DNA of 64,000 nt from a virus. The position numbers were made by a program, and so were the translations under genes. Below the pieces are notes generated by a model that was not told the origin of the DNA, searched no databases, and saw only the letters and a program-made list of their open reading frames with translations. Positions 1-64,000 of the stretch are shown piece by piece (position 1 is the first letter of the stretch; the number at the start of each line of letters is the position of its first letter). The stretch lies in the IMG/VR virus record IMGVR_UViG_3300044729_002487, positions 21,515 to 85,514 of that record; one strand, given 5' to 3'.

Positions 1-51
1 GATGATACCGTCGTTGGTACCGGTATTGCAAGTGCATTTCCTGCTCGATAA
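1..51 (+). CDS. 3' end of an unidentified gene
   Basis: The frame is open from the first base and ends at a TAA at 49-51, leaving 16 residues that end in ASAFPAR. It lies 12 bases before a virion-type gene, so it is probably another fibre or virion protein. Too little is present to say more. Confidence 0.5.
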   Translation, partial: DDTVVGTGIASAFPAR

Positions 52-63
52 ATATAAAATATT

Positions 64-780
64 ATGGCAAATATACGATTAACATCTGGTGAACGATATA
101 CGTTTGGGGTATTAAATAATGTAGCAGTGATAGCGAATTCAACGGATCATGCGGAAGCACAATATAATATTGCAAATATAGTAAAAATTCAGCCAGGATA
201 TCTTTGGGTATCTGCATCATCCGGTACAAATAACCAAGTAGCGTCTCCGCAAGTACGTCTGCAAAATGGAACATATGCAACTAGTTTTTATATGGCACAT
301 AACAAAACAACTCTAACAACAGTAACTACACCAGGTTTACGTACATTAGGTAATTTTGGAGGTTGTTTTGGATTTTTACCAGGAGCATCACCTTCGGAAC
401 CATATATGGTCATGTCAAGTTCTGCTAATTTTAATAATAGACGCGTACTCATTTCAGCTGGCTTGCATACGGCATATCGACAAAGTGGTGGTACGTTTAC
501 AGTTGATGAAACCGATCATTTTATTGAACATACAGCTGCAACTAATCAAACAGTTACATTACCATCTGCAGTTGCAAAAGAAGCTGGTAGACAATTATTG
601 ATTACAAAATTAAATTCCGGCGGAACATTAACCGTATCAGCTAGTGGTACCGATCGTATCGTACGAGCCGGTGCTGCGACACCAGGACGCCGGACTACAC
701 AACAATATGCATTTGCTCAATATTTTTGTAATGGCGAAGGTGAATGGTATGCAGCGGAACAAGGTACTTGGGCAGGGTAA
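64..780 (+). CDS. Putative virion/fibre protein
   Basis: This 238-residue protein is rich in Gly, Ser, Thr and Ala, with alternating short beta-strand-like segments and no signal peptide, membrane segment or enzymatic motif. The N-terminal third reads like a small virion-surface domain. The C-terminal half (about 150-230) has the Thr/Gly-rich texture of phage fibre tips (TVDETDHFIEH, TVTLPSAVAKEAGRQ). It follows another truncated gene and precedes a late-type motif, which fits a late structural role. The role is inferred from composition and position; I do not recognise a named family. Confidence 0.5.
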   Translation: MANIRLTSGERYTFGVLNNVAVIANSTDHAEAQYNIANIVKIQPGYLWVSASSGTNNQVASPQVRLQNGTYATSFYMAHNKTTLTTVTTPGLRTLGNFGGCFGFLPGASPSEPYMVMSSSANFNNRRVLISAGLHTAYRQSGGTFTVDETDHFIEHTAATNQTVTLPSAVAKEAGRQLLITKLNSGGTLTVSASGTDRIVRAGAATPGRRTTQQYAFAQYFCNGEGEWYAAEQGTWAG

Positions 781-781
781 C

Positions 782-789
782 ATATTTAT
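782..789 (+). promoter_or_regulatory. Late-type motif ATATTTAT
   Basis: One copy of the motif found ahead of structural and cargo genes, here directly after the stop of the virion gene and 57 bases before the polyprotein start. A second promoter-like element follows 8 bases later. Confidence 0.45.
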
Positions 790-796
790 TAAAAAA

Positions 797-828
797 TTTG
801 GTAATTTGAAAAATTATTCTTACCTTTA
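797..828 (+). promoter_or_regulatory. Host-type promoter (-33/-7)
   Basis: TTTG at 797-800, then 20 bases, then TACCTTTA at 821-828. It would start transcription roughly 10-15 bases upstream of the 847 gene. Paired with the late-type motif just upstream, it suggests expression in two phases. Confidence 0.5.
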
Positions 829-846
829 TATAAAGAGATTAAAATT

Positions 847-3666
847 ATGAGTTTAGCTGAATGGATGGTGGAAAGTATATTAAATGAAAGCGATATCAAG
901 CAAGTCATTGTGATATACCCCGGCCGTTTTCAACCGATGGGACGACACCATGCTGCCGTGTACAAAAAATTAGCATCGCAATTTGGTAAATCAAATACAT
1001 ATATTGCAACATCTGATGTAGTTAATCCACCTAAGTCTCCTTTGAATTTCCAAGAAAAAGCTCAGGTAATGAAGGCTCATGGAATAACAAATGTCGTTCA
1101 AGTTAAGAATCCATATCAGTCATTGGAAATAGTTGAAAAATATGACCCGGCGACTACGGCAGTATTATTTGCGGTCGGTAAAAAAGATATGGCGGAAGAT
1201 CCTCGATTCCGAGTAGGCGCAAAAAAGAATGGAGAGCCATCTTACTTTCAATATTATGATGAAAACAAAGACAATTTACAACCATATGGTAAGCATGGTT
1301 ATCTAATAGTTGCACCACATGTGGATATTCAGATTCCTGGTTTTGGTGAAATGTCTGGAACAACTCTGCGTCAGGTATTAGCTTCTGCAGATGAAAAAAC
1401 ATTTAAAGATGTGATGGGATTCTATGATCCAAAAATACATGACATGCTTAAAAAAAAGTTTGAATCTTTAAAGTCTGAAACGGTTGTACAAACCAATACA
1501 GCAAACGAAACCGTTGTATTTAGTAAGAATTGGTGGTCAAAATTGATTGTAGAAGGACGTTACGATAGTTTAGTTACTACATTATCGCGAGACATTGTCA
1601 CTCAAATGAAAAGCCGTAAAGGTACTCGTAATTATGAAGTTTCATTTGATGTTGATAGAGGTGATAATACTGCCGAAATTGATTTGGTTGTCAAATTTAA
1701 ACCACGCCGCAATTGGGAATTTGCATATGAAACCAAAGGATGGACGGATGGTGAAATGATGGAAATAACATTAACGTTTAATCCAGCTGCTTTTCCAACA
1801 TCATATAGTAATCTTATTCCAGAATTAAAAGAAACATTACGGCATGAAGTTGAACATGTGGCTCAAATGCATTTTCAAGATATGAAAATGATCGAACCAA
1901 AAACAAAAGCCTTTTATCAGTATTTGTTAGCTCCTCATGAGGTAGCAGCATTTACTCAAGGTTTATATAAAAGAGCAAAAACTAAACGCGTTCCAATTGA
2001 CATTGCAATGGAAGAATGGTTTGATGAAAATGTACGAAATTTCTCACCATCGCAAAAATATAATCATTGGAACATTGTGAAATCGGCTTGGTTGGAGTAT
2101 GCTCATAAACATATACCAACTGCGCAATATAGCGACGAATTAACCGAAGGTATTGTTTCGGATACCGTAAAAAAATATAGTGCCAAGTTATCTGATAAAT
2201 ACAAAGACTTTGTTAAGCGATTGAAAATTGAAGGTAACGAAACAAAAGAAGCGTATCATAAAATCGTAGATGCAGTTGTTAACGGAAAGGAATTATCAAA
2301 AGAAGAGCGAAAAGAAGTTGGAGAACAACTCAAAGACGTTCTTAAATTGATAGGATTTACTGCGGCATCTATACTACCAGGCGGTATCATTTACTTGTTG
2401 TTAACGCGAGTAACTAAATTGAAACGGCATTTAGTACCATCCGCATTTTTAGAAAACCAAAACCCAGATAATATGATTAAATTAAAACCTTTGTTAGTTA
2501 AAGAAGCAAAAGCAAATACACATTTAACGCATTTAGAAGAATTGATTTTAACTCAAGGCCGCGACGGTTATGATTTAGCTCGGTCATTCTTATTAGAACT
2601 GATTAAAAATCTTAAAGGTAATTCCAATAACAAAGTTAATACCACTATCAAATGGGACGGAGCACCTGCAATCATATCAGGCGTTGATCCAGCTTCTGGC
2701 AGATTCTTTGTAGGTACAAAGTCTGTGTTTAATAAAGAACCTAAACTTAACTTTACAAATGAAGACATTGATCGTAATCATGGCGAAGCACCAGGATTAG
2801 TTGATAAATTGAAAAGAGCTTTAGCATACTTACCTAAATTAGGTTATAAAAATATTATGCAAGGCGATTTCATGTTTGACGATTCCACATTGAAAACTCA
2901 GACAATTGACGGTGTTAAACATTATACATTTAAACCAAATACAATTACATATGCAGTAGAAGCTGATTCGGATTTAGGACGTCGTATTTCTAAAGCAAAG
3001 TTTGGTATTGTATTTCATACCGGTTATAAGAACTTACAATCCGGAGCAGAATTTGGAGTTAGTGTATCAAATATAAGACAAAATCCGGATGTTTGGTTTG
3101 ATGATGCATTCTTTAAAGATACTACCGGTACGGTATTGTTAACTGATAATGAAGCCAAAGAGGTTGCTCGATTAATTAAAGAAGCAGATTCATTGAAAGT
3201 CGATTATCGCTCAATTCCATCAGAACTATTGAATACATATATTAATAGCGAAATACGAATTGGTCAGTTTTTAGATTCACCTGATAAATCATATGATGCA
3301 TTTTTAAAATGGTTACAACTTCGTAATGACAAAAACATTGATAAATTGAAATCATTGGCTGGTAAAGAAAAAGCATTAAATGCAGCTAAAGAACAAATGA
3401 AATCGGTCACTGATAACAAACAAAACATTGTGAATGCATTTAAGGTATCAAAATTGTTAGCAGAAGCTAAGATGATATTTGTGCAAAAATATAACAATGC
3501 TGTTTACAATACAAAACATTTTGTTGACGATGGCCAAGGAGGTTTACGAGTTTCAAATCCAGAAGGATATGTAGCAGTAGATCATATCGGTAACGGTATT
3601 AAATTAGTAGACCGATTAGAATTCTCTAGAGCCAATTTTGCCATGGACAAAGGCTTTACTAAGTAG
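847..3666 (+). CDS. Multidomain prohead-cargo polyprotein
   Basis: This 939-residue protein joins four unlike regions. Residues 15-236 resemble a cytidylyltransferase-fold nucleotidyltransferase (YPGRFQPMGRHH, then GTTLRQVL). Residues 237-434 carry HEVEH (333-337) and a downstream HE at 364-365, as in zinc metallopeptidases. Residues 435-553 resemble a LETM1 membrane segment (LPGGIIYLLLTRVTKLKRH). Residues 554-873 hold KWDG (602-605) and MQGDFMFDD, as in covalent nucleotidyltransferases/ligases; phage DUF6267 proteins look like this. Prohead-protease-like sites fall at the junctions: LNE14/S, IVE236/G, LTE434/G, VKE553/A and LAE873/A. I infer a cargo polyprotein cleaved by gp21. Domain calls are by motif only, and activity of each piece is unproven. 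Confidence 0.65.
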   Translation: MSLAEWMVESILNESDIKQVIVIYPGRFQPMGRHHAAVYKKLASQFGKSNTYIATSDVVNPPKSPLNFQEKAQVMKAHGITNVVQVKNPYQSLEIVEKYDPATTAVLFAVGKKDMAEDPRFRVGAKKNGEPSYFQYYDENKDNLQPYGKHGYLIVAPHVDIQIPGFGEMSGTTLRQVLASADEKTFKDVMGFYDPKIHDMLKKKFESLKSETVVQTNTANETVVFSKNWWSKLIVEGRYDSLVTTLSRDIVTQMKSRKGTRNYEVSFDVDRGDNTAEIDLVVKFKPRRNWEFAYETKGWTDGEMMEITLTFNPAAFPTSYSNLIPELKETLRHEVEHVAQMHFQDMKMIEPKTKAFYQYLLAPHEVAAFTQGLYKRAKTKRVPIDIAMEEWFDENVRNFSPSQKYNHWNIVKSAWLEYAHKHIPTAQYSDELTEGIVSDTVKKYSAKLSDKYKDFVKRLKIEGNETKEAYHKIVDAVVNGKELSKEERKEVGEQLKDVLKLIGFTAASILPGGIIYLLLTRVTKLKRHLVPSAFLENQNPDNMIKLKPLLVKEAKANTHLTHLEELILTQGRDGYDLARSFLLELIKNLKGNSNNKVNTTIKWDGAPAIISGVDPASGRFFVGTKSVFNKEPKLNFTNEDIDRNHGEAPGLVDKLKRALAYLPKLGYKNIMQGDFMFDDSTLKTQTIDGVKHYTFKPNTITYAVEADSDLGRRISKAKFGIVFHTGYKNLQSGAEFGVSVSNIRQNPDVWFDDAFFKDTTGTVLLTDNEAKEVARLIKEADSLKVDYRSIPSELLNTYINSEIRIGQFLDSPDKSYDAFLKWLQLRNDKNIDKLKSLAGKEKALNAAKEQMKSVTDNKQNIVNAFKVSKLLAEAKMIFVQKYNNAVYNTKHFVDDGQGGLRVSNPEGYVAVDHIGNGIKLVDRLEFSRANFAMDKGFTK

Positions 3667-3674
3667 GTTCGTCT

Positions 3675-3682
3675 ATATTTAT
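3675..3682 (+). promoter_or_regulatory. Late-type motif ATATTTAT
   Basis: Sits 27 bases before the 3702 start, followed by an AAGG ribosome-binding-like stretch. The gene it serves is one of the leader-bearing cargo proteins. Confidence 0.45.
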
Positions 3683-3701
3683 ATTTAAAATAAGGAATGC
3701 T

Positions 3702-4322
3702 ATGAAAGAAACTGAATTACGTCGTATAATTCGTGAACATATTAAACGTTTATTGGAAGGTCCTTCATTAGGAGCTGGTTCATCTGAATTAGAGCGAGGA
3801 TTAGGTAAAATTGAAAAACGTGCATCTAATTTGACACCACGTCAAAGAGTGGCAGCTGTTTTACCGGTATTACAAAAATTCGGTATTCAGTCAAGCGATC
3901 TTTCATTGATTAAAATTGAATTGGCAAAAGCTGCAAAACAAGCTACGGTACAAGATGCATCCGCTGATAAAGCTGCCGATGATGCCGCGGCTAAAGCAAA
4001 AGCCGATGCAGAAGCAAAAGCTGATACAGAAACACCTGAAGAAGAGCCAACTAAAAAAGAAGAGCAATATACAGCAGGCGTTGATGATAATTATGCCGGC
4101 AAGGCGTTTAAACGTCCAAAGGCAATGCAAGAAAATTTAACATCATTATATTCAAAAGCGGAAAAGGTTGATAAAACACAAGCTTTCCAGATGTTACAAA
4201 GAGCAGTAGCTCAAAAACCTTCAACTATGCAAGCAGATTTTGTTGTGGATTTAATTAATAAATTCAATTTAGATGATTCTGCAAAACGTAGATTAAAAAT
4301 GATAATTAGAAACATGGCATAA
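3702..4322 (+). CDS. Cargo protein with capsid-targeting-like leader
   Basis: 206 residues. The first 19 form a basic amphipathic helix (ETELRRIIREHIKRLLE) ending in LLE19/GP, a prohead-protease-type site; almost the same leader occurs in the gene at 31217. The middle (about 80-125) is a low-complexity Ala/Asp/Lys/Glu linker, followed by the short motif YTAGVDD, which recurs in the gene at 14195. The C-terminal 70 residues look helical. There are no enzymatic motifs. It shares one base with the next gene. I infer a protein packaged in the head and trimmed by gp21; its function there is unknown. Confidence 0.6.
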   Translation: MKETELRRIIREHIKRLLEGPSLGAGSSELERGLGKIEKRASNLTPRQRVAAVLPVLQKFGIQSSDLSLIKIELAKAAKQATVQDASADKAADDAAAKAKADAEAKADTETPEEEPTKKEEQYTAGVDDNYAGKAFKRPKAMQENLTSLYSKAEKVDKTQAFQMLQRAVAQKPSTMQADFVVDLINKFNLDDSAKRRLKMIIRNMA

Positions 4323-4954
4323 TGTCAAACAAGTTACACAATATTAAAGCGGTTGAAAAAATGCTCCATGGCGAGCATAAGTCACAGACTAAAACAACCC
4401 ATGGTTTCAATCAGACATCAAAATCGGTAAAACGTAACATTGGTGATACGTGGATTGAATCAGATCCTAAGACCGGTACAGTTTGGATGTATGAACAACG
4501 TGATGGTTTCCGTACAAAGAAACCTGCTAATAGCGCATCCGACATGATCAAAAAAATTCTTACTGCACCTGACACATGTCCTTGTTGTGAGAAATCAATG
4601 AAAGGTGTTTCCGAACAACGATTAAATCTTAAAATGTACTTTATACATAAAAAGTGTTTTGATTGTGTTGTAAAAGAAGAATCATTGATTAGAGCTAAAG
4701 GCAAAGAAGCATGGACTGAATATTCTCGACAAAGAATGATGGCAAATGCAGAGTCATGGTTTAGTGATGCAGATCAAGAGGTAATGGCATTACGAGAAGC
4801 AATTAAAATGCAATACGTACAAAATGCTGATGGTAACATAGAAGAATGGGATATGACCGCTTTTTTAGAAAAATTTGATGCGGACTATGAACAATTAAAA
4901 AAACAAATATTTGAAAATCTAAAGGGTAAAGATGGCAAAGAATCGATCGCTTAA
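4322..4954 (+). CDS. Zinc-binding-like phage protein, unknown role
   Basis: 210 residues, translationally coupled to the gene before (TAATG) and overlapping the one after by 23 bases. It carries two CxxC-type pairs (CPCCEK near residue 82 and HKKCFDC near 105), consistent with a treble-clef or zinc-ribbon fold. A helical, acidic C-terminal half follows. The N-terminus (HNIKAVEKMLHGEH) resembles hypothetical proteins I associate with environmental T4-like phages, with no assigned function. It lacks a protease-site leader, unlike both neighbours, so it may be an assembly partner rather than cargo (inference). Confidence 0.55.
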   Translation: MSNKLHNIKAVEKMLHGEHKSQTKTTHGFNQTSKSVKRNIGDTWIESDPKTGTVWMYEQRDGFRTKKPANSASDMIKKILTAPDTCPCCEKSMKGVSEQRLNLKMYFIHKKCFDCVVKEESLIRAKGKEAWTEYSRQRMMANAESWFSDADQEVMALREAIKMQYVQNADGNIEEWDMTAFLEKFDADYEQLKKQIFENLKGKDGKESIA

Positions 4955-6335
4955 TAAAATTGGAAAAGAGTTCGACGAGTTAGTAGCAGATATGAAAAAG
5001 ACTGCTGCTGATTGGGCTAAAGCTTCTGGCGCAAAGAAACAGACTCTGTTAATGAAAATGAAACAGATGACGAAAGAGAAAAAAGAGCTTCAAGCTGAAA
5101 TGGAACGCGCTGTTATGGACGTCGATAAAGATGCTACATTGCAAGTAGATGAAAGATATGTTAAAATTGCTATGAAAAGTGCTATTGGTCGATTAGTCGA
5201 AGAACAATTAAAAACTATCATTCCTAATAGAACTGCGCGTCGTTCTTTAAAAAGATTAACCGAATCTGCAAATTTATTAGAATCGAGGTCTCAATCAATA
5301 TCTAGGTCATTAAGAAAAGGAATGTCTGAATCTACATGGAATAATGTACAAAATACATGTAGATCAGTATTAGGTATTACTGAAGCCGGTATGTCTGATG
5401 ATGCATTAGCAAAAGTAATTGCTCAAGTAGCGAAAGAAGCATCCGGCGGAAAAGTTGCTGTTGATCCGAATAAAATTAATATTGATGCATTAGAAAATCC
5501 TGAATCAATTGATTCGAGAGAAGATTTTATTGAAGAAAATTTACTTACTGAAGGCGATCCTGTAACAACTGCTTTATTAGCTGCTCCTACTATAATTAAA
5601 TTTTTAGGAGGAATTATTGATTGGGTTGGAGGTCTTGCAATGGGTAATGAAGAGTCTCGAGCTGTTAATCGTATTATCGGTCGAATGCATGCATATGCAA
5701 AGAAAAATAATCAGATTCCTGCTAAACAAGATATGGTGAAAGAATTAGGCGGTGTTGGAAAAGGTATAATGTCAGGGGTATCATTTAAAGATGATGCAAA
5801 ATATATTGATCAAGCATATGAAAGAGTTGCTGAATTCGTAGAAAAGGCAAATGCAGCCGGTGCAGGAAAACCAGGTCACCATAATTCAGAATTTTCAGCA
5901 GAAGGCGCCGGATCACAGCCGGTTGATGAACATATGTTACATATGTTACATGATGCATCGGCTAATACAAAAGTAGGTAAGTTTCTAGGTAATTTAGCTC
6001 ATAAATTACATGAAATATATTTAGTACCATTGCAAGTTGTAATAACCGGTGTTATTTTTCTTGTAATGCCATCAAAAATAATGCAAGCCAAAAAAGTTTG
6101 GGCTCAAGCAAAAAAGATTGCTGAATTTATATATGCGTTTGTTATGTTATTTGTGGCAGTTAAAGGAGGTATAGGAGCATTCCAGCATATCGCAGAATTA
6201 ATGCCACAACTTCAATCAGCGTTAGATGCTACAGGTCATGCTGGTACGATATTTACAGCAGTAGCTGATTCGGCAAAAGCAGGTGATATGTCAGTCGAAG
6301 TTCTAAAAGGTATTTTATCATTAGCTGGTAAATAA
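4932..6335 (+). CDS. Coiled-coil plus membrane-active cargo polyprotein
   Basis: 467 residues. The N-terminal 100 are charged and helical, coiled-coil-like. A stretch follows with four prohead-protease-type sites: RLTE111/S, LLE117/S, ITE151/A and LTE207/G. The part after residue 207 opens with a hydrophobic segment (TTALLAAPTIIKFLGGIIDW). It contains two further hydrophobic segments near 360-410 (VPLQVVITGVIFLVMP and FIYAFVMLFVAVKGGIGAF). Cleavage at 207 would release a membrane-active fragment. That would suit a protein ejected with DNA to help cross the envelope, but this is inference. There is no SD; the start is inside the preceding gene. Confidence 0.55.
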   Translation: MAKNRSLNKIGKEFDELVADMKKTAADWAKASGAKKQTLLMKMKQMTKEKKELQAEMERAVMDVDKDATLQVDERYVKIAMKSAIGRLVEEQLKTIIPNRTARRSLKRLTESANLLESRSQSISRSLRKGMSESTWNNVQNTCRSVLGITEAGMSDDALAKVIAQVAKEASGGKVAVDPNKINIDALENPESIDSREDFIEENLLTEGDPVTTALLAAPTIIKFLGGIIDWVGGLAMGNEESRAVNRIIGRMHAYAKKNNQIPAKQDMVKELGGVGKGIMSGVSFKDDAKYIDQAYERVAEFVEKANAAGAGKPGHHNSEFSAEGAGSQPVDEHMLHMLHDASANTKVGKFLGNLAHKLHEIYLVPLQVVITGVIFLVMPSKIMQAKKVWAQAKKIAEFIYAFVMLFVAVKGGIGAFQHIAELMPQLQSALDATGHAGTIFTAVADSAKAGDMSVEVLKGILSLAGK

Positions 6336-6338
6336 TTT

Positions 6339-6689
6339 ATGAAAAATAAAACAACGGTTATATTATCATTAGTTATTGCTGTGTTAGTTTGTGTAATCAT
6401 TATCATGTACACAACTAAACCATCTTATACAGATGCTAATGCAAAAGCTCAATATCAACATACTATTGATAGTTTGGATAATGTAATTTTGAACTACAAA
6501 CGCGATCAACTTGAATTGGATAAAAAAATTGCCGGATATGAATTAGATATCCGGCGATTGGATTTTCAAATTGATTCAGCGGAAAACAAAATAATTGAAG
6601 TAAGAAACTATTATGCTGAACGAATTAAAAATGTTGGTCGTTTTTCTACTGCTGAGCTTGACGACTTTTTCTCAAAACGGTACAAATAA
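6339..6689 (+). CDS. Membrane-anchored coiled-coil protein, spanin-like
   Basis: 116 residues: a single N-terminal membrane anchor (about 5-25, VILSLVIAVLVCVIIIMY), then a continuous periplasm-facing coiled coil, ending in FFSKRYK. This is the layout of Rz-type inner-membrane spanins. The next gene begins inside its 3' end in another frame, as in Rz/Rz1 pairs. No cleavage-site leader is present. The lysis role is inferred from topology and overlap only; the endolysin is about 46 kb away. Confidence 0.45.
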   Translation: MKNKTTVILSLVIAVLVCVIIIMYTTKPSYTDANAKAQYQHTIDSLDNVILNYKRDQLELDKKIAGYELDIRRLDFQIDSAENKIIEVRNYYAERIKNVGRFSTAELDDFFSKRYK

Positions 6690-7050
6690 CGAACCTCAAG
6701 TTTGTATGCCATTAACAAAGGCACGCCAAGTAGCACAAGATCTATTACGTTTAGATTCATTACAAGCTGAACATAACAAAACATTGTTTGTGTTAGAACG
6801 TACGAATTCTAAAATAGAAATCAAAGATAGTATTATAAATGCCAATACAGAAAAGATTGATAAATATCTTAAAGAAATTGGTACACATGAAGAGAAGTTT
6901 AAAACATCGTCAGAACGAATTACAAAGTTAGAAACAGAGGTTACTGACTTGCAGACAAAAAATACTCGATTACGTGGATGGATACAAGGCTTAGGCGGCG
7001 GTTTAATTGCAACTCTTACTACATTAATATCTGTAATTGCTATAAAGTAA
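6613..7050 (+). CDS. Secreted coiled-coil protein with C-terminal anchor
   Basis: 145 residues. A signal-peptide-like N-terminus (LVVFLLLSLTTFSQ) is followed by about 75 residues of coiled coil and a C-terminal hydrophobic segment (GLIATLTTLISVIAI). It overlaps the preceding gene by 77 bases; an internal ATG at 6631 would give a shorter leader but lose the positive charge. Overlap with a spanin-like gene suggests a lysis partner. However, no lipobox cysteine is present where an outer-membrane spanin would need one, so this could instead be an antiholin or an unrelated envelope protein. Confidence 0.4.
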   Translation: MLNELKMLVVFLLLSLTTFSQNGTNNEPQVCMPLTKARQVAQDLLRLDSLQAEHNKTLFVLERTNSKIEIKDSIINANTEKIDKYLKEIGTHEEKFKTSSERITKLETEVTDLQTKNTRLRGWIQGLGGGLIATLTTLISVIAIK

Positions 7051-7051
7051 A

Positions 7052-7083
7052 TTTGGTACTTTAAAAAAGTTTTATTATATTTA
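7052..7083 (+). promoter_or_regulatory. Host-type promoter before terminase
   Basis: TTTG at 7052-7055, 20 bases, TATATTTA at 7076-7083. Only 6 bases separate the -7 element from the terminase ATG, so the transcript would be nearly or fully leaderless. Confidence 0.6.
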
Positions 7084-7089
7084 TAGTAT

Positions 7090-8661
7090 ATGACGCAGAA
7101 ATCATTAAAAGAAATTATTAAAGACGAGTACAAAAAATGTGCGATGGACCCCGTGCATTTTATGAAAAAATACTGCGTTATCCAACATCCAACAAAAGGA
7201 AAAATGTTCTTTCATTTATATCCTTTTCAGGAAGAAGTACTTACTTCATTGCAACATAATCGTTATAGTGTAATTCTTAAATCACGGCAGTTAGGTATTT
7301 CCACTTTAACTGCAGGATTTTCATTATGGGCAATGTTATTTCGTTCAGATTATAACGTATTAGTCATTGCTACAAAACAAGAAGTAGCAAAAAACTTAGT
7401 TACCAAAGTACGTGTAATGCATGATAATTTACCTTCATGGTTAAAAGGAAAATCAGTCGAAGATAATAAATTGTCATTACGATTTAAAAATGGGTCTCAA
7501 ATCAAAGCTGTATCATCAAAAGGAGATGCAGGTCGTTCTGAAGCATTATCATTACTAGTAATAGATGAGGCGGCATTTATCGATCGAATCGATGAAATAT
7601 GGACTGCAGCTCAACAAACATTAGCAACTGGTGGTGGTGCAATCATGTTATCAACACCTAACGGTACTGGTAATTTATTTCATAAAACATGGGTTGATGC
7701 AGAAGCGGGAGGCCAATTTCATCCAATTAAATTGCATTGGTCAGTACATCCTGAACGAGATCAGGCATGGCGTGATATGCAAACAGAATTGTTAGGTGAA
7801 AAAGCAGCTGCGCAAGAATGTGATTGCGACTTCATATCATCCGGACATACAGTAGTTGATGGTCCTATCATTCAATGGTATGAGCAAACATATGTCGAAG
7901 ATCCTAAAGAGAAACGTGGATTTGATGGTAACTATTGGATATGGGATTATCCAAATTACAATAAAGCATATGCAGTTGTAGCTGACGTTGCTCGAGGCGA
8001 TGGTGCTGACTATTCAGCGTTCCATGTCATTGATATTGAATCTATGACTCAGGTAGCAGAATATCGAGGTAAAATAGGAACTACGGAATACGGTAACATG
8101 TTAGTATCTGTCGCAACTGATTATAATAATGCATTGCTAGTAATTGAAAATGCTAATATTGGTTGGGCTGTAATACAAGTTGCAATTGACCGTGGATATC
8201 CAAATTTATATTATTCATACCGCGATGATGCATATGTAGATGAAAATATACATTTATCAAAAGGATATGACCTCAAAGGCAAGGCACAAAAAGTTCCAGG
8301 ATTTTCAACTACATCAAAATCACGTCCTTTGATAATTTCAAAGATAGAAACATATTTCCGAGAAAAAGCTCCAATCGTCCGTAGTAAACGGTTGACAGAT
8401 GAATTATATGTATTCATTTGGAATGGTTCAAGAGCAGAAGCTCAAAGAGGTTATAATGATGACTTGATAATGTCATTCGGTATCGCTTTATGGGTACGCG
8501 ATACGGCGTTACGTTTACATCAACAAGGAATAGATTTAACCAAAAAAACATTAGGCCATTTAGGTAAATCACAAGGAGTATACTCAGCAAATAAAAATAG
8601 TAACGGTTCTTGGGACTGGAAAGCTGGAGCCGACTCAGATGACTTGAAATGGTTACTTTAA
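7090..8661 (+). CDS. Terminase large subunit (gp17)
   Basis: The 523-residue DNA-packaging motor: an ATPase that pumps DNA through the portal plus a nuclease that cuts concatemers. The ATPase P-loop region is KSRQLGIST (64-72), as in gp17-type terminases. Walker B is LLVIDEAAF (D159 E160), followed by the coupling motif STPNG. The C-terminal RNase-H-like nuclease shows VVADVARGDGADYSAFH with paired acidic residues near 300. It lies directly before the portal gene, the usual order 17-20. No small terminase subunit was recognised in the window. Confidence 0.95.
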   Translation: MTQKSLKEIIKDEYKKCAMDPVHFMKKYCVIQHPTKGKMFFHLYPFQEEVLTSLQHNRYSVILKSRQLGISTLTAGFSLWAMLFRSDYNVLVIATKQEVAKNLVTKVRVMHDNLPSWLKGKSVEDNKLSLRFKNGSQIKAVSSKGDAGRSEALSLLVIDEAAFIDRIDEIWTAAQQTLATGGGAIMLSTPNGTGNLFHKTWVDAEAGGQFHPIKLHWSVHPERDQAWRDMQTELLGEKAAAQECDCDFISSGHTVVDGPIIQWYEQTYVEDPKEKRGFDGNYWIWDYPNYNKAYAVVADVARGDGADYSAFHVIDIESMTQVAEYRGKIGTTEYGNMLVSVATDYNNALLVIENANIGWAVIQVAIDRGYPNLYYSYRDDAYVDENIHLSKGYDLKGKAQKVPGFSTTSKSRPLIISKIETYFREKAPIVRSKRLTDELYVFIWNGSRAEAQRGYNDDLIMSFGIALWVRDTALRLHQQGIDLTKKTLGHLGKSQGVYSANKNSNGSWDWKAGADSDDLKWLL

Positions 8662-8662
8662 C

Positions 8663-8670
8663 ATATTTAT
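8663..8670 (+). promoter_or_regulatory. Late-type motif ATATTTAT
   Basis: Lies in the 26-base gap between terminase and portal genes, 17 bases before the portal ATG. Confidence 0.45.
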
Positions 8671-8687
8671 TATAAACGGAAAAACGC

Positions 8688-10565
8688 ATGGCAGATACTT
8701 CATTACGGACACGATTACGCAGACTATTTTCTACCAGTGTAGTCGTTAGGCGTATCGCAAAAAACCGATTAAAGGTAGTCGATGCTAATAAATTACAGTC
8801 ATCCGGTAACATGCAGAACCCGTCATGGGTAGATCGTTTTGCTGGATTGCATCGTGGGCAAAATGGTTATATCACTTATAATCAAACTTACAATTTTCAT
8901 CAATCAAAATTAGAATTATTTTCTGATTATGAGGCAATGGATATGGATCCTATATTATCATCGGCGTTAGATATTTACGCGGATGAGTCGACAGTAAAAA
9001 ATACCGAAGGTGATACATTAACAATTTCATCTACTAATCCAGAAATTCAAAAAGTACTACGTAATTTATTTTATGATATATTAAACATAGACTACAATTT
9101 ATGGCCATGGATTCGCAACGCATGTAAGTATGGTGATTTCTTTTTGCATTTAGATATTGAAGAAGAAGTTGGTATTGTCAATGTAACACCATTGTCATCA
9201 TATGAAATTCGGAGAGAAGAAGGATTTGATCCAAACAACCCATATGCATATCGATTTGTATTGGAAGGTACTCATATGTCTTATGCAAATGCGACAAGAC
9301 CAAATCCACAGCAATTTGAAAATTATGAAGTAGCTCATTTCCGTTTAATATCAGATTCAAATTTCTTGCCATATGGTAAATCAATGATTGAGCCAGCTCG
9401 TAAGATTTTTAAACAATTAGCGTTAATGGAAGATGCGATGTTAATCCAACGTATTATGCGTGCACCGGAACGTCGTATTTTCAAAATAGATGTAGGAAAT
9501 ATTCCACCTCATGAGGTTGATAATCATATGCAACAGATTATTAACAAAATGAAAAAGATTCCATATATGGATGAAAAGACTGGGGAATATAATCTTAAGT
9601 TCAATATGGAAAACATGATGGAAGATTATTATCTTCCTGTACGCGGTTCTGAATCTGGTACATCTATTGAATCTTTACCTGGATTAACAAATGATGGTCA
9701 AATTGAAGATATTGAATATCTACGTAATAAAATGATGGCCGCATTAAAAATACCAAAAGCCTTTTTAGGTTATGATGAAGGTGTTGAAGGTAAAGCAACA
9801 TTAGCGGCGGAAGATGTACGATTTGCAAGAACAATTGAACGTATTCAAAAAATCTTTATTTCTGAGCTTACGAAAATTGCAATAGTACATTTATATACAC
9901 AAGGATTTACGGATGAAAATTTAGTTGACTTTTCTTTGGATTTAGTTTCACCAAGTATTATCTATCAGAAACAAATGGTGGAGTTGATGGAATCTAAAAT
10001 TGGTTTAGCTAATACATTAAAAGAATCATTGATGTTTTCTGAACAATGGATTTATGAAAACATATTTAATCTTTCAGCACAGGAATGGACAGAAGAACGT
10101 GACCGAGTAATTGAAGACCAAAAAGAAGCATTCCGTAGAGAACAAATCAAATCAGAAGGAAATGATCCTAAGAAGACAAATATGAGTTTTGGTACACCGC
10201 ATGATATTGCATCAATGCACGTTGCATCTAAAGGTACATTGTTACCTGGCATGGAACAAGAGCATGTAGGTGGTAGTGGTAGACCAAAAGAGCCAGGTAC
10301 ATGGGGTAAACATTCAAGCCCTCATGGAAGAGATCCGTTAGGAATAAAAGCATTATCAGGTACATTTAATACAGACAAGTCCCCATTAGATACAAAGTTT
10401 AGAAAATCATCACCATTAAGCGTTGAGAATAAACAAATTGTCGATACATTGCGCGGATCGTCTTTAAAAACAAAAAGTATAATTCAGGAATCTATATCCG
10501 AAACAACTGTATCAAATGAAGATGCAGGAACGATGTTAGATGAATCACAATTACTTGAGGATTAA
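8688..10565 (+). CDS. Portal protein (gp20)
   Basis: 625 residues, a normal length for T4-like portals (T4 gp20 is 524; environmental relatives are longer). Recognisable portal signatures include SSALDIYADEST near residue 95, the basic stem/wing stretch QRIMRAPERRIFKIDVG near 255, and IPKAFLGYDEGVEGKATLA near 355. The C-terminal 120 residues are a low-complexity extension rich in Gly, Ser, Lys and Glu. The dodecameric portal forms the head vertex for DNA entry and exit and nucleates prohead assembly with gp22. It sits between terminase and the head-core genes. Confidence 0.93.
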   Translation: MADTSLRTRLRRLFSTSVVVRRIAKNRLKVVDANKLQSSGNMQNPSWVDRFAGLHRGQNGYITYNQTYNFHQSKLELFSDYEAMDMDPILSSALDIYADESTVKNTEGDTLTISSTNPEIQKVLRNLFYDILNIDYNLWPWIRNACKYGDFFLHLDIEEEVGIVNVTPLSSYEIRREEGFDPNNPYAYRFVLEGTHMSYANATRPNPQQFENYEVAHFRLISDSNFLPYGKSMIEPARKIFKQLALMEDAMLIQRIMRAPERRIFKIDVGNIPPHEVDNHMQQIINKMKKIPYMDEKTGEYNLKFNMENMMEDYYLPVRGSESGTSIESLPGLTNDGQIEDIEYLRNKMMAALKIPKAFLGYDEGVEGKATLAAEDVRFARTIERIQKIFISELTKIAIVHLYTQGFTDENLVDFSLDLVSPSIIYQKQMVELMESKIGLANTLKESLMFSEQWIYENIFNLSAQEWTEERDRVIEDQKEAFRREQIKSEGNDPKKTNMSFGTPHDIASMHVASKGTLLPGMEQEHVGGSGRPKEPGTWGKHSSPHGRDPLGIKALSGTFNTDKSPLDTKFRKSSPLSVENKQIVDTLRGSSLKTKSIIQESISETTVSNEDAGTMLDESQLLED

Positions 10566-10591
10566 ATGTATATGGAATTGGCAGAAACTGG

Positions 10592-10599
10592 ATATTTAT
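10592..10599 (+). promoter_or_regulatory. Late-type motif ATATTTAT
   Basis: Lies in the 71-base gap after the portal gene, 37 bases before the 10637 start. Confidence 0.4.
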
Positions 10600-10636
10600 T
10601 AAAAACATGTGTACTATCATATAAGGATTCTTTTTC

Positions 10637-11485
10637 ATGAAAAAGATTAAACATTCAAAGATAAAAAATACGGGCTTGGTATTCGAGCTTTTAGTTCGTC
10701 AAGTCGCAGTAGACACGATGAATAATAGAAATTCTGCATCATTATCAATCCTTAATAAATTCTTTAAAGGATCAACAGAATTATCAAAAGAACTTAAATT
10801 ATATCGTTCTTTACAAGAAGAAACATTTAACACTGAAAATAAAGCAATTAAATTTATTGATGCAGTTGTTTCGGCTCGTAAAACATTAAATGAAGCACAA
10901 TTGAAACGTGAGAAATATAATTTAATTAAAGAACTTAAAAATCGATTTGATATTGAAGAATTCTTTAAATCACGTGTTTCTAATTATAAATTACATGCAT
11001 CTATTTATAATATCTTTGAGCATTCTGAAGCGGATGAGCCAGGCGTATATGTACGTAATAAATTCATCGTTTGCGAACATGTGCAAGAGAAAAAGAATAA
11101 GTCTGAGGCTAAACCATCGTTAATGTCTGAAGATAAAGATGTTCGTATTTTGGCATCAAAAATTGTTATTGATAAATTTAATGAAAAATATTCCAAAACT
11201 TTAACAGGTAAACAAAAAAATATTTTACGTGAATTTATTAATAATGTAACAAATTCAGAAAAACTTAAAAAATACGTTGTTACTGAAACCAAAGGTATTC
11301 AAAAAGAATTGGCAGATCTTAAAATGTCAGTTGCTAGCAAAGTAGTACGTATTAAAATAAATGAAGTGACAAAATTACTATCTCAGTTACAAAAGAAACA
11401 TACCATTGAAGATAAAGATGTATTAACAATGCTTCGATATTATGAATTGATTAATGAGATTAAAAAATGTAAGGATGTGAAATGA
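10637..11485 (+). CDS. Conserved head-module protein, unknown
   Basis: 282 residues, strongly basic and helical (Lys-rich, KHSKIKNTGLVFELLVRQ at the start), without membrane segments or catalytic motifs. It lies between portal and prohead protease, the interval where T4 keeps core genes 67 and 68. Its size and sequence differ from both. Environmental T4-like phages carry comparable proteins here, as far as I recall. I infer a prohead core or assembly role from position. It overlaps the next gene by 4 bases (ATGA). Confidence 0.55.
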   Translation: MKKIKHSKIKNTGLVFELLVRQVAVDTMNNRNSASLSILNKFFKGSTELSKELKLYRSLQEETFNTENKAIKFIDAVVSARKTLNEAQLKREKYNLIKELKNRFDIEEFFKSRVSNYKLHASIYNIFEHSEADEPGVYVRNKFIVCEHVQEKKNKSEAKPSLMSEDKDVRILASKIVIDKFNEKYSKTLTGKQKNILREFINNVTNSEKLKKYVVTETKGIQKELADLKMSVASKVVRIKINEVTKLLSQLQKKHTIEDKDVLTMLRYYELINEIKKCKDVK

Positions 11486-11778
11486 GCCAAGGACCATATA
11501 TAATTGCAGATTCATATAGCCAATTCGAGAGACATGGCCATCCGGGAAAATATGTTCATCCTATAAAAGTCACAAATGCAACCGTCGAATTCACGGGTTC
11601 ATTATATGGATATGGTGCAATATTAGTACAAAATAATACAGGTTTGGAAGTAACCGCATCTAATGGTGTTGGTATACCCGGAGCTGCTTTTACTACCGGT
11701 ATAGTACATGAAGTTGGTATTCGTCGTATAAAAGCTGGAGCTTCTGGTATAGTTTATGTATTTAGGAGACAACAATAA
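11482..11778 (+). CDS. Small beta-rich head-module protein
   Basis: 98 residues with a Gly/Val/Ile-rich pattern of short strands, suggesting a small beta-barrel or decoration-type fold. There is no cysteine pair, membrane segment or leader. It overlaps both neighbours by one to four bases, so it is translated as part of the head operon. A capsid decoration or vertex role is possible but is not shown by the sequence. Confidence 0.5.
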   Translation: MSQGPYIIADSYSQFERHGHPGKYVHPIKVTNATVEFTGSLYGYGAILVQNNTGLEVTASNGVGIPGAAFTTGIVHEVGIRRIKAGASGIVYVFRRQQ

Positions 11779-12629
11779 TGGGTTTACTGCAAGACATAGA
11801 TCGTTCATTTAAGCGTTTATATGAAAGTGTCGATAAGATATCTGACAAAGAAGCTGAAATGGACTTTGATGATTTAGATGATAAAGACGTTGACAATGAC
11901 GGTGATTCTGATAAGTCAGATAAATACCTACATAACAAATTAGGCAATGTTGCTAAAAGGGTAGATGAAACGGCATATAAAGAAGTAAAAGCAAAGTATG
12001 CAGGTAGACCAGTTGTTATACATTATATTGGTAATGATATGACAAAATGGTTAGTGACATTTACTAAAACAAATAAAACAGTTCCATATGCTGATGTGGT
12101 TGCAAACCTTACAGATATGAGTGGTAAACCAATCGGCTTTCCATCCGGGTTTCGTTCAATGTATGAAGCTGATGAAGAGGAATTGGAAGAGATGTCAACT
12201 ACTGCCGGAGTACCTGGTTATCAAACTCCATTTGCATTTGGTGATGCAGATGAAGATACATATGGTCAAGGCGGTATGAAGAAAGTTAAAAAGACTAACC
12301 GTATATTCAAACCTATGGAATCAAAGTCTACTTTTAAAAAAATGATGTCTGAAATGTATGGTGTAAAATCATCTACAAATGAAGCGGTATCATATAGAGA
12401 TTATAAAAAAGATCCTACATCAACTCCTCAACAAAAAGTTAACAAAGGTATTGCCGAAGTTAATGCTATGTTAAGCGAAATGGAAAAGATTGTAGCAAAT
12501 AACTTAAGATTGAAAACCGAAATGGGTGTACAATCAAATCATTTTTGGAAATCGACTGGTGCTCGTTTTGCAAAGATAAATGAACGAATGACTCGTATTG
12601 CAAATAAATTAAAGGAACTATCACAATGA
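11778..12629 (+). CDS. Cargo/core protein with EF-hand-like loop
   Basis: 283 residues. The leader MGLLQDIDRSFKRLYE16/S matches the prohead-protease-type leaders elsewhere in the window. Residues about 35-50 (DKDVDNDGDSDKSD) form a calcium-loop pattern like dockerin or EF-hand repeats. Further possible cleavage points are MYE/A and TNE/A. The C-terminal 90 residues are helical. Located in the core-gene interval between portal and protease, it could be a core protein or injected cargo. No enzymatic motif is seen. Confidence 0.55.
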   Translation: MGLLQDIDRSFKRLYESVDKISDKEAEMDFDDLDDKDVDNDGDSDKSDKYLHNKLGNVAKRVDETAYKEVKAKYAGRPVVIHYIGNDMTKWLVTFTKTNKTVPYADVVANLTDMSGKPIGFPSGFRSMYEADEEELEEMSTTAGVPGYQTPFAFGDADEDTYGQGGMKKVKKTNRIFKPMESKSTFKKMMSEMYGVKSSTNEAVSYRDYKKDPTSTPQQKVNKGIAEVNAMLSEMEKIVANNLRLKTEMGVQSNHFWKSTGARFAKINERMTRIANKLKELSQ

Positions 12630-12787
12630 TTCCAGATAGATCATGGCAACAATTTATTAAAGCCAAAGAAAATCAAAATTTACCATTGCAAGAGCAAAAA
12701 AGGAAATATGCAGACGAACGAAAACGTTTTGAACAGCAAAGAGCATTCGTCAATTCTGGATTATTCATGCAAGGACTAAAAAAATGA
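12626..12787 (+). CDS. Small basic protein upstream of protease
   Basis: A 53-residue frame starts at an ATG overlapping the previous stop (ATGA) and ends overlapping the protease start (ATGA). That tight coupling is the main reason to accept it. The product is charged and helical (MIPDRSWQQFIKAKENQNLP, then KRKYADERKRFEQQ). T4 has the small core proteins gp67/gp68 at this position, but I see no sequence match to either. It may be a short core protein or serve to couple translation. Confidence 0.55.
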   Translation: MIPDRSWQQFIKAKENQNLPLQEQKRKYADERKRFEQQRAFVNSGLFMQGLKK

Positions 12788-13389
12788 GTAAGCAATTATT
12801 AGTAGATTATACATTGTTTGAAGTATCGCCTCAACAAATAAATGAGTCATTAAATAATAATGGTGGCCGTTTAATTGTTAATGGTGTATTGCAACGAGCA
12901 GAAGCTAAGAATCAAAATGGACGTATCTATCCTAGAAACATATTAATGCGCGAAGCAAACAAATATGCTGATTCATTTATTAAAGAGCGTAGAGCGTTAG
13001 GAGAATTAGATCATCCAGATTCATCCGTTGTTAATTTGAACAATGTATCTCATAACGTATTAGATATGAAATGGCAAGGAAATGACCTTGTTGGTACAGT
13101 TGAGGTATTATCTACCCCAGCTGGTAACATATTAAAAGAACTGTTCAAAGCAGGAATAAAACTAGGGATTTCGTCACGTGGAATGGGTTCGGTTAAGGAA
13201 GTTATGCGTGAAGGTGAAAATACTGTTGAGGTACAAGCTGACTTTGAACTTATTGCATTTGACTTTGTATCAAATCCATCTACTCATGGAGCATTTTTAT
13301 CACCAGTAAATGAGTCAGTTAACAGAGTGGTTGCAGATAAATATGCAAATGTTAATACGCTTATTTCTAACATAATTAGGGAGTTTTAA
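12784..13389 (+). CDS. Prohead core protease (gp21)
   Basis: 201 residues, a herpesvirus-assemblin-like serine protease that cleaves prohead proteins during maturation. Expected catalytic elements are visible: GELDHP (H77), GISSRGMG (S130/S131) and AFDFVSNPS (D160). T4 gp21 cuts after (L/I)-x-E before a small residue. The same pattern occurs in gp23 here (VTE58/A) and in many cargo proteins of this window. It lies upstream of gp22 and gp23 as in T4, separated by four small genes. Confidence 0.92.
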   Translation: MSKQLLVDYTLFEVSPQQINESLNNNGGRLIVNGVLQRAEAKNQNGRIYPRNILMREANKYADSFIKERRALGELDHPDSSVVNLNNVSHNVLDMKWQGNDLVGTVEVLSTPAGNILKELFKAGIKLGISSRGMGSVKEVMREGENTVEVQADFELIAFDFVSNPSTHGAFLSPVNESVNRVVADKYANVNTLISNIIREF

Positions 13390-13390
13390 A

Positions 13391-13648
13391 ATGGCACTTA
13401 TTGATTTATCACATACATCGGCATATGGTCCGAATAACCGAGGCAAAAAAGGAACTGGTACTGCATTAGGACCTAACAATTCGCCATTACCGAATGCACA
13501 ATTTGGTAACCCTACTGCAAACGCTGCTACATTTAATTCATTACAAGATGCATCACATGCTAGCTTATACGGACCTTTCAATAAAGTAGGAAGTAAAGGT
13601 ACAGGCATTTCACCTGACTTATTTGGTAATATTCCATCGGAGTTATAA
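13391..13648 (+). CDS. Small duplicated Gly/Asn-rich protein
   Basis: 85 residues made of two imperfect copies of one unit: DLSHTSAYGPNNRGKKGTG near the start and DASHASLYGPFNKVGSKGTG near residue 53. It is low-complexity, rich in Gly, Asn, Pro and Ser, with no charge clusters. It starts two bases after the protease stop with SD-like AGGGAG. A head-associated peptide or decoration is plausible. The function is unknown. Confidence 0.5.
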   Translation: MALIDLSHTSAYGPNNRGKKGTGTALGPNNSPLPNAQFGNPTANAATFNSLQDASHASLYGPFNKVGSKGTGISPDLFGNIPSEL

Positions 13649-13650
13649 TA

Positions 13651-14193
13651 ATGAATTTACAAAAACGATATGCGCAATTATTTGAAGGTAAACTTCGAAG
13701 TAATGATAAAGCCTTATTAGCAGAAGGTGATATGACAAGACAATATGACGGATTTATTGTATCTTCGGTAGATAATAAACTAAAATATAAGTTCCGTTAT
13801 ATGAAAGGTATACGAAATAATAAAGTAGAAGATGTAGCTATAGCAGATGTAATGAAAAAGACTGGAAAGCCTCGTTCATACTTTTGGGTTACTGGTGGTA
13901 TTAAAAAAGGTCAATGGGATCAAACTAAAGCAGAAATATTAGAAACTCGTATTAAAGAAGCTAATGAAATTCCATTACCAGAAGATATAATAAAAGATGG
14001 CATGGATGAAGTTAATCGTGTAATCGATGAACTACGTGATTTAGAACAGACTGTTATGTCATCTATTGAAATGTATCAAGAAGAAACAGGTGATTTACGA
14101 TTTGAACAAATTTTAAATCAAGGCGCTCGTTACATTCAATCTGCAGAACGCAATTTAGAATATTTACATAAAATGTTAAAAAGGAATCTCTAA
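13651..14193 (+). CDS. Cargo protein with LFE/G leader
   Basis: 180 residues. The leader MNLQKRYAQLFE12/GKLRSND, then ALLAE25/GD, offers two prohead-protease-type sites 13 residues apart. Nearly the same leader begins the genes at 44910 and 52440, although the rest of those proteins is unrelated. The mature part has a small N-terminal alpha/beta region (YDGFIVSSVDNKLKYKFRYM) and a helical C-terminus. No catalytic motif is recognisable. It is next to the protease gene. I infer that it is packaged in the head and ejected; its target is unknown. Confidence 0.6.
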   Translation: MNLQKRYAQLFEGKLRSNDKALLAEGDMTRQYDGFIVSSVDNKLKYKFRYMKGIRNNKVEDVAIADVMKKTGKPRSYFWVTGGIKKGQWDQTKAEILETRIKEANEIPLPEDIIKDGMDEVNRVIDELRDLEQTVMSSIEMYQEETGDLRFEQILNQGARYIQSAERNLEYLHKMLKRNL

Positions 14194-14194
14194 T

Positions 14195-14965
14195 ATGAAA
14201 TCGTGGGAACAACAATTAATGCGACATATCCTAAACGAAAAGTTTTTAGGAGAAGACGAAAAACCAGAACTGCGAAAAGAAGATAAAAAAGCATTTTTGG
14301 AGGCAGTTGCTAATTATCATCGTTTAGGTGAAATGGTATATGCTAAACGTGGTTTGAAAGAGGTTACTAAAACTGTACAAGGCATTGTTGAAAAAGCCGA
14401 AGCACTAACACTTCAAGAATCTGAGCATTGGTTTGACAATGTTACGGTATCGCGCCATATGAAACAATTGAAAGAAGCTTATAAGGTGTTTGAAAAAACA
14501 GCTGGTGAGATGTCTGGTCTGCAACAACGGTTAGAAGCAGCGTATGATGATATGGGTTCTATTTTAGGACGTTATTATAAAGTCGGTAATTCATTAAATG
14601 AAGATGATTATCAATATACAGCTGGCGTAGATGATGAAGGGCCTGCATTAGAAGAAGATACTTATACAGCTGGTGTAGATGACGAAGGTCCTGCATTAGA
14701 AGAAACTGCTAGAAAAAAAAAGTTATCGCGCTTAAACGAAGGCACTGATTATACGTTTTCGGGTACAGATAAATTCATGGATCGAGTTGCAGTCAACGTG
14801 TTTAAAAAACACGGCATCGGTCAGTCTAAGTTGAATCGTGAATATGATGCAAATGAGGGCATTGTTGAATTTACAGTAAATCTAGAAGATGCGTTAGTTA
14901 ATAAAATTAGTAAAGAGCTTGAAACGGTTGATAGAGGTAAGGGAGAATATGGCGGATATTATTAA
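14195..14965 (+). CDS. Cargo protein with YTAGVDD tandem repeat
   Basis: 256 residues. The helical leader MKSWEQQLMRHILNE15 is followed by K, a poor cleavage context. Better sites are LQE75/S and RLNE182/G. Residues 141-170 contain a perfect tandem duplication of YTAGVDDEGPALEE (about 45 bases in the DNA). YTAGVDD also occurs in the 3702 protein, so it may be a shared docking or packaging tag. The domain after residue 182 (GTDYTFSGTDKFMDRVAVNV) looks like a compact alpha/beta fold. The function is unknown. Confidence 0.55.
   Translation: MKSWEQQLMRHILNEKFLGEDEKPELRKEDKKAFLEAVANYHRLGEMVYAKRGLKEVTKTVQGIVEKAEALTLQESEHWFDNVTVSRHMKQLKEAYKVFEKTAGEMSGLQQRLEAAYDDMGSILGRYYKVGNSLNEDDYQYTAGVDDEGPALEEDTYTAGVDDEGPALEETARKKKLSRLNEGTDYTFSGTDKFMDRVAVNVFKKHGIGQSKLNREYDANEGIVEFTVNLEDALVNKISKELETVDRGKGEYGGYY
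14629..14706 (+). repeat. Tandem duplication encoding YTAGVDDEGPALEE
   Basis: Two adjacent copies of a unit of about 45 bases inside the cargo gene, differing at a few third-codon positions. The synonymous differences mean the duplication is not brand new and that the protein repeat is being kept. Confidence 0.7.
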
Positions 14966-14974
14966 TATAAAACA

Positions 14975-15006
14975 TTTGGTACTTTGAAATAAAGTTATTA
15001 TATTTA
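14975..15006 (+). promoter_or_regulatory. Host-type promoter before bS21
   Basis: TTTG at 14975-14978, 20 bases, TATATTTA at 14999-15006. It lies 24 bases ahead of the bS21 gene and so gives that gene its own early or middle promoter inside the late head module. Confidence 0.65.
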
Positions 15007-15029
15007 AAGAGTTATTAATAAAAAAGTAT

Positions 15030-15284
15030 ATGAGTAAAATAGAAAAACGAATCGATCACATTATCCCAGGACAGACTCTGGGTGTTAAAGTTACTAAAAC
15101 AAAAAGATTTCCAGAAGGCGACGTTAATGGAGCAATTTTAAAATGGAAACGAATGGTAAAGGATGCGGGTGTATTGGATGAAGTTAAAGACCGTCAGGAA
15201 TTTAAAAAGAAGTCAATCGCTAAGCGTGATCAATTAAGTAAAGCCAAATATATACAAAAGATTCAAAGAGAAAATAATTTCTAA
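15030..15284 (+). CDS. rpsU: Phage-encoded ribosomal protein bS21
   Basis: 84 residues. From about residue 18 it follows bS21: a short strand (GVKVTKTKRFPEGDVNGAIL), then the helix KWKRMVKDAGVLDEV, and a basic second helix ending KAKYIQKIQ. The Tyr at 74 within KAxYxQKxQ matches Bacteroidota bS21, where a C-terminal Tyr helps hide the 16S anti-Shine-Dalgarno sequence (established for Flavobacterium). The first 15 residues are extra. It could replace host bS21 in ribosomes. It has its own host-type promoter and lies directly upstream of the scaffold-capsid leader. The family call is strong; the biological effect is inferred. Confidence 0.85.
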   Translation: MSKIEKRIDHIIPGQTLGVKVTKTKRFPEGDVNGAILKWKRMVKDAGVLDEVKDRQEFKKKSIAKRDQLSKAKYIQKIQRENNF

Positions 15285-15452
15285 AAAAATCTTAAAAAAG
15301 TTTTCCTAATTCGGTGGTTTAAACTCCTCGTGCAATATATATTATTGTAACATGATACTACGTTCCAATACGTAGTCACTCAAATATTTTTATACTATCT
15401 ATTAAGATTTCAAATAATCTTACTTCCGAATTAAATACGAGGAGCAAATCAA
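15285..15452 (+). promoter_or_regulatory. Structured leader of the scaffold-capsid operon
   Basis: This 168-base non-coding stretch is one of the longest in the window. TAATTCGG (15307-15314) is complementary to CCGAATTA (15426-15433). CTCCTCGT (15324-15331) is complementary to ACGAGGAG (15437-15444), which contains the ribosome-binding site. The two pairings cross, giving either a pseudoknot or two alternative states. Inside are hairpins at 15357-15376 (7-bp stem ACTACGT) and 15403-15422 (7-bp stem TAAGATT). No open frame is present. This looks like a translational control element for gp22/gp23. Confidence 0.6.
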
Positions 15453-16313
15453 ATGAGAGATTTATTAAAAGAAGCTATTGCTGACGCAAAAGCCGTAAGG
15501 GAAACTGCACTAGCTAACGCAAAAATTGCATTAGAAGAAGCATTCACTCCAAGACTTCAAAGCATGCTTTCTGCACGTTTAGCAGAAGAAGAAGAAATGG
15601 AAGAGCCTGAAATGACTGAAGAAGAAGAAATGGACATGGAAGAGCCTGTTGCCGAAGGTGATGAAGAAGATTACATGGCAGAGGAAGAGGAAATGGAAAT
15701 GGAAGAAGGTGAAGACATGGAAATGGAAGAGCCTGTTTCTGAAGAAGAAGAGATGGATGCTGAGTTAGAAGAAATTCTTCGCGAACTTGAAGGTAGCGAT
15801 GAAGAGGAAATGACTGAAGAAGAAGAAATGGAAGAGCCAGTCGCTGAGGGCGAAGAGGAAGAAGAAGTTTCTATCGAAGAAGTAATTCGTGCTTTACGTG
15901 AAGAAGAAGAAATGGAAGAAGAGCCAGTAACTGAAGAAGAGGAAGCTCCGGAAGCTGAAGCTGAATTGGAAGAAGCTATTCGAGTTATCAAATTCTTAAA
16001 GTCTAAATTGAATGAAGTTAATCTTCTTAATGCAAAATTGTTATTCTCTAACAAGTTGTTTAGAAATTATCCGTTATCTGAAGCTCAGAAAATGAAAGTT
16101 ATTGAAAACTTCGACCGAGCTAAATCAGTACGAGAAGTGAAATTAGTGTACGGTACAATTGCCGAATCATTAAAATCACCAAAAACAAAACGACCAATGG
16201 TCAAAGAAAGCTATGCTTCAAAACCAAGCCGATCTACAGCTCCTAAAAAAGCTATCCTTTCTGAAGGAACTACATTGGCAGCACGTTGGAAAAAATTAGC
16301 TAATTTAAAGTAA
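15453..16313 (+). CDS. Prohead scaffold (gp22)
   Basis: 286 residues. The N-terminal helix (MRDLLKE7/A) is followed by about 140 residues dominated by Glu with repeated EEEEMEEP units, then a helical C-terminal domain, ending basic (ARWKKLANLK). Position directly before gp23 and extreme acidity fit the T4 core scaffold, which gp21 degrades to small acidic peptides. Possible cleavage sites are LKE7/A, VKE/S and LSE/G near the C-terminus. Translation starts at a strong GAGGAG site that the leader can sequester. Confidence 0.85.
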   Translation: MRDLLKEAIADAKAVRETALANAKIALEEAFTPRLQSMLSARLAEEEEMEEPEMTEEEEMDMEEPVAEGDEEDYMAEEEEMEMEEGEDMEMEEPVSEEEEMDAELEEILRELEGSDEEEMTEEEEMEEPVAEGEEEEEVSIEEVIRALREEEEMEEEPVTEEEEAPEAEAELEEAIRVIKFLKSKLNEVNLLNAKLLFSNKLFRNYPLSEAQKMKVIENFDRAKSVREVKLVYGTIAESLKSPKTKRPMVKESYASKPSRSTAPKKAILSEGTTLAARWKKLANLK

Positions 16314-16335
16314 TCGAGAAAAAGGGAAACAAAAA

Positions 16336-18063
16336 ATGAATTTGAATTCTTTATTACCTCATGATGCTCAAAGTACTCAAAACAAAGTTGCTATCGCTTT
16401 AGAAAAGAAGTGGCAACGTACAGGTCTTTTAGAAGGACTTGATAATGAGGTTGAGCGCAGAGGAATGGCGGTTCTATTAGAGAACCAAGCAAAACAATTG
16501 GTAACAGAAGCTAACGCAACTTCTACTTCTGCAAATGCTGAAGAGTGGGCTGGTGTTGCTTTACCATTAGTACGTCGTATCTTTGCTGAAATTGCAGCTA
16601 AAGATTTCGTTTCTGTACAACCTATGAACCTTCCTTCTGGACTAGTATTCTTCTTGGATTTCAAGTATGGTACCGCTCAGCAAGTAAAAGGATCTACCGC
16701 TGGTGGTAATGATTTTTTAACTGGCCAAGGACGTAAGTCTCAAGGTGATTCAGTATTTGGTATTACTGATGCTGGTGGTCTTGGAACTGAGGCAGCTGGT
16801 GGAACTGCTCCATCCGAAGGTCTTTATGGTGCTGGACGTTTTGGTTATACAATCAATGACGTGACATCATCTACTTTCACATTGGCTAACTCTGTAACAT
16901 CTGCTCGTACAGGATCTGTTGCAGTTGGTACTGGTGTATTCTCAAACGGTGGTAACTTAACAGGTGCTAGATTTGATTATGTTACTAACTACAATTCAGA
17001 ATTATCTGCATCAGTAGTTTCTACCGGAGCTGGACCATTTACTATCTTATCAATTCCTACCGCATCATTGAGCAATCCTGACTTGAATGGTCTTCGTGCA
17101 TTCAACGTACAAGGTACTAACTTAGATGCTGTATATCCTGAATTCACTCGCCTTTCTAAAGGAAAAGGTCATATTGAATTCTTAGTTGAAGCTGATAGCG
17201 ACTTGAATGCAGTAACAGTAATCTACCAAAAACAACCAGGTGCTGCTAGCCGTGGTGATTTTGAAGATCCAACTGCACTTACAAATAACGTTAAAGCTGC
17301 TTATTTAGATATCCCAGAAATTAACTTGGAACTTCGTTCTGAAGCAATCGTTGCTAAGACTCGTAAGTTAAAAGCAATCTGGTCTCCTGAATTCGCTCAA
17401 GACCTTAACGCATACCACTCAATTGATGCTGAAGCTGAATTAACTTCTATGTTATCTGAGTACATCTCCCAAGAGATTGACCTAGAGATCTTAGACATGT
17501 TGATCCAAAATGCTCAGACAGTCGATCGTTGGTCTGCTAAAATTGGTTTTGAGTGGTCTGCCGCTTCTAACTCATTCGTTCAGTCTAATGCTACTGCTCA
17601 AGCATACAACCAAGGAACTTGGTTCCAAACATTAGGAACTAAAATCCAGAAAGTAAGCAACCGTATTCACCAATTAACAGTACGTGGTGGAGCAAACTTC
17701 TTAGTATGTTCTCCATCTGTAGCTACTATCCTTGAGTCAATCCCAGGATATGCTGCTGATACTGATGGTGATAAAATGCAGTTTGCAATGGGTGTACAAA
17801 AAGTTGGTGCTATTAATAATAGATTCCAAGTTTATAAAAACCCATACATGACTGAAAATGTAATCCTTATGGGTTATAGAGGATCTCAATTCCTTGAAAC
17901 AGGTGCTGTATATGCTCCATATGTTCCGTTGATCATGACTCCATTAGTGTACGATCCTAACAACTTTACACCAAGAAAAGGTGTTATGACTCGTTACGCT
18001 AAGAAAATGGTTCGTCCAGAATTCTACGGAAAAGTATATGTTTCTGCATTGGATACCATCTAA
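16336..18063 (+). CDS. Major capsid protein (gp23)
   Basis: 575 residues (T4 gp23 is 521). The N-terminal propeptide of 58 residues ends in QLVTE58/ANATSTSA, the expected gp21 maturation site, followed by the gp23 hallmark EEWAGVALPLVRRIFAEI and FLDFKYGTA. The middle has an extended insertion domain (about 100-290). The C-terminus contains VCSPSVATILESIPGY and GYRGSQFLETGAVYAPYVPL, typical of T4-like capsids. It follows the scaffold gene by 22 bases and ends just before a strong hairpin terminator, consistent with the most abundant late transcript. Confidence 0.96.
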   Translation: MNLNSLLPHDAQSTQNKVAIALEKKWQRTGLLEGLDNEVERRGMAVLLENQAKQLVTEANATSTSANAEEWAGVALPLVRRIFAEIAAKDFVSVQPMNLPSGLVFFLDFKYGTAQQVKGSTAGGNDFLTGQGRKSQGDSVFGITDAGGLGTEAAGGTAPSEGLYGAGRFGYTINDVTSSTFTLANSVTSARTGSVAVGTGVFSNGGNLTGARFDYVTNYNSELSASVVSTGAGPFTILSIPTASLSNPDLNGLRAFNVQGTNLDAVYPEFTRLSKGKGHIEFLVEADSDLNAVTVIYQKQPGAASRGDFEDPTALTNNVKAAYLDIPEINLELRSEAIVAKTRKLKAIWSPEFAQDLNAYHSIDAEAELTSMLSEYISQEIDLEILDMLIQNAQTVDRWSAKIGFEWSAASNSFVQSNATAQAYNQGTWFQTLGTKIQKVSNRIHQLTVRGGANFLVCSPSVATILESIPGYAADTDGDKMQFAMGVQKVGAINNRFQVYKNPYMTENVILMGYRGSQFLETGAVYAPYVPLIMTPLVYDPNNFTPRKGVMTRYAKKMVRPEFYGKVYVSALDTI

Positions 18064-18105
18064 TAGTTATTTAGTAATTGACAAATGACAATTGCTTAAT
18101 GCGAG

Positions 18106-18132
18106 AAAGGGAGGCTTCGGTCTCCCTTTTTT
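18106..18132 (+). terminator. Rho-independent terminator after gp23
   Basis: Perfect stem AAAGGGAGGC / GTCTCCCTTT (one G-T pair) closing a TTCG tetraloop, followed by a T run. It separates the capsid gene from the fibre cluster. Confidence 0.9.
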
Positions 18133-18155
18133 ACTATCGTAACACATGTAACTAC

Positions 18156-18163
18156 ATATTTAT
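18156..18163 (+). promoter_or_regulatory. Late-type motif ATATTTAT
   Basis: Lies just after the gp23 terminator and 24 bases before the next ATG, so the fibre cluster restarts transcription here. Confidence 0.5.
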
Positions 18164-18179
18164 ATTAAAAGGAAAAAGT

Positions 18180-18581
18180 ATGTCCGCAGGAAGATATTCG
18201 TTTGTCATTGAACAAGGTGCAACTTTAGATTTAGAAATCGTTTATAAAGATGCATCAGGTACGCCTGTAAATTTATCCGGATATACCGCTGCGATGCAGA
18301 TACGAAATACTCAAGGCGGTTCGACATTATATGCTACATTAACATCGAGTTTAGGTAATGTATATAATAAAAAATCAGGATCGGCATTTTTAAGTTTATC
18401 AGGAAGTACATTAGCAAAACCATTGGCATCAGGAAGTATTGGTGTATATATAGGTCACACTGTAACTAATGGATTTACGTTTAACGAAGGTTATTATGAT
18501 TTAGAGTTAACTAATGGTCAAACTCGAGTTCGATTATTAGAAGGTAAAGTTCAAGTATTAAAGCAGGTGACTACAGTATAA
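18180..18581 (+). CDS. Beta-rich tail/fibre accessory protein
   Basis: 133 residues from the ATG at 18180, preceded by AAAAGGAAAAAG. The frame is open further upstream but would run through the terminator, so this start is preferred. The start (MSAGRYSFVIEQGATLDLEI) resembles small N-terminal domains of tail-fibre or baseplate-upper proteins in many phages, built of beta strands. It abuts the collagen-like gene (overlap one base). Likely part of the fibre apparatus. Confidence 0.5.
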   Translation: MSAGRYSFVIEQGATLDLEIVYKDASGTPVNLSGYTAAMQIRNTQGGSTLYATLTSSLGNVYNKKSGSAFLSLSGSTLAKPLASGSIGVYIGHTVTNGFTFNEGYYDLELTNGQTRVRLLEGKVQVLKQVTTV

Positions 18582-19081
18582 TGAGCTTATCAGTACAAAA
18601 AAATATTAATGATGTAAAAGTTACTCGACCGGCGTCGAATCTAATTATTACAGACAATAGAAAAGGTACTACGGTAACAGTTACTAAACCAAATGATGTA
18701 ATTACTGTTACAAATTTATCCGGATTACAAGGAGCAGCTGGATTGCAAGGACCTCAAGGACCAGTTGGACCTGCAGGCCCTGTACGGCCATTTATTGCCA
18801 CAGGAAGTATTTCTGCAAGTGTAAACATAGGCACGAATATCTTCTTTGTAAATTCAGGTAACCAAACGTTCTTAAACCTAACCAATCAAGGCTCTTTTAC
18901 GGTAGCGAGTAGTGCACAAAATGTATTCTTAATTAAGAATGTAAATACTAATGCTGCTATATTAACTGTTAGTCAGAGTGGTATAGTAAAATTTGCAACT
19001 CAATCGAATAATCCAATTGGTTCAACAACTGCAGGATCGATATATTTCACATCATCATCATTATTCATTGGATTAGAATAA
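18581..19081 (+). CDS. Fibre protein with short collagen-like segment
   Basis: 166 residues. Residues about 50-66 contain Gly-X-Y triplets (GLQGPQGPVGPAGP), a collagen-like trimerisation segment common in phage fibres. Beta-strand-rich segments flank it, and the C-terminal half reads like a small head or knob domain. It starts within the stop of the previous gene. I infer a trimeric fibre or whisker; the attachment partner is unknown. Confidence 0.6.
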   Translation: MSLSVQKNINDVKVTRPASNLIITDNRKGTTVTVTKPNDVITVTNLSGLQGAAGLQGPQGPVGPAGPVRPFIATGSISASVNIGTNIFFVNSGNQTFLNLTNQGSFTVASSAQNVFLIKNVNTNAAILTVSQSGIVKFATQSNNPIGSTTAGSIYFTSSSLFIGLE

Positions 19082-19092
19082 TTGATAACAGT

Positions 19093-19100
19093 ATATTTAT
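19093..19100 (+). promoter_or_regulatory. Late-type motif ATATTTAT
   Basis: 27 bases before the fibre start at 19127, in a 45-base gap, followed by an AAAGGAAT ribosome-binding stretch. Confidence 0.45.
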
Positions 19101-19126
19101 TATAAATGATTTAGTAAAGGAATAAA

Positions 19127-20080
19127 ATGGCAACTTGGAAAAAGGTAGCAGTCTCGGGTAGTAATATATCTCAGTTCGTAAACGATAAAAATTATTTAAC
19201 ATCGGTATCTGCACAGCATGCATTTTCAACTGCATCGTTTTTATCAACGCAGATGTTGGCAGGCGGATCAAATGGTAATTTAACATTTGCTTCATCTTCT
19301 GCATCTGGTTTGAAAATTTCAGCTAATGCTGGTACTGATACCGTAACATTTAGTTTGAGTAGTGTACCTAATTCAAGCTTGGCAAATTCATCCGTAACTA
19401 TAGGCGGTACGGCTATAAGTTTAGGTGGATCATCTAATGGGCCATTTAGCGGACTTACATTAACTAATCTTAAAGCTTCTGGATCATTCTCTGGATCGTT
19501 TAGAGGTAATGGATCTGGATTGACTGGTATTGCGACTACATTAAATATTAATGCCGGTACCGGTGGTCCAAGTACTGTTGCATTGACATCGCAAACATTG
19601 ACAGTTGCTGGCACTAGTAATGAAGTAGAAACATCTGTATCTGGTCAAACTATTACAGTTGGATTACCAAATGATGTAACTGTCAGCAATAATTTAACAG
19701 TTGGTGGTAACTTAAATGTACAAGGTACAATAACTTATGTTAACACTACTGATTTATTAGTTGAAGATAAATTCATTTTATTAGCATCAGGTTCTGCTAC
19801 AGCAGGCGATGGCGGTATTATAATAGACCGCGGTTCTGATGGTAACGGAAATATTGCATACGGATATGACTCGTCAACAGATCGTTGGGGATTCCAAAAT
19901 GGTATCGCTGATTCATCTAATGCATTAGACCCAACCTCAGGTAACGGTGTAAATGGAGCATTTGTTGGATATGTATTCACAGAGGCAGCTCATACTGCAA
20001 CAAAACCAACTACGGGTGAATTTGTTGTCGCCGGCGCTGTTTATACATCTACGGCGGGCGATATTTGGATTTATTCATAA
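19127..20080 (+). CDS. Tail fibre protein
   Basis: 317 residues, rich in Ser, Thr, Gly, Asn and Val. It begins MATWKKVAVSGSNISQF, the same attachment-like N-terminus as the fibre at 20583. Residues 150-230 (STVALTSQTLTVAGTSNEVE) have the repetitive beta pattern of fibre shafts. The part after 230 (DLLVEDKFILLASGSATAGD) resembles domains widespread in environmental phage fibres. It carries no enzymatic motif. The N-terminal match suggests both fibres dock on the same baseplate or neck site. Confidence 0.65.
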   Translation: MATWKKVAVSGSNISQFVNDKNYLTSVSAQHAFSTASFLSTQMLAGGSNGNLTFASSSASGLKISANAGTDTVTFSLSSVPNSSLANSSVTIGGTAISLGGSSNGPFSGLTLTNLKASGSFSGSFRGNGSGLTGIATTLNINAGTGGPSTVALTSQTLTVAGTSNEVETSVSGQTITVGLPNDVTVSNNLTVGGNLNVQGTITYVNTTDLLVEDKFILLASGSATAGDGGIIIDRGSDGNGNIAYGYDSSTDRWGFQNGIADSSNALDPTSGNGVNGAFVGYVFTEAAHTATKPTTGEFVVAGAVYTSTAGDIWIYS

Positions 20081-20083
20081 AAA

Positions 20084-20293
20084 ATGATACAACAAGTTAT
20101 GGGAATAGTAAATAAAATTATATCAAAAAATGATAAAACTCAAGTTCTAGATCCGAACATTTTAACGGCTCCGGAGCTTGAGTTTCTACTTAATACTCTT
20201 CGCGGTACAACTATTAAAGGAGAGCAAGTAGAAATGTTTTATAATTTAGTTGTAAAAATACAAAATCAATATATAAATCAAACAGTAAAATAA
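20084..20293 (+). CDS. Small hypothetical protein in fibre cluster
   Basis: 69 residues, helical (MGIVNKIISKNDKTQVLDPN, LTAPELEFLLNTLRG), starting 3 bases after the fibre stop. The layout matches the following 63-residue gene: a short helical protein with a Leu-rich core. It may be a fibre assembly chaperone. The sequence shows no recognised domain. Confidence 0.45.
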   Translation: MIQQVMGIVNKIISKNDKTQVLDPNILTAPELEFLLNTLRGTTIKGEQVEMFYNLVVKIQNQYINQTVK

Positions 20294-20299
20294 TAAGTT

Positions 20300-20491
20300 A
20301 TGGACATGTTCTCAATCGATTTAACACCACAGGAAATTAGTGTGTTACGGCAAGCTTTAGATACGATTACATTAACAGGTAAAGATGCAAAGTATATTGC
20401 TAGCCTACAAATTAAACTAGAAACAGAATTATCAGAGATTCAAAAACAGCTTAATACACCTCCTGTAAAAACAGGTAAAATCTCCAAGTAA
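20300..20491 (+). CDS. Small helical hypothetical protein
   Basis: 63 residues: MDMFSIDLTPQEISVLRQAL, then TGKDAKYIASLQIKLETELS, a two-helix pattern with a basic tail. Similar short proteins accompany fibre genes in environmental T4-like phages. A chaperone role is possible but unsupported by motif. It ends just before a late-type motif. Confidence 0.45.
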   Translation: MDMFSIDLTPQEISVLRQALDTITLTGKDAKYIASLQIKLETELSEIQKQLNTPPVKTGKISK

Positions 20492-20582
20492 GATATTTAT
20501 ATTAAATGTTGTTGGCCGAAAGGAAGTGGGCACACTCACGGCATAGTGTTTGTAACCAACCGCAACGTAAAAGGAAAACGAT
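20492..20582 (+). promoter_or_regulatory. Late-type motif and hairpin leader of the large fibre
   Basis: ATATTTAT at 20493-20500, then a two-tier hairpin: GCCG (20515-20518) with CGGC (20539-20542), enclosing AGTG (20525-20528) with CACT (20533-20536). An AAAAGG site precedes the ATG at 20583. It is more GC-rich than its surroundings. A structured 5' leader is likely, role unknown. Confidence 0.45.
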
Positions 20583-22622
20583 ATGCCATCTTGGAAAAAG
20601 GTCATTACATCTGGCTCTAATGCCTCATTAAATTCTTTATATGCACCAAGCATTACTGGGTCTTTATTAGGAACTGCATCATATGCACTAACAGCATCAT
20701 ATTCAAATAATTTACAAATATCGGGTTCAATTAACAATGTAAATTATATTGATTTTAATACTAGCGCATCAATCCCGCCATATCAAAATGGTAGAATATT
20801 TTGGGATAATACAGAAGGTGCACTATCTGTGTATAATTCAGAAGCTGATGTTACTTTACAAGTAGGACAAGAGAATTGGACTCGAGTGTATAACGATACT
20901 GTAGCTACTATCGCAAATGGAGCTCCAGTACGAATTATAGGAACACATGGCGATCATCCAGAAGTGGTATTAGCCGCATCCATACGAGTATCAGGAAGTT
21001 CTAATTTAGTTAATCAGATTTTAGGTTTAGCAACTCATGATATTGAAGCTGGTACATTCGGATATGTAACTACGCAAGGATTAGTAAGAGGTGTAAATAC
21101 TTCAGCATTTAATGATGGAGATACTCTATACCTTTCTTCATCGGCAGGACAATTAACATCAACAGTACCGTCAGCACCTTATGAAATCGTACCAGTAGGA
21201 CAAGTTGTAAAAGCAAGTCCCGGAGGAAGTGGTATTATTTATGTTGCAGTTCAACAACCATTAGACTTTACAGATTTAAGTTCTGTTGCATTAGGGTTAG
21301 GAACATATCAAGATGGAGATATTTGGACATATTATGGCCCTACGAAACAATGGAGACATCAAAAACAACTTTCAGGCTCGTATGGTATCACAGGATCATT
21401 ATCAGTACGAGGTAACACCGGTGTTAACGTATTAAATACAAAAACATATACATTACGCGGATCCGGCCCTAGTGCTAGCGTTGACTGGGAAAGCCGTACA
21501 TTAAATAATACAGCCGGTACAGCAGTTCTTAACTGGAGAACTTTACAAGGAAGAGATGCTAACAGCAAATTATCATATGAATGGAATGTACGTAAATTAT
21601 ATGATGCAAGTGCCACTCAATCGATTGATTGGCGCATACGCACTGCATATGATACATTAGGCACAGGATCAGTTTTATGGAACGACCGCCAATTAAGAGA
21701 TTCGTCATTTAACAGATCCGTAGTATGGAGTACTCGAGTCACATATGACGATGGTAACCGCATATCAATTGATTGGAAAAACCGACAATTAATTAATAGT
21801 TCTGGTACTATCGCGGTATTGGATTGGCAAACGCAACGAGCATTTAGCACTACTACGTCGCAATCCATTGACTGGAATAATCGAATTTTAACTGATGATG
21901 GAACGCCGGCTGGAGGCGGGCCACCTCAGACAGCAGTTGACTGGCAAAATCGAGCGCTGAATGATTCGGTTGCTGTGACATCAATTGACTGGGCCGGTAG
22001 AGCTTTATATGATCCAGCTGGCATCCCATCAATTGACTATCGCGGCCGAGATCTCCTTGATTCCACCGGCATAACAGCACTGAATTATAATATCACATCT
22101 AACGTATCCGCAGTTCAGCAAACTGCCTGGACACGTGCATTGATAGATATTCCGACTGTCGCTGAACCATTAGCATATTGGTCAAATTATGGTAAATATC
22201 TTCCTACCGGTGAAATACTTGCCAGCGTAACATTTGATGGTTCAGTTGTGGATTATGATTTAGTTGGTATGCGTGAAGATGGAATATGGTATTCGCAAGA
22301 TGCCTCATCAGCAAATGTCGCAACAAAATTATTAGGATTAGCTTTTAATGTTGCCAATGGTGACAACGTATTATTAGAAGGTACTGCAGTCGTTGCATCT
22401 AGTTCATTTGGTAGTGCGTTTCCTAAAGTTGATAAGTTACAATTTGGTGCACCTGTATATCTTAATACAACATCATCTGCCGGTAATTACATGTCAACTA
22501 CGGCACCATCATTATCCGGTCAATTTGTACGAATAATAGGACATGTATATTATCGTAGTACAAATGATCCAGATTTCTATCTAATAAAATTTAAACCTTC
22601 ACATGAGTGGTATGAGATATGA
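20583..22622 (+). CDS. Large tail fibre with DW repeats
   Basis: 679 residues. The N-terminus MPSWKKVITSGSNASLNSLY matches the 19127 fibre. Residues about 90-270 form a beta-rich region. Residues about 300-500 hold some 12 repeats of about 16 residues of the type I-D-W-x-x-R-x-L-x-D-x-x-G, which would make a long trimeric beta shaft. The C-terminal 170 residues are probably a knob or receptor-binding tip. The stop overlaps the next start by 4 bases. A host-recognition fibre is inferred from architecture. Confidence 0.7.
   Translation: MPSWKKVITSGSNASLNSLYAPSITGSLLGTASYALTASYSNNLQISGSINNVNYIDFNTSASIPPYQNGRIFWDNTEGALSVYNSEADVTLQVGQENWTRVYNDTVATIANGAPVRIIGTHGDHPEVVLAASIRVSGSSNLVNQILGLATHDIEAGTFGYVTTQGLVRGVNTSAFNDGDTLYLSSSAGQLTSTVPSAPYEIVPVGQVVKASPGGSGIIYVAVQQPLDFTDLSSVALGLGTYQDGDIWTYYGPTKQWRHQKQLSGSYGITGSLSVRGNTGVNVLNTKTYTLRGSGPSASVDWESRTLNNTAGTAVLNWRTLQGRDANSKLSYEWNVRKLYDASATQSIDWRIRTAYDTLGTGSVLWNDRQLRDSSFNRSVVWSTRVTYDDGNRISIDWKNRQLINSSGTIAVLDWQTQRAFSTTTSQSIDWNNRILTDDGTPAGGGPPQTAVDWQNRALNDSVAVTSIDWAGRALYDPAGIPSIDYRGRDLLDSTGITALNYNITSNVSAVQQTAWTRALIDIPTVAEPLAYWSNYGKYLPTGEILASVTFDGSVVDYDLVGMREDGIWYSQDASSANVATKLLGLAFNVANGDNVLLEGTAVVASSSFGSAFPKVDKLQFGAPVYLNTTSSAGNYMSTTAPSLSGQFVRIIGHVYYRSTNDPDFYLIKFKPSHEWYEI
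21480..22088 (+). repeat. About 12 degenerate 16-residue DW repeats
   Basis: A coding repeat in the large fibre. Each unit starts with I/V-D-W (or variants LNW, YEW, VLW, IDY), has R at position 6 and ends D-S-x-G-x-x-S. The DNA copies are strongly diverged, so selection acts on the protein pattern. Confidence 0.75.
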
Positions 22623-23341
22623 GTAATATAAGTAAAATAAACGGTCGATTAATTACGGCACAGACAGCGTCTTTTGCTCATAATGCAAACAATGCTATAA
22701 GTGCTAGTTATGCTCCATATACACCCGGTAATTTATCATCGGCACAAGCTCGAAGAACGTCGGGCTATACATTAACAAATGCATTTGCATCAATAACATT
22801 TGATCGTACAGATGTAGAAAATTATCCAGCTGTTATATCACATGATAATACTAATACAGATAGAATATATGTTTATTTAAATGGGCTGTATCTAATTCAT
22901 TATCATGCAGATGTAGGACCTGGTACTGTAAGTGATTTTGAATTTGCAGTTTCAAAAAACGGTATTACCAATAATTTAAGTGGTAGTTTAACGGCCGGAA
23001 AAAATTCTAGTACAGATAAAGTAGTTGCAAGCGCCGATACCATGGTATTATTGAATGCCAATGATTACGTTACATTGGTAGCGCGATATCCAGCGTCTTC
23101 TGGCGGATTAGCAAATAACGTTGTATTAAGCGTTACTAAAATGGAAGGTGTTGCCGGACCGCAAGGGCCATCCGGATCCGCCGGCGGTGTAACTCAGATA
23201 ATTGCAGGTACTAATATAACAATATCACCTACCGGTGGTACTGGGGCGGTAACGATTAATTCAACAGGTGGAAGTGGAAATGTTGATTTAGGTAAGGTAT
23301 TGTCTATAACTCAAATTATGTATCCATTTTCAGGTTTTTAA
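22619..23341 (+). CDS. C1q-like fibre/adhesin protein
   Basis: 240 residues. Residues about 45-185 show a C1q/TNF-like jelly-roll pattern (FASITFDRTD, YVYLNGLYLIHYHADVG, YVTLVARYPAS), used in phages for trimeric adhesin tips. A short collagen-like GPQGPSGSAGG follows, and then a Gly/Thr-rich tail. It overlaps the large fibre by 4 bases, so the two may form one appendage. The fold is inferred from strand pattern only. Confidence 0.55.
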   Translation: MSNISKINGRLITAQTASFAHNANNAISASYAPYTPGNLSSAQARRTSGYTLTNAFASITFDRTDVENYPAVISHDNTNTDRIYVYLNGLYLIHYHADVGPGTVSDFEFAVSKNGITNNLSGSLTAGKNSSTDKVVASADTMVLLNANDYVTLVARYPASSGGLANNVVLSVTKMEGVAGPQGPSGSAGGVTQIIAGTNITISPTGGTGAVTINSTGGSGNVDLGKVLSITQIMYPFSGF

Positions 23342-23348
23342 TATTTAT
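23341..23348 (+). promoter_or_regulatory. Late-type motif ATATTTAT
   Basis: Begins at the stop codon of the C1q-like gene and lies 17 bases before the next ATG. Confidence 0.4.
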
Positions 23349-23365
23349 ATAAAAAGAAAAAGATT

Positions 23366-23824
23366 ATGCCAGCAAATACAAGTCCAATTTTCGCATTAAC
23401 ACCTAACATAGGTGACGTAAAGATTACAACAACAGCTGCATTAGTTAGATCAGATGGTTCTGCAGCTAACGCAATAGGTACAGATCATTTCCTTGCATTT
23501 ACGGCAGGAGCGGATGGTTCTTTTATTCAACGTGTAAGATTTATACCAGTTGCATCCGCAGCTGCGGTTACTTCAGTAGCGACAACATTACGAGTATTTT
23601 TAAGTACGGTTAATACTGGTACACCTACTGCTGCTAATACTAATCTAATAGCGGAAATATCTGTACCTGCCATATCGACATCAAACTCGACTAACGCAGT
23701 TAACTACTATGAAATACCATTGAACATTGCAATACCGACTAGTCATTACATTTTAGTTTCGCAACATGTTGCTCAAACAACTAACCAAAGCTGGCAAGCA
23801 ATGGTTATTGGTGGCGACTATTAA
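23366..23824 (+). CDS. Putative virion/adhesin protein
   Basis: 152 residues, dominated by Ala, Thr, Ser, Asn and Val, with regular strand-turn alternation (ITTTAALVRSDGSAANAIGT; YEIPLNIAIPTSHYILVSQH). The pattern suggests a small beta-sandwich. No leader, cysteines or catalytic motif. It sits between the C1q-like protein and two Gly-rich adhesins, so it is probably part of the receptor-binding assembly. Confidence 0.5.
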   Translation: MPANTSPIFALTPNIGDVKITTTAALVRSDGSAANAIGTDHFLAFTAGADGSFIQRVRFIPVASAAAVTSVATTLRVFLSTVNTGTPTAANTNLIAEISVPAISTSNSTNAVNYYEIPLNIAIPTSHYILVSQHVAQTTNQSWQAMVIGGDY

Positions 23825-23835
23825 TAGTATATAAT

Positions 23836-24852
23836 ATGTATTTTGGAAATTCATCATCTGACTTTGGCTTCCTACCTCCTAATTTTAAAGGAGATGTTCA
23901 AGTATTTTATCCAACCGGAATAACAGTATCTGCTACTCAGAACTGGCAAAACTGGGCCAAGCCTAAAGGCGTTTCAATGATATATATGATGTGTATTGGA
24001 GGCGGAGGTGGAGGTGGTGGTGGTCATACCTCCGCTAATGGTTCTACACGCGGAGGAGGTTCTGGAGGAGCATCTAGTGCTTTGACTACATTAATACTTC
24101 CTGCTTTGTTAGTTCCTGATGCATTGAAAATTGCGGTTGGTTTTGGAGGACAGGGAGGAGCCGCATCTAGTAACGGTACCTCAGGTAATCCATCTTATAT
24201 TTCATTAGGTTCTGCATTAACGAATGGGACAGCTATTCCAAACATGATATTAAGAGCAAATGGTGGCGGTAACGGTATTGCTGGTACTGGTGCAGCTGGT
24301 GGTGGTGTATCGACAGGAGGTGCAGTTACTACAATTGCGAATTTAGGACCTATAGGTAAATTAGGTATGTTTTCGAATAATGGTACAGCTGCAAATGCAG
24401 GTTATGCCGGCATCGGTGGTAACGCTGGTGGAGCTCAGACTGGGGCTGTAGGAGCGTCAGTAACAACTGTATTTAATACATTTCCATTGCATGGTGGAGC
24501 AGGAGGTGCTGGTGTAGGTACCGCTGCTAACACCGGATTTGCCGGAGGTTCAATTTCATTGCAAGCGGCAGTAGATTATGAGGGAGGGACAATGACTCCT
24601 GCGTCAAATATCATACCAGCTGGAACTGCGGGTAACGACACAGTCGCTGCCGGAAACGGAAGTGCCGGTATTAAATCATTTCGTCCATTTTTAAATACAG
24701 GAGGATCTGGAGGCGGTAGTGCTTCAGGCCAAGTTGGAGGACAAGGAGGTCCTGGTGGATATGGTTGTGGCGGCGGCGGCGGCGGTGGCGGTACTACCGG
24801 AGGTCGTGGTGGAGCTGGCGGAGAAGGATTAGTCGTAATAATCAGTTGGTAA
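23836..24852 (+). CDS. Glycine-rich adhesin, copy 1
   Basis: 338 residues. The N-terminal 50 contain the NWQNWAKPKGVSMIYMMCIG block; long Gly runs follow, interspersed with short hydrophobic strands, and the end is GGRGGAGGEGLVVIISW. Gly-rich motif arrays of this kind form the polyglycine-type sandwich of T-even gp38 adhesins. This is an analogy, not a shown homology. The next gene is a paralogue (KPKGVTMIHMLCIG, ending GGDGIVIITCW), giving a tandem pair. Likely receptor recognition. Confidence 0.6.
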   Translation: MYFGNSSSDFGFLPPNFKGDVQVFYPTGITVSATQNWQNWAKPKGVSMIYMMCIGGGGGGGGGHTSANGSTRGGGSGGASSALTTLILPALLVPDALKIAVGFGGQGGAASSNGTSGNPSYISLGSALTNGTAIPNMILRANGGGNGIAGTGAAGGGVSTGGAVTTIANLGPIGKLGMFSNNGTAANAGYAGIGGNAGGAQTGAVGASVTTVFNTFPLHGGAGGAGVGTAANTGFAGGSISLQAAVDYEGGTMTPASNIIPAGTAGNDTVAAGNGSAGIKSFRPFLNTGGSGGGSASGQVGGQGGPGGYGCGGGGGGGGTTGGRGGAGGEGLVVIISW

Positions 24853-24855
24853 GTT

Positions 24856-25833
24856 ATGATATTTGAAAATTCTGATACTGCATTTAATTTTTTACCGGCA
24901 ATGCACCGATCCAATGTGCAAATGTTCCTACCTAATTCAAATGCTGCGACCCAATGGCAACGTTGGCGCAAACCTAAAGGCGTTACAATGATTCATATGT
25001 TATGTATCGGAGGAGGCGCCGGCGGTGGAGGAGGTCAATCCGCGGCAGGTAACAAAGGCGGTGGAGGCGGAGGAGCATCTGGCACAATTGCATCTATCAT
25101 AATACCTGCAATATTTTTACCAGATTCATTATGGGTTATAGCAGGAGCAGGAGGCAAAGGCGGCGCGGCTGCGACAAATGGCACAGCTGGTTTAGGAAGT
25201 TATATATCATTATCATCCGGCGTTACAGCTGGAACATCAATTCCTAATATTATTTTATTCGCAAATGGCGGAATCCAAGGAACGTCTGCAAACCCGGGAG
25301 GAGCAGGAAGCGCACCCGCAGTTACTACAATCGCCGCATGCGGTCCATTAGCTAAATTAGGATTTATTCCAAATGTGGGAAACGTTGCTAATGCTAGTAT
25401 AACAGGTTTAGCTGGAACGGCTGGTGGATCATCAACACTTCCATATACGCCCGGCATAACGACCGGTGCATGGAACGTATTGCCAATAACAGGCGGTACA
25501 GGCGGTGGCGGAGGAACTAATGCAGCTGCAGGCCCTGGTGGTACCATAACATTACAAGCAGCTACGGATTTCGAAGGTGGCGGAACATATCTCGCCCTTA
25601 ACACGTTAACGGCTGGTAATCCTGCAGGAGGTTTAGATGGTAACAACGGAATACGGTCATTGAAACCATTTTTAAATACCGGAGGAACAGGCGGTGCAGG
25701 ATCACCATCGGGAACGGGTGGTAAAGGCGGCGACGGTGGTTATGCCTCCGGAGGTGGAGGCGGTGGAGCTGGTGTGACTGGAGGACGTGGTGGTAATGGC
25801 GGCGACGGTATTGTAATTATTACATGTTGGTAA
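24856..25833 (+). CDS. Glycine-rich adhesin, copy 2
   Basis: 325 residues, a diverged tandem duplicate of the preceding gene, with conserved framework (WQRWRKPKGVTMIHMLCIGG near 40, FLNTGGTGGAG near 265, C-terminal GGRGGNGGDGIVIITCW) and variable loops between Gly runs. Two related but different tips would let one virion class carry alternative receptor specificities, or supply material for recombination. It starts 3 bases after the copy 1 stop. Confidence 0.6.
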   Translation: MIFENSDTAFNFLPAMHRSNVQMFLPNSNAATQWQRWRKPKGVTMIHMLCIGGGAGGGGGQSAAGNKGGGGGGASGTIASIIIPAIFLPDSLWVIAGAGGKGGAAATNGTAGLGSYISLSSGVTAGTSIPNIILFANGGIQGTSANPGGAGSAPAVTTIAACGPLAKLGFIPNVGNVANASITGLAGTAGGSSTLPYTPGITTGAWNVLPITGGTGGGGGTNAAAGPGGTITLQAATDFEGGGTYLALNTLTAGNPAGGLDGNNGIRSLKPFLNTGGTGGAGSPSGTGGKGGDGGYASGGGGGGAGVTGGRGGNGGDGIVIITCW

Positions 25834-25869
25834 TCAATCAAAAAATTTCTTATAAACGCGGAGTGTGTG

Positions 25870-25877
25870 ATATTTAT
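25870..25877 (+). promoter_or_regulatory. Late-type motif ATATTTAT
   Basis: In the 59-base gap between adhesins and neck genes, 15 bases before the neck ATG, with AAAAGG between. Confidence 0.5.
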
Positions 25878-25892
25878 TAAAAAGGATATTAC

Positions 25893-27062
25893 ATGGCAGT
25901 TAACATTCCTATATGGCCCGGCTCATCAAGCTTTTTTCCTGGCGAAACTCCGTTTGGAATATATGACCACGACTATGATTTTCAGATCGACGTTGATAAA
26001 GTATCTGATTGGTGTGCAAAACGCCTAGGTTATCCTATATCTGAAATTGAATTACAGGATGTTAATTTCTATACATGTTTCGAAGAAGCAATTTCAGAAT
26101 ACGGTGCACAATTAAATACATATAATATACGAGATAATATGTTGAATCTATATGGTTCAGCAACCGGATCAGGTATCAATTTATCAGGACAAAAAGTATC
26201 TCCATCAATGGGTGGAATGATTGAGTTAGCTGAAGAATATGGAACAGAAGCAGGTTCGGGCGGTAATGTAACATATTATACTGGTAGTATTACTGTACAA
26301 GCTGGAAAGCAAATTTATGATTTAACAGATCCTAACATTGTTAAATTAGAGTCAGGTGTTGCAGGAGTAGATGCAATTGAAATAAAACGAGTATATCATG
26401 ACCCACCTCCAGCATTGGCTCGATTCTTTGATCCATTTATCGGTACCGGTATTGGTACTCAGCAAATGTTAGATGCATTTGGATTTGGTTCATATTCACC
26501 AGGCGTATCATTTATGATGATGCCAGTATTTGCTGATATGTTACGTTTACAGGCAATTGAAATAAATGATGTTGTACGTAGATCGGCTTGGTCATTTGAA
26601 ATGTCTAAAAATAGAATTAAAATATTTCCAATACCTAATGCAGTACAGTTTACAAAAATCTGGTTTGAATATGTTAAAAAGGCAGAACGTAACAATCCAT
26701 TGAAATCACCTACCGGTACTGTATCCGATTTTTCAAATATACCATACCAAAACATAACTTATAGTCATGTCAATGCAGTAGGTAGACAATGGATCCGTAG
26801 ATATACATTAGCATTATCAAAAGAAATGTTAGGATGGGTACGAAGCAAGTATTCATCTTTACCGATACCAAATGCTGAAATAACATTAAATGGTTCTGAT
26901 CTAGTATCAGGAGCTCAAACGGATAAAGAAGCACTTATAACTGAACTCAAAGAAATATTGGATTCAATGTCTAGACAAGCTCAGTTAGAAAGAAAGCAAG
27001 CAGAAGCCGATGCGTTATCTATGCAGTTAAGCAAGATACCATTGAAAATTTACATTGCATAA
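25893..27062 (+). CDS. Neck protein (gp13-like)
   Basis: 389 residues. The N-terminal part (DFQIDVDKVSDWCAKRLGYP, ELQDVNFYTCFEEAISEYG) and the central FFDPFIGTGIGTQQMLDAFG, with KIFPIP and WFEYVKK, match the gp13-type neck proteins of environmental T4-like phages. gp13 and gp14 close the head after packaging and bind the tail. It lies directly before the gp14-like and gp15-like genes, the standard order 13-14-15. Confidence 0.8.
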   Translation: MAVNIPIWPGSSSFFPGETPFGIYDHDYDFQIDVDKVSDWCAKRLGYPISEIELQDVNFYTCFEEAISEYGAQLNTYNIRDNMLNLYGSATGSGINLSGQKVSPSMGGMIELAEEYGTEAGSGGNVTYYTGSITVQAGKQIYDLTDPNIVKLESGVAGVDAIEIKRVYHDPPPALARFFDPFIGTGIGTQQMLDAFGFGSYSPGVSFMMMPVFADMLRLQAIEINDVVRRSAWSFEMSKNRIKIFPIPNAVQFTKIWFEYVKKAERNNPLKSPTGTVSDFSNIPYQNITYSHVNAVGRQWIRRYTLALSKEMLGWVRSKYSSLPIPNAEITLNGSDLVSGAQTDKEALITELKEILDSMSRQAQLERKQAEADALSMQLSKIPLKIYIA

Positions 27063-27081
27063 TTTTATATAGGACACTACC

Positions 27082-27618
27082 ATGGCTTTATTCGGTTCAG
27101 CGCGAGATGCATCAATGATTCGGTCAATCAACCGAGAGCTTATCAATCGTTATATTGATATGGAAGTTGGTTTCTATAAACTAAACCTACAAGCTACTAA
27201 CACAAACATATACGATGAATCTGATAACAAAGTTTATTATGATCTAATTCGTATCAATGCTATCATATTAAAAGATACAAAAACAACTCAATCAGATGAT
27301 TATGGTATTGATTATATACGTAATGGTACATTTGCATTTTTACGTGATGATTTAATTCCTAGAAGCATAGTAATTGAAGTCGGTGATATCATTGAATATG
27401 ATGGTGAATATTTTGAAGTTGATAACACATCATCTACCCAGTATTTCCGTGGTACCAATCCAGAACAAGACTTAGGTTACGATTTAGGATTGCGTGCAGA
27501 GTTTGGTTGGCCAGTTTCGGTTGTAGTAGATACACATGTAACCAGAAAGAATCGATTGAACATTCAGTCGTTCCGAAGTGGTATTAATAAACCAAATAAT
27601 ATACCAAGGAACTTATGA
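27082..27618 (+). CDS. Neck protein (gp14-like)
   Basis: 178 residues, shorter than T4 gp14 (256). Motifs include SINRELINRYIDMEVGFYKL near the start, a beta-rich core (GDIIEYDGEYFEVDN) and a C-terminal DLGLRAEFGWPVSVVVDTHV with a basic tail. It is placed between gp13-like and gp15-like genes and overlaps the latter by 4 bases. A head-closure role is inferred from synteny and partial sequence resemblance. Confidence 0.7.
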   Translation: MALFGSARDASMIRSINRELINRYIDMEVGFYKLNLQATNTNIYDESDNKVYYDLIRINAIILKDTKTTQSDDYGIDYIRNGTFAFLRDDLIPRSIVIEVGDIIEYDGEYFEVDNTSSTQYFRGTNPEQDLGYDLGLRAEFGWPVSVVVDTHVTRKNRLNIQSFRSGINKPNNIPRNL

Positions 27619-28463
27619 GTGAAATAGAAAGAAATAGAGATTTTAAAAGGTCGTATAGTACGTTTACGGATAACAAAGATTTATTCGCGAATACTACCAA
27701 ACGTAATGTGGACCAAATCCGAAGGGATGACGATGTCGTAAAGACACCGAAATGTACTATTATAGATATAGACTTTGCGATTATGTCTTATATTAGGGAA
27801 ACTATACAACCACAGATCATTGAGAATAACGCAGTTGTTGATGTGCCTGTATTTTATGCAAATGGTGAGAAATGGGCTCAATTCCAAAAACGTGGTTACA
27901 TGTTAGATGACCGCGGGAAGGCAATGACTCCTTATATTGGTATACGTAGAAATTCGATGACAGACCGTGCTACTCTTAAAACATTAGCAGTTAATCGCCA
28001 GCCGGCTGGAAATGAATATGTATTTCGTAATAAATTTACTAAACGAAATAAGTATGACAGATTTTCTTTGTTACAAGGTATACAGCCGAGTCGAGAATAT
28101 TATATAGCACCTGTACCGGAATTTGTAGATGTATCATATGACTTATTAATATGGACGGAATACATTGATCAATTGAATTCTATTATAGAACAGATAATGC
28201 CGTTAAATGGATTTGCATGGGGAACTACTTGGAAATTTCCAACCTTCATATCTGACTATACATTTGAAAATGTAAATACTATCGGCGATGATCGAGTGGT
28301 AAGAGCATCATTGCCATTAACTGTTAAAGGTACAATGTTAATGCCATATGAATTGCGAGTATCAAATCTACGTAAACAATATGCAGTTAAAAAGGTATCA
28401 TTCGGAAATGAGATTATTTCATTTAATGTTAATATAACAGACCCTCCTCCCGGCGGTTATTAG
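27615..28463 (+). CDS. Tail terminator/sheath stabiliser (gp15-like)
   Basis: 282 residues. The region PVPEFVDVSYDLLIWTEYID, followed by LNSIIEQIMPLNGFAWG, is characteristic of the gp15/gp3 tail-terminator fold in T4-like phages. The C-terminal half is beta-rich. This protein caps the tail tube and sheath and joins the neck. Synteny (13-14-15-18-19) supports gp15; gp3 is the alternative. It ends PPPGGY. Confidence 0.72.
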   Translation: MSEIERNRDFKRSYSTFTDNKDLFANTTKRNVDQIRRDDDVVKTPKCTIIDIDFAIMSYIRETIQPQIIENNAVVDVPVFYANGEKWAQFQKRGYMLDDRGKAMTPYIGIRRNSMTDRATLKTLAVNRQPAGNEYVFRNKFTKRNKYDRFSLLQGIQPSREYYIAPVPEFVDVSYDLLIWTEYIDQLNSIIEQIMPLNGFAWGTTWKFPTFISDYTFENVNTIGDDRVVRASLPLTVKGTMLMPYELRVSNLRKQYAVKKVSFGNEIISFNVNITDPPPGGY

Positions 28464-28473
28464 TATTAAATGT

Positions 28474-28481
28474 ATATTTAT
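28474..28481 (+). promoter_or_regulatory. Late-type motif ATATTTAT
   Basis: 22 bases before the 28503 start, followed by TATTAAATAAAAAGG, the fullest version of the extended motif. Confidence 0.5.
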
Positions 28482-28502
28482 ATTAAATAAAAAGGAAAAG
28501 TT

Positions 28503-28775
28503 ATGTCAGAAAAACATGTTATCGATCAGGAATTTCTAACGCAGATCAATCAATTACGTGAAACCAGTACTGAGTTAATTTACGAGTTAGGTCAAATTGA
28601 AATGGAATTGATTGCCACGGAACAGCGACTCGAAGATTTGCATAAAGCAAAAGCTGCTGCTGTTAGCGAGTATAAACAACTGCAAGTTAATGAAACAGAA
28701 CTAGTAAAACAATTATCGGACAAATATGGTACCGGTACACTAAATATCGAGTCGGGCGAATTTGTTGAATCTTAA
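28503..28775 (+). CDS. Small coiled-coil protein
   Basis: 90 residues, mostly one long coiled coil (about 8-70: TQINQLRETSTELIYELGQI, then EQRLEDLHKAKAAAVSEYKQ), ending in an acidic tail. Similar coiled-coil proteins lie near tail genes in many T4-like phages and have no assigned function. It has its own late-type motif. An assembly or chaperone role in the tail is a guess. Confidence 0.5.
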   Translation: MSEKHVIDQEFLTQINQLRETSTELIYELGQIEMELIATEQRLEDLHKAKAAAVSEYKQLQVNETELVKQLSDKYGTGTLNIESGEFVES

Positions 28776-28798
28776 TGCATGTTTGGCTCCGTTAACTG

Positions 28799-28806
28799 AT
28801 ATTTAT
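28799..28806 (+). promoter_or_regulatory. Late-type motif and strong SD before sheath
   Basis: The motif is followed 33 bases later by AAGGAG ahead of the sheath ATG at 28839. This SD is stronger than most in the window. Confidence 0.5.
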
Positions 28807-28838
28807 ATGTAGATAAACAATTAATAAGGAGCAAACTA

Positions 28839-30584
28839 ATGGCTGAAAGAATAGTATCACCCGGGGTGTTTACAAACGAAGTCGATCAATCGTTTTTACC
28901 TGCTGGTGTCGCTGCAATTGGAGCTGCCGTTATCGGACCAACTGCAAAAGGACCTGCCGGGATTCCTACTATAGTAACAAGCTACTCTGATTTTGTACAA
29001 AAATTTGGTGGTGTAATTACTAGTGGTTCCGGAGCAGCGCAAAAAAATTACAAATACTTGACTAATTATATGGCTCAAGAATATCTGAAGTATGCAGATA
29101 CATTGACCGTTGTTAGGATTTTGGCTGGTAATTATGAACCAGCATCTGCGAATGTTAGGACATTTGCAACAGCATCACAGCAGTCATTTAGATTGTATAC
29201 ATTATCAGATGGAGCTGACCAAAACAGTAACGGTGCAGAAGGTACAAATAATACATTGGTTAACGGTACTGTAAACAATTTACGATGGGAAGTATCAAAT
29301 GTTAATACTACAAGAGGTACATTTACATTGTTAGTTCGTCGCGGTGATGATACAAGTAAAAGAAAAATTGTTCTTGAACAGTATAATAACTTAACATTAG
29401 ATCCAAACTCAAGTAATTACATTGCAAAAGTAATTGGTGACCAAGTTTATACATTGAGAGATTCTGCTACGACAGATCCATTCTTGCAATTATCAGGTTC
29501 ATTTGCAAATCGTTCAAATTTAGTTCGTGTTGAAGTATTAAAGACTACATATAACTATTTAGATGCAAATGGTAACATTCGTGATAATGCATTATCTGCA
29601 TCATTACCAGCAGCCGTATCCGGAACATTTGCAGGCGGTTCAGATGGTACTGTAGCTCATCCTAAAAGATTTTATGATGAAATTACTAATACAAATACAC
29701 AAGGATTTAACTTAGGTGTATCTGGTGCTAAAAATGCTTATGAAGATGCTATCTATTTATTAAGAAACCAAGATGAGTATGATATTAACTTATTGGCATT
29801 ACCAGGATTAGTTGATAATTATGCAAACCATGCGGCTGTACTTACTACTGCATTAAATGCTTTAGAATCTAGAGCTGATGCATTCTTATTAATAGATCCA
29901 GTTGAATATGGAGCATCTATTGGGCAAGCAACTGCAAAGGCAGAAGCTCGTGATACTAATTATGCTGCTGTATATTGGCCATGGGTTAAAATTCCAGATG
30001 CAGATTTAGGACGTAATGTTTGGGTTCCGGCATCTACTTTGATTCCAAGTGTGTATGCATTTAATGACCGAGTAGCTGCTCCATGGTATGCTCCTGCTGG
30101 TTTAAATCGTGGTGCATTGGATATCGCTGTTCAAACAGAAAGAAAATTGACTCAATCAAACCGTGATACATTGTATGAAAAGGCTGTGAATCCTATTGCA
30201 ACTTTCCCTAATGCAGGTGTTGTTGTATACGGGCAAAAAACATTGCAGAAAAAAGCTTCTGCATTGGATCGTGTTAACGTAAGACGTTTATTGATTGCTG
30301 CTAAGAAATTTGTTGCATCTGCTACTAAGTTCCTTGTATTTGAAAACAATACTGCGGCTACGAGAAACAGATTCTTATCAATCGTTAATCCATATTTTGA
30401 ATCAGTACAGCAACGTCAAGGTTTGTATGCGTTCAAAGTAGTTATGGATGAGACTAATAATACACCGGATGTAATTGACCGAAATGAGATGAGGGGAGCT
30501 ATTTATTTGCAACCTGCTAAGACAGCTGAATTCATTATCATTGATTTCAATATCTTACCTACCGGAGCATCGTTCCCAGAATAG
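28839..30584 (+). CDS. Contractile tail sheath (gp18)
   Basis: 581 residues (T4 gp18 is 659). N-terminal sheath signature: RIVSPGVFTNEVDQSFLP, IGAAVIGPTAKGPAGIPTIV, SYSDFVQKFGG. C-terminal sheath domain: NVRRLLIAAKKFVASATKFL, FENN, and ETNNTPDVIDRNEMRGAIYL with PAKTAEFIIIDFNI. This forms the contractile outer cylinder of the tail. A variable beta domain fills the middle. It is followed by the tube gene, as in T4. Confidence 0.96.
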   Translation: MAERIVSPGVFTNEVDQSFLPAGVAAIGAAVIGPTAKGPAGIPTIVTSYSDFVQKFGGVITSGSGAAQKNYKYLTNYMAQEYLKYADTLTVVRILAGNYEPASANVRTFATASQQSFRLYTLSDGADQNSNGAEGTNNTLVNGTVNNLRWEVSNVNTTRGTFTLLVRRGDDTSKRKIVLEQYNNLTLDPNSSNYIAKVIGDQVYTLRDSATTDPFLQLSGSFANRSNLVRVEVLKTTYNYLDANGNIRDNALSASLPAAVSGTFAGGSDGTVAHPKRFYDEITNTNTQGFNLGVSGAKNAYEDAIYLLRNQDEYDINLLALPGLVDNYANHAAVLTTALNALESRADAFLLIDPVEYGASIGQATAKAEARDTNYAAVYWPWVKIPDADLGRNVWVPASTLIPSVYAFNDRVAAPWYAPAGLNRGALDIAVQTERKLTQSNRDTLYEKAVNPIATFPNAGVVVYGQKTLQKKASALDRVNVRRLLIAAKKFVASATKFLVFENNTAATRNRFLSIVNPYFESVQQRQGLYAFKVVMDETNNTPDVIDRNEMRGAIYLQPAKTAEFIIIDFNILPTGASFPE

Positions 30585-30594
30585 TAGCGAGGAC

Positions 30595-30602
30595 ATATTT
30601 AT
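30595..30602 (+). promoter_or_regulatory. Late-type motif ATATTTAT
   Basis: 27 bases before the tube ATG; AAAGGAG sits between. This gives the tube gene its own late start even though it follows the sheath closely. Confidence 0.5.
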
Positions 30603-30628
30603 AATAAATTATTAAAGGAGTAGAAAAG

Positions 30629-31117
30629 ATGGCAGAATTACTTGACCCAACCGAGATATTTTATACGGCATATGAACCTAAAATGTCAAACCGGTTCATT
30701 ATGTATATCGAGGGTATTCCGTCTTACCTCGTGAAAGCTGCTTCGAGACCGTCGATCGATCAAGGTGAGGTTGTATTAGACCACATCAACGTTGAAAGAA
30801 AGTTGAAAGGTAAATCTAGATGGCAAGACGTAACCGTATCATTATACGACCCAGTCGTACCATCAGGAGCGCAAGCGGTAATGGAATGGGTTCGTTTACA
30901 TCACGAATCAGTAACAGGTCGAGATGGATATTCAGATTTCTATAAAAAGGATATTACATTTAACACTTTAGGTCCTGTAGGTGATAAAGTTGAAGAGTGG
31001 ACATTGAAAGGTGCATTTATTTCATCAGCGACGTTTGGTGATTTAGATTGGTCTTCAGAAGATCCATTGATGATTGAACTTACATTGAAATACGATTACG
31101 CAATTCTTCAATTCTAA
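30629..31117 (+). CDS. Tail tube (gp19)
   Basis: 162 residues, the exact size class of T4 gp19 (163). Typical features: NRFIMYIEGIPSYLVKAASR near the start, DVTVSLYDPVVPSGAQAVME in the middle, and WTLKGAFISSATFGDLDWSS then LMIELTLKYDYAILQF at the end. It builds the inner tube that conducts DNA and any ejected proteins. A hairpin terminator follows directly. Confidence 0.95.
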   Translation: MAELLDPTEIFYTAYEPKMSNRFIMYIEGIPSYLVKAASRPSIDQGEVVLDHINVERKLKGKSRWQDVTVSLYDPVVPSGAQAVMEWVRLHHESVTGRDGYSDFYKKDITFNTLGPVGDKVEEWTLKGAFISSATFGDLDWSSEDPLMIELTLKYDYAILQF

Positions 31118-31153
31118 TTGTATTTGGATTGGGGTGACCCTGGTCGAAAAATT

Positions 31154-31181
31154 AAAGCCTTTCTTCGGAAGGGCTTTTTTT
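31154..31181 (+). terminator. Rho-independent terminator after tail tube
   Basis: Perfect 10-bp stem AAAGCCTTTC / GAAGGGCTTT (one T-G pair) with a TTCG loop, then a run of T. It ends the sheath-tube transcript. Confidence 0.92.
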
Positions 31182-31189
31182 ATGTTCAA

Positions 31190-31197
31190 ATATTTAT
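31190..31197 (+). promoter_or_regulatory. Late-type motif ATATTTAT
   Basis: Immediately downstream of the tube terminator, 19 bases before the 31217 cargo gene. Confidence 0.5.
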
Positions 31198-31216
31198 ATT
31201 AAATAAAGGATTTAAA

Positions 31217-31546
31217 ATGACTGAAAAAGAATTAAGACGCATTATTCGAGAAGAAGTTAAAAGAAAATTATTATCAGAAGCCGATGTAATTCCTGTTGGA
31301 CCAGATGGTCAAGAAATTAGCGATCCTAAGGTTATTAAAAATCTTAACATGGCATTAAAAGCAATTGGCGGAAACATTCGTGGAAAAATCATTGATATGA
31401 TTGAAGATCCGACAGCCGTGAAAGATCTTTCGAATACATCTCAAAAAGCAGCGGTAATGGCGGCTATGGCAATTGCCTTTGGTATTACCGGAAAAGAATT
31501 TGCGCAGATAGTATCAAAAATAAAAGCAATACTACCAGCTGAATAA
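31217..31546 (+). CDS. Cargo protein with LSE/A leader
   Basis: 109 residues from the ATG at 31217; the frame is open upstream, but that would cross the terminator. The leader MTEKELRRIIREEVKRKLLSE21/A nearly duplicates the leader of the 3702 protein, while the rest is unrelated. The mature part is a small, helical, partly hydrophobic domain (AAVMAAMAIAFGITGKEFAQ), which could associate with membranes. It shares one base with the next cargo gene. Packaging and ejection are inferred from the leader. Confidence 0.6.
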   Translation: MTEKELRRIIREEVKRKLLSEADVIPVGPDGQEISDPKVIKNLNMALKAIGGNIRGKIIDMIEDPTAVKDLSNTSQKAAVMAAMAIAFGITGKEFAQIVSKIKAILPAE

Positions 31547-31992
31547 TGATTAAGTTGAAATCTATATTGTCTGAAATTTTGCTCGAATCAGAGTTAACGA
31601 CATATGGCGATTTAAAACAGCTTATTAAAATGATTAAATTAAAACAAAAAGGTGGTACGATTGTATCAAAAGGCGTAGAAGTAGGCGTTGATACACTACT
31701 AGGATTTTTACCAGGTGCAAATTCAGCAAAAACGTTTTATGATTTTTTTAAAGCAGCTACAAAGAAACCGGATACTAAAAAAACTAAAACATGGTTAGAT
31801 AATTTAGATATTGATGATCAGGTTTCTGCTATTGTAGATGACACTGTAGAAAATGGATTTCTTCAAGATTTAGCAGCATCTATAGAAAGTGAATCAGATA
31901 CTAAAGAGTTAGAACCTGATTTTAATATGAACAAAAAGCTTCAGGATTACCTAGCAGACAAATATGATAAACGTACAGTTACGATGAAATAG
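31546..31992 (+). CDS. Cargo protein with LLE/S leader
   Basis: 148 residues. The leader MIKLKSILSEILLE14/S is short, amphipathic and ends in a prohead-protease-type site. A basic helix and a hydrophobic stretch follow (KGVEVGVDTLLGFLPGANSA), then an acidic helical C-terminus (DDQVSAIVDDTVENGF). It is translationally coupled to the preceding cargo gene. The two could act as a pair after ejection. There are no enzymatic motifs. Confidence 0.55.
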   Translation: MIKLKSILSEILLESELTTYGDLKQLIKMIKLKQKGGTIVSKGVEVGVDTLLGFLPGANSAKTFYDFFKAATKKPDTKKTKTWLDNLDIDDQVSAIVDDTVENGFLQDLAASIESESDTKELEPDFNMNKKLQDYLADKYDKRTVTMK

Positions 31993-32039
31993 ATTAGTAA
32001 ATAAAATTTATCTTATTATATGAATATCTGGTCTGCGTT

Positions 32040-32047
32040 ATATTTAT
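32040..32047 (+). promoter_or_regulatory. Late-type motif ATATTTAT
   Basis: 28 bases before the 32075 start, with AAAGGAG between, opening the tail-assembly and baseplate block. Confidence 0.5.
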
Positions 32048-32074
32048 ATTAAATAAAAGTTATAAAGGAGAAAT

Positions 32075-32947
32075 ATGTCTACGACACTTAATGATGATTA
32101 CCCTAAAAAGAATGTTGAATTGTCCGATGCTGCTTTAAAGGCAAAGGCAATTGCACAATTCGAAGCACAACAGGTAATCGATAAAGTACAACCACAAACA
32201 AGTAAATTTCCAACGGAAATTATTCAATTGCCATCTAAAGGAAAATTTTATCCTGAAGGACATCCTTTAAGATCTGGTACTATTGAAATGAAATATATGA
32301 CCGCAAAAGAAGAAGATATTCTTACTAACCAATCATATATTAAACAAGGTGTTGTATTAGATAAATTGTTTAAATCATTAATTGTAACTCCATTTGATTA
32401 TAACGACCTGCTTGTAGGTGATAAAAATGCTGTAATGATTGCAGCACGAGTATTAGGTTATGGTAAGGATTATGACGTTGAAGTAGTTGCTCCGTCAGGT
32501 GTTAAACAAAAAGTACACGTCGATCTAACTCAATTAGAGGATAAAGAAATTGATTGGGAAGCAGCAGATAATGGTGATTCATATTATGAACTAGAATTAC
32601 CAGCGTCAAAACGTACAGTAACAGTTCAATTAGTTACTCAAGGAATGCAGCGTAAGATTGATGAGGAAATGAAAGCCTTAACAAAAATCAAAAAAGATGC
32701 AACTGTTACTACTATGTTAAAACATCTTATTTCTTCAATTGATAGTGATACTGATCCTAAAGCTATACGTCATTTTGTTGATAATGAATTGTTTGCAATT
32801 GATTCTCGATATATTCGAAATGAGCTAAAAAAAATTACTCCTGATATTAATTTAGAGATCGATTGTATCGACGAGGAGACAGGAGAACCCTTTCGTTGTC
32901 CCGTTACCATCGGATTGGACTTTTTTTGGCCTGACTCAAAAGTATAG
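32075..32947 (+). CDS. Baseplate/tail-assembly protein (gp26-like)
   Basis: 290 residues. FPTEIIQLPSKGKFYPEGHP, then EMKYMTAKEEDILTNQSYIK and KLFKSLIVTPFDYNDLLVGD, is the signature of the T4 base-plate protein family that includes gp26. The position, two genes upstream of the tape measure, is where most tailed phages encode tail-assembly chaperones with a programmed frameshift. The C-terminal FRCPVTIGLDFFWPDSKV ends at a TAG in frame, but a T7 run at 32921-32927 allows a shift into the overlapping frame described next. Confidence 0.8.
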   Translation: MSTTLNDDYPKKNVELSDAALKAKAIAQFEAQQVIDKVQPQTSKFPTEIIQLPSKGKFYPEGHPLRSGTIEMKYMTAKEEDILTNQSYIKQGVVLDKLFKSLIVTPFDYNDLLVGDKNAVMIAARVLGYGKDYDVEVVAPSGVKQKVHVDLTQLEDKEIDWEAADNGDSYYELELPASKRTVTVQLVTQGMQRKIDEEMKALTKIKKDATVTTMLKHLISSIDSDTDPKAIRHFVDNELFAIDSRYIRNELKKITPDINLEIDCIDEETGEPFRCPVTIGLDFFWPDSKV

Positions 32948-33155
32948 GTTAAATGTATATGACCAGATATTTGATCTGGTTTATTATGGAAAAGGTTTTT
33001 CATATTCGGACGTAACGGAAATGCCTGTATATCTTCGTGTATACTATATTAACAAGATAAACAAAATTTTCAAAGATCGTAATAAAGCCCAGGAAAAGGC
33101 TAATAGACAAGCACAAGTATCTAAGAAGGCATCACCACCTAAATTTCGTAGATAG
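32921..33155 (+). CDS. Probable frameshifted C-terminal extension (gp51-like)
   Basis: In the +1 frame the sequence stays open from about 32862 to TAG at 33153-33155 with no early ATG. After the T7 run it reads GLTQKYRLNVYDQIFDLVYY, followed by GKGFSYSDVTEMPVYLRVYY, which looks like a chaperone-type helical domain, and ends in a basic tail. A +1 (or -2) shift at GAC TTT TTT T would fuse it to the gp26-like protein. A -1 shift hits a stop at once. The alternative is independent translation from the ATG in EMPVYL at about 33022, giving about 44 residues. Confidence 0.6.
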
Positions 33156-33157
33156 TC

Positions 33158-33165
33158 ATATTTAT
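33158..33165 (+). promoter_or_regulatory. Late-type motif ATATTTAT
   Basis: Two bases after the extension stop and 20 bases before the 33185 ATG, with AAAAGG between. Confidence 0.45.
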
Positions 33166-33184
33166 TAAAAAGAAAAGGTAAAGT

Positions 33185-33454
33185 ATGACTCATGATAAAT
33201 TTGAATCAAAGCTTCTTAAACAGATTAATTCAATTGACCAAATCGATGAAGGATTAGGTTCTACTATTCTCAATTTATTATTTGGTGGTAAATTTAAAAA
33301 AACTTTACAAACAATTTCACGCGAAGAAGATGATTTTCCGGAATATCAAGCAGCTTTAGCAGACTTTCATACAAATCTACAAAATTTAGAGAAATTACAA
33401 GCTCGTATGAATAAACAGGTGAAGGCATTAAATAAAGCTAATAAACGTAAATAA
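33185..33454 (+). CDS. Small protein with IDE/G leader
   Basis: 89 residues. MTHDKFESKLLKQINSIDQIDE22/G has the leader pattern of the cargo set, though its helix is less basic. A Gly/Leu-rich segment (LGSTILNLLFGG) and a coiled coil (TNLQNLEKLQARMNKQVKAL) follow. It stands two bases before the tape-measure gene, so it could be a tape-measure partner instead of head cargo. Cargo status is less certain here than for the others. Confidence 0.45.
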   Translation: MTHDKFESKLLKQINSIDQIDEGLGSTILNLLFGGKFKKTLQTISREEDDFPEYQAALADFHTNLQNLEKLQARMNKQVKALNKANKRK

Positions 33455-33455
33455 A

Positions 33456-36152
33456 ATGGCTAAAAGTAATAAAACTCCTGGCATCAGCAAAGCACAACAA
33501 GAAGCTGCTCAAGCAGTTGCAGAATCATATGAACAAGGGCTTATTACTTTATCGCAATATGATAAGATATTAGATAAGATATTAGATAAAACATTAGCTA
33601 CTAAAGATGCGATAATAGAACAGTTGGTTAAACAAGAAGAACTACGTTCAGTTGTACAAGGTCGTGAAAAATTAGAAGAACGCAGTAAAACTTTAGCAGA
33701 AAAACGAAAAACTCTTGACGAAGATATTACAGACCATGCTCGCGACTTAAATGAAATGCAAGCAGATTTATTCAAATCTAGTACTGGTTTATTTCGATTA
33801 ACCGGTGATCAACTCGATGCTCAAAAAAAATTAGTTGCGGATAAAATCACAGAATTACAATTATTAAAACAAAGCGTCGACGGTCGTACATCGCAAGGTA
33901 AACTAATTCGAACTGAATTAGATATGGCTAATGAGTTGATGACTGCTTTAGAAAATCAGGAACGTATACTAGGAACTGATCAGCATGCAAAAATGGTTGG
34001 TGCATTTAATGATGCATCTGAAAAAGCAAAAGAATTGGGTGGCGCTGTAGATACGATGTTTGATTCATTGCCTGCTGGCGGATTCATCGCTGCGTCATTA
34101 GGATTAGATGATGCATCAGATAAATTGCAAAATGGAGTAAATGTCGGATTCCAAGCAATGAATGCTCATCTTGTTCAAGGCGGTACATTAGCCGGAGGTT
34201 TAACTGCGGCAATGCGTGCATTTAATTCAGTTGTAATGATGAATCCGTTATTATTAGTAGTAGCGGCTGGTACGGCATTATTTGGTGTATTGTCAGAAAT
34301 AGAAGGAGCTGCTCAAGACTTCAATAAATCAACCGGTTTAGATATTGCACAATCAAAGCAGTTAGTTAAAGAAACAAGAACTCGTGCAATGGACAGTAAA
34401 AATCTATTAGCAAATACAGAAGATGTATTAGCTATACAGCAAGAGTTAATTAAAGAAATGGGTACCGCCGGTAAATTATCGACTGAGACTGCAACCCAAG
34501 TAGCAGAAACTGCTAAAGCATATGGTATCACATCGGATGTAGCTGCAAAAGGTATTGAAGCATTTGAAAGGCAAGGAGCTTCGGCTGAAGAAGCTGCGAA
34601 GATACAAGAATCATTAGCGGCAAAAACATTTAAGTCAGGAATATCAACTGGTCAGGTAATGGAAGACATCGCCGCTAATTCAGAAGACGCCATGAAGTAT
34701 ATCGGCGGCGGAGCAGAAGAATTAGCCGATGCAGCGTTTGAAGCAGCAAAGATGGGAATGAACTTGAAGCAAATGACAAACATTGCCGATGGTCTATTAG
34801 ATATTGAAAAGTCATTAAATGCTCAGTTTGAATTCCAAGCTTTGAGCGGAAAACAAATAAATTTAGATAAAGCACGTGAATTAGCACTTGAAGGTGATTT
34901 AGTAGGTGCAAGTAAAGAGGTAATGAAGAACGTTGGTTCGTTAGCTGAATTTAATGAAATGAACCGATTTGAAAAAGAAAAATTAGCCGAAGCCACTGGT
35001 ATGGAATTAGGCGAGTTACAGAAGACGTTAACGTTACAAGAAAAACTCGGAGACTTATCTGAAGAACAAGCTGCGGCTGCTCAGTCATTAGGATTGTCGG
35101 CGGAGCAACTAGCTGATATGAGTCCAGAACAAATAAAAGCAAAAATGCAAGAAGCTCAGGCAGCTGAACAAATGAAAAAGTCGATGGATGATTTGATGAT
35201 GAAATTAAAATCGGCATTTTTACCAGTCGCAGAAGCAATTGGTAGTGTGTTTACTGCACTTGCACCTGTAATTAGTTTCATCGGCGAAGGATTTTCTGCA
35301 ATAGGTAAGATATTAGGTTATGTACTAGCACCTGTAAAAGCAATATTCGAAGGAATATCAGGCGTATTTAATATGTTAGGTCCAATTGGTACACTTGTTA
35401 AAGTTATTGGAGCTGGATTGTTATTATGGTGGTTATATAAAAAATGGATGGCTAGACAAGACGCATCCGCCAAAGCTGACATGATGCAAAAAACCATTAT
35501 GCAAGCACAATATAATGCTGCGTTGAAACAAGAAGAACGCGTTACCGATGAAATAAAAGATGACATTGATTCCACATTGCGAGATGAAAGAAAGCGTGAA
35601 AGACAAATAAAAGACCAGACGAGAGCATTAAAATCACAAGGCGACCAAATACAGAAAAATGCAAAAGCCGCAGCAGATACTGGACCAAAGCGTAGAGGTT
35701 TAGGTGGTATGTTCGGTGGCGGAGGCGGCGGTATGATGGGCGGTATGGGCGGTATGGCAATGGGCGGCGGAATATTAGCATTGGCTGGAGCTGGTATGGC
35801 AATGAGTGGTGGAATGAATATGGACCAATTCAAATCATCCGGACCAGTCGTAGGCGTTGGTGATTTAGCAATTGATCCGAATGGAGGTCCAGTAGTCGCA
35901 TCTCCAAAAGAGGGTGGTATATATCAAGGTACTAAAAATGATGGCGTATCAATGTCACCATCGCATGGCAAGACTGGTAAAGGCGGTGAATCCGGAGGCG
36001 GAGGTAACAGCGGCGGCGGTATTGATTATGAAAAGCTAGGTGCAGCAGTTGCGGCGGCAATTGCATCTAATCCACCTCAAGTGAATATGGATGGTCACCA
36101 ATTAAGTAAACAAGTATCAGCAACTCAATCAAGAGATAAAGGAATACGATAA
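33456..36152 (+). CDS. Tail tape-measure protein
   Basis: 898 residues, the largest tail gene apart from the 911-residue protein after it. Long coiled-coil and helical segments cover 1-180 and 300-580. Hydrophobic membrane-like segments appear near 250-275 (NPLLLVVAAGTALFGVLSEI) and 590-660 (PIGTLVKVIGAGLLLWWLY). The C-terminus is Gly/Met-rich. Tape measures set tail length, fill the tube and are ejected first. Position after the gp26-like gene supports this; it is the functional counterpart of T4 gp29, but similarity is not evident by eye. Confidence 0.8.
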   Translation: MAKSNKTPGISKAQQEAAQAVAESYEQGLITLSQYDKILDKILDKTLATKDAIIEQLVKQEELRSVVQGREKLEERSKTLAEKRKTLDEDITDHARDLNEMQADLFKSSTGLFRLTGDQLDAQKKLVADKITELQLLKQSVDGRTSQGKLIRTELDMANELMTALENQERILGTDQHAKMVGAFNDASEKAKELGGAVDTMFDSLPAGGFIAASLGLDDASDKLQNGVNVGFQAMNAHLVQGGTLAGGLTAAMRAFNSVVMMNPLLLVVAAGTALFGVLSEIEGAAQDFNKSTGLDIAQSKQLVKETRTRAMDSKNLLANTEDVLAIQQELIKEMGTAGKLSTETATQVAETAKAYGITSDVAAKGIEAFERQGASAEEAAKIQESLAAKTFKSGISTGQVMEDIAANSEDAMKYIGGGAEELADAAFEAAKMGMNLKQMTNIADGLLDIEKSLNAQFEFQALSGKQINLDKARELALEGDLVGASKEVMKNVGSLAEFNEMNRFEKEKLAEATGMELGELQKTLTLQEKLGDLSEEQAAAAQSLGLSAEQLADMSPEQIKAKMQEAQAAEQMKKSMDDLMMKLKSAFLPVAEAIGSVFTALAPVISFIGEGFSAIGKILGYVLAPVKAIFEGISGVFNMLGPIGTLVKVIGAGLLLWWLYKKWMARQDASAKADMMQKTIMQAQYNAALKQEERVTDEIKDDIDSTLRDERKRERQIKDQTRALKSQGDQIQKNAKAAADTGPKRRGLGGMFGGGGGGMMGGMGGMAMGGGILALAGAGMAMSGGMNMDQFKSSGPVVGVGDLAIDPNGGPVVASPKEGGIYQGTKNDGVSMSPSHGKTGKGGESGGGGNSGGGIDYEKLGAAVAAAIASNPPQVNMDGHQLSKQVSATQSRDKGIR

Positions 36153-38887
36153 TGGCATTGATAGATCTTAAATCAAATTTGTCTTGGTATAGTTCAAACG
36201 GTAAGCCTCCTGGATACCGTCCAAATCCGGACAGGAGTACAACGAACTATGTTAATAACGATGATTTAACTGTTAGTGCAACACCTCGAGGATTTGATAA
36301 TAATGGTTCTGCCATTACATTTACTCCTCGTACTTCAGCAAACGAATTTTTAATAGATAATAATAGTACTAGCTTCCGTGGCAATGCTTCGCGTTTAGCT
36401 CAGTTAGGTAATGGTTCAAAATTTCCATTAGGTCCTCAAGGCCAAGTATTTGAATTTGATAGACCGCGTACAGGGTTTAATGTAAAAACAAAGTATAGCG
36501 AGACATTTAGTGCATTGTCAAATGCTGGATTGGCAGATACGTATGTATTACGAAAGCCAATTGATGCAATGTATAATAAATTTAAAGTGCGAGATCAAGT
36601 ATATAATCCATACGGCGATCCAGCGCCACCATTTATTTTACGAGGTATACAGAAAGATGATAGCATAGATCCGGAACGATATGGACCAGCCGGATTTTCG
36701 CCTGATACACCTCGAGGTGGACCAATCACTGCTGCATTGCGAGCTGAATTAGATGTTGAACGTATTCGTAAGTTTATGGCTCGGCCGGCCGGACAATGGT
36801 TTATAGCTAAACAAAATCAGTTGCATTTAATGTATCCTAATAGGGAAGGTGTTGATGGTAGACCTCAATCGCCTGCATATAATGCTAACTCACCAAAGGT
36901 ATTCGATGTACAGAACTTAATTAATCAAGTTGGTAAAGTATGGAAAGGCGAACATGATCGTAAACATGGTCAGTTTCCATATGATACTCCTGGGTTCTTG
37001 CCATTTCCTCCTTCACCGCCATCTAATTACGAGGATATTCATAAAGAACGTAATATAGGTCTAACACAGTCAGGTAGACGTGTATCGCCTACATTAAATA
37101 ACCGTTTGGTAATTTTGCGTCGCGAATCAATGTGGGATTCAAAAACCGGTTGGATTGAAGGTACTGGATTAGGACAAGGATTTGGAAACTTATCGGATAA
37201 ATTAGGACCAAATTCAATAACATTTGATGGACAGGTTAAAGATACGATTGTTCGTCGATGGGTATCTACAATACCAAATGCAACAGCTGAAATTCCTATA
37301 GGTGGTCAGTACGGTGTTGGAATAACAGCGAAATTTTCTAGCTATCGTGCAAATTTATATTCATATCTATTTCCATATTATTCTCGTACTATAACATTAA
37401 ATACATTCGGTATTCGATTTAGGGCAGAAGGTAAAAATACAGATTTAGAAGGACCATACAAAGGAAGAGATTCGTTAGAGCGTCGATATACAAAATTATT
37501 ATCTGATAGCAATCGTAAATGGAATGCTCATGAAAATGATCGTGACTTTATCGCTCAACCATATGATGGCGATAGAAGAGTTCGTCCGGATGATATTATC
37601 GATCCTCAATCATATTCATTGATACAAAAAGGTAATGATTTAAGATTAAATGCTGGCCCTGGTCGTGACAAAATTGTTGATTTCAGAGCCGGTCGTTTAA
37701 GTAAATCAAATGAAATAAAAGAAGATCCGTATACAGCATTTAGATTTGAATCGGATACTGCTCATAACCCTGGTACTGTTGAACGTAATGAAAGTATGCT
37801 TCGATTATTACGTGAGGATATTAAAACAGGTGATACAGCACCAGATGGTGTACGTGGTAAATTTAATGGTAGAGGAATTACTCATAGAGCTATAAACGAT
37901 GGCCCAAATGATGCATCAAAAGTGCAAGAACGAGATCCGATTACCGGTAAATGGAAAACACCAACAGAAGCTCAGTCAAGTCGTACGTCAGAAGATGAAT
38001 ACATTGCACTAGGACAGGCAGCCAGAGATCGAAGAGAGAATGCTAATACTGTTTTAGATTTCCGCGAAGATCCTACAAATAAGGGTGAACGATATAATGC
38101 ATATATAGGAATCAATACTGGAGATGAAGGTACTACAGATACATCATATCAACGTATTAAAGGTAAAGATTTTGACGGATTTAGAGATCCTCAAAAAACA
38201 GTACCAGATAGAAATCCAGCAACAGCTGAACCGCCATCCGAAGGAAATATCTCATTGCAAAAATATAAAACAATGAGATATGATCAAATTCGTAGCACAG
38301 CTGGATCTAGACAATTAAATTATAAAAATCCACAGATAGTGGATTTCCGTAAGGCCGGAGCGAAATTAGAAGCGAAATTAGCAAGATATAATGAACAAGT
38401 AAATACATCAGAACTAGTTCCATTTAAAATTGGTAGTTTATCTTTTAAAGCATATATAACATCTATCTCGGATAATTTCTCTGCCGGATTAAATGGAGAG
38501 TCAGATCAGAACAGAGCAGATCCTAGATATTTATATACAAGCTTTGAAAGGTCTGTTAGTATTTCATTTATAATTGCATATGAAAAATCTAATGAATCGC
38601 CATGGGAAAAGATACGACAGTTAGCGCAATATTCATTACCTGGGTATGGTGGAGGACCATGGGCACAAGCTGTTAATGTTACAATTGGTAAATTATATCG
38701 AAATATACCAATGACGATGGAATCTATCAGCTATGATTGGGATAATGAAACACCGTGGTCATTAAAAGATGATCAGGCAAATATTGAAGATGGATTACCG
38801 ATGTATACAAATGTTGATATACAGTTTAAATATCTTGGTAATGTTAAACCTGCAAAAGGTAAAGGTTATGTATTGTATGGTAAATAA
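36152..38887 (+). CDS. Baseplate/tube-initiator protein (gp48/gp54-like)
   Basis: 911 residues. The first 700 are polar, low in hydrophobics and rich in Arg, Asp, Pro and Gly, without a recognised domain (DSLERRYTKLLSDSNRKWNA as an example). The C-terminal about 190 residues (LVPFKIGSLSFKAYITSISD, YTSFERSVSISFIIAY, YSLPGYGGGPWAQAVNVTIG) resemble the tail-tube-like domain of baseplate initiators. It overlaps the tape measure by one base and precedes the LysM-like and hub genes. Assignment to gp48/gp54 is by position and this C-terminal domain. The very long N-terminal part is unusual. Confidence 0.55.
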   Translation: MALIDLKSNLSWYSSNGKPPGYRPNPDRSTTNYVNNDDLTVSATPRGFDNNGSAITFTPRTSANEFLIDNNSTSFRGNASRLAQLGNGSKFPLGPQGQVFEFDRPRTGFNVKTKYSETFSALSNAGLADTYVLRKPIDAMYNKFKVRDQVYNPYGDPAPPFILRGIQKDDSIDPERYGPAGFSPDTPRGGPITAALRAELDVERIRKFMARPAGQWFIAKQNQLHLMYPNREGVDGRPQSPAYNANSPKVFDVQNLINQVGKVWKGEHDRKHGQFPYDTPGFLPFPPSPPSNYEDIHKERNIGLTQSGRRVSPTLNNRLVILRRESMWDSKTGWIEGTGLGQGFGNLSDKLGPNSITFDGQVKDTIVRRWVSTIPNATAEIPIGGQYGVGITAKFSSYRANLYSYLFPYYSRTITLNTFGIRFRAEGKNTDLEGPYKGRDSLERRYTKLLSDSNRKWNAHENDRDFIAQPYDGDRRVRPDDIIDPQSYSLIQKGNDLRLNAGPGRDKIVDFRAGRLSKSNEIKEDPYTAFRFESDTAHNPGTVERNESMLRLLREDIKTGDTAPDGVRGKFNGRGITHRAINDGPNDASKVQERDPITGKWKTPTEAQSSRTSEDEYIALGQAARDRRENANTVLDFREDPTNKGERYNAYIGINTGDEGTTDTSYQRIKGKDFDGFRDPQKTVPDRNPATAEPPSEGNISLQKYKTMRYDQIRSTAGSRQLNYKNPQIVDFRKAGAKLEAKLARYNEQVNTSELVPFKIGSLSFKAYITSISDNFSAGLNGESDQNRADPRYLYTSFERSVSISFIIAYEKSNESPWEKIRQLAQYSLPGYGGGPWAQAVNVTIGKLYRNIPMTMESISYDWDNETPWSLKDDQANIEDGLPMYTNVDIQFKYLGNVKPAKGKGYVLYGK

Positions 38888-38895
38888 GGAGTGAT

Positions 38896-39195
38896 ATGGC
38901 AGTAATGAATAGATATTTATTTTCGACAAAAACGGCAAATGGTCGGTTTGAAACTGTACGTATGCCTAAACCATCTGTTGAACCAGAGGACAAATATATA
39001 ATTACTCGCGAAGGTGACCGTTTTGATTTATTAGCACAGGAGTTTTATCAAGATGTTGCGTTATGGTGGTTCATTGCAGTTGCAAATGATATTAGACCTG
39101 CATCGATGATAGTTCCGGTAGGTATACAATTACGTATACCAGCTAACTTAGATTATTTAGGAAGACAGTTAGAAAAAGCAGAAAAGGATAAATAA
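38896..39195 (+). CDS. LysM-like baseplate protein (gp53-like)
   Basis: 99 residues. Residues 30-88 form a LysM-like module: EDKYIITREGDRFDLLAQEF, ALWWFIAVAND and the closing IPVGIQL-type strand (VPVGIQLRIPANL). LysM-type baseplate proteins are known in T4-like (gp53) and P2-like (gpX) phages and bind the hub or wedge. A good GGAG site precedes the ATG. It is followed one base later by the hub gene. Confidence 0.75.
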   Translation: MAVMNRYLFSTKTANGRFETVRMPKPSVEPEDKYIITREGDRFDLLAQEFYQDVALWWFIAVANDIRPASMIVPVGIQLRIPANLDYLGRQLEKAEKDK

Positions 39196-39196
39196 A

Positions 39197-40993
39197 ATGC
39201 CAAGTAACATTTTCAATAGAGGCCCGGCTCCGCAGCCACCTGGAGGAAGTGGTGGTGTTGGATATTCATTGCGTTCAAATGGTTATGCATCGGTTGGATT
39301 TGCTGGAGGCGGTCCTGATAGTCCATTAGTTGCAATGGGAGGCGGAAAAGGTCGACCGGTAGCGACATTGAAATCGGTTAAAGTGACATTGGAAGGTGAG
39401 GCTGGTTCATTACGCCGCGGTGAATTTGTCGTGGTTGTATATAACGCATCTGAATTAGAAACAGTATTAACCGGTATTGGAAAGATCGGATGTTCTGTTA
39501 CATATACAATAGGACGTTCAGGCCCAGGAGCAGGCGCTGGTAATTCTTGGACATTAGTTAACTATAAAAACTCATTTCAAAGTGATAAAGATGGCCGATA
39601 TACAATAACTGTACAATCAGTTGGTAAAGGTAATGAAATACTTAAGAAAGATGGTATTGCATTACCAAATGGCGGTAAAGGTCGTAAATTTAAAAAGTTT
39701 GCATCATTCTTTGGTTTTCCGTTTATTGAAGAAGTTGGAATAACTAGTTTGATAGATTGGATGTTATGGGAGGCATTAGATGGAACGATAGCCGGATTTC
39801 CATTATTACTATCACCGGATTCTGGAACAGGAGATGGGTCAAATTATGTACAATTCATAGCACCTACAGGAGTTGCTGCTTCAATGGCTCCCGAATCTAA
39901 GGTCGGTGTCGGTGCTAATCGATTAGTATACTTTTCATTAAAATTTATTATTGATAATATTAATAAAGGATTGCCAGCTGGTGCTAAACCAATTAAATTA
40001 GATGCACAAACTGAAACACAGATTGGAGGTGTACATTTAATATCAGGCGACCCATTGAACGTATTAATAAAAAATGATCCGCATACAGATTATCCAGCTG
40101 GTACTCCTCCTACAGCAACTCAGGTAATTAGTGATTTAATTGCTTCGTTGTTAGGAGTGCCAAGTGGTATTTTTACATCTGCTGCGCAAATGGCACCAGT
40201 ACAAGGCGGCGGCGCGGATTGTGGTAACATATACATATCATATGCAGCATTAAAATCTATTGAAACGTCATTAGGTGGTGGACAAAAATCGGCGGCCCAA
40301 AAACGTCAAGAAGCATTAGAAGATAACGTTGCAACTAAAATGACATTGGAAGGATTTTTATCGTCTATTTTTGGAATAATTTCAGAAGCTACCGGCGGTT
40401 GGATTGAATTAGATTTTGTACAAGATCCGGCAGCCTGGGTTGCTGGTGAGCGAGATGCTCAAATTGTCATTATCAATAAAAAGGATAAACTCAATCCTGC
40501 TAGCGAAGCTGTATATGATGATGTATCAGGTGAGGGTGGTGTACGTGAAGCAACTATTAATGGAGACGTTCCGGAAGGATGGCAGGCAGAGGCATTTGGT
40601 CAGGCCGGCGTATCATCCGGATGTGATGTTAAAGTAGAAAAAACTAAAACAGAAAAACCAGACTTTTTAGCATTGAAATCTGATTTAGCTAATATGGGAT
40701 ATGATGCTTCTCAAGCCGGCGGTTTAAAAGCGGCATTAAGAAAAACGTTGTCAGATATTGATAATGCAGAAGCAGCGAATAAAACAAATAGACCATATCC
40801 AATTGGAGTGGCTGTGACATTGAATGGTGTACATGGAATTGAGTTTGGTCATAACTTCACCATTTCATCATTATCACCTACTAGATGGGGAGCCTCACCA
40901 AAAACGACGTTTATGGTTACACGAGTCGAACATACCGTCGAAGGACAAGATTGGGTAACAGTATTAACATCAACAGCTAAACTAACAACATAA
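39197..40993 (+). CDS. Baseplate central hub protein (gp27-like)
   Basis: 598 residues. The N-terminal 60 are Gly/Pro-rich. Beta-rich domains follow (VKVTLEGEAGSLRRGEFVVV; NYKNSFQSDKDGRYTITVQS). The C-terminal barrel (VAVTLNGVHGIEFGHNFTIS; TTFMVTRVEHTVEGQDWVTV) resembles hub proteins that adapt the three-fold spike to the six-fold tube. Larger than T4 gp27 (391). Placed between the LysM-like and 246-residue baseplate genes. No lysozyme domain like that of gp5 is visible. Confidence 0.65.
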   Translation: MPSNIFNRGPAPQPPGGSGGVGYSLRSNGYASVGFAGGGPDSPLVAMGGGKGRPVATLKSVKVTLEGEAGSLRRGEFVVVVYNASELETVLTGIGKIGCSVTYTIGRSGPGAGAGNSWTLVNYKNSFQSDKDGRYTITVQSVGKGNEILKKDGIALPNGGKGRKFKKFASFFGFPFIEEVGITSLIDWMLWEALDGTIAGFPLLLSPDSGTGDGSNYVQFIAPTGVAASMAPESKVGVGANRLVYFSLKFIIDNINKGLPAGAKPIKLDAQTETQIGGVHLISGDPLNVLIKNDPHTDYPAGTPPTATQVISDLIASLLGVPSGIFTSAAQMAPVQGGGADCGNIYISYAALKSIETSLGGGQKSAAQKRQEALEDNVATKMTLEGFLSSIFGIISEATGGWIELDFVQDPAAWVAGERDAQIVIINKKDKLNPASEAVYDDVSGEGGVREATINGDVPEGWQAEAFGQAGVSSGCDVKVEKTKTEKPDFLALKSDLANMGYDASQAGGLKAALRKTLSDIDNAEAANKTNRPYPIGVAVTLNGVHGIEFGHNFTISSLSPTRWGASPKTTFMVTRVEHTVEGQDWVTVLTSTAKLTT

Positions 40994-40994
40994 T

Positions 40995-41735
40995 ATGAAA
41001 TCATTTAAAAAGCCAATATACGTTGATCAGGATGAAATACAAATTGGAATTACCTTAGGCGGTGAATTCATGTATGGTGATACATTACAAGAATACTTCG
41101 GTGAGATTCATGTGTACCCAAACGGTGCGGTTTATTCTGATGCAGAATATAATGTGAAAACAAGTAGACAATTATTGCCATTGATAAAGCCGTTACAGAA
41201 TCCTATATGCCAGACGTACCTGCAATTGAAAAAAATATTAATGAATCGTCATACACCACCGACTCAATATTTTGTTACATTATCAGCTGAGAATTATAAA
41301 ATTGGTAAATTTTTAAGATTCTTTATTCAGAAAATAAATGAACGTGAAAAAATATATGAAGTAGATGAAGAAACTTTTAAAGCGTATAATCGATCTAATC
41401 AACCTGGTCCTAATGCATTTTTATACAGACGTGACATTATTCAATGGCAATTAACTGGTGATATTGATCTTATCTATAAATTGAATTCTCAAGCAATTCA
41501 AACCGCTGAAAAAACATTACCGGGTATCGGAACATACTTGTTAACTGATGCTACTGAATTTGCTAAAATACCATATACCGGTCCGCGTAATAATTTGTTT
41601 ACTGCTGGCGGTTTATTAAAAAATGCCGATGGAATGACATTTGTAGGTGCATATCATGTCCGTGACGATGGCAATACATATGAAGGTGCGGTTCAAATTA
41701 GTGGAGTAAATCGTCAATTATTTCCTGTAGAATAA
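40995..41735 (+). CDS. Putative baseplate protein, unknown
   Basis: 246 residues in tight order with the hub gene (1-base gap). Features are PIYVDQDEIQIGITLGGEFM near the start and FVGAYHVRDDGNTYEGAVQI near the C-terminus, a short motif I associate with virion proteins of environmental phages. No membrane segment or leader. The gene ends the baseplate run; a host-type promoter starts immediately after its stop. Structural role by context only. Confidence 0.5.
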   Translation: MKSFKKPIYVDQDEIQIGITLGGEFMYGDTLQEYFGEIHVYPNGAVYSDAEYNVKTSRQLLPLIKPLQNPICQTYLQLKKILMNRHTPPTQYFVTLSAENYKIGKFLRFFIQKINEREKIYEVDEETFKAYNRSNQPGPNAFLYRRDIIQWQLTGDIDLIYKLNSQAIQTAEKTLPGIGTYLLTDATEFAKIPYTGPRNNLFTAGGLLKNADGMTFVGAYHVRDDGNTYEGAVQISGVNRQLFPVE

Positions 41736-41767
41736 TTTGGTACTCTGAAAAAAAGTTATTATATTTA
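41736..41767 (+). promoter_or_regulatory. Host-type promoter before PolA-like gene
   Basis: TTTG at 41736-41739, 20 bases, TATATTTA at 41760-41767. The ATG at 41772 is only 4 bases on, so the mRNA would be essentially leaderless. Confidence 0.65.
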
Positions 41768-41771
41768 TGTA

Positions 41772-43121
41772 ATGGTTATAGTAGAGAATAGTACGGATCT
41801 TAAATATCTGCAAAATTGTATAAAAGAGCATGATAGTTTCTGGATTCCTGTCTATTCAGATGTATATAAACATTATACGGCTAATCAATTAAGTTTCATT
41901 TATATCTATTGTATACATCATGATGAGGATTACATTTTACCTCTCCGTCATTACGATTGTTTGAGCCTCAATACCGAACATGTACAACAGCTTACAAGTC
42001 AGGCTGATATCTTTGTATTAGCCAAGAAACGGTTTAAAAAGTTCTATTCCGGAAAATGTTATGATGCTGATATGGTTGCATGGTGGCAAACCCATTCAAT
42101 GCTACCTTTAAATGATACAAATACCATGGCTCATGATGTATGGAATCGGTGGTGGCATAATGAAACTAATATAAATGATTGGTTACCAATTACAAGACAT
42201 ATTGAACGATGTCGTGCAATGCGAGATGAGTTTATGCGGTCGTATCATACATTTGAAATCAGCGAGGCCTTTAAATCATATGAGGCAATGACGATTGATA
42301 ATTTTTTTGCAATTGAACAGAATGGATTGCGAGTTGATAAAACAATGTTTACAGAAAAATTTCAAACCAATGGTATCAATGATAATAAAGTTTTTACAGA
42401 GTATAATTTGTATACTACAACGGGACGACCTTCTAACAAGTTTGGCGGTGTTAATTACGCGGCTTTAAACAAAGAGGATGAATCGCGTAAATCATTTGTA
42501 TCGCGATTTGAACGAGGAATGTTATTGGAATATGACTATGATTCATTTCATGTGCGATTAATAGCCGATCAAATAGGATTTGATTTACCAGATGGTTCTA
42601 TACATGAATATTTTGGACGTCAATATTTTGGTAAAGATGAATTAACAACGGAAGAATATGAACAATCTAAACAGATTACCTTTCGTTTGTTATATGGAGG
42701 TATAGATAAAGACTTTGCGGAAATACCTTTTTTTAGAGAAGTTAAATCATATGTATCCGCATTATGGCGTATGTATAAAAAGAATGGTTATGTGACAACA
42801 CCATACTTTAAACGGCCAATGTATGCAGAACATTTGCATGAAATGAATCCGAACAAATTGTTTAACTATGTGTTACAGGCATCAGAGACAGAGCATAATT
42901 TAGATACAATAAACAATATCAATGAAGCATTACAGCCATATCAAAGTCGATTGATTTTATATACATATGACTCTATGATGATTGATTACAGTTTATCAGA
43001 TGGTAAAGACCTTATAATAACTTTAAAAAATGTTATTTCAGAAAATGGTAGATATCCAGTTAAAATTAAAGCTGGTGTGAATTATCATGACATGAAAGAC
43101 ATGACTTCACGTGCAATTTAA
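41772..43121 (+). CDS. Divergent family-A DNA polymerase-like protein
   Basis: 449 residues. The C-terminal half shows all three PolA motifs. Motif A is EYDYDSFHVRLIA (D255, R263). Motif B, the O-helix, is KQITFRLLYGG with K300, F304 and Y308 spaced as in Taq K663/F667/Y671. Motif C is LYTYDSMMID, with D400 but Ser at the position of the usual Glu. QASETEH near 370 matches the QGTAAD element, and TTTGRPSNKFGGVNY precedes motif A. The first 170 residues show no intact exonuclease motifs. The phage also encodes PolB. Its role could be repair, lagging-strand or accessory synthesis (inference). Confidence 0.8.
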   Translation: MVIVENSTDLKYLQNCIKEHDSFWIPVYSDVYKHYTANQLSFIYIYCIHHDEDYILPLRHYDCLSLNTEHVQQLTSQADIFVLAKKRFKKFYSGKCYDADMVAWWQTHSMLPLNDTNTMAHDVWNRWWHNETNINDWLPITRHIERCRAMRDEFMRSYHTFEISEAFKSYEAMTIDNFFAIEQNGLRVDKTMFTEKFQTNGINDNKVFTEYNLYTTTGRPSNKFGGVNYAALNKEDESRKSFVSRFERGMLLEYDYDSFHVRLIADQIGFDLPDGSIHEYFGRQYFGKDELTTEEYEQSKQITFRLLYGGIDKDFAEIPFFREVKSYVSALWRMYKKNGYVTTPYFKRPMYAEHLHEMNPNKLFNYVLQASETEHNLDTINNINEALQPYQSRLILYTYDSMMIDYSLSDGKDLIITLKNVISENGRYPVKIKAGVNYHDMKDMTSRAI

Positions 43122-43128
43122 TATTTAT
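43121..43128 (+). promoter_or_regulatory. Late-type motif ATATTTAT
   Basis: Starts on the last base of the PolA-like stop codon and lies 15 bases before the 43144 ATG, returning the operon to late-type expression. Confidence 0.45.
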
Positions 43129-43143
43129 TAAAAAAGTTTATCT

Positions 43144-44484
43144 ATGGATTTTGATGTAATAGTAAAAGAATGGTTTTACAGACTACCTAAAGGTTATGCC
43201 GACGCGCCATATACTGAAGAAGAGTTGGCTGTTCTAGACGAAGTATTAAATGAGCAAGGTGTTGTATTAACAGAAGTTGATGAATTAGATCAAGCATTTT
43301 TAGATGCACAGCCGGTTAAAAATACATCAAAAAAAGATATTACAGAAGCACCTAAAGCAAAAGGATCTCGAATACCATATTCTGTCCGCGATCGAGAAGA
43401 ATTAGAAATCAAGACAAAAGAAGATATTGCTGCTATTTTAGCATCACCCGATTCAGATATATCACCTCAAGTACTAGCTCGTATTGCAAAATTATTAGTA
43501 CGTACCGGCGCTGGTGAAAATATAATACGTGAAAATGTTAAAAAATATTTAGGACGAGATGCATCTCATGCCGAAGAAGTATTAGATGTAATGCTCGATG
43601 GTAAGACAGATGAAGTTAAATTAGCATCATATCTTGAAAATCGTACAGTGGAATATACAGAATTTTTAGATAAACCGACTAGCTGGGAAACTGCGTTTAA
43701 AGAAACTGGATTATCAAAACAAGCGCTTGGCGATTTAGTTGAGTTTAAATGGTCTGCAAATCCAAATTTAGGAATTGCCGAAGTTGCATTGGCTATATTA
43801 TTATCGGGCGGTACTCGTCCAATTAAAAAAGGCGATTTATTAGTAAATGGTAAACCATTTGAAGTCGGCGGTATAGGAAAACGATTGAAAGGTCAGTCTG
43901 GGTTTGGAGGTGCAAACGATATACGCAATGGATTTATCAAAACATATTCAAAATTAGTACGAGATATTCAACAAGATCAAGGATCATTTTCTGGTATAAC
44001 ACGTACGAGAGAAGACGCGATACAGATCCCAACAGATACAAAATCATGGGGTACAGCATGGATGACTACTATACAAACAATACATAAAAATTTATTAAGT
44101 TATTTAGTTGATGAAGATTTAGAACGGATGCGTGAATTTTTTGCTGAGGCATTGGCTAAATCTTTAACATATCTTTTTCAAAACGAAACTACTGAAAATG
44201 TTTATAAATGGGTTTTACCGTTGATCAATGATGATGGTACTATTAATGAGGATGAATTCAAGCGTGAATTTATGATACAAAATTTACTTTATTATATTAA
44301 TATAGAAACTGGTGATGATAAATCAAATTATTTCGTATTAACTGATTATGATAATCTAATGATATTTGAAACGTCACGAGAAGGTATTGAACGCGTTTTA
44401 AAACATATTGAATTATATTCTATGGCATCATTTACACCAGGTGCTGCATCTGGAATAGCAACAGGAATAGCTTTAAAGCAATGA
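43144..44484 (+). CDS. Putative virion-associated protein, unknown
   Basis: 446 residues. The acidic N-terminus MDFDVIVKEWFYRLPKGYAD, followed by PYTEEELAVLDEVLNEQG, resembles start regions of large structural proteins in environmental T4-like phages. A helical middle (DISPQVLARIAKLLVRTGAG) and an alpha/beta C-terminal half (FVLTDYDNLMIFETSREGIE) follow. I cannot assign a function. The late-type motif upstream suggests a virion or assembly role. Confidence 0.5.
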   Translation: MDFDVIVKEWFYRLPKGYADAPYTEEELAVLDEVLNEQGVVLTEVDELDQAFLDAQPVKNTSKKDITEAPKAKGSRIPYSVRDREELEIKTKEDIAAILASPDSDISPQVLARIAKLLVRTGAGENIIRENVKKYLGRDASHAEEVLDVMLDGKTDEVKLASYLENRTVEYTEFLDKPTSWETAFKETGLSKQALGDLVEFKWSANPNLGIAEVALAILLSGGTRPIKKGDLLVNGKPFEVGGIGKRLKGQSGFGGANDIRNGFIKTYSKLVRDIQQDQGSFSGITRTREDAIQIPTDTKSWGTAWMTTIQTIHKNLLSYLVDEDLERMREFFAEALAKSLTYLFQNETTENVYKWVLPLINDDGTINEDEFKREFMIQNLLYYINIETGDDKSNYFVLTDYDNLMIFETSREGIERVLKHIELYSMASFTPGAASGIATGIALKQ

Positions 44485-44495
44485 TGAGGAGATGA

Positions 44496-44882
44496 GTGAA
44501 AACACAATTGTTATGCACATTTGCACATAAAAAAGATTTAGAACTGATAGTTGATTATGTGACTAAATCATATACAATATCTGAACGGAGAATGTTTGTA
44601 TTTTCTGATGCTGATAATCGCAATGATCTGTATGTCACATTTAATATAGAAGCAACAGGATATAGTAAAACACCAAATACAATTTCAATACATCGTAAAA
44701 AAGAAACAAATACATTGTATACAGTTAACGCATTGAATACAATTATACGTAATGCAAATAATGGTTTGTTAGATAAAGCGTTTATGGTTGATTGGACATT
44801 GTACCGCAACTCATTGCTATTGACAAATGAAGAAGCGTTGCGTAAAATTCAATTGCAATTGGTGCGTAGAATTGATTTGTAA
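44496..44882 (+). CDS. Conserved hypothetical protein (GTG start)
   Basis: 128 residues. It begins at GTG (44496) preceded by GAGGAG-like sequence at about 44486, the best start available because no upstream ATG is in frame. The content is alpha/beta (DLELIVDYVTKSYTISERRM; RNDLYVTFNIEATGY) with a helical basic C-terminus. Small proteins of this type are common in environmental T4-like genomes and remain uncharacterised. It lies between a late virion-type gene and a cargo gene. Confidence 0.5.
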   Translation: MKTQLLCTFAHKKDLELIVDYVTKSYTISERRMFVFSDADNRNDLYVTFNIEATGYSKTPNTISIHRKKETNTLYTVNALNTIIRNANNGLLDKAFMVDWTLYRNSLLLTNEEALRKIQLQLVRRIDL

Positions 44883-44884
44883 TG

Positions 44885-44892
44885 ATATTTAT
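44885..44892 (+). promoter_or_regulatory. Late-type motif ATATTTAT
   Basis: 17 bases before the 44910 cargo gene, which is otherwise on the edge of the replication block. Confidence 0.5.
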
Positions 44893-44909
44893 AATAAATA
44901 GGAAATGAT

Positions 44910-45167
44910 ATGAATTTAAAATCGCAATACAAAAGATTATTTGAAGGCAAAGCAAGATCTAATGATCAGAAAATCTTAAAAGAAGATTATTCAACAATGC
45001 GATTAAAGTCTAACATTGATATGAAATGGTCAGATAAACAAGCTATGATTGATGATATGACTCAATGGTTAGAAAGCGTTTATGCTTCTGGAGGTGAAGA
45101 TACTTATGATGACATCATAGAAGCTTTGCAATATTTGATTGATAACTTCGAGCCATCAGGAATTTAA
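44910..45167 (+). CDS. Cargo protein with LFE/G leader
   Basis: 85 residues. The leader MNLKSQYKRLFE12/GKARSNDQKILKE is almost identical to that of the 13651 protein, over 31 kb away; after residue 30 the two are unrelated. The mature domain is short, acidic and helical (MIDDMTQWLESVYASGGEDT). It is followed one base later by another cargo-type gene. The small acidic mature domain is reminiscent of inhibitor or mimic proteins, but no target is indicated by sequence. Confidence 0.6.
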   Translation: MNLKSQYKRLFEGKARSNDQKILKEDYSTMRLKSNIDMKWSDKQAMIDDMTQWLESVYASGGEDTYDDIIEALQYLIDNFEPSGI

Positions 45168-45168
45168 T

Positions 45169-45705
45169 ATGAAATTGAAAACATTACTTCGTGAAGCCAA
45201 TGAAAATCCAATGTTAAAAGAATTGGAGCAACGTTTGAAATCACATGACTGGTGGTATCAATATAGCGATGATCATAGATATTGGGTTCGAGGTGGACAA
45301 GAAATGGATGCTATACGAAAACTAGTTGCTCAGATTAATGAAGCTGGTTTGGAAAAAGAAGGTGAAGCAATTTGGAAAAAAACAGCACCAGATGATTTTA
45401 AATCATGGTATCCTAAAAAATTAAAGGAGGCAACTCATCCAATCGGTTCATTAGGTCGTGACATGAGTACTACACCTAACCCAAATATATCGCGCGCGGA
45501 GTATGAAGCAGATGTTAAGCTTTGGTCATCTAAAGCTGTAGAGTTTGAAAAGATAAAAAAAAATCTTGAAAGTCGTTTAAAGCGTACTAAAAACCCGAAT
45601 CATAAAGAAACGTTAGAAGGCGAAATTGAATACGTGCAAGACCAAATTGATACGTTTGAAGGCATGGTTTATGACCTGCGACGCATTATAAAAAATATAA
45701 AATAA
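45169..45705 (+). CDS. Cargo protein with LRE/A leader
   Basis: 178 residues from the ATG at 45169, one base after the preceding stop; a longer frame would overlap that gene. The leader MKLKTLLRE9/ANENP is the shortest of the set. A second site (KLKE/ATHP) near residue 94 lies between two helical domains: residues 10-90 (WWYQYSDDHRYWVRGG) and a C-terminal coiled coil. It may therefore be cut into two peptides. The function is unknown. Confidence 0.5.
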   Translation: MKLKTLLREANENPMLKELEQRLKSHDWWYQYSDDHRYWVRGGQEMDAIRKLVAQINEAGLEKEGEAIWKKTAPDDFKSWYPKKLKEATHPIGSLGRDMSTTPNPNISRAEYEADVKLWSSKAVEFEKIKKNLESRLKRTKNPNHKETLEGEIEYVQDQIDTFEGMVYDLRRIIKNIK

Positions 45706-45769
45706 AACTAATACAACCAAATTAACAATTAACAAATAAAAACTTTTTTCAAACTTTTTTCATAAATGT

Positions 45770-45801
45770 CTTGGTACATTGAAATAAAGTTTATATATTT
45801 A
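45770..45801 (+). promoter_or_regulatory. Host-type promoter of the replication block
   Basis: CTTG at 45770-45773 in place of TTTG, 20 bases, TATATTTA at 45794-45801. It lies in a 134-base AT-rich gap with no other genes, ahead of gp32, whose AAGGAG site is strong. Confidence 0.6.
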
Positions 45802-45839
45802 ATCAATATTAATTATTAACTTAAAAAAAGGAGTAAAAA

Positions 45840-46625
45840 ATGGCAATTGATTTAGATGCAATTAAACGTAAACTTAGCCAGTTACAAACAGTAGGCACCC
45901 GCCAAAACAATCTTTGGAAACCTGAACCAGGTAAGCAAACAATTCGAATCGTACCTTATCAATACGACAAAGAAAATCCATTTCAAGAATTGTATTTCCA
46001 TTATGATTTAGGCAAGAAAAATTTCTTATCACCTGTTACTTATGGTAAACCAGATCCGGTAGTTGAATTCGCTGAGAAATTAAAATCATCAGGTAATTCA
46101 GATGAATGGAAGCTAGGTAAGAAGCTTGAACCGAAAATGAGAACATATGTTCCTATCATTGTTCGTGGTAAAGAATCTGAAGGAGTGAAGTTCTGGGGAT
46201 TTGGTAAAACTGTGTATACAGAGTTGTTAGGATTTATCGCAGATCCGGATTACGGTGATCTTTCAGATCCAATGAATGGTAGAGATATCGTCATTGAATT
46301 TGTTCCGGCAGAAGGAGGAGCATATCCTAAAACTACTATACGAGTTAAACCTAATGCAACACCATTAACAGAAGATAAGAATGTTGCAACAATGGTAGCC
46401 AAAAATCAGCAAAGCTTAGGTGACATCTTTAAAGAGCCAACCTACGATGAATTGAAGGAGGCTTTAGAGAAATGGTTAGATCCAGAGGCAACAGAAGAGG
46501 CTCCTGCAGCTGCTGCAAATGATTTCGAAGATGATTTCGATGCAGAACCAAAATCAAATGCGAAACCACCAGTAAATAAAGTGGATGATGTTTCGTCTGC
46601 ATTTGATGCGTTATTTAACGATTAA
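45840..46625 (+). CDS. Single-stranded DNA-binding protein (gp32)
   Basis: 261 residues. The N-terminal helix (AIDLDAIKRKLSQLQ) and the core (NNLWKPEPGKQTIRIVPYQY; FYFHYDLG-type strand; PVTYGKPDPVVEFAEKL) follow the gp32 pattern of marine T4-like phages. A long acidic C-terminal tail (about 205-261, ending FDALFND) would recruit polymerase, helicase and UvsX. The zinc-binding cysteines of T4 gp32 are absent. It has a strong SD and its own promoter, as expected for an abundant replication protein, with UvsX next. Confidence 0.88.
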   Translation: MAIDLDAIKRKLSQLQTVGTRQNNLWKPEPGKQTIRIVPYQYDKENPFQELYFHYDLGKKNFLSPVTYGKPDPVVEFAEKLKSSGNSDEWKLGKKLEPKMRTYVPIIVRGKESEGVKFWGFGKTVYTELLGFIADPDYGDLSDPMNGRDIVIEFVPAEGGAYPKTTIRVKPNATPLTEDKNVATMVAKNQQSLGDIFKEPTYDELKEALEKWLDPEATEEAPAAAANDFEDDFDAEPKSNAKPPVNKVDDVSSAFDALFND

Positions 46626-46636
46626 GGAGTTACATT

Positions 46637-47776
46637 ATGTCAAAAACAAAAAGCGATCTACGCGACGACCTAGCGGTTACATTAGCAGATAATCTTAACA
46701 AGAAATTTAAGAATACAGGATTTAAAACTGCATTTTTTCTTGATAGTGATACTGAGTCACCGAGCGAGGTACGTGGTTGGGTTGATTCGGGGTCGGATAT
46801 GCTCGACCTAGCAATTTCAAATAGACCCAATGGAGGTTTTCCGGTAGGACGTATAATCGAGATTACAGGACTAGAAGCTTCGGGTAAATCATTATTAGCT
46901 GCACATGCATTAGCCAATACACAAAAAGAAGGTGGAATGGCTGTGTATATCGATACGGAAAATGCAGTTAGTAGAGAATTTTTAGATGCGATTGGTTTAG
47001 ATCTTGAGAAAATGTTATATGTTCCATTGGATACTGTTGAAGACATATTTGAAGCTATTGAAAGTATTGTTGAGTCAGTACGTAAATCAAACAAAGATCG
47101 ATTAGTTACAATTGTAGTAGACTCTGTAATGGGAGCATCTACTAAAATTGAAATGGCCAAAGAATTTGATAAAGATGGTTATGCAACATCCAAAGCAATT
47201 ATATTGTCTAAAGGTATGCGTAAAATCACAAATATGATTGGTCGTGAAAAGATTTGTTTGATTTTTACCAATCAGCTACGAACAAGACTAGGTGTGGCAT
47301 TCGGCGATCCGTATACAACATCGGGTGGTAAAGCGATTCCATTTCATGCTTCGGTTAGGTTACGATTAAAATCAGTTGGACAGATTAAAGCTAAGATTGA
47401 TGGCGTAGATCAAGTCATCGGTATTAAAACAAGATGTCAAGTGATTAAAAACAGAATGGGGCCGCCATTGAAATCTATCGATTATGATATCTATTTTGAA
47501 TCAGGTATTGATAATTACGGTGGTTGGTTAAATGTTATGAAAGATTACAAATTGGTTGCACAAACAGGTGCGTGGTATACATTCCTACGCAAAGATGGTT
47601 CCGATGTGAAATTCCAATCAAAAGATTTTGAGCGGAAAATTAAAGAGGATGATACTTTGCGGCAAGAAATTTATGATGCCATTTGCAATGCGTATATCTT
47701 AAAATATCAACCTGGGCAGGATTTCGGAATTGATGATATCGAAATTGATGATGAATTTATTAGCGAAGAAGGATAA
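46637..47776 (+). CDS. uvsX: RecA-like recombinase (UvsX)
   Basis: 379 residues. Walker A is GLEASGKS (78-85), followed by AVYIDTENAVSREFLDAIG with the RecA catalytic-Glu region, Walker B LVTIVVDSVMGA, and IFTNQLRTRLGVAFGDPYTT in the L2/DNA-binding region. It drives strand exchange for recombination-dependent replication. It overlaps the nuclease gene by one base and follows gp32 with AAGGAG. Confidence 0.93.
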   Translation: MSKTKSDLRDDLAVTLADNLNKKFKNTGFKTAFFLDSDTESPSEVRGWVDSGSDMLDLAISNRPNGGFPVGRIIEITGLEASGKSLLAAHALANTQKEGGMAVYIDTENAVSREFLDAIGLDLEKMLYVPLDTVEDIFEAIESIVESVRKSNKDRLVTIVVDSVMGASTKIEMAKEFDKDGYATSKAIILSKGMRKITNMIGREKICLIFTNQLRTRLGVAFGDPYTTSGGKAIPFHASVRLRLKSVGQIKAKIDGVDQVIGIKTRCQVIKNRMGPPLKSIDYDIYFESGIDNYGGWLNVMKDYKLVAQTGAWYTFLRKDGSDVKFQSKDFERKIKEDDTLRQEIYDAICNAYILKYQPGQDFGIDDIEIDDEFISEEG

Positions 47777-48825
47777 TGAAAGCTCGATTTTTCGATTTAC
47801 TACGAGAGGTTGAACGTGATCGTGAACAAGGTACGGGGTCAAGTAAGAACAGCCATATTCTAATAATTGACGGTCTGAATACATTCATACGGGTGTTTTC
47901 AGCCGTCCCCGCCTTGAACGATGATGGAATGCATATTGGAGGTGTAACAGGCTTTTTACGGTCTGTTGCATCTGCAATACGCCAGCATAAACCTACCAGA
48001 TGTATCATTGTATTTGATGGTAAAGGAGGTTCTGCTAGGCGCAAGAGTCTATATCCAAATTACAAAGCAAACAGAGCAGTTAAAACAAAATTTAATCGTT
48101 ATGAAGAGTTTGCTTCGTTGCAGGATGAACAGCAAAGCATGAAACAGCAATTTGGTCGTATGGTAGAGTATTTACAATGCTTACCAATTACTACAATGGC
48201 AATTGACCAGATAGAAGCTGATGATGCGATTGCATACATTGCAAATGAAATCTTTACAGAGCCTGACAATCGAGTTACGATTGTATCAACGGACAGAGAT
48301 TTTTTACAATTGGTAAATGACCGAATAACAGTATGGAGCCCCGTTAAAAAAATAATGTATACTCCTGCAGTTATGCGCGAAGAATTCGGTTTGGATTCAA
48401 AAAATTATTTGTTGTATAGAGCTCTAACCGGTGATAAGTCTGATAACATACCAGGCGTTAACGGCGTAGGATTGAAAACAATGTTGAAACAGTTTCCGCT
48501 TATAACAGAGAACAAAGAAGTCAGTGTTGAATCTTTTGTCGAATATGCAGAGACGGTTGATAAAAAATATAAAATACATGAAACAGTTGCACAGAATAAA
48601 GAACAGATCGAAATGAATTACAGATTGATGCAACTAAAAAACGTAGATATCAGTGGCAATACCAAAATGCTTATAATGAATCTTGTCAATGAAGAAATCA
48701 ATAAAATGGATGTACTAAATTTTAAACGTATGTTCATGGAAGACAAGATGTATACAGTTATTAAGGATTTGGATACATGGATATCATCTGCATTTAATCC
48801 GTTAAATGCTTACAGAAATCTTTGA
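47776..48825 (+). CDS. 5'-3' exonuclease / RNase H (FEN family)
   Basis: 349 residues. FEN-family motifs are LIIDGLNTFIR (first acidic site), IIVFDGKGGSARRKSLYPNY with the arch lysine/arginine cluster, IEADDAIAYIA, VSTDRDFLQLV, and the helix-hairpin-helix GDKSDNIPGVNGVG. T4 RNase H has the same architecture (305 residues) and removes RNA primers. The gene lies between UvsX and helicase. The longer N-terminus (about 25 residues before the first motif) is a minor difference. Confidence 0.88.
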   Translation: MKARFFDLLREVERDREQGTGSSKNSHILIIDGLNTFIRVFSAVPALNDDGMHIGGVTGFLRSVASAIRQHKPTRCIIVFDGKGGSARRKSLYPNYKANRAVKTKFNRYEEFASLQDEQQSMKQQFGRMVEYLQCLPITTMAIDQIEADDAIAYIANEIFTEPDNRVTIVSTDRDFLQLVNDRITVWSPVKKIMYTPAVMREEFGLDSKNYLLYRALTGDKSDNIPGVNGVGLKTMLKQFPLITENKEVSVESFVEYAETVDKKYKIHETVAQNKEQIEMNYRLMQLKNVDISGNTKMLIMNLVNEEINKMDVLNFKRMFMEDKMYTVIKDLDTWISSAFNPLNAYRNL

Positions 48826-48852
48826 TAATTTGAAATTTTATTTATATAATTA
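48821..48852 (+). promoter_or_regulatory. Host-type promoter before helicase
   Basis: TTTG at 48821-48824, overlapping the preceding stop codon, 20 bases, TATAATTA at 48845-48852. The helicase ATG begins 3 bases later, so a leaderless transcript is likely. Confidence 0.55.
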
Positions 48853-48855
48853 AGT

Positions 48856-50211
48856 ATGACAGATAGATTAAGTTCATACGGTTACAGTTTTCAGATAAAA
48901 GTTATAACGTCTTTATTTACTGATAAACTATTTTTGCAGCAAATAGCAGACATTCTCTTACCGAGTTATTTTGAAAGTGATGCTAACAATTGGATTGTAA
49001 ATACTATACTCGAATACAATAAGCAATACAAGACAACACCTACATTGGAAGTAATGAAGGTTAAGTTAGATGATGTTGAACATGACGTTCTTAAGGAACA
49101 GATAAAAGGACATTTAAAGGATGCTTGGAAATATACAGAGGCAGATGATTTAGAATTTATTAAACAGCAGGCATTAGATTTTTGCAAGAATCAGGAAATT
49201 AAAAAAGCGATTTTAACATCAGTTGAATTGTTGAAACATGGCCGGTATGAAGATATTAAAGCGAAAATTGATAATGCCCTTAAGGCAGGTGGTGATAAAG
49301 ATATTGGTCACGATTACATGACATCTATAGACGAACGTTATACAGAGGCAGTGCGTGATACAAAGGAAACGCCGTGGGAGGTGCTTAATGAATTAACAGA
49401 TGGCGGATTAGGAAAAGGAGAGTTAGGAGTATTTGTAGCACCGGCTGGTATTGGTAAGTCTTGGGGTTTAATTAATATTGGAGCAAATGCAGTTAAGAAA
49501 GGTTTAACGGTTATACATTATACATTAGAATTAAATGAAGCATATGTTGGTTTAAGATATGACTCTGTGATTACCGGTATTGCAAATCAAAATCTAAAAC
49601 ATTATCAGTCTCAGGTAAAAGAAGAGTTAGAAAAATTAGAAGGAGAGTTGATAATTAAATACTATCCAACTAAAACTGTATCTGTATTAGGATTGAGAGG
49701 TCATATTGAAAAATGTATAATGCAAGGTAAAAAGCCAGATGTAGTGATAGTTGACTATGCAGATTTGTTGAGAGGCCATGGACAAGAGAAACGTCATGAA
49801 TTGGAAGGTATATACGAAGACCTTCGTGGTATGGCAGGTGAATATGAAATACCGGTTTGGACAGCATCTCAAGCAAATAGATCTGCATTAGAAGAAGATG
49901 TTATTGGTGCAGAGAAGATTTCTGAATCATATGGTAAAGTGATGGTAGCTGACTTTGTTATTTCATTGTCCAGGAAGGTTGCTGATAAGATGGCCGGTAC
50001 CGGTAGATGGCATGTCATTAAAAATCGATTTGGTCCAGATGGAATTACATTACCTAGTAAAATGAATACGTCAAATGGACAGATTCATATATATGCAGAT
50101 ACATCCGTACAAGGTAAGGAGACCCAAAAGCAAATGGATAAAGGAGAAGAGTTTACTCGTAAGATGTTGGCTCGAAAATTCCAAGAAATTAATAATACCG
50201 ATTTTGGTTAA
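48856..50211 (+). CDS. Replicative DNA helicase (gp41, DnaB-like)
   Basis: 451 residues. The RecA-like core begins near 170: GGLGKGELGVFVAPAGIGKS (Walker A K201), HYTLELNEAYVGLRYDSVIT, Walker B VVIVDYADLLRG, then WTASQANRSALEEDVIGAEK and the sensor FVISLSRK. The N-terminal 150 residues are helical, as in DnaB-like helicases. It unwinds DNA 5' to 3' ahead of PolB. No separate primase was recognised in the window. Confidence 0.9.
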   Translation: MTDRLSSYGYSFQIKVITSLFTDKLFLQQIADILLPSYFESDANNWIVNTILEYNKQYKTTPTLEVMKVKLDDVEHDVLKEQIKGHLKDAWKYTEADDLEFIKQQALDFCKNQEIKKAILTSVELLKHGRYEDIKAKIDNALKAGGDKDIGHDYMTSIDERYTEAVRDTKETPWEVLNELTDGGLGKGELGVFVAPAGIGKSWGLINIGANAVKKGLTVIHYTLELNEAYVGLRYDSVITGIANQNLKHYQSQVKEELEKLEGELIIKYYPTKTVSVLGLRGHIEKCIMQGKKPDVVIVDYADLLRGHGQEKRHELEGIYEDLRGMAGEYEIPVWTASQANRSALEEDVIGAEKISESYGKVMVADFVISLSRKVADKMAGTGRWHVIKNRFGPDGITLPSKMNTSNGQIHIYADTSVQGKETQKQMDKGEEFTRKMLARKFQEINNTDFG

Positions 50212-50345
50212 AAAAGTTTAGAAAAAGTTATCAAAAGCGTCGGTGTATATGCGCATGCATTATATTTATAGTAAAATAAAAAGGAATTGTAACTCACCTA
50301 GGGTTACAATTTTTTATTTAATCAAATAGAGAAAGGAGTTTAGAA
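50212..50345 (+). promoter_or_regulatory. Leader of ribonucleotide reductase gene
   Basis: A 134-base gap with no gene. TATATTTATAG at 50261-50271 is a late-type motif with no -33 TTTG. Only about 15 bases later a terminator hairpin begins, and a strong AAAGGAG site precedes the nrdJ-type ATG. Transcripts starting at this motif would be terminated immediately unless antitermination occurs. Confidence 0.45.
50285..50316 (+). terminator. Hairpin terminator in the nrdJ leader
   Basis: 9-bp stem AATTGTAAC / GTTACAATT around a 9-base loop, then a T run. It could end the helicase transcript, attenuate the reductase, or both. Confidence 0.8.
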
Positions 50346-52202
50346 ATGGATGTTTCGAATAGGATATTATCAGATATCACGGTTTACATGAAGTATGCAA
50401 AATACTTACCAGAATTAAATAGAAGAGAGTCATGGGAGGAGTTAGTGACTCGTAATAAAGAAATGCATATCAAAAGATATCCTCACCTAGCTGATGAAAT
50501 CGAATCGGCATATGAATTTGTATATGACAAAAAGGTTTTGCCATCGATGCGTTCATTACAGTTTGGTGGTAAGCCAATTGAAATTTCACCTAATCGAATT
50601 TACAATTGTGCATATTTGCCAATTGATGATTGGAGAGCATTTGGCGAGACAATGTTCTTATTATTAGGAGGAACAGGCGTAGGTTATTCTGTACAGAAAC
50701 ATCATGTAGATGCATTGCCAGAAATTAGAAAACCGAATTCGGATCGTACAAGAAGATTCCTTATTGCAGATTCAATTGAAGGATGGGCAGATGCAGTTAA
50801 AGCATTAATGAAATCATATTTCTATGGAGGTTCCAAATTAAGATTTGATTTTTCAGATATTCGTCCAAAAGGAGCACGTTTGGTTACATCGGGCGGTAAA
50901 GCTCCTGGGCCTCAACCGCTCAAAGAATGTTTAGTAAAAATCGAAGGTATCTTAAATGCAAAGGCAGATGGTGAAAAATTAACACCGATTGAAACTCATG
51001 ATATTGTATGTCACATCGCTGACGCTGTATTGGCAGGCGGTATTCGTCGAGCAGCTTTGATTAGTTTATTTAGTGCTGATGACGATGAAATGATTGCATG
51101 TAAGTCTGGTCCATGGTGGGAAAAAAATCCACAACGAGGCCGAGCAAATAACTCAGCAGTGTTGATGAGACATAAGTTAACAAAAGAATTCTTTATGGAT
51201 CTTTGGAAACGCGTTGAATTGTCAGGAGCAGGTGAGCCAGGAATCTATTTATCAAATGATAAAGATTGGGGAACTAATCCATGTTGTGAGATTGCATTAC
51301 GACCTTTTCAATTCTGTAACTTATGTGAAGTAAATGTATCAAATTTAGATTCTCAAGAAGATTATAATTCAAGAGTAAAGGCAGCAGCGTTTATTGGAAC
51401 ATTGCAAGCTAGCTATACAGATTTTCATTATCTACGTCCTATATGGCAACGTACAACAGAGAAAGATGCTCTTATCGGAGTATCAATGACAGGTATTGGT
51501 TCTGGTACGGTATTAGGTTATGATATGAAAGAAGCAGCTCGTATTGTAAAAGAAGAAAATGCTCGAGTAGCTGGATTGTTAAAAATTAATAAATCGGCTC
51601 GTTGTACAACAGTTAAGCCTGCAGGCACAACATCATTAACATTAGGAACATCATCTGGTATTCATGCATGGCATAATGATTATTATATTCGTAGAGTACG
51701 TGTAGGAAAGAATGAAGCCATCTATACGTATTTGTCAATGTATCATCCAGAATTAGTTGAAGACGAATATTTCCGTCCACATGATACTGCAGTTATTTCA
51801 ATACCACAAAAAGCACCAGCTGGTTCTATTATGAGAACTGAATCACCGTTCCAATTGTTAGAACGTGTTAAACGAGTATCTCGTGAATGGATTCGCCTAG
51901 GACACCGATCTGGTAATAATACTCATAACGTGTCTGCGACAATTTCATTGCGCGATCATGAATGGGAAGCGGCTGGCCAATGGATGTGGGATAACAGAGA
52001 CCATTATAATGGATTATCAGTATTGCCATATGACGGAGGTACATATACTCAAGCACCGTTTGAAGATTGTAGTAAAGAAACATATGAACGAATGATGATT
52101 TCACTTAAAGATGTTGATTTAACTCGTGTAGTGGAATTAGATGATAATACAGATCTGTCAGGTGAATTAGCTTGTGCTGGCGGCGCATGTGAGATAAAAT
52201 AA
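50346..52202 (+). CDS. nrdJ: Class II (B12-dependent) ribonucleotide reductase
   Basis: 618 residues, a monomeric, probably triphosphate-type reductase. The active-site region NPCCEIALRPFQFCNLCEVN carries the radical Cys, catalytic Glu and Cys partner. Substrate and allosteric elements are RIYNCAYLPIDDW, GGTGVGYSVQKHHV and KPAGTTSLTLGTSSGIHAWH. The C-terminal redox pair is ACAGGACEIK. Using adenosylcobalamin, it needs no oxygen and no second subunit, unlike T4 NrdAB. It provides dNTPs for replication. Cobalamin would have to come from the host. Confidence 0.9.
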   Translation: MDVSNRILSDITVYMKYAKYLPELNRRESWEELVTRNKEMHIKRYPHLADEIESAYEFVYDKKVLPSMRSLQFGGKPIEISPNRIYNCAYLPIDDWRAFGETMFLLLGGTGVGYSVQKHHVDALPEIRKPNSDRTRRFLIADSIEGWADAVKALMKSYFYGGSKLRFDFSDIRPKGARLVTSGGKAPGPQPLKECLVKIEGILNAKADGEKLTPIETHDIVCHIADAVLAGGIRRAALISLFSADDDEMIACKSGPWWEKNPQRGRANNSAVLMRHKLTKEFFMDLWKRVELSGAGEPGIYLSNDKDWGTNPCCEIALRPFQFCNLCEVNVSNLDSQEDYNSRVKAAAFIGTLQASYTDFHYLRPIWQRTTEKDALIGVSMTGIGSGTVLGYDMKEAARIVKEENARVAGLLKINKSARCTTVKPAGTTSLTLGTSSGIHAWHNDYYIRRVRVGKNEAIYTYLSMYHPELVEDEYFRPHDTAVISIPQKAPAGSIMRTESPFQLLERVKRVSREWIRLGHRSGNNTHNVSATISLRDHEWEAAGQWMWDNRDHYNGLSVLPYDGGTYTQAPFEDCSKETYERMMISLKDVDLTRVVELDDNTDLSGELACAGGACEIK

Positions 52203-52420
52203 TGATACAGCCAGCATCTAAAGATTGGATTCAGCAAGCGTTTGTGAGGGAGTTTGGAAACAAGCTCCTTCCAACTGACTTCTATTGGGAAGATGGAAAA
52301 CGTGTAATGACAGAATCATATCATACGCGTAGAGGTTCATGTTGCGGTAGTGGATGTAGACATTGTCCATATAATCCTAAGCATGTAAAAGGTACTACAA
52401 ACATATTTATTAGTAAATAA
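52202..52420 (+). CDS. Small Cys-rich protein (DUF5522-like)
   Basis: 72 residues. The core RRGSCCGSGCRHCPYNPKH matches the CCGxGCRHCPY hallmark of DUF5522, small proteins of unknown function found in bacteria and eukaryotes. The cysteines probably bind metal. It shares its first base with the nrdJ stop codon, so the two are co-translated; a helper role for the reductase is possible but unproven. A late-type motif lies inside its 3' end. Confidence 0.7.
   Translation: MIQPASKDWIQQAFVREFGNKLLPTDFYWEDGKRVMTESYHTRRGSCCGSGCRHCPYNPKHVKGTTNIFISK
52403..52410 (+). promoter_or_regulatory. Late-type motif ATATTTAT
   Basis: Embedded in the last codons of the Cys-rich gene, 29 bases before the cargo gene at 52440, which lies among early/middle genes. 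Confidence 0.4.
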
Positions 52421-52439
52421 ATAGAATAAAGGAAATACT

Positions 52440-52763
52440 ATGAATTTAAAAGAATCATACCAAAGATTGTTTAAATCTAGACCATCATCAAATGATATAT
52501 CGTTATTGGAATCATCACGTAAATCTTTAACAGAAGTTCAAGCACTTAAAGGAAAAGTTGGTGAATATGAATTTATTAACTGGGTTAACATGCATGATAC
52601 TAAAGCGGCGGATGAAATTCAAGAGATAGACACTACTATGATGGATTCGGATGCTGTAGCAAATGATTATTTTGATATACTTCAAAAATATAAAATCCCA
52701 GGAACGATTACAGACGTCAAGCTTGACCGCGACGGTTATATATCTTGGATAAAAATAAAATAA
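52440..52763 (+). CDS. Cargo protein with degenerate first site, intact second
   Basis: 107 residues. MNLKESYQRLFKSRPSSND is the same leader as in the 13651 and 44910 proteins, but the first site is LFK instead of LFE. SLLE24/S and SLTE32/V follow, the former a good site. The mature part is a small alpha/beta domain (EYEFINWVNMHDTKAADEIQ; TITDVKLDRDGYISWIKIK). Retention of the leader in a gene placed away from the head module supports a shared packaging signal. Confidence 0.55.
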   Translation: MNLKESYQRLFKSRPSSNDISLLESSRKSLTEVQALKGKVGEYEFINWVNMHDTKAADEIQEIDTTMMDSDAVANDYFDILQKYKIPGTITDVKLDRDGYISWIKIK

Positions 52764-52772
52764 GGTTGACAT

Positions 52773-53702
52773 ATGATTCTTAAACTCGGCAGTAAAGGCG
52801 AACAAGTTAAATTACTTCAAGCCAAACTAGGTTTAACAGCGGATGGCGTTTTTGGACCAAAAACAGAAGCAGCGGTAAAGGCATGGCAATTGAAAAATGG
52901 ATTAGTAGCTGATGGTATTGTTGGTCCTAAAACATGGAGCGAATTAAATATAGCATCTACGGATTTATCAGAGCAACATATCGAAGAATCAGATACCATT
53001 TCATATAAACAATATCTTTTACCAAAGGATGAGTATTTAGCCGGTCCTACTAAAAAAGAATATTTGTTCTTACATCATACAGCAGGTGGACATAATCCAT
53101 ACCAAGTTGTTGATATGTGGGCAAAAGATACACGAGGACGTATTGCAACTGAGTTTGTATTAGGCGGGCCTGCATCAAATGGAAAGGATGCTAAATATGA
53201 CGGTGAATTGATTCAATGTGTACCTACCGGCGGCTATGGTTGGCATTTAGGTGATAATGGATCTATGCACATGCATAAACATTCGGTTGGTATAGAAGTT
53301 TGCAATTATGGATATGTTACCAAAGGTGGATACCGTAAAGGTAAGGCATGGATAGCAAAAGATCCAAATAAATTTTATAACTACGCCGGCGGTGAAGTAA
53401 TTGAAACTCATGTAACTACCTTACCAAAAATATTCCGCGGACATTCAACATGGCATCGATATTCAGATAAACAATTAGAAGTATTAAAGAATTGGATTCT
53501 GTTTATTGCTGATCGTGATAACATTGATGTTCGTAAAGGATTAGTCGAAGAAGTTAAATCAAAAGGCGCAGCAGGTTTTGAATTCAATGAGAATGCCTAT
53601 TATGGACGAGTTAAAGGAATGTGGACTCATACAAATACAAGAAAAGATAAAGTTGATATGTTTCCGCAACCAGAACTTATTGATATGTTATTAGGCTTGT
53701 AA
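52773..53702 (+). CDS. Endolysin: peptidoglycan-binding domain plus amidase
   Basis: 309 residues. Residues 3-65 form a PG_binding_1 domain (LGSKGEQVKLLQAKLGLTAD, GPKTEAAVKAWQLKNGL). Residues about 90-250 form an amidase-2/PGRP domain (EYLFLHHTAGGHNPYQVVDM, SVGIEVCNYG, FRGHSTWHRYSDKQLEVLKN) that cleaves the MurNAc-L-Ala bond. Two of the usual zinc histidines are visible (HH near 97-98, H in RGHSTWH); the third ligand is unclear. There is no signal peptide, so a holin is needed. It is followed by a membrane protein gene 2 bases on. Confidence 0.9.
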   Translation: MILKLGSKGEQVKLLQAKLGLTADGVFGPKTEAAVKAWQLKNGLVADGIVGPKTWSELNIASTDLSEQHIEESDTISYKQYLLPKDEYLAGPTKKEYLFLHHTAGGHNPYQVVDMWAKDTRGRIATEFVLGGPASNGKDAKYDGELIQCVPTGGYGWHLGDNGSMHMHKHSVGIEVCNYGYVTKGGYRKGKAWIAKDPNKFYNYAGGEVIETHVTTLPKIFRGHSTWHRYSDKQLEVLKNWILFIADRDNIDVRKGLVEEVKSKGAAGFEFNENAYYGRVKGMWTHTNTRKDKVDMFPQPELIDMLLGL

Positions 53703-53704
53703 TC

Positions 53705-54310
53705 ATGGAAAGTATATTGTTAGGAATACTTACGACCATTCTTGGTATCGTCGGTACTTTAACAGCTGTTTGGTTAAAATATTATTTAGACAAAAGAGCC
53801 AAATCGCAAGAGTGTGTTGTACAACGTACCGTAAATGAAGATACGGAAATACTTGATAGACTTGATGAACTTAAAAGTGAAATTGGAGCTGACCGTATTT
53901 CTATATTCTCATTTCATAATGGCGGCGAATATTATTCAGGTCGTAGTATGCAAAAATTATCTTGTTCATATGAAGTTGTGCAACCTGGAATTGCTAGGCA
54001 TCAAATGAAAATGCAGAATGTACCGGTATCAGCATGTTTAACAACTATTAAACATATGATCGAAGAGAAAGAATTTTTCTGTTATGATGTGGATAGAGAT
54101 TTTCCGGAATCAGCATGTAAAAGTTATTTAATCGAATATGGTGTTAAATCTACATATCAATATGCAATATTCGATTTGAACCGTAGAGCCATTGGTATAT
54201 TACGAGCAGACTTTATAGCTGAGAAAGAAAGAATCAATTCCAAACAAGCAGATATAATGCGATTTACAGCCATTAAACTTTCCGGTTATTTGATCGGGCA
54301 AAAACATTGA
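53705..54310 (+). CDS. Membrane-anchored GAF-like protein
   Basis: 201 residues. A single N-terminal membrane segment (ILLGILTTILGIVGTLTAVW) is followed by a basic turn, a short helix and an alpha/beta domain. The domain begins GADRISIFSFHNGGEYYSGR, then PVSACLTTIKHMIEEKEFFC and QYAIFDLNRRAIGILRADFI, a GAF-like pattern. It sits next to the endolysin, so it could be a holin or a lysis-timing regulator sensing a ligand. A general signalling protein is equally possible. Confidence 0.55.
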   Translation: MESILLGILTTILGIVGTLTAVWLKYYLDKRAKSQECVVQRTVNEDTEILDRLDELKSEIGADRISIFSFHNGGEYYSGRSMQKLSCSYEVVQPGIARHQMKMQNVPVSACLTTIKHMIEEKEFFCYDVDRDFPESACKSYLIEYGVKSTYQYAIFDLNRRAIGILRADFIAEKERINSKQADIMRFTAIKLSGYLIGQKH

Positions 54311-54311
54311 T

Positions 54312-54956
54312 ATGAGTTATCTAGTAGCAAATTTACCACCTGTACAATGCTATGTACGTAAGGAGTACCTATACGATTTTCAGTCAGGTGTAGGCGAATT
54401 TGAACCTTGTTATTGGGTATCTGTAAAATCGATAAAAGGTAAAGCATTATACTTTGAATCATTGTTAACAAACTATGGAGCATTGTATGATAAGTTACCA
54501 TTATCTGCATATGTCTGGAAAACAGAATTAACGGAAAAACAATTGCCATTGGATTATATTGAGATATGGGATGCCTTTTCATATAACATTTCAGTAATTA
54601 AAAAACAAATGTTATCCGGATTGCAATGTAAAGTATACATGAAGGACCGTGCATTATATGACGGCGAGTATATGTTTACGATTGATTCATGTCATTCAGA
54701 ACCAAATGAATTAAATGTATCATTGTCAGAGACTCCCAATGAACATAAATCATTTAACATTATCAAATTAGATAACGGGCAATTTGCTGCTCAACCAAAT
54801 AACAGAGTTTTATTTTACGATCAATCATTAACACCTAATGGTGTAAACAAACCTGACTTTAAAGTATCTACACGCGAGTTCTTTTGTGAAAATGGAGCAA
54901 AATGGACGGCTGGCGATGAAGATAACTTTTTTTACGAAATTAATGAAAAAGATTAG
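54312..54956 (+). CDS. Conserved hypothetical protein
   Basis: 214 residues. It opens with PVQCYVRKEYLYDFQSGVG, a start I associate with uncharacterised proteins of T4-like marine phages, followed by alternating strands and helices (YIEIWDAFSYNISVIKKQML; GEYMFTIDSCHSEPNELNVS). No catalytic motif, leader or membrane segment. It ends just before a host-type promoter. The role is unknown. Confidence 0.5.
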   Translation: MSYLVANLPPVQCYVRKEYLYDFQSGVGEFEPCYWVSVKSIKGKALYFESLLTNYGALYDKLPLSAYVWKTELTEKQLPLDYIEIWDAFSYNISVIKKQMLSGLQCKVYMKDRALYDGEYMFTIDSCHSEPNELNVSLSETPNEHKSFNIIKLDNGQFAAQPNNRVLFYDQSLTPNGVNKPDFKVSTREFFCENGAKWTAGDEDNFFYEINEKD

Positions 54957-54984
54957 GAGAATTGAAAAATAGTTATTATATTTA
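54953..54984 (+). promoter_or_regulatory. Host-type promoter of the 7-deazaguanine cluster
   Basis: TTAG at 54953-54956 in place of TTTG, 20 bases, TATATTTA at 54977-54984, overlapping the upstream stop codon and 23 bases before the 55008 start. Confidence 0.6.
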
Positions 54985-55007
54985 TATAAATTTTAAAACA
55001 AAAAGTT

Positions 55008-55349
55008 ATGACCAAAGAAAGAGAGTTCAAATTCAAAGATGTTGAGTTAGCAATTAATTTTAAGAAAATTCCTTCGTATGATCAAGAGTATATTCGTACG
55101 ATGTTTTATGAAACCGCATTAGACCGATCTGTCAAGCATACCGGTATTGGTTTCAATGAATTTTATCCAGATTCAGCTAACTTTACAGTTTTTGATTCTG
55201 AACAAGCAATGCATAATGCAATGAGTGAATATGCTAATCCATATAAGTATACGGCATCACATCGTTTACATGGTAAGAAATATTTCTTAGCTTGGACATA
55301 TGATTATAATCGAGCAAATGCAGTTGAACATATAAAGGAGTTATATTAA
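55008..55349 (+). CDS. Hypothetical protein upstream of QueD
   Basis: 113 residues, charged and aromatic-rich (YDQEYIRTMFYETALDRSVK; SHRLHGKKYFLAWTYDYNRA). It heads the operon, with the queD-like start overlapping its stop by one base. I recognise no family. The coupling suggests a role in, or regulation of, deazaguanine synthesis, but this rests on position only. Confidence 0.5.
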   Translation: MTKEREFKFKDVELAINFKKIPSYDQEYIRTMFYETALDRSVKHTGIGFNEFYPDSANFTVFDSEQAMHNAMSEYANPYKYTASHRLHGKKYFLAWTYDYNRANAVEHIKELY

Positions 55350-55813
55350 TGGCAAAGTTCAAGTCAACAAAATTATTTGATGGTTACTCTGCATGCTTCC
55401 GACAATGGAAAGCGGATGGTACTCATTGTAGATTTTTACATGGATATGCTGTTTCTTTCCGCGTATGGTTCGAAGGTGATTTAGATCATCGCAATTGGGT
55501 ATTTGATTTTGGTGGAATGAAACGTGCAAAAAATCAAATTAATGGAATGTCTCCTAAAGATTATTTTGCGTGGCTATTAGATCATACTACGATTGTTGCT
55601 GTTGATGATCCATACTTAAAGACATTTGAACAAATGCATGAAGATGGCATTATCCAATTGCGAATATTAGCAAACACCGGTTGCGAAAAGTTTGCAGAAC
55701 ATTTATACAATGTAATTAATATATTCTTATTACATGAAACCGAAGGTAGAGTAAAAGCAGTTAAAGTAGAAGTTTACGAACATGAAAGAAACTCAGCAAG
55801 TTATGGAGAATAA
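55349..55813 (+). CDS. queD: QueD-like 6-carboxytetrahydropterin synthase
   Basis: 154 residues. The fold pattern LFDGYSACFRQW, HCRFLHGYAVSFRVWFEG, WVFDFGGMKRAKNQI and AWLLDHTTIVAVDDP matches the 6-pyruvoyltetrahydropterin synthase/QueD family, with catalytic Cys (C27), H31 and the DH pair intact. The canonical zinc histidines appear changed: AAHR is ACFR and HGH is HGY. It would convert the FolE product to carboxytetrahydropterin. The altered ligands raise the question of a different metal site or substrate. Confidence 0.78.
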   Translation: MAKFKSTKLFDGYSACFRQWKADGTHCRFLHGYAVSFRVWFEGDLDHRNWVFDFGGMKRAKNQINGMSPKDYFAWLLDHTTIVAVDDPYLKTFEQMHEDGIIQLRILANTGCEKFAEHLYNVINIFLLHETEGRVKAVKVEVYEHERNSASYGE

Positions 55814-55931
55814 AAAAAGAAATATAATAAATATTGATTTAAGTGGTTGTAAAAACATGAAGGAATGTGCTAAAGTAATTGATATGATCTCATCTGGTAA
55901 AATTAAAATCACAATAGGACAGACAAAATGA
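55782..55931 (+). CDS. Small overlapping gene after queD
   Basis: A 49-residue frame starting 32 bases inside the queD 3' end and ending in ATGA overlap with the next gene. The content is plausible for a folded peptide (NIINIDLSGCKNMKECAKVI) with two cysteines. Without it there would be a 114-base gap between queD and 55928. Acceptance rests on the coupled stop/start; no family is recognised. Confidence 0.4.
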   Translation: MKETQQVMENKKRNIINIDLSGCKNMKECAKVIDMISSGKIKITIGQTK

Positions 55932-56122
55932 AACAAGAAACTAATGAGATGTCAATAACTCAACAAATTAAAATTGCTTTAGAAAACTCCAACTTAAACG
56001 TTGTTGTTACACCGATCATGTTTTCTCCGGACGCATTTACACCAGTACTGGGTGTGTTAGTAAAAAATGAGGATTCGAGTTATACTAAAAAATATACAAT
56101 AACGGTTAAAACAAATAACTAA
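55928..56122 (+). CDS. Small hypothetical protein
   Basis: 64 residues: a helical start (SITQQIKIALENSNLNVVVT), then strands (FTPVLGVLVKNED; KYTITVKTNN), suggesting a small alpha/beta domain. It is translated in a run with its neighbours (4-base overlap upstream, 3-base gap downstream). The function is unknown. Confidence 0.45.
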   Translation: MKQETNEMSITQQIKIALENSNLNVVVTPIMFSPDAFTPVLGVLVKNEDSSYTKKYTITVKTNN

Positions 56123-56125
56123 ACC

Positions 56126-56500
56126 ATGAAGAATAATGACGAGACATATATATCGCTTTTTGAATATTTAGGTAAAGGCTCTGGCGGATCAAACATTGGC
56201 CGAGAAGTAACAGCGGAAGCTATTAAGCAAGGCGTTGATATCAAATATAGAATGTTACCAAAAGAAGTGCAAAAACCGGAATATAATCAAGTGCAATTAT
56301 ATCCAATATCATTTTTAGATGAATATTTTGCAAGCAAGCCTGAAATGGATCTCACACCGATTGTAAGAAGATCTGCGTTAATCCAGATATATCAACGACT
56401 TGAAGATTTAGAACTTAAGTTCAAAGCTTTATTAGATAAATTAGAAACAAATGTTACCAATAGTAATGAGCCAGATACCGATGACGAACTTCCGTTTTGA
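56126..56500 (+). CDS. Unknown protein with SSB-like acidic tip
   Basis: 124 residues. An N-terminal small domain (LFEYLGKGSGGSNIGREVTA) and a short coiled coil (QRLEDLELKFKALLDKLE) are followed by a disordered linker ending EPDTDDELPF. That last segment is very close to the C-terminal tip of bacterial SSB (acidic, ending in (I/L)PF), which binds RecQ, PriA, ExoI and other repair factors. The phage ssDNA-binding protein gp32 here lacks it. The protein could recruit or block host SSB-binding enzymes (inference). Its 3' end overlaps QueE. Confidence 0.55.
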   Translation: MKNNDETYISLFEYLGKGSGGSNIGREVTAEAIKQGVDIKYRMLPKEVQKPEYNQVQLYPISFLDEYFASKPEMDLTPIVRRSALIQIYQRLEDLELKFKALLDKLETNVTNSNEPDTDDELPF

Positions 56501-57284
56501 TCCGCAGCCAGGAGAGCCGCGTATATTAGATTATGATAAAGTGTTACCTATTGTTGAATTGTACCGATGCGTGCAATCAGAAGGTAGTAGATTTGGAATG
56601 CCAACAATTGCAATACGAACCACCGGTTGTACACATCGATGCTTCTTTGGAGAAGGAGGTTGGTGTGATAGTTGGTATACATCTATTCATCCAGAGAAAG
56701 GTAAATTTACATTTAACGATATCATTAAGATATATGAAGAAAATCCTCAGGTTAGAGAAATGATGATCACCGGCGGATCACCGACAATGCATCCAGCATT
56801 GTTAAATGAATTAACAATTTTTGCAATGAAGAATGGAATTGTAACTACATTGGAAACTGAAGGCTCTCATTATATTGAAACTTCATTGCCAATTGATGTA
56901 ATTTCATTGTCACCTAAATTTAGTAATTCAGTTCCTGTAATTGGAGCAGTTACGCCGCAAGGTACGATTGTCGATCAAAAAATGATTGATCAGCATAATA
57001 AATTTAGATTGCATAAAGAAAACATTTCAAAAATGTTAAAGTACCATCATAATTATCATTACAAGCCAGTATGGGATGGTACTGAAGAAAATTTAAAAGA
57101 AATAGAAGATTTTCGTGTTGAGTTTAATATTCCAAAACATAAAACGTATATTATGCCGGCCGGAGATACAAGAGAAGAACTAATTAAAATGTATCCAATA
57201 GTATTTGAAATGTGTGCCGAACATGGTTATAATATGACCGGTAGAGACCATATCATTGCATATGATACAAAAAGAGGTGTATAA
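56481..57284 (+). CDS. queE: QueE-like radical SAM 7-carboxy-7-deazaguanine synthase
   Basis: 267 residues from the preferred ATG at 56481; ATGs at 56451 and 56466 would extend it by 10 or 5. VLPIVELYRCVQSEGSRFGM and TIAIRTTGCTHRCFFGEGGW lead into the radical-SAM cysteines, spaced CX3CX7C. ITGGSPTMHPALLNEL follows (the GGE-type SAM motif is GGS here), and VISLSPKFSN is typical of QueE. It makes carboxydeazaguanine from the QueD product. The start overlaps the SSB-tip gene by 20 bases. Confidence 0.82.
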   Translation: MTNFRFDPQPGEPRILDYDKVLPIVELYRCVQSEGSRFGMPTIAIRTTGCTHRCFFGEGGWCDSWYTSIHPEKGKFTFNDIIKIYEENPQVREMMITGGSPTMHPALLNELTIFAMKNGIVTTLETEGSHYIETSLPIDVISLSPKFSNSVPVIGAVTPQGTIVDQKMIDQHNKFRLHKENISKMLKYHHNYHYKPVWDGTEENLKEIEDFRVEFNIPKHKTYIMPAGDTREELIKMYPIVFEMCAEHGYNMTGRDHIIAYDTKRGV

Positions 57285-57303
57285 TTTAAAAAAGGAAAAG
57301 GTT

Positions 57304-57594
57304 ATGTGGGAACCAATTGGAGATTTAATTTTATTAAAAGAACTCGAAGCACCGACTAAGTCAAAAGGTGGTTTGATATTATCAAATTCATCAGTGGATT
57401 ATATTAAAGCTGAAGTAACAGCTGTAGGGCCTGGATTGTTTACTCATACCGGTGATCGTATTCCAATGACTGTTAAGGTTGGTGACATTGTTATGATTCA
57501 TAAAAATCAGAGCGGTGAAAATAAAAAAGTTAAACTTGATGATGATACGTTCATATTAGTACACGAAGGAGACTTGTCATTAAGACAATGTTAA
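57304..57594 (+). CDS. GroES-like co-chaperonin
   Basis: 96 residues from the ATG at 57304, with AAAAAGGAAAAGG upstream. It reads as a GroES fold: EPIGDLILLKELEAPTKSKG, a mobile-loop-like segment LILSNSSVDYIK, the A-V-G-P-G turn (EVTAVGPGLFTHTGDRIPMT), VKVGDIVMIHKN and a closing strand ILVHEGDL. In T4 this role is filled by gp31, which replaces host GroES so that GroEL can fold gp23. The same use is likely here. Confidence 0.85.
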   Translation: MWEPIGDLILLKELEAPTKSKGGLILSNSSVDYIKAEVTAVGPGLFTHTGDRIPMTVKVGDIVMIHKNQSGENKKVKLDDDTFILVHEGDLSLRQC

Positions 57595-57615
57595 ACAAAT
57601 AAACTCATGCGGAAA
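57591..57615 (+). repeat. Inverted repeat, left arm
   Basis: TTAAACAAATAA-A-CTCATGCGGAAA pairs with the right arm at 58036-58059, 24 of 25 positions with one extra A. The arm straddles the end of the GroES gene and lies 16 bases before the membrane-protein gene. Confidence 0.8.
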
Positions 57616-57631
57616 TCAATTAGGAGTAAAA

Positions 57632-58024
57632 ATGGAAACAATTTATTTTAGTTTAGGAATCGCCTCTGTAGTTGTTACGGTGATAGCTGTAGTAGCTGTT
57701 TGGGCAATTGTTAAGGTATTAAAATTAACAACGCAATTGCGTAATTTAGAACAGTCATGGAACCATGGCATGAATGATGTACATCGTGACATTACAATGG
57801 TACAACGTACTATCGAAAACGGTTTAGATAATCGTTTTAGAGATGTGGATTCATCTTTTGATACTTTGAGTCGAGAACTCAATGAAAGGTTTAATAACGT
57901 GCATAGAGATTTAGATACCGTCAATAGAGAATCAGAAAATCGAGCTGACCAGCTAAATCGATACATAGATTCACGAATTGATAAATTATCAGTGAATAAG
58001 AAAAAGGAAACGCTAACAGCGTAA
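57632..58024 (+). CDS. Membrane-anchored coiled-coil protein in an inverted-repeat cassette
   Basis: 130 residues. One N-terminal membrane segment (about 5-30: FSLGIASVVVTVIAVVAVWA), then a heptad-rich coiled coil with repeats such as NNVHRDLDTVNRESENRADQ, and a basic tail. It has a strong TAGGAG site. The gene alone is enclosed by 24-bp inverted repeats. The function is unknown; superinfection exclusion or an envelope-stress role would fit a small anchored coiled coil, but there is no direct evidence. Confidence 0.5.
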   Translation: METIYFSLGIASVVVTVIAVVAVWAIVKVLKLTTQLRNLEQSWNHGMNDVHRDITMVQRTIENGLDNRFRDVDSSFDTLSRELNERFNNVHRDLDTVNRESENRADQLNRYIDSRIDKLSVNKKKETLTA

Positions 58025-58035
58025 TTTAATATAAC

Positions 58036-58059
58036 TTTCCGCATGAGTTATTTGTTTAA
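58036..58059 (+). repeat. Inverted repeat, right arm
   Basis: Reverse complement of the left arm (57591-57615). Its last part, TTTGTTTAA, includes the TTTG -33 box of the folE promoter, so any event at the repeat would also touch that promoter. Confidence 0.8.
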
Positions 58060-58082
58060 TTGAAAAAAAGTATTTATATTTA
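58051..58082 (+). promoter_or_regulatory. Host-type promoter before folE
   Basis: TTTG at 58051-58054 (inside the right inverted-repeat arm), 20 bases, TATATTTA at 58075-58082, 17 bases before the folE ATG. Confidence 0.65.
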
Positions 58083-58099
58083 GAGAAATAAGTAGTAAT

Positions 58100-58768
58100 A
58101 TGACAAGTAAGAAATTTGATATTGAGTTAGTAAGATTAGGTTTTGCTAACGGCTCAGCTCCAGGAGCTCCTTTTACTAGAGACGAAAAAGATAAAATGAT
58201 TGATGAGGCAGCGGATGCCTTTGGTAAATTTTTAGATGCGTTGAAATGTGATTGGCGTAACGATCCAAATTCATCAGATACGCCTAGGCGAGTAGCTAAA
58301 GCATATGTAAATGATTTATGGGCTGGTCGTTATAATGGTACACCGGATATTACTGCATTTCCATCTGATGGTTATGATGGTATGGTATTCGAAGGAGGTA
58401 TTCCATTAACGTCGATGTGTTCTCATCATCATCAAACTATAATGGGCCGTGTACATGTTGCATATATTCCTGGCGAAGACAGTAAGGTAATCGGTCTTTC
58501 CAAATTAAATAGATTAGTAGAGCATTTCGGACGAAGAGGTGCTATTCAAGAGCAATTAACTGTTGCAATTCATAATGCCATAGATACCATTATCAATGAC
58601 AATAAAGGTGTTGCTGTCATGATAGAAGCTACTCATAACTGTGTACAATGTCGTGGTGTTAAGCATGGCGGTGCATCAATGAAGACATCTAAATTAACAG
58701 GTGCATTTAAAGATAATGATGCTACTCGTGCAGAGTTTTATGAATTTGTAAAAGGTTATAACAATTAA
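58100..58768 (+). CDS. folE: GTP cyclohydrolase I (FolE)
   Basis: 222 residues, the usual length. Zinc ligands are visible: C107 in SMCSHHHQTIMG (H110 too) and C181 in NCVQCRG. Further hallmarks are VIGLSKLNRLVEHFGRRGAI with QEQLT, and VMIEATHNCVQCRGVKHGGA. It opens GTP to dihydroneopterin triphosphate, the first step shared by folate and 7-deazaguanine synthesis. With QueD and QueE nearby, deazaguanine supply is the likely purpose. It is followed 2 bases later by the DNA polymerase. Confidence 0.95.
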   Translation: MTSKKFDIELVRLGFANGSAPGAPFTRDEKDKMIDEAADAFGKFLDALKCDWRNDPNSSDTPRRVAKAYVNDLWAGRYNGTPDITAFPSDGYDGMVFEGGIPLTSMCSHHHQTIMGRVHVAYIPGEDSKVIGLSKLNRLVEHFGRRGAIQEQLTVAIHNAIDTIINDNKGVAVMIEATHNCVQCRGVKHGGASMKTSKLTGAFKDNDATRAEFYEFVKGYNN

Positions 58769-58770
58769 GA

Positions 58771-61251
58771 ATGTATCAAGCAATCGCGTATCATAAGAAC
58801 ACCAATACGGTGCATATCTGGGATGACCATAAAGGTCATATCAAACTAAAATATAAACCTTACGCATATCGTAAATCATCATATGGAAAGTATGTTGCAT
58901 TAGATGGTACGTTAGTTGATAAGGTTTTTGATTTCGATCCCCATGATAAAAATTTATATGAATCAGATATCAATCCAGAAACTCGTACATTAATTGATAT
59001 GTATAAAGAATCGGATGATTCTTCGATAGGACATAGATTATTAACTATAGATATTGAGGTTGATATAGCTGACGGATTTCCTGTCCCAGAAACAGCCGAA
59101 CATGAAATAACATCAATTGCAATTTATGATCATGCTGGTGATAATCGGTATGTATGGATTTTAGATAAGGAAGGTGTTGTTGATTCAACTACAAAGAACA
59201 ATGTACAAATCATTAGTTGTAATGATGAATATACATTGTTATCAAAATTCATGTCGACATATTATGAGGTACAACCTACTATTATAACTGGATGGAACAT
59301 TGACTTCTTTGATATTCCATATCTTTATAATCGATTAGTAAAGGTATTAGGTGAAAGTACTGCTAGAACAATGTCACCTATTAAAGATGTTATCTGGTTG
59401 AAACATAGAAACCGATATCGTATATCAGGCGTATCATGTCTTGACTATATGGCATTATATAAAAACTTTACATATTCTCAGGAGTCGAGTTATTCATTAG
59501 AAGCAATATCTCAAAAAGAATTAGGTAAAGGTAAAATCAAATATGAAGGTTCGTTAGATGATTTATTGAAACGTGATATTCAAGCGTATATCGATTATAA
59601 CATGAATGACGTTGACCTAGTAGTTGAGTTAGATAAGAAAATGAAACTTATTGATTTGGCTCGTGGTATATGTCATAAAGGTCATGTTCCGTATGAAGAC
59701 TTTTTATTTGCTACAAGATATTTAGATGGCGCCGCTGTTACATATCTTAATCGTTTAAATTTGGTTGCACCTAATCGTAAAGAACGAGATTCTGATGAGC
59801 CTTTGGATTTGCTTGGAGCGTATGTTAAAGCCCCAAATCCGGGCCGATATAAATGGGTATATGACCTTGACTTAACATCGCTATATCCTAGTATCATTAT
59901 GACACTTGGAATTTCGCCCGAAACAAAAGTAACTAAATTAAATAACTTTGACGGCCAAAAATATATAAAGAATCAAGAGATACGATATAGTGATGGTTGG
60001 AATGAATGGAGTAATAGTGAAGAACTACGTAGCTATCTAGAATCTAATCAGTATTCAATCGCAGCTAATGGTGTTGTATATGATACAAAGATAACTGGGT
60101 TCTTGCCATCGATATTGAACAAATGGTTTGATGAACGAGTTGAATATAAGAACCTTCGTAAGAAATATGAAAAGGATGGCGATGAAGCTAAAGCAGAGTA
60201 TTATGATAGGATGCAGTTAGTAACTAAAATTCTTTTGAATTCATTCTATGGTGTATTAGGTAATCCAGGTTTCCGATTCTTTGATCCGGATAATGCAACG
60301 GCAATTACATCTACAGGTCAGCAATTAATTAAGTTTACAGCCGACATCGGAAATCAATATTATACAAAAGAATTAGGTGAACAAAAAGACTATTGTATTT
60401 ATACTGATACAGATTCAACATTCTTTTCATCATTACCTATCATACAAAAACGATATCCGGACTACGATGTAACCAATGAACAATGGATGGCGGAAAAAAC
60501 GATTGAGGTTGCATCCGAAGTACAAGGGTTTATAAATCGAGCATATAATGTATATGCACAGCGATTTCATAATGTAGCTACGCATAGGTTTGATATTAAA
60601 CAAGAGTTTGTAGCTAAAGCTGGTTTATGGATTGCAAAGAAGCGATATGCTCAATGGTTAATTAATCAAGAAGGTCATTCCATATCAAGACTTGATGTTA
60701 AAGGATTAGACGTTGTAAGATCATCATTCCCAGCTGCATTCCGTAAGTTCATGGCTGAAGTGTTAGAGGATATCTTAAATGACATTTCAAAAGAAGAATT
60801 GGATGAAAAGATACTCAACTTCAAAGAGTATATGAAGACTGTTGACATAGTATCGGTAATGTTTCCTATCGGCGTTAAAGACATAAAGAAACATTTGTTT
60901 AGAGGACGTAAGGCATTTGATGCCCCGTTAAAAGGAACACCAGTGCATGTTAAATCGGCAATTAGTTATAATGATTTATTGCAGTATCATAACATTAAAA
61001 ATATTCGTGAGATCATTGACGGTGAAAAGATAAAATGGACTTATCTTAAACAGAATCCATTTGGGTTACAACAAGTAGCTATTAAAGGTTCTGAAGATCC
61101 AGATGTCATAATGGATTTTGTTAGACAACATATTGATTATGATAAAGTATTTAAGTCTGCATTTGAAAACAAGCTTAACGATTTTTATGGCGCATTAAAT
61201 TGGGGTAGGGTTCCTGAGAATAATAATTTAGGAAAGTTTTTCTCATTTTAA
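58771..61251 (+). CDS. Replicative DNA polymerase, family B (gp43)
   Basis: 826 residues. The exonuclease domain has LLTIDIEVDIADGFPVPE and IITGWNIDFFDIPYLYNRL. The polymerase domain has motif A YDLDLTSLYPSIIMTLGI, motif B KILLNSFYGVLGNPGF and motif C CIYTDTDSTFFSS. The order and spacing are those of T4 gp43 (898 residues). It is the main replicase, working with gp32 and gp41. Clamp and clamp-loader genes were not seen in this window. It shares the folE promoter. Confidence 0.96.
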   Translation: MYQAIAYHKNTNTVHIWDDHKGHIKLKYKPYAYRKSSYGKYVALDGTLVDKVFDFDPHDKNLYESDINPETRTLIDMYKESDDSSIGHRLLTIDIEVDIADGFPVPETAEHEITSIAIYDHAGDNRYVWILDKEGVVDSTTKNNVQIISCNDEYTLLSKFMSTYYEVQPTIITGWNIDFFDIPYLYNRLVKVLGESTARTMSPIKDVIWLKHRNRYRISGVSCLDYMALYKNFTYSQESSYSLEAISQKELGKGKIKYEGSLDDLLKRDIQAYIDYNMNDVDLVVELDKKMKLIDLARGICHKGHVPYEDFLFATRYLDGAAVTYLNRLNLVAPNRKERDSDEPLDLLGAYVKAPNPGRYKWVYDLDLTSLYPSIIMTLGISPETKVTKLNNFDGQKYIKNQEIRYSDGWNEWSNSEELRSYLESNQYSIAANGVVYDTKITGFLPSILNKWFDERVEYKNLRKKYEKDGDEAKAEYYDRMQLVTKILLNSFYGVLGNPGFRFFDPDNATAITSTGQQLIKFTADIGNQYYTKELGEQKDYCIYTDTDSTFFSSLPIIQKRYPDYDVTNEQWMAEKTIEVASEVQGFINRAYNVYAQRFHNVATHRFDIKQEFVAKAGLWIAKKRYAQWLINQEGHSISRLDVKGLDVVRSSFPAAFRKFMAEVLEDILNDISKEELDEKILNFKEYMKTVDIVSVMFPIGVKDIKKHLFRGRKAFDAPLKGTPVHVKSAISYNDLLQYHNIKNIREIIDGEKIKWTYLKQNPFGLQQVAIKGSEDPDVIMDFVRQHIDYDKVFKSAFENKLNDFYGALNWGRVPENNNLGKFFSF

Positions 61252-61283
61252 TTAGGACATTTGAAAAATAGTTATTATATTAA
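61252..61283 (+). promoter_or_regulatory. Host-type promoter of the DNA-modification genes
   Basis: TTAG at 61252-61255, 20 bases, TATATTAA at 61276-61283, 15 bases before the 61299 ATG. It is very similar to the 54953 promoter that starts the queD operon. Confidence 0.6.
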
Positions 61284-61298
61284 ATCAAAATTAAAAAT

Positions 61299-61718
61299 AT
61301 GTACGGAAAGAGTTATTGGTACGGTAAAGAGGTAGAAGGCAGATTGTCTGATATCGAAACGGTATTTGTTAGAGGTCAGGTACCAGAAAATTATCATGAA
61401 TATCCTCATATCTATTTTACAATTGAATACATTGAAATGTGCTGTGTACATAACAATTGGAAAGAAATTCATAGTATTTTAGAAACTAAGCAGTATGTTA
61501 CGATTGAAGCAAATGCAAAGACCTTTGAAAAGATTCCGATGTCTGTATTCAATAGGGCACATATCATCTATCGTATTGCAGATCCTAATGTTGCTAAACT
61601 TAAAAAGACTGATACATTATCAATCGATGCAGGTTGGTATAGAGTACATCAGATAATGAAATGCAACCTTATGGAAATTAATCCAGATGATTATAAATTT
61701 GATAGAATAGAACAATGA
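61299..61718 (+). CDS. Hypothetical protein upstream of glycosyltransferase
   Basis: 139 residues, mixed alpha/beta (YHEYPHIYFTIEYIEMCCVH; SILETKQYVTIEANAKTFEK). It overlaps the glycosyltransferase by 4 bases, so it is co-translated. Some resemblance in style to the 54312 protein, but no shared motif is obvious. The role is unknown; association with DNA modification is by neighbourhood only. Confidence 0.5.
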   Translation: MYGKSYWYGKEVEGRLSDIETVFVRGQVPENYHEYPHIYFTIEYIEMCCVHNNWKEIHSILETKQYVTIEANAKTFEKIPMSVFNRAHIIYRIADPNVAKLKKTDTLSIDAGWYRVHQIMKCNLMEINPDDYKFDRIEQ

Positions 61719-62920
61719 AAAGAAGATTATTTTATTTTGGATTAGAGCCTCTTAAAGCTCGTTATACATACCAGTTATGTAAAGAATGGATGCCGGCTAC
61801 ATTTGAACCGTATAAAGATCGACTTGAATTTATTGAAGTAGAAGGAGAGTTTGATCCTGATCAGGAAATTAAAGTAGGAGCTGTATTAGATGCGATCGGT
61901 CGTGGTAAGTATAGTCTTACTCAATGTGAATCGTTTTTGAAAATGATTTATGATGGTACGGTTCGTGATGGTGATATTATTTACTTGCAAGATTATTGGA
62001 CGCCTGGATTAGATGCTATTTGGTATGCATTGGATTTATATAAAATCAATGTTAAGGTGTATGCAATGTTACATGCGCAATCAGTTGATGAGTATGATTT
62101 TACATATCCAATGAGCAATTGGATGCGTCATTATGAATTAGGTTTAGATAAACGAATGACTGGTATATTTGTAGGATCGACGGTTCATAAGGAACAATTG
62201 AGAGCAGCTGGATTTACTGCGCCTATACATGTGGTATCATTGCCAATTCATAAAAAAGCTACATTAGCTAAATTGCCAATGTATACACCGGACCGATTTT
62301 CAAATAAACAAAATGTAGTTGTATATTCATCTCGTTTTGATAAAGAGAAGAATCCGTTCTTTATGTTGAAAGTAGCAGAAGAATTTTTGAAATTGAATCC
62401 GAGTTGGGAATGGCATGTAACTACATCTGGAAAAGAATTTAGATCAATGTTACCTGGTGTCATTGATGCAATGAACAAATTAGCTCAAAGAGAGTCTAGG
62501 TTCAAATTGTTAAAAGGACTTACCAAAGAAGAATATTATACAGAATTAGCAACTTGTAGAATACAATTCAATACATCGTTACAAGATTATGTATCATGGA
62601 CGGTTATCGAAGCAACTACATTTGGTGCTGATATAGTGTATCCAAATTTCAGATCATTCCCTGAATTCATTGATGGTGATCGAATGTATAAAGCATTTGA
62701 TTGGAGAGATGCTATACTTGTTTTAAGTAGGTCAATATTATCTCCGCGCACTCATTATGATATTGTAGAGAAATCGGATTTAGGTAGACGTATGGAAGGA
62801 TATATCATCGCCAATGATTATTCAAATGAAATATGTGTATGGCATGAGAGTGAATTGTGTGAGGCATTATTAGAGACTGAAAAAGTAAATAGCAAACAAT
62901 TGGAGATTAATTTCGCATGA
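61715..62920 (+). CDS. GT-B type glycosyltransferase
   Basis: 401 residues. The N-terminal Rossmann half reads GDIIYLQDYWTPGLDAIWYA, VYAMLHAQSVDEYDF. The C-terminal half has the GT4-like pattern VVVYSSRFDKEKNPFFMLKV, FKLLKGLTKEEYYTELATCR, FNTSLQDYVSWTVIEATTFG (the E-x-x-x-F/G donor-site helix) and YPNFRSFPEF. T4 uses glycosyltransferases to decorate its DNA. Placement in one operon with the transglycosylase suggests a role in modifying phage DNA. A capsid or cell-surface target is the alternative. Confidence 0.75.
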   Translation: MKRRLFYFGLEPLKARYTYQLCKEWMPATFEPYKDRLEFIEVEGEFDPDQEIKVGAVLDAIGRGKYSLTQCESFLKMIYDGTVRDGDIIYLQDYWTPGLDAIWYALDLYKINVKVYAMLHAQSVDEYDFTYPMSNWMRHYELGLDKRMTGIFVGSTVHKEQLRAAGFTAPIHVVSLPIHKKATLAKLPMYTPDRFSNKQNVVVYSSRFDKEKNPFFMLKVAEEFLKLNPSWEWHVTTSGKEFRSMLPGVIDAMNKLAQRESRFKLLKGLTKEEYYTELATCRIQFNTSLQDYVSWTVIEATTFGADIVYPNFRSFPEFIDGDRMYKAFDWRDAILVLSRSILSPRTHYDIVEKSDLGRRMEGYIIANDYSNEICVWHESELCEALLETEKVNSKQLEINFA

Positions 62921-64000
62921 AAGATTTAATTTATTATCCTTCCTTATCTGCTGGTGGCTGTGCCGGTGACTTCAAAAATAATAAAGAAGTCAAGCCCGGT
63001 CTTACTAGTAGATTTTATTCAAAGGATTTTCCGGAAAGATGGAGACATCCATATTTCCTAATCACCGCAGGTCACCATTATAAATGGATGGATGCAAGAC
63101 AACGTTATGGATTAGACGATGATGTATTGGTATTAGGCGATTCCGGAGGATTCCAGTTAGCCACCGGTGCAATTAAATGGGATCCGAAGTTTAAAGAAAC
63201 AATTTTTAATTGGTTAGAAGCAAATTGTGATTTAGGTGTTAATTTAGATATTCCTCCTCGTGCTAAATACGATGGAAAGTTCTACGAATGTCTAGATATT
63301 AGTTATGATAACTTTAAATACTTTTCAGAAAACCAAAGCGGTAAATGTAAATTCCTTAATGTAATACAAGGAAACAATGTCGATGAATATGAGTTCTGGT
63401 ACAACCGTGTTAAAGATTTTGACTTTAATGGTTGGTGTATAGGAGGTACTCAGAAACGAGTTACCATGTTCTTTGCAGCATTGGCACCTATGTTAAAGCA
63501 TAGAGAATTTGATAAACTACGAAATCAATATGTACACGTATTAGGAATTTCAAAGATATCGGATTTCTTTATGTTGAGTTTCTTTCAGAAGATGCTTAAC
63601 AAATATCATGGCGGAAGAATACAAGTATCGACGGATTCATCATCCCCGGGACAGTATCCTGTATATGGAACGTATTTACATTCACCTCAGTTAAATAAAA
63701 TGGTATTTACTCATTTGTATTTTCCAAAAGGTGAAGACCTTCCATATAATGCAACTGATTTAGTTCCTAATCCATTTGGCCATCCGGTTAGTGAAGGATT
63801 TACATTTGGTGAGGTTGCTAATTACAAAGGTGATGTTACGATGAAGATGACATTGAATAATCTATTTGTATACAATGAAACAGTTAAACAAGTAGAAGAA
63901 ATTGTAAAATGTCATAATGAATTGCTTCAAACAGTTATTCCGGCAGACTTTTATAGTGTGTTAATGTCAATGGAGGAGATGTTCTTGAATCCAGATAATG
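62917..64000 (+). CDS. dpdA: TGT/DpdA-like DNA transglycosylase (partial)
   Basis: 361 codons visible, cut by the window end. Hallmarks of the tRNA-guanine transglycosylase fold are LGDSGGFQLATG (75-84), NLDIPPRAKYDG (D111), NVIQGNNVDEYEFW, GWCIGGTQKR, HVLGISKISDFF and QVSTDSSSPGQY, with D240 the candidate nucleophile. Phage members of this fold (DpdA) exchange guanine in DNA for 7-deazaguanines. The visible part lacks the TGT zinc CxCxxC motif. The start overlaps the glycosyltransferase stop (ATGA). A tRNA target cannot be excluded. Confidence 0.82.
   Translation, partial: MKDLIYYPSLSAGGCAGDFKNNKEVKPGLTSRFYSKDFPERWRHPYFLITAGHHYKWMDARQRYGLDDDVLVLGDSGGFQLATGAIKWDPKFKETIFNWLEANCDLGVNLDIPPRAKYDGKFYECLDISYDNFKYFSENQSGKCKFLNVIQGNNVDEYEFWYNRVKDFDFNGWCIGGTQKRVTMFFAALAPMLKHREFDKLRNQYVHVLGISKISDFFMLSFFQKMLNKYHGGRIQVSTDSSSPGQYPVYGTYLHSPQLNKMVFTHLYFPKGEDLPYNATDLVPNPFGHPVSEGFTFGEVANYKGDVTMKMTLNNLFVYNETVKQVEEIVKCHNELLQTVIPADFYSVLMSMEEMFLNPDN

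Follow-up and report, generated by a model that had tools for sequence, protein, structure and literature searches.

The window, a stretch of 64,000 nucleotides from virus record IMGVR_UViG_3300044729_002487, comes from a T4-like phage that probably infects Bacteroidetes. Near its start lies an open reading frame for a 939-residue protein, and a cognate S77 prohead protease is encoded in the head cluster of the same phage. The features discussed are as follows (the arrow within a sequence marks the predicted cut).

847..3666, plus strand: CTS-punctuated polyprotein, 939 aa (basis: open reading frame and translation)
847..888, plus strand: N-terminal capsid-targeting-like (CTS-like) propeptide MSLAEWMVESILNE, residues 1-14; predicted gp21 cut after E14 (codon 886-888)
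889..1554, plus strand: NMN/phosphopantetheine-adenylyltransferase-like module, residues 15-236, 25 kDa (PHROG 395, 1e-7; Foldseek)
1513..1554, plus strand: WW-type CTS-like linker VVFSKNWWSKLIVE, residues 223-236; predicted cut after E236 (codon 1552-1554)
1555..2148, plus strand: HExxH zincin-like metallopeptidase candidate module with HEVEH, residues 237-434, 23 kDa; predicted cut after E434 (codon 2146-2148)
2149..2505, plus strand: LETM1-related helical module, residues 435-553, 13 kDa (NCBIfam NF040639, 3e-9 over 457-538)
2473..2505, plus strand: linker MIKLKPLLVKE, residues 543-553; predicted cut after E553 (codon 2503-2505)
2506..3663, plus strand: DUF6267 ligase-like nucleotidyltransferase module, residues 554-939, 43 kDa (Pfam PF19782, 3e-101)
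3463..3465, plus strand: E873, judged not to be a processing site, within helix H305-335 of the DUF6267 model
3702..4322, plus strand: adjacent gene with its own CTS-like start MKETELRRIIREHIKRLLE↓G; homologue near 41/69 NT-first polyprotein loci
7090..8661, plus strand: terminase large subunit gp17 (Pfam Terminase_6N), found in 53/69 NT-first polyprotein loci
8688..10565, plus strand: portal gp20 (Pfam Portal_T4, 3e-77)
12784..13389, plus strand: prohead protease gp21, predicted processing enzyme in trans (Pfam Peptidase_S77, 2e-28)
16336..18063, plus strand: major capsid protein gp23 (Pfam Gp23, 6e-78)

The earlier note had described the 939-residue chain as four enzyme-like domains and a tail, split by five candidate protease sites: SILNE↓S at 14, KLIVE↓G at 236, DELTE↓G at 434, LLVKE↓A at 553 and KLLAE↓A at 873. 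We found two further motif matches absent from that list, MVE↓S at 9 and LIKE↓A at 779. The strict motif occurred 7 times, compared with about 2.5 expected from a background density of 0.0027 per residue (about 1 per 370 residues; polyprotein family, junctions left out), and the gp23 sites LLE↓G (33) and LVTE↓A (58) provided an internal calibration of the gp21 motif. In a full-length structure model, the low-confidence linkers (9-14; 210-239, with low pLDDT around E236; 430-449; and 497-560) matched sites 14, 236, 434 and 553, which sit between the modules as the note had claimed; modules 237-434 and 435-553 were poorly modelled overall. The gp21-like sites at 14, 236, 434 and 553 are the module boundaries of the frame. 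The same four modules are present in the relatives L001 and L002 (949 aa), which are 74-77% identical to it.

The N-terminal propeptide MSLAEWMVESILNE↓S has the form shared with the N-terminal CTSs of other head genes in the window. A short propeptide ending in (L/I/V)xE before a small residue was found in the frame and at the equivalent position in relatives, and its hydrophobic-x-E↓S/A is conserved in most NT-first relatives. The nucleotidyltransferase-like nature proposed for the first piece was borne out: residues 18-217 form a cytidylyltransferase/NMN-adenylyltransferase-like domain by PHROG 395 (1e-7), and Foldseek matched the fold to NaMN adenylyltransferase (NMNAT)/PPAT structures with a probability of 1.00 (best E 1e-3). 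The module keeps the ISGTxxR-type motif, and an invariant PMGxHH stands in place of the HxGH catalytic motif of the HIGH superfamily; the NT2 type of other phages retains PPHKGH. Direct sequence searches of the adenylyltransferase or DUF6267 module against solved structures gave nothing significant. Of 53 distinct linkers, 33 are of the WW-helix type with its site (e.g. LTKEWWxxxFKxLLTE), as before residue 237, and stand in front of different modules; 27 of the 53 carry a second upstream site, against 29% expected, a count that is only suggestive of excision of the linker.

The enzyme assignments of the two middle modules are weak. The HEVEH motif of the supposed metallopeptidase is present, but residues 237-434 matched no family, Pfam included. 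The E↓GRYD start of this module is common to the last module of gp088 from Flavobacterium phage immuto, and L039 is a stand-alone distant relative with its own short N-terminal peptide ending in INE. Site 434 is weaker in relatives (QIHE↓G, DINE↓G), and the module boundaries are closely supported by three sequences only; searches for further relatives yielded 3 loci for this module and 2 for the LETM1-related one. The NF040639 match of the LETM1-like piece is partial, with 36.6 of 250 bits (below the curated cut-off) over only the C-terminal fifth of the model, and Pfam LETM1_RBD gave 0.11-0.34. This module is 31-33% identical to those of L001 and L002, compared with 66-92% for the flanking modules, and it is probably membrane-active. 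The Met of the linker 543-553 is conserved in L001 and L002, and the linker resembles a relic start Met followed by a CTS, comparable with the stand-alone start MIKLKSILSEILLE↓S at 31546; no clear ribosome-binding site was found upstream of Met543 for internal translation.

The ligase-like piece with KxDG was confirmed as a clear member of DUF6267 (residues 557-935; 339.8 bits against a Pfam gathering cut-off of 27). In alignment A6 (25 sequences), KxDG (602-605), GD (673-674), EGxV (906-909) and KxV (919-921) are invariant, so that motifs I (KxDG), III, IV (EGxV) and V (KxV) of the covalent nucleotidyltransferase (DNA/RNA ligase) superfamily are present. The DUF6267 model had a pLDDT of 82, and T4 Rnl1, LIG1 and tRNA/RNA ligases recurred among its top 50 PDB matches (best E 0.28, probability 0.18). 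No report on DUF6267 function was found in open-access PMC text.

Two of the motif matches within this module were rejected as processing sites. Site 779 lies inside helix H214-228 of the isolated DUF6267 domain model. Residue 873 lies in a confidently modelled helix, is variable (E/D/Q; 21 E, 12 D and 4 other among fused relatives) and has the site in 35 of 38 CTS-less homologues, which contradicts the claim that the chain is cut there. A separate tail is likewise not tenable, because the catalytic EGYV (906) and KLV (919), that is, ligase motifs IV and V, come after 873. Site 873 is therefore a decoy inside the ligase-like domain, and the chain would give four products and no tail. Of the original description, the reading frame and sites 14, 236, 434 and 553 stand, whereas site 873 and the tail do not.

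The first module matched 405 IMG/VR contigs. Among 215 loci, 13 module architectures were distinguished, in which modules are lost, exchanged or permuted, and the sites recur at the junctions of permuted and exchanged modules; relatives thus keep the junction site when the neighbouring module changes. The P1 residue was Glu, in the form hydrophobic-x-Glu, in 29/29 distinct linkers before fused DUF6267 and in 22/22 before an alternative ligase module. Hydrophobic-x-E was found at 113 of 116 junctions, compared with a random-position mean of 32 and maximum of 52 (1000 draws), and the strict motif at 89 of 116, compared with a null mean of 7.6 and maximum of 18 (2000 draws), although the 116 junctions are not independent events because many of the sequences are related. 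The agreement between sites and boundaries, which the earlier note had considered too good for chance, therefore far exceeds these nulls. The same layout occurs in two cultured phages, Flavobacterium phage immuto (gp088, sites 286, 496 and 702) and Microcystis phage Mel-JY01 (WWT39297, IIAE↓GGLGGHMNHPF). The GGA-NT frames L082, L084 and L087 and immuto gp088 have junction sites and no recognisable N-terminal CTS. It seems that enzymes are gained and lost precisely at the cutting points in hundreds of related viruses.

Homologues encoded as separate genes served as natural controls, and they place the boundary at the predicted residue: stand-alone DUF6267 proteins start with M↓AKANTHL exactly at residue 554, or with MKNFKLYFEDYLELLEE↓GKANTHL, which has its own CTS. 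Homologues without the sites had been named as a possible refutation. In DUF6267-first adenylyltransferase fusions, a junction site was present in 8/14 with an N-terminal CTS and in 0/26 without one (Fisher p 4e-5), so that none of the fusions lacking a targeting peptide has a junction site; six DUF6267-first frames with an N-terminal CTS have no strict site before the adenylyltransferase.

From these features we infer cleavage, packaging, ejection and enzyme functions, and we consider it quite probable that the frame encodes a cargo polyprotein punctuated by CTSs, which enters the prohead and is diced there by gp21 acting in trans. Against this reading stand the six CTS-bearing frames without a strict site and the junction sites in frames with no recognisable N-terminal CTS. 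The N-terminal peptide, together with the CTS-like linkers, would direct the chain to the core of the assembling prohead, where gp21 would cut after Glu14, 236, 434 and 553. Four head-internal products would result: the adenylyltransferase, the HExxH peptidase candidate, the LETM1-like membrane module and the DUF6267 ligase-like nucleotidyltransferase. The released proteins may leave the head with the DNA and work as infection begins, possibly countering host defence by repair of NAD+ or RNA. With a single chain, the products would be certain to be packaged together in equal amounts, and the cut sites would serve as cassette borders for module swapping between phages. The proposal of a head polyprotein diced by gp21 thus held against separate genes, module exchange and CTS-less homologues, but not for site 873 and the tail.

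It is unlikely that the CTS-like linkers only bind the scaffold by avidity, with the chain losing just its N-terminal propeptide and otherwise staying intact in the virion. Targeting and processing residues of the CTS are separable in T4 (PMC9026906), and uncut fusions are tolerated, because some CTS-bearing DUF6267-adenylyltransferase fusions have no junction site. However, the cleavage Glu and the hydrophobic P3 are what is conserved at the junctions while the linker sequence varies, a linker for targeting only would not need the cleavage Glu, and Asp, allowed at decoy 873 (12/37), was found in 0/29 linkers before fused DUF6267. A self-processing polyvalent protein, whose domains are freed by the embedded HExxH metallopeptidase and not by gp21, would account for HEVEH in the second module, and embedded zincins have been proposed to process polyvalent proteins (Iyer et al., PMC5512222). 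We regard it as very unlikely, since the HExxH module occurs among IMG/VR polyproteins only in L001, L002 and the window while the others keep the same sites, and since the motif agrees with that of gp21 targets, among them gp23 and the N-terminal CTSs of this phage.

An intracellular multi-enzyme without any link to the head, acting late in the cell and with the sites as relics or linker chemistry, is highly improbable. The CTS-less DUF6267 of cyanophage S-PM2 sits in a replication cluster, so intracellular DUF6267 forms exist; these forms, however, have neither CTS nor junction sites, and the polyprotein adjoins gp17/gp20 in most loci. We give hardly any credence to the idea that a loose (L/I/V)xE motif falls in acidic linkers by chance or through their composition. 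The motif is short enough to recur at the background density given above, but the 29/29 and 22/22 conservation at exact junctions speaks against this, and the random-position nulls rule out chance as the origin of the junction sites, barring a gross error in the alignments.

To our knowledge, each phage head-internal protein has its own gene and a single targeting peptide, and polyprotein processing is seen as mainly a speciality of eukaryotic viruses. If the gp21-diced polyprotein is real, a tailed phage is able to load its entire set of early-infection tools in the form of one precursor, and a sequence rule for injected proteins of unknown function follows: in head-cluster genes, they would be the modules that come after hydrophobic-x-E↓G/A/S. 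For laboratory delivery, the polyprotein would also offer a natural way of filling T4-like capsids with several proteins at a fixed ratio. The versions in immuto and Mel-JY01 make the claim testable.

The proposed strategy, which had been called new, is not confined to this phage and would characterise a large modular family, but it has precedents in polyvalent proteins (PMC5512222) and in the T4 CTS and Alt (PMC9026906, PMC5694885); no report of a gp21-processed multi-enzyme polyprotein was found in open-access PMC text. In T4, foreign proteins fused to the CTS are packaged and processed (PMC9026906), and gp21 cleaves Alt near either end (PMC5694885). Like the polyprotein, T4 IPI-III and Alt have a short N-terminal propeptide ending in hydrophobic-x-E, an S77 protease in the head cluster and diverse cargo behind a conserved targeting peptide. 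They give one mature protein per gene, whereas the window chain has four targeting/cleavage elements, so that every module follows a site of its own and more than one enzyme would be released. Polyvalent proteins of phages and conjugative elements, compared with RNA-virus polyproteins by Iyer et al. 2017 (PMC5512222), are similarly multidomain, with shuffled effector domains and predicted co-delivery with DNA, and the 13 architectures likewise combine at least two disparate domains. For those proteins embedded zincin/assemblin-like peptidases were proposed, whereas here the recognition motif of a separate, trans-acting S77 protease lies at nearly every junction. HExxH is present in the window, L001, L002 and immuto and absent from most relatives. 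Pfam scans of the polyproteins detected no ArdC-N, ART, RadC or other typical polyvalent domains. The ejection proteins gp47, gp53 and gp54 of phiKZ-like SPN3US have long propeptides cut at several sites by an S77-like protease (PMC10052503). They too are head-internal and matured by the prohead protease after a Glu, but their propeptide pieces are discarded and one mature protein is left, whereas several folded modules would remain from the polyprotein. Its C-terminal module belongs to DUF6267 (PF19782), known from the T4-like cyanophage families GC71/GC190; the S-PM2 protein, CTS-less and joined to an adenylyltransferase, is unlike the polyprotein. We think it fairly likely that many marine and freshwater T4-like phages follow a true polyprotein strategy, in which the chain is diced by gp21, the enzymes are ejected and cassettes are exchanged at protease sites, as the tailed-phage counterpart of the Gag-Pol and picornavirus plan.

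The window covers positions 21515-85514 in an IMG/VR virus record of 85.5 kb. Pfam searches identified T4-like genes for terminase gp17, portal gp20, S77 prohead protease gp21 and capsid protein gp23, and the capsid protein shared 55-58% identity with those of Flavobacterium phage immuto and Microcystis phage Mel-JY01. Translation showed that 847-3666 (+) is one uninterrupted frame of 939 aa, which contains four modules:

Residues 18-217, adenylyltransferase module (NT); PHROG 395 (phage cytidylyltransferase family) match, 1e-7
Residues 237-434, HExxH module (PEP); HEVEH present, no family matched in a Pfam-type family search
Residues 457-538, LETM1-related module (LET); partial match, 3e-9, under the family cut-off
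Residues 557-935, DUF6267 module (LIG); 3e-101

For residues 18-217, the predicted structure had a match probability of 1.00 to NaMN/NMN and phosphopantetheine adenylyltransferases, and an ISGTxxR-type motif is retained. Because an invariant QPMGxHH (residues 29-35 of the window ORF) stands where this module family would have the catalytic HxGH, its chemistry may be altered. The invariant residues of DUF6267 are the covalent-nucleotidyltransferase motifs KxDG, GD, EGxV and KxV, and RNA/DNA ligases recur among its structural matches, none significant, so the label 'ligase-like' has support from the motifs and only weakly from the fold.

The five gp21-like sites (hydrophobic-x-Glu/, the slash marking the predicted cut) named in the earlier note, at residues 14, 236, 434, 553 and 873, were all found in the ORF, together with two extra matches at residues 9 and 779. 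The claim that the sites separate domains holds for 14, 236, 434 and 553, which all lie between modules. Low-confidence stretches of the full-length model (9-14, 210-239, 430-449 and 497-560) by themselves prove little, because the middle modules were poorly modelled. Sites 779 and 873 lie inside confident helices of the DUF6267 model. Position 873 in fused relatives is Glu in 21, Asp in 12 and another residue in 4; in the capsid targeting sequence (CTS) of T4 IPIII, Asp at the cleavage position stops processing (PMC9026906). The 873 motif also occurs in 35 of 38 homologues without any targeting peptide, and a cut there would split ligase motifs I/III from IV/V. The helix, the Glu/Asp variation, the CTS-less occurrence and the divided motifs led us to reject 873 as a processing site, and with it the separate 'tail' piece proposed earlier.

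The first module query matched 405 IMG/VR contigs, 80 of which were kept, and further relatives came from DUF6267 and other module queries. Among 215 loci (L numbers), 13 module architectures were recognised, for example (M28a and M28b being unnamed modules):

NT-PEP-LET-LIG; window, L001 and L002
NT-M28a-M28b-LIG
NT-M28a-M28b-LET-LIG
NT-M28a-GGA
NT-M28b-M28a-GGA; permuted
LIG-NT; reversed order
GGA-NT

GGA, which carries a KxDG-like motif of its own, serves as an alternative C-terminal module and had no informative Pfam match; with E/GGAxGHMxHPFD...EKxDGQN it forms a second KxDG ligase-like family in the slot of DUF6267 (L094:3103-4305 and relatives; L217:9926-11845). M28a and M28b (L028:1798-2418) are common in related polyproteins, and M28b (PINIGDTVMMGKFKNK...) is also found in a separate gene adjoining DUF6267 in Pelagibacter phage HTVC008M. 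A further module (residues 223-334 of L131:1572-4727; PHROG 23027/14518) exists as separate genes in Methylophilales Melnitz and Sinorhizobium phiM12-type phages. Between the window and L028, the first and last modules are ~70% identical and the middles unrelated; modules of L001/L002 share 66-92% identity with the window, but the LETM1-like module only 31-33%. Such uneven identities are as would be expected from cassette exchange at the sites.

For DUF6267 modules sitting downstream of a fusion partner, 29/29 distinct linkers had Glu with hydrophobic P3 at the junction (e.g. LLTE/AKANTHL, IIKE/AKANTHL, PIKE/AKANTHL, ILDE/AKANTHL, LVKE/AKANTHL); in a few (L108, for example) the alignment is shifted by one or two residues. 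The same held before GGA in 22/22. The strict motif occurred at 89 of 116 distinct junctions, which are phylogenetically non-independent though their upstream linkers and partner modules vary widely, against a mean of 7.6 and a maximum of 18 in 2000 random-position sets from the same ORFs. With any P1' allowed, the count was 113 of 116 (null mean 32, maximum 52; 1000 sets). We are almost certain that these junction sites are genuine and under selection.

The earlier note had advised a search for homologues as separate genes, and stand-alone DUF6267 genes of two kinds were found: one starts M/AKANTHL, exactly at the residue following the predicted cut, and the other has a CTS-like start, e.g. 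MKNFKLYFEDYLELLEE/GKANTHL. DUF6267-adenylyltransferase fusions carried a junction site in 0/26 cases without a CTS versus 8/14 with one (Fisher p 4e-5). In cyanophage S-PM2 the CTS-less form sits among DNA replication genes; NT-first polyproteins have gp17 nearby in 53 and gp20 in 33 of 69 loci. Together, the stand-alone gene types, CTS-less fusions, S-PM2 context and gp17/gp20 neighbours indicate that junction sites track head context and targeting peptides, not fusion per se. Exceptions are six CTS-bearing DUF6267-adenylyltransferase fusions without a junction site, and the GGA-NT ORFs L082, L084 and L087, which carry one and have no recognisable N-terminal CTS.

Cultured REPRESENTATIVES, Flavobacterium phage immuto and Microcystis phage Mel-JY01, encode such chains:

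immuto gp088, 907 aa, annotated as NMN adenylyltransferase; sites LAE/A 286, VKE/G 496, MAE/GRYD 702
Mel-JY01 WWT39297; adenylyltransferase and IIAE/GGLGGHMNHPF ligase module

The order in gp088 is polymerase-beta-like nucleotidyltransferase (weak Pfam match), adenylyltransferase and two HExxH modules, the second homologous to that of the window (MAE/GRYD versus IVE/GRYD). Another long head-cluster protein of immuto, gp079 (L216:14007-16532, 841 aa), has a CTS-like start, MKKLIRIVE/A, and several internal sites.

A WW-containing helix ending in a site (LTKEWWSNTFKELLTE/, SKNWWSKLIVE/) was found in 33 of 53 distinct linkers, ahead of different modules. Before 553, the linker MIKLKPLLVKE/ has a methionine conserved across the three close relatives, and the linker is similar to the N terminus encoded by a separate gene at 31546 (MIKLKSILSEILLE/S); upstream of this methionine there was no evident ribosome-binding site. 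The linker looks like the result of an in-frame fusion of a start codon and CTS. At least nine further window genes start with a CTS-like peptide ending hydrophobic-x-E/G, A or S (e.g. MKETELRRIIREHIKRLLE/G, MNLKSQYKRLFE/G):

3702-4322
11778-12629
13651-14193
31118-31546 (in-frame ATG)
31546-31992
33185-33454
44910-45167
45139-45705
52440-52763

Given these starts, many unknown proteins are probably packaged into the head of this phage. The genes at 13651-14193 (QLFE/G, then LLAE/G) and 52440-52763 have two N-terminal sites or site-like motifs ~13-19 residues apart, and such pairs suggest a two-step propeptide.

The gp21 gene shares a gene cluster with the polyprotein gene, and T4 gp21 removes CTSs and cuts Alt at both ends (PMC5694885). 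In the proposed mechanism, CTS-like elements would bring the chain into the prohead core, gp21 would cut it at every junction, and four products of 25, 23, 13 and 43 kDa would remain in the head and then be ejected. From the sequences, we consider cutting by gp21 at the junctions likely and packaging of several products in virions nearly as likely, while their injection and early action is somewhat favoured. The pairing of an adenylyltransferase with a ligase-like enzyme suggests a putative role in repairing NAD+ or RNA early on, to counter host defences, with which a survey is consistent (PMC9503650).

The T4 internal-protein system has the same parts, CTS and gp21, but each gene there yields a single product. 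Polyvalent proteins (PMC5512222) are multidomain, probably injected cargo for which processing via embedded peptidases was proposed, whereas most members of the window type are without a recognised peptidase module and have a head-protease site at the joints instead. We found no published description, in open-access text, of multi-module cargo with head-protease sites at its joints, and classify the window family as CTS/gp21-processed phage cargo, with predicted cleavage, built as exchangeable-cassette polyproteins.
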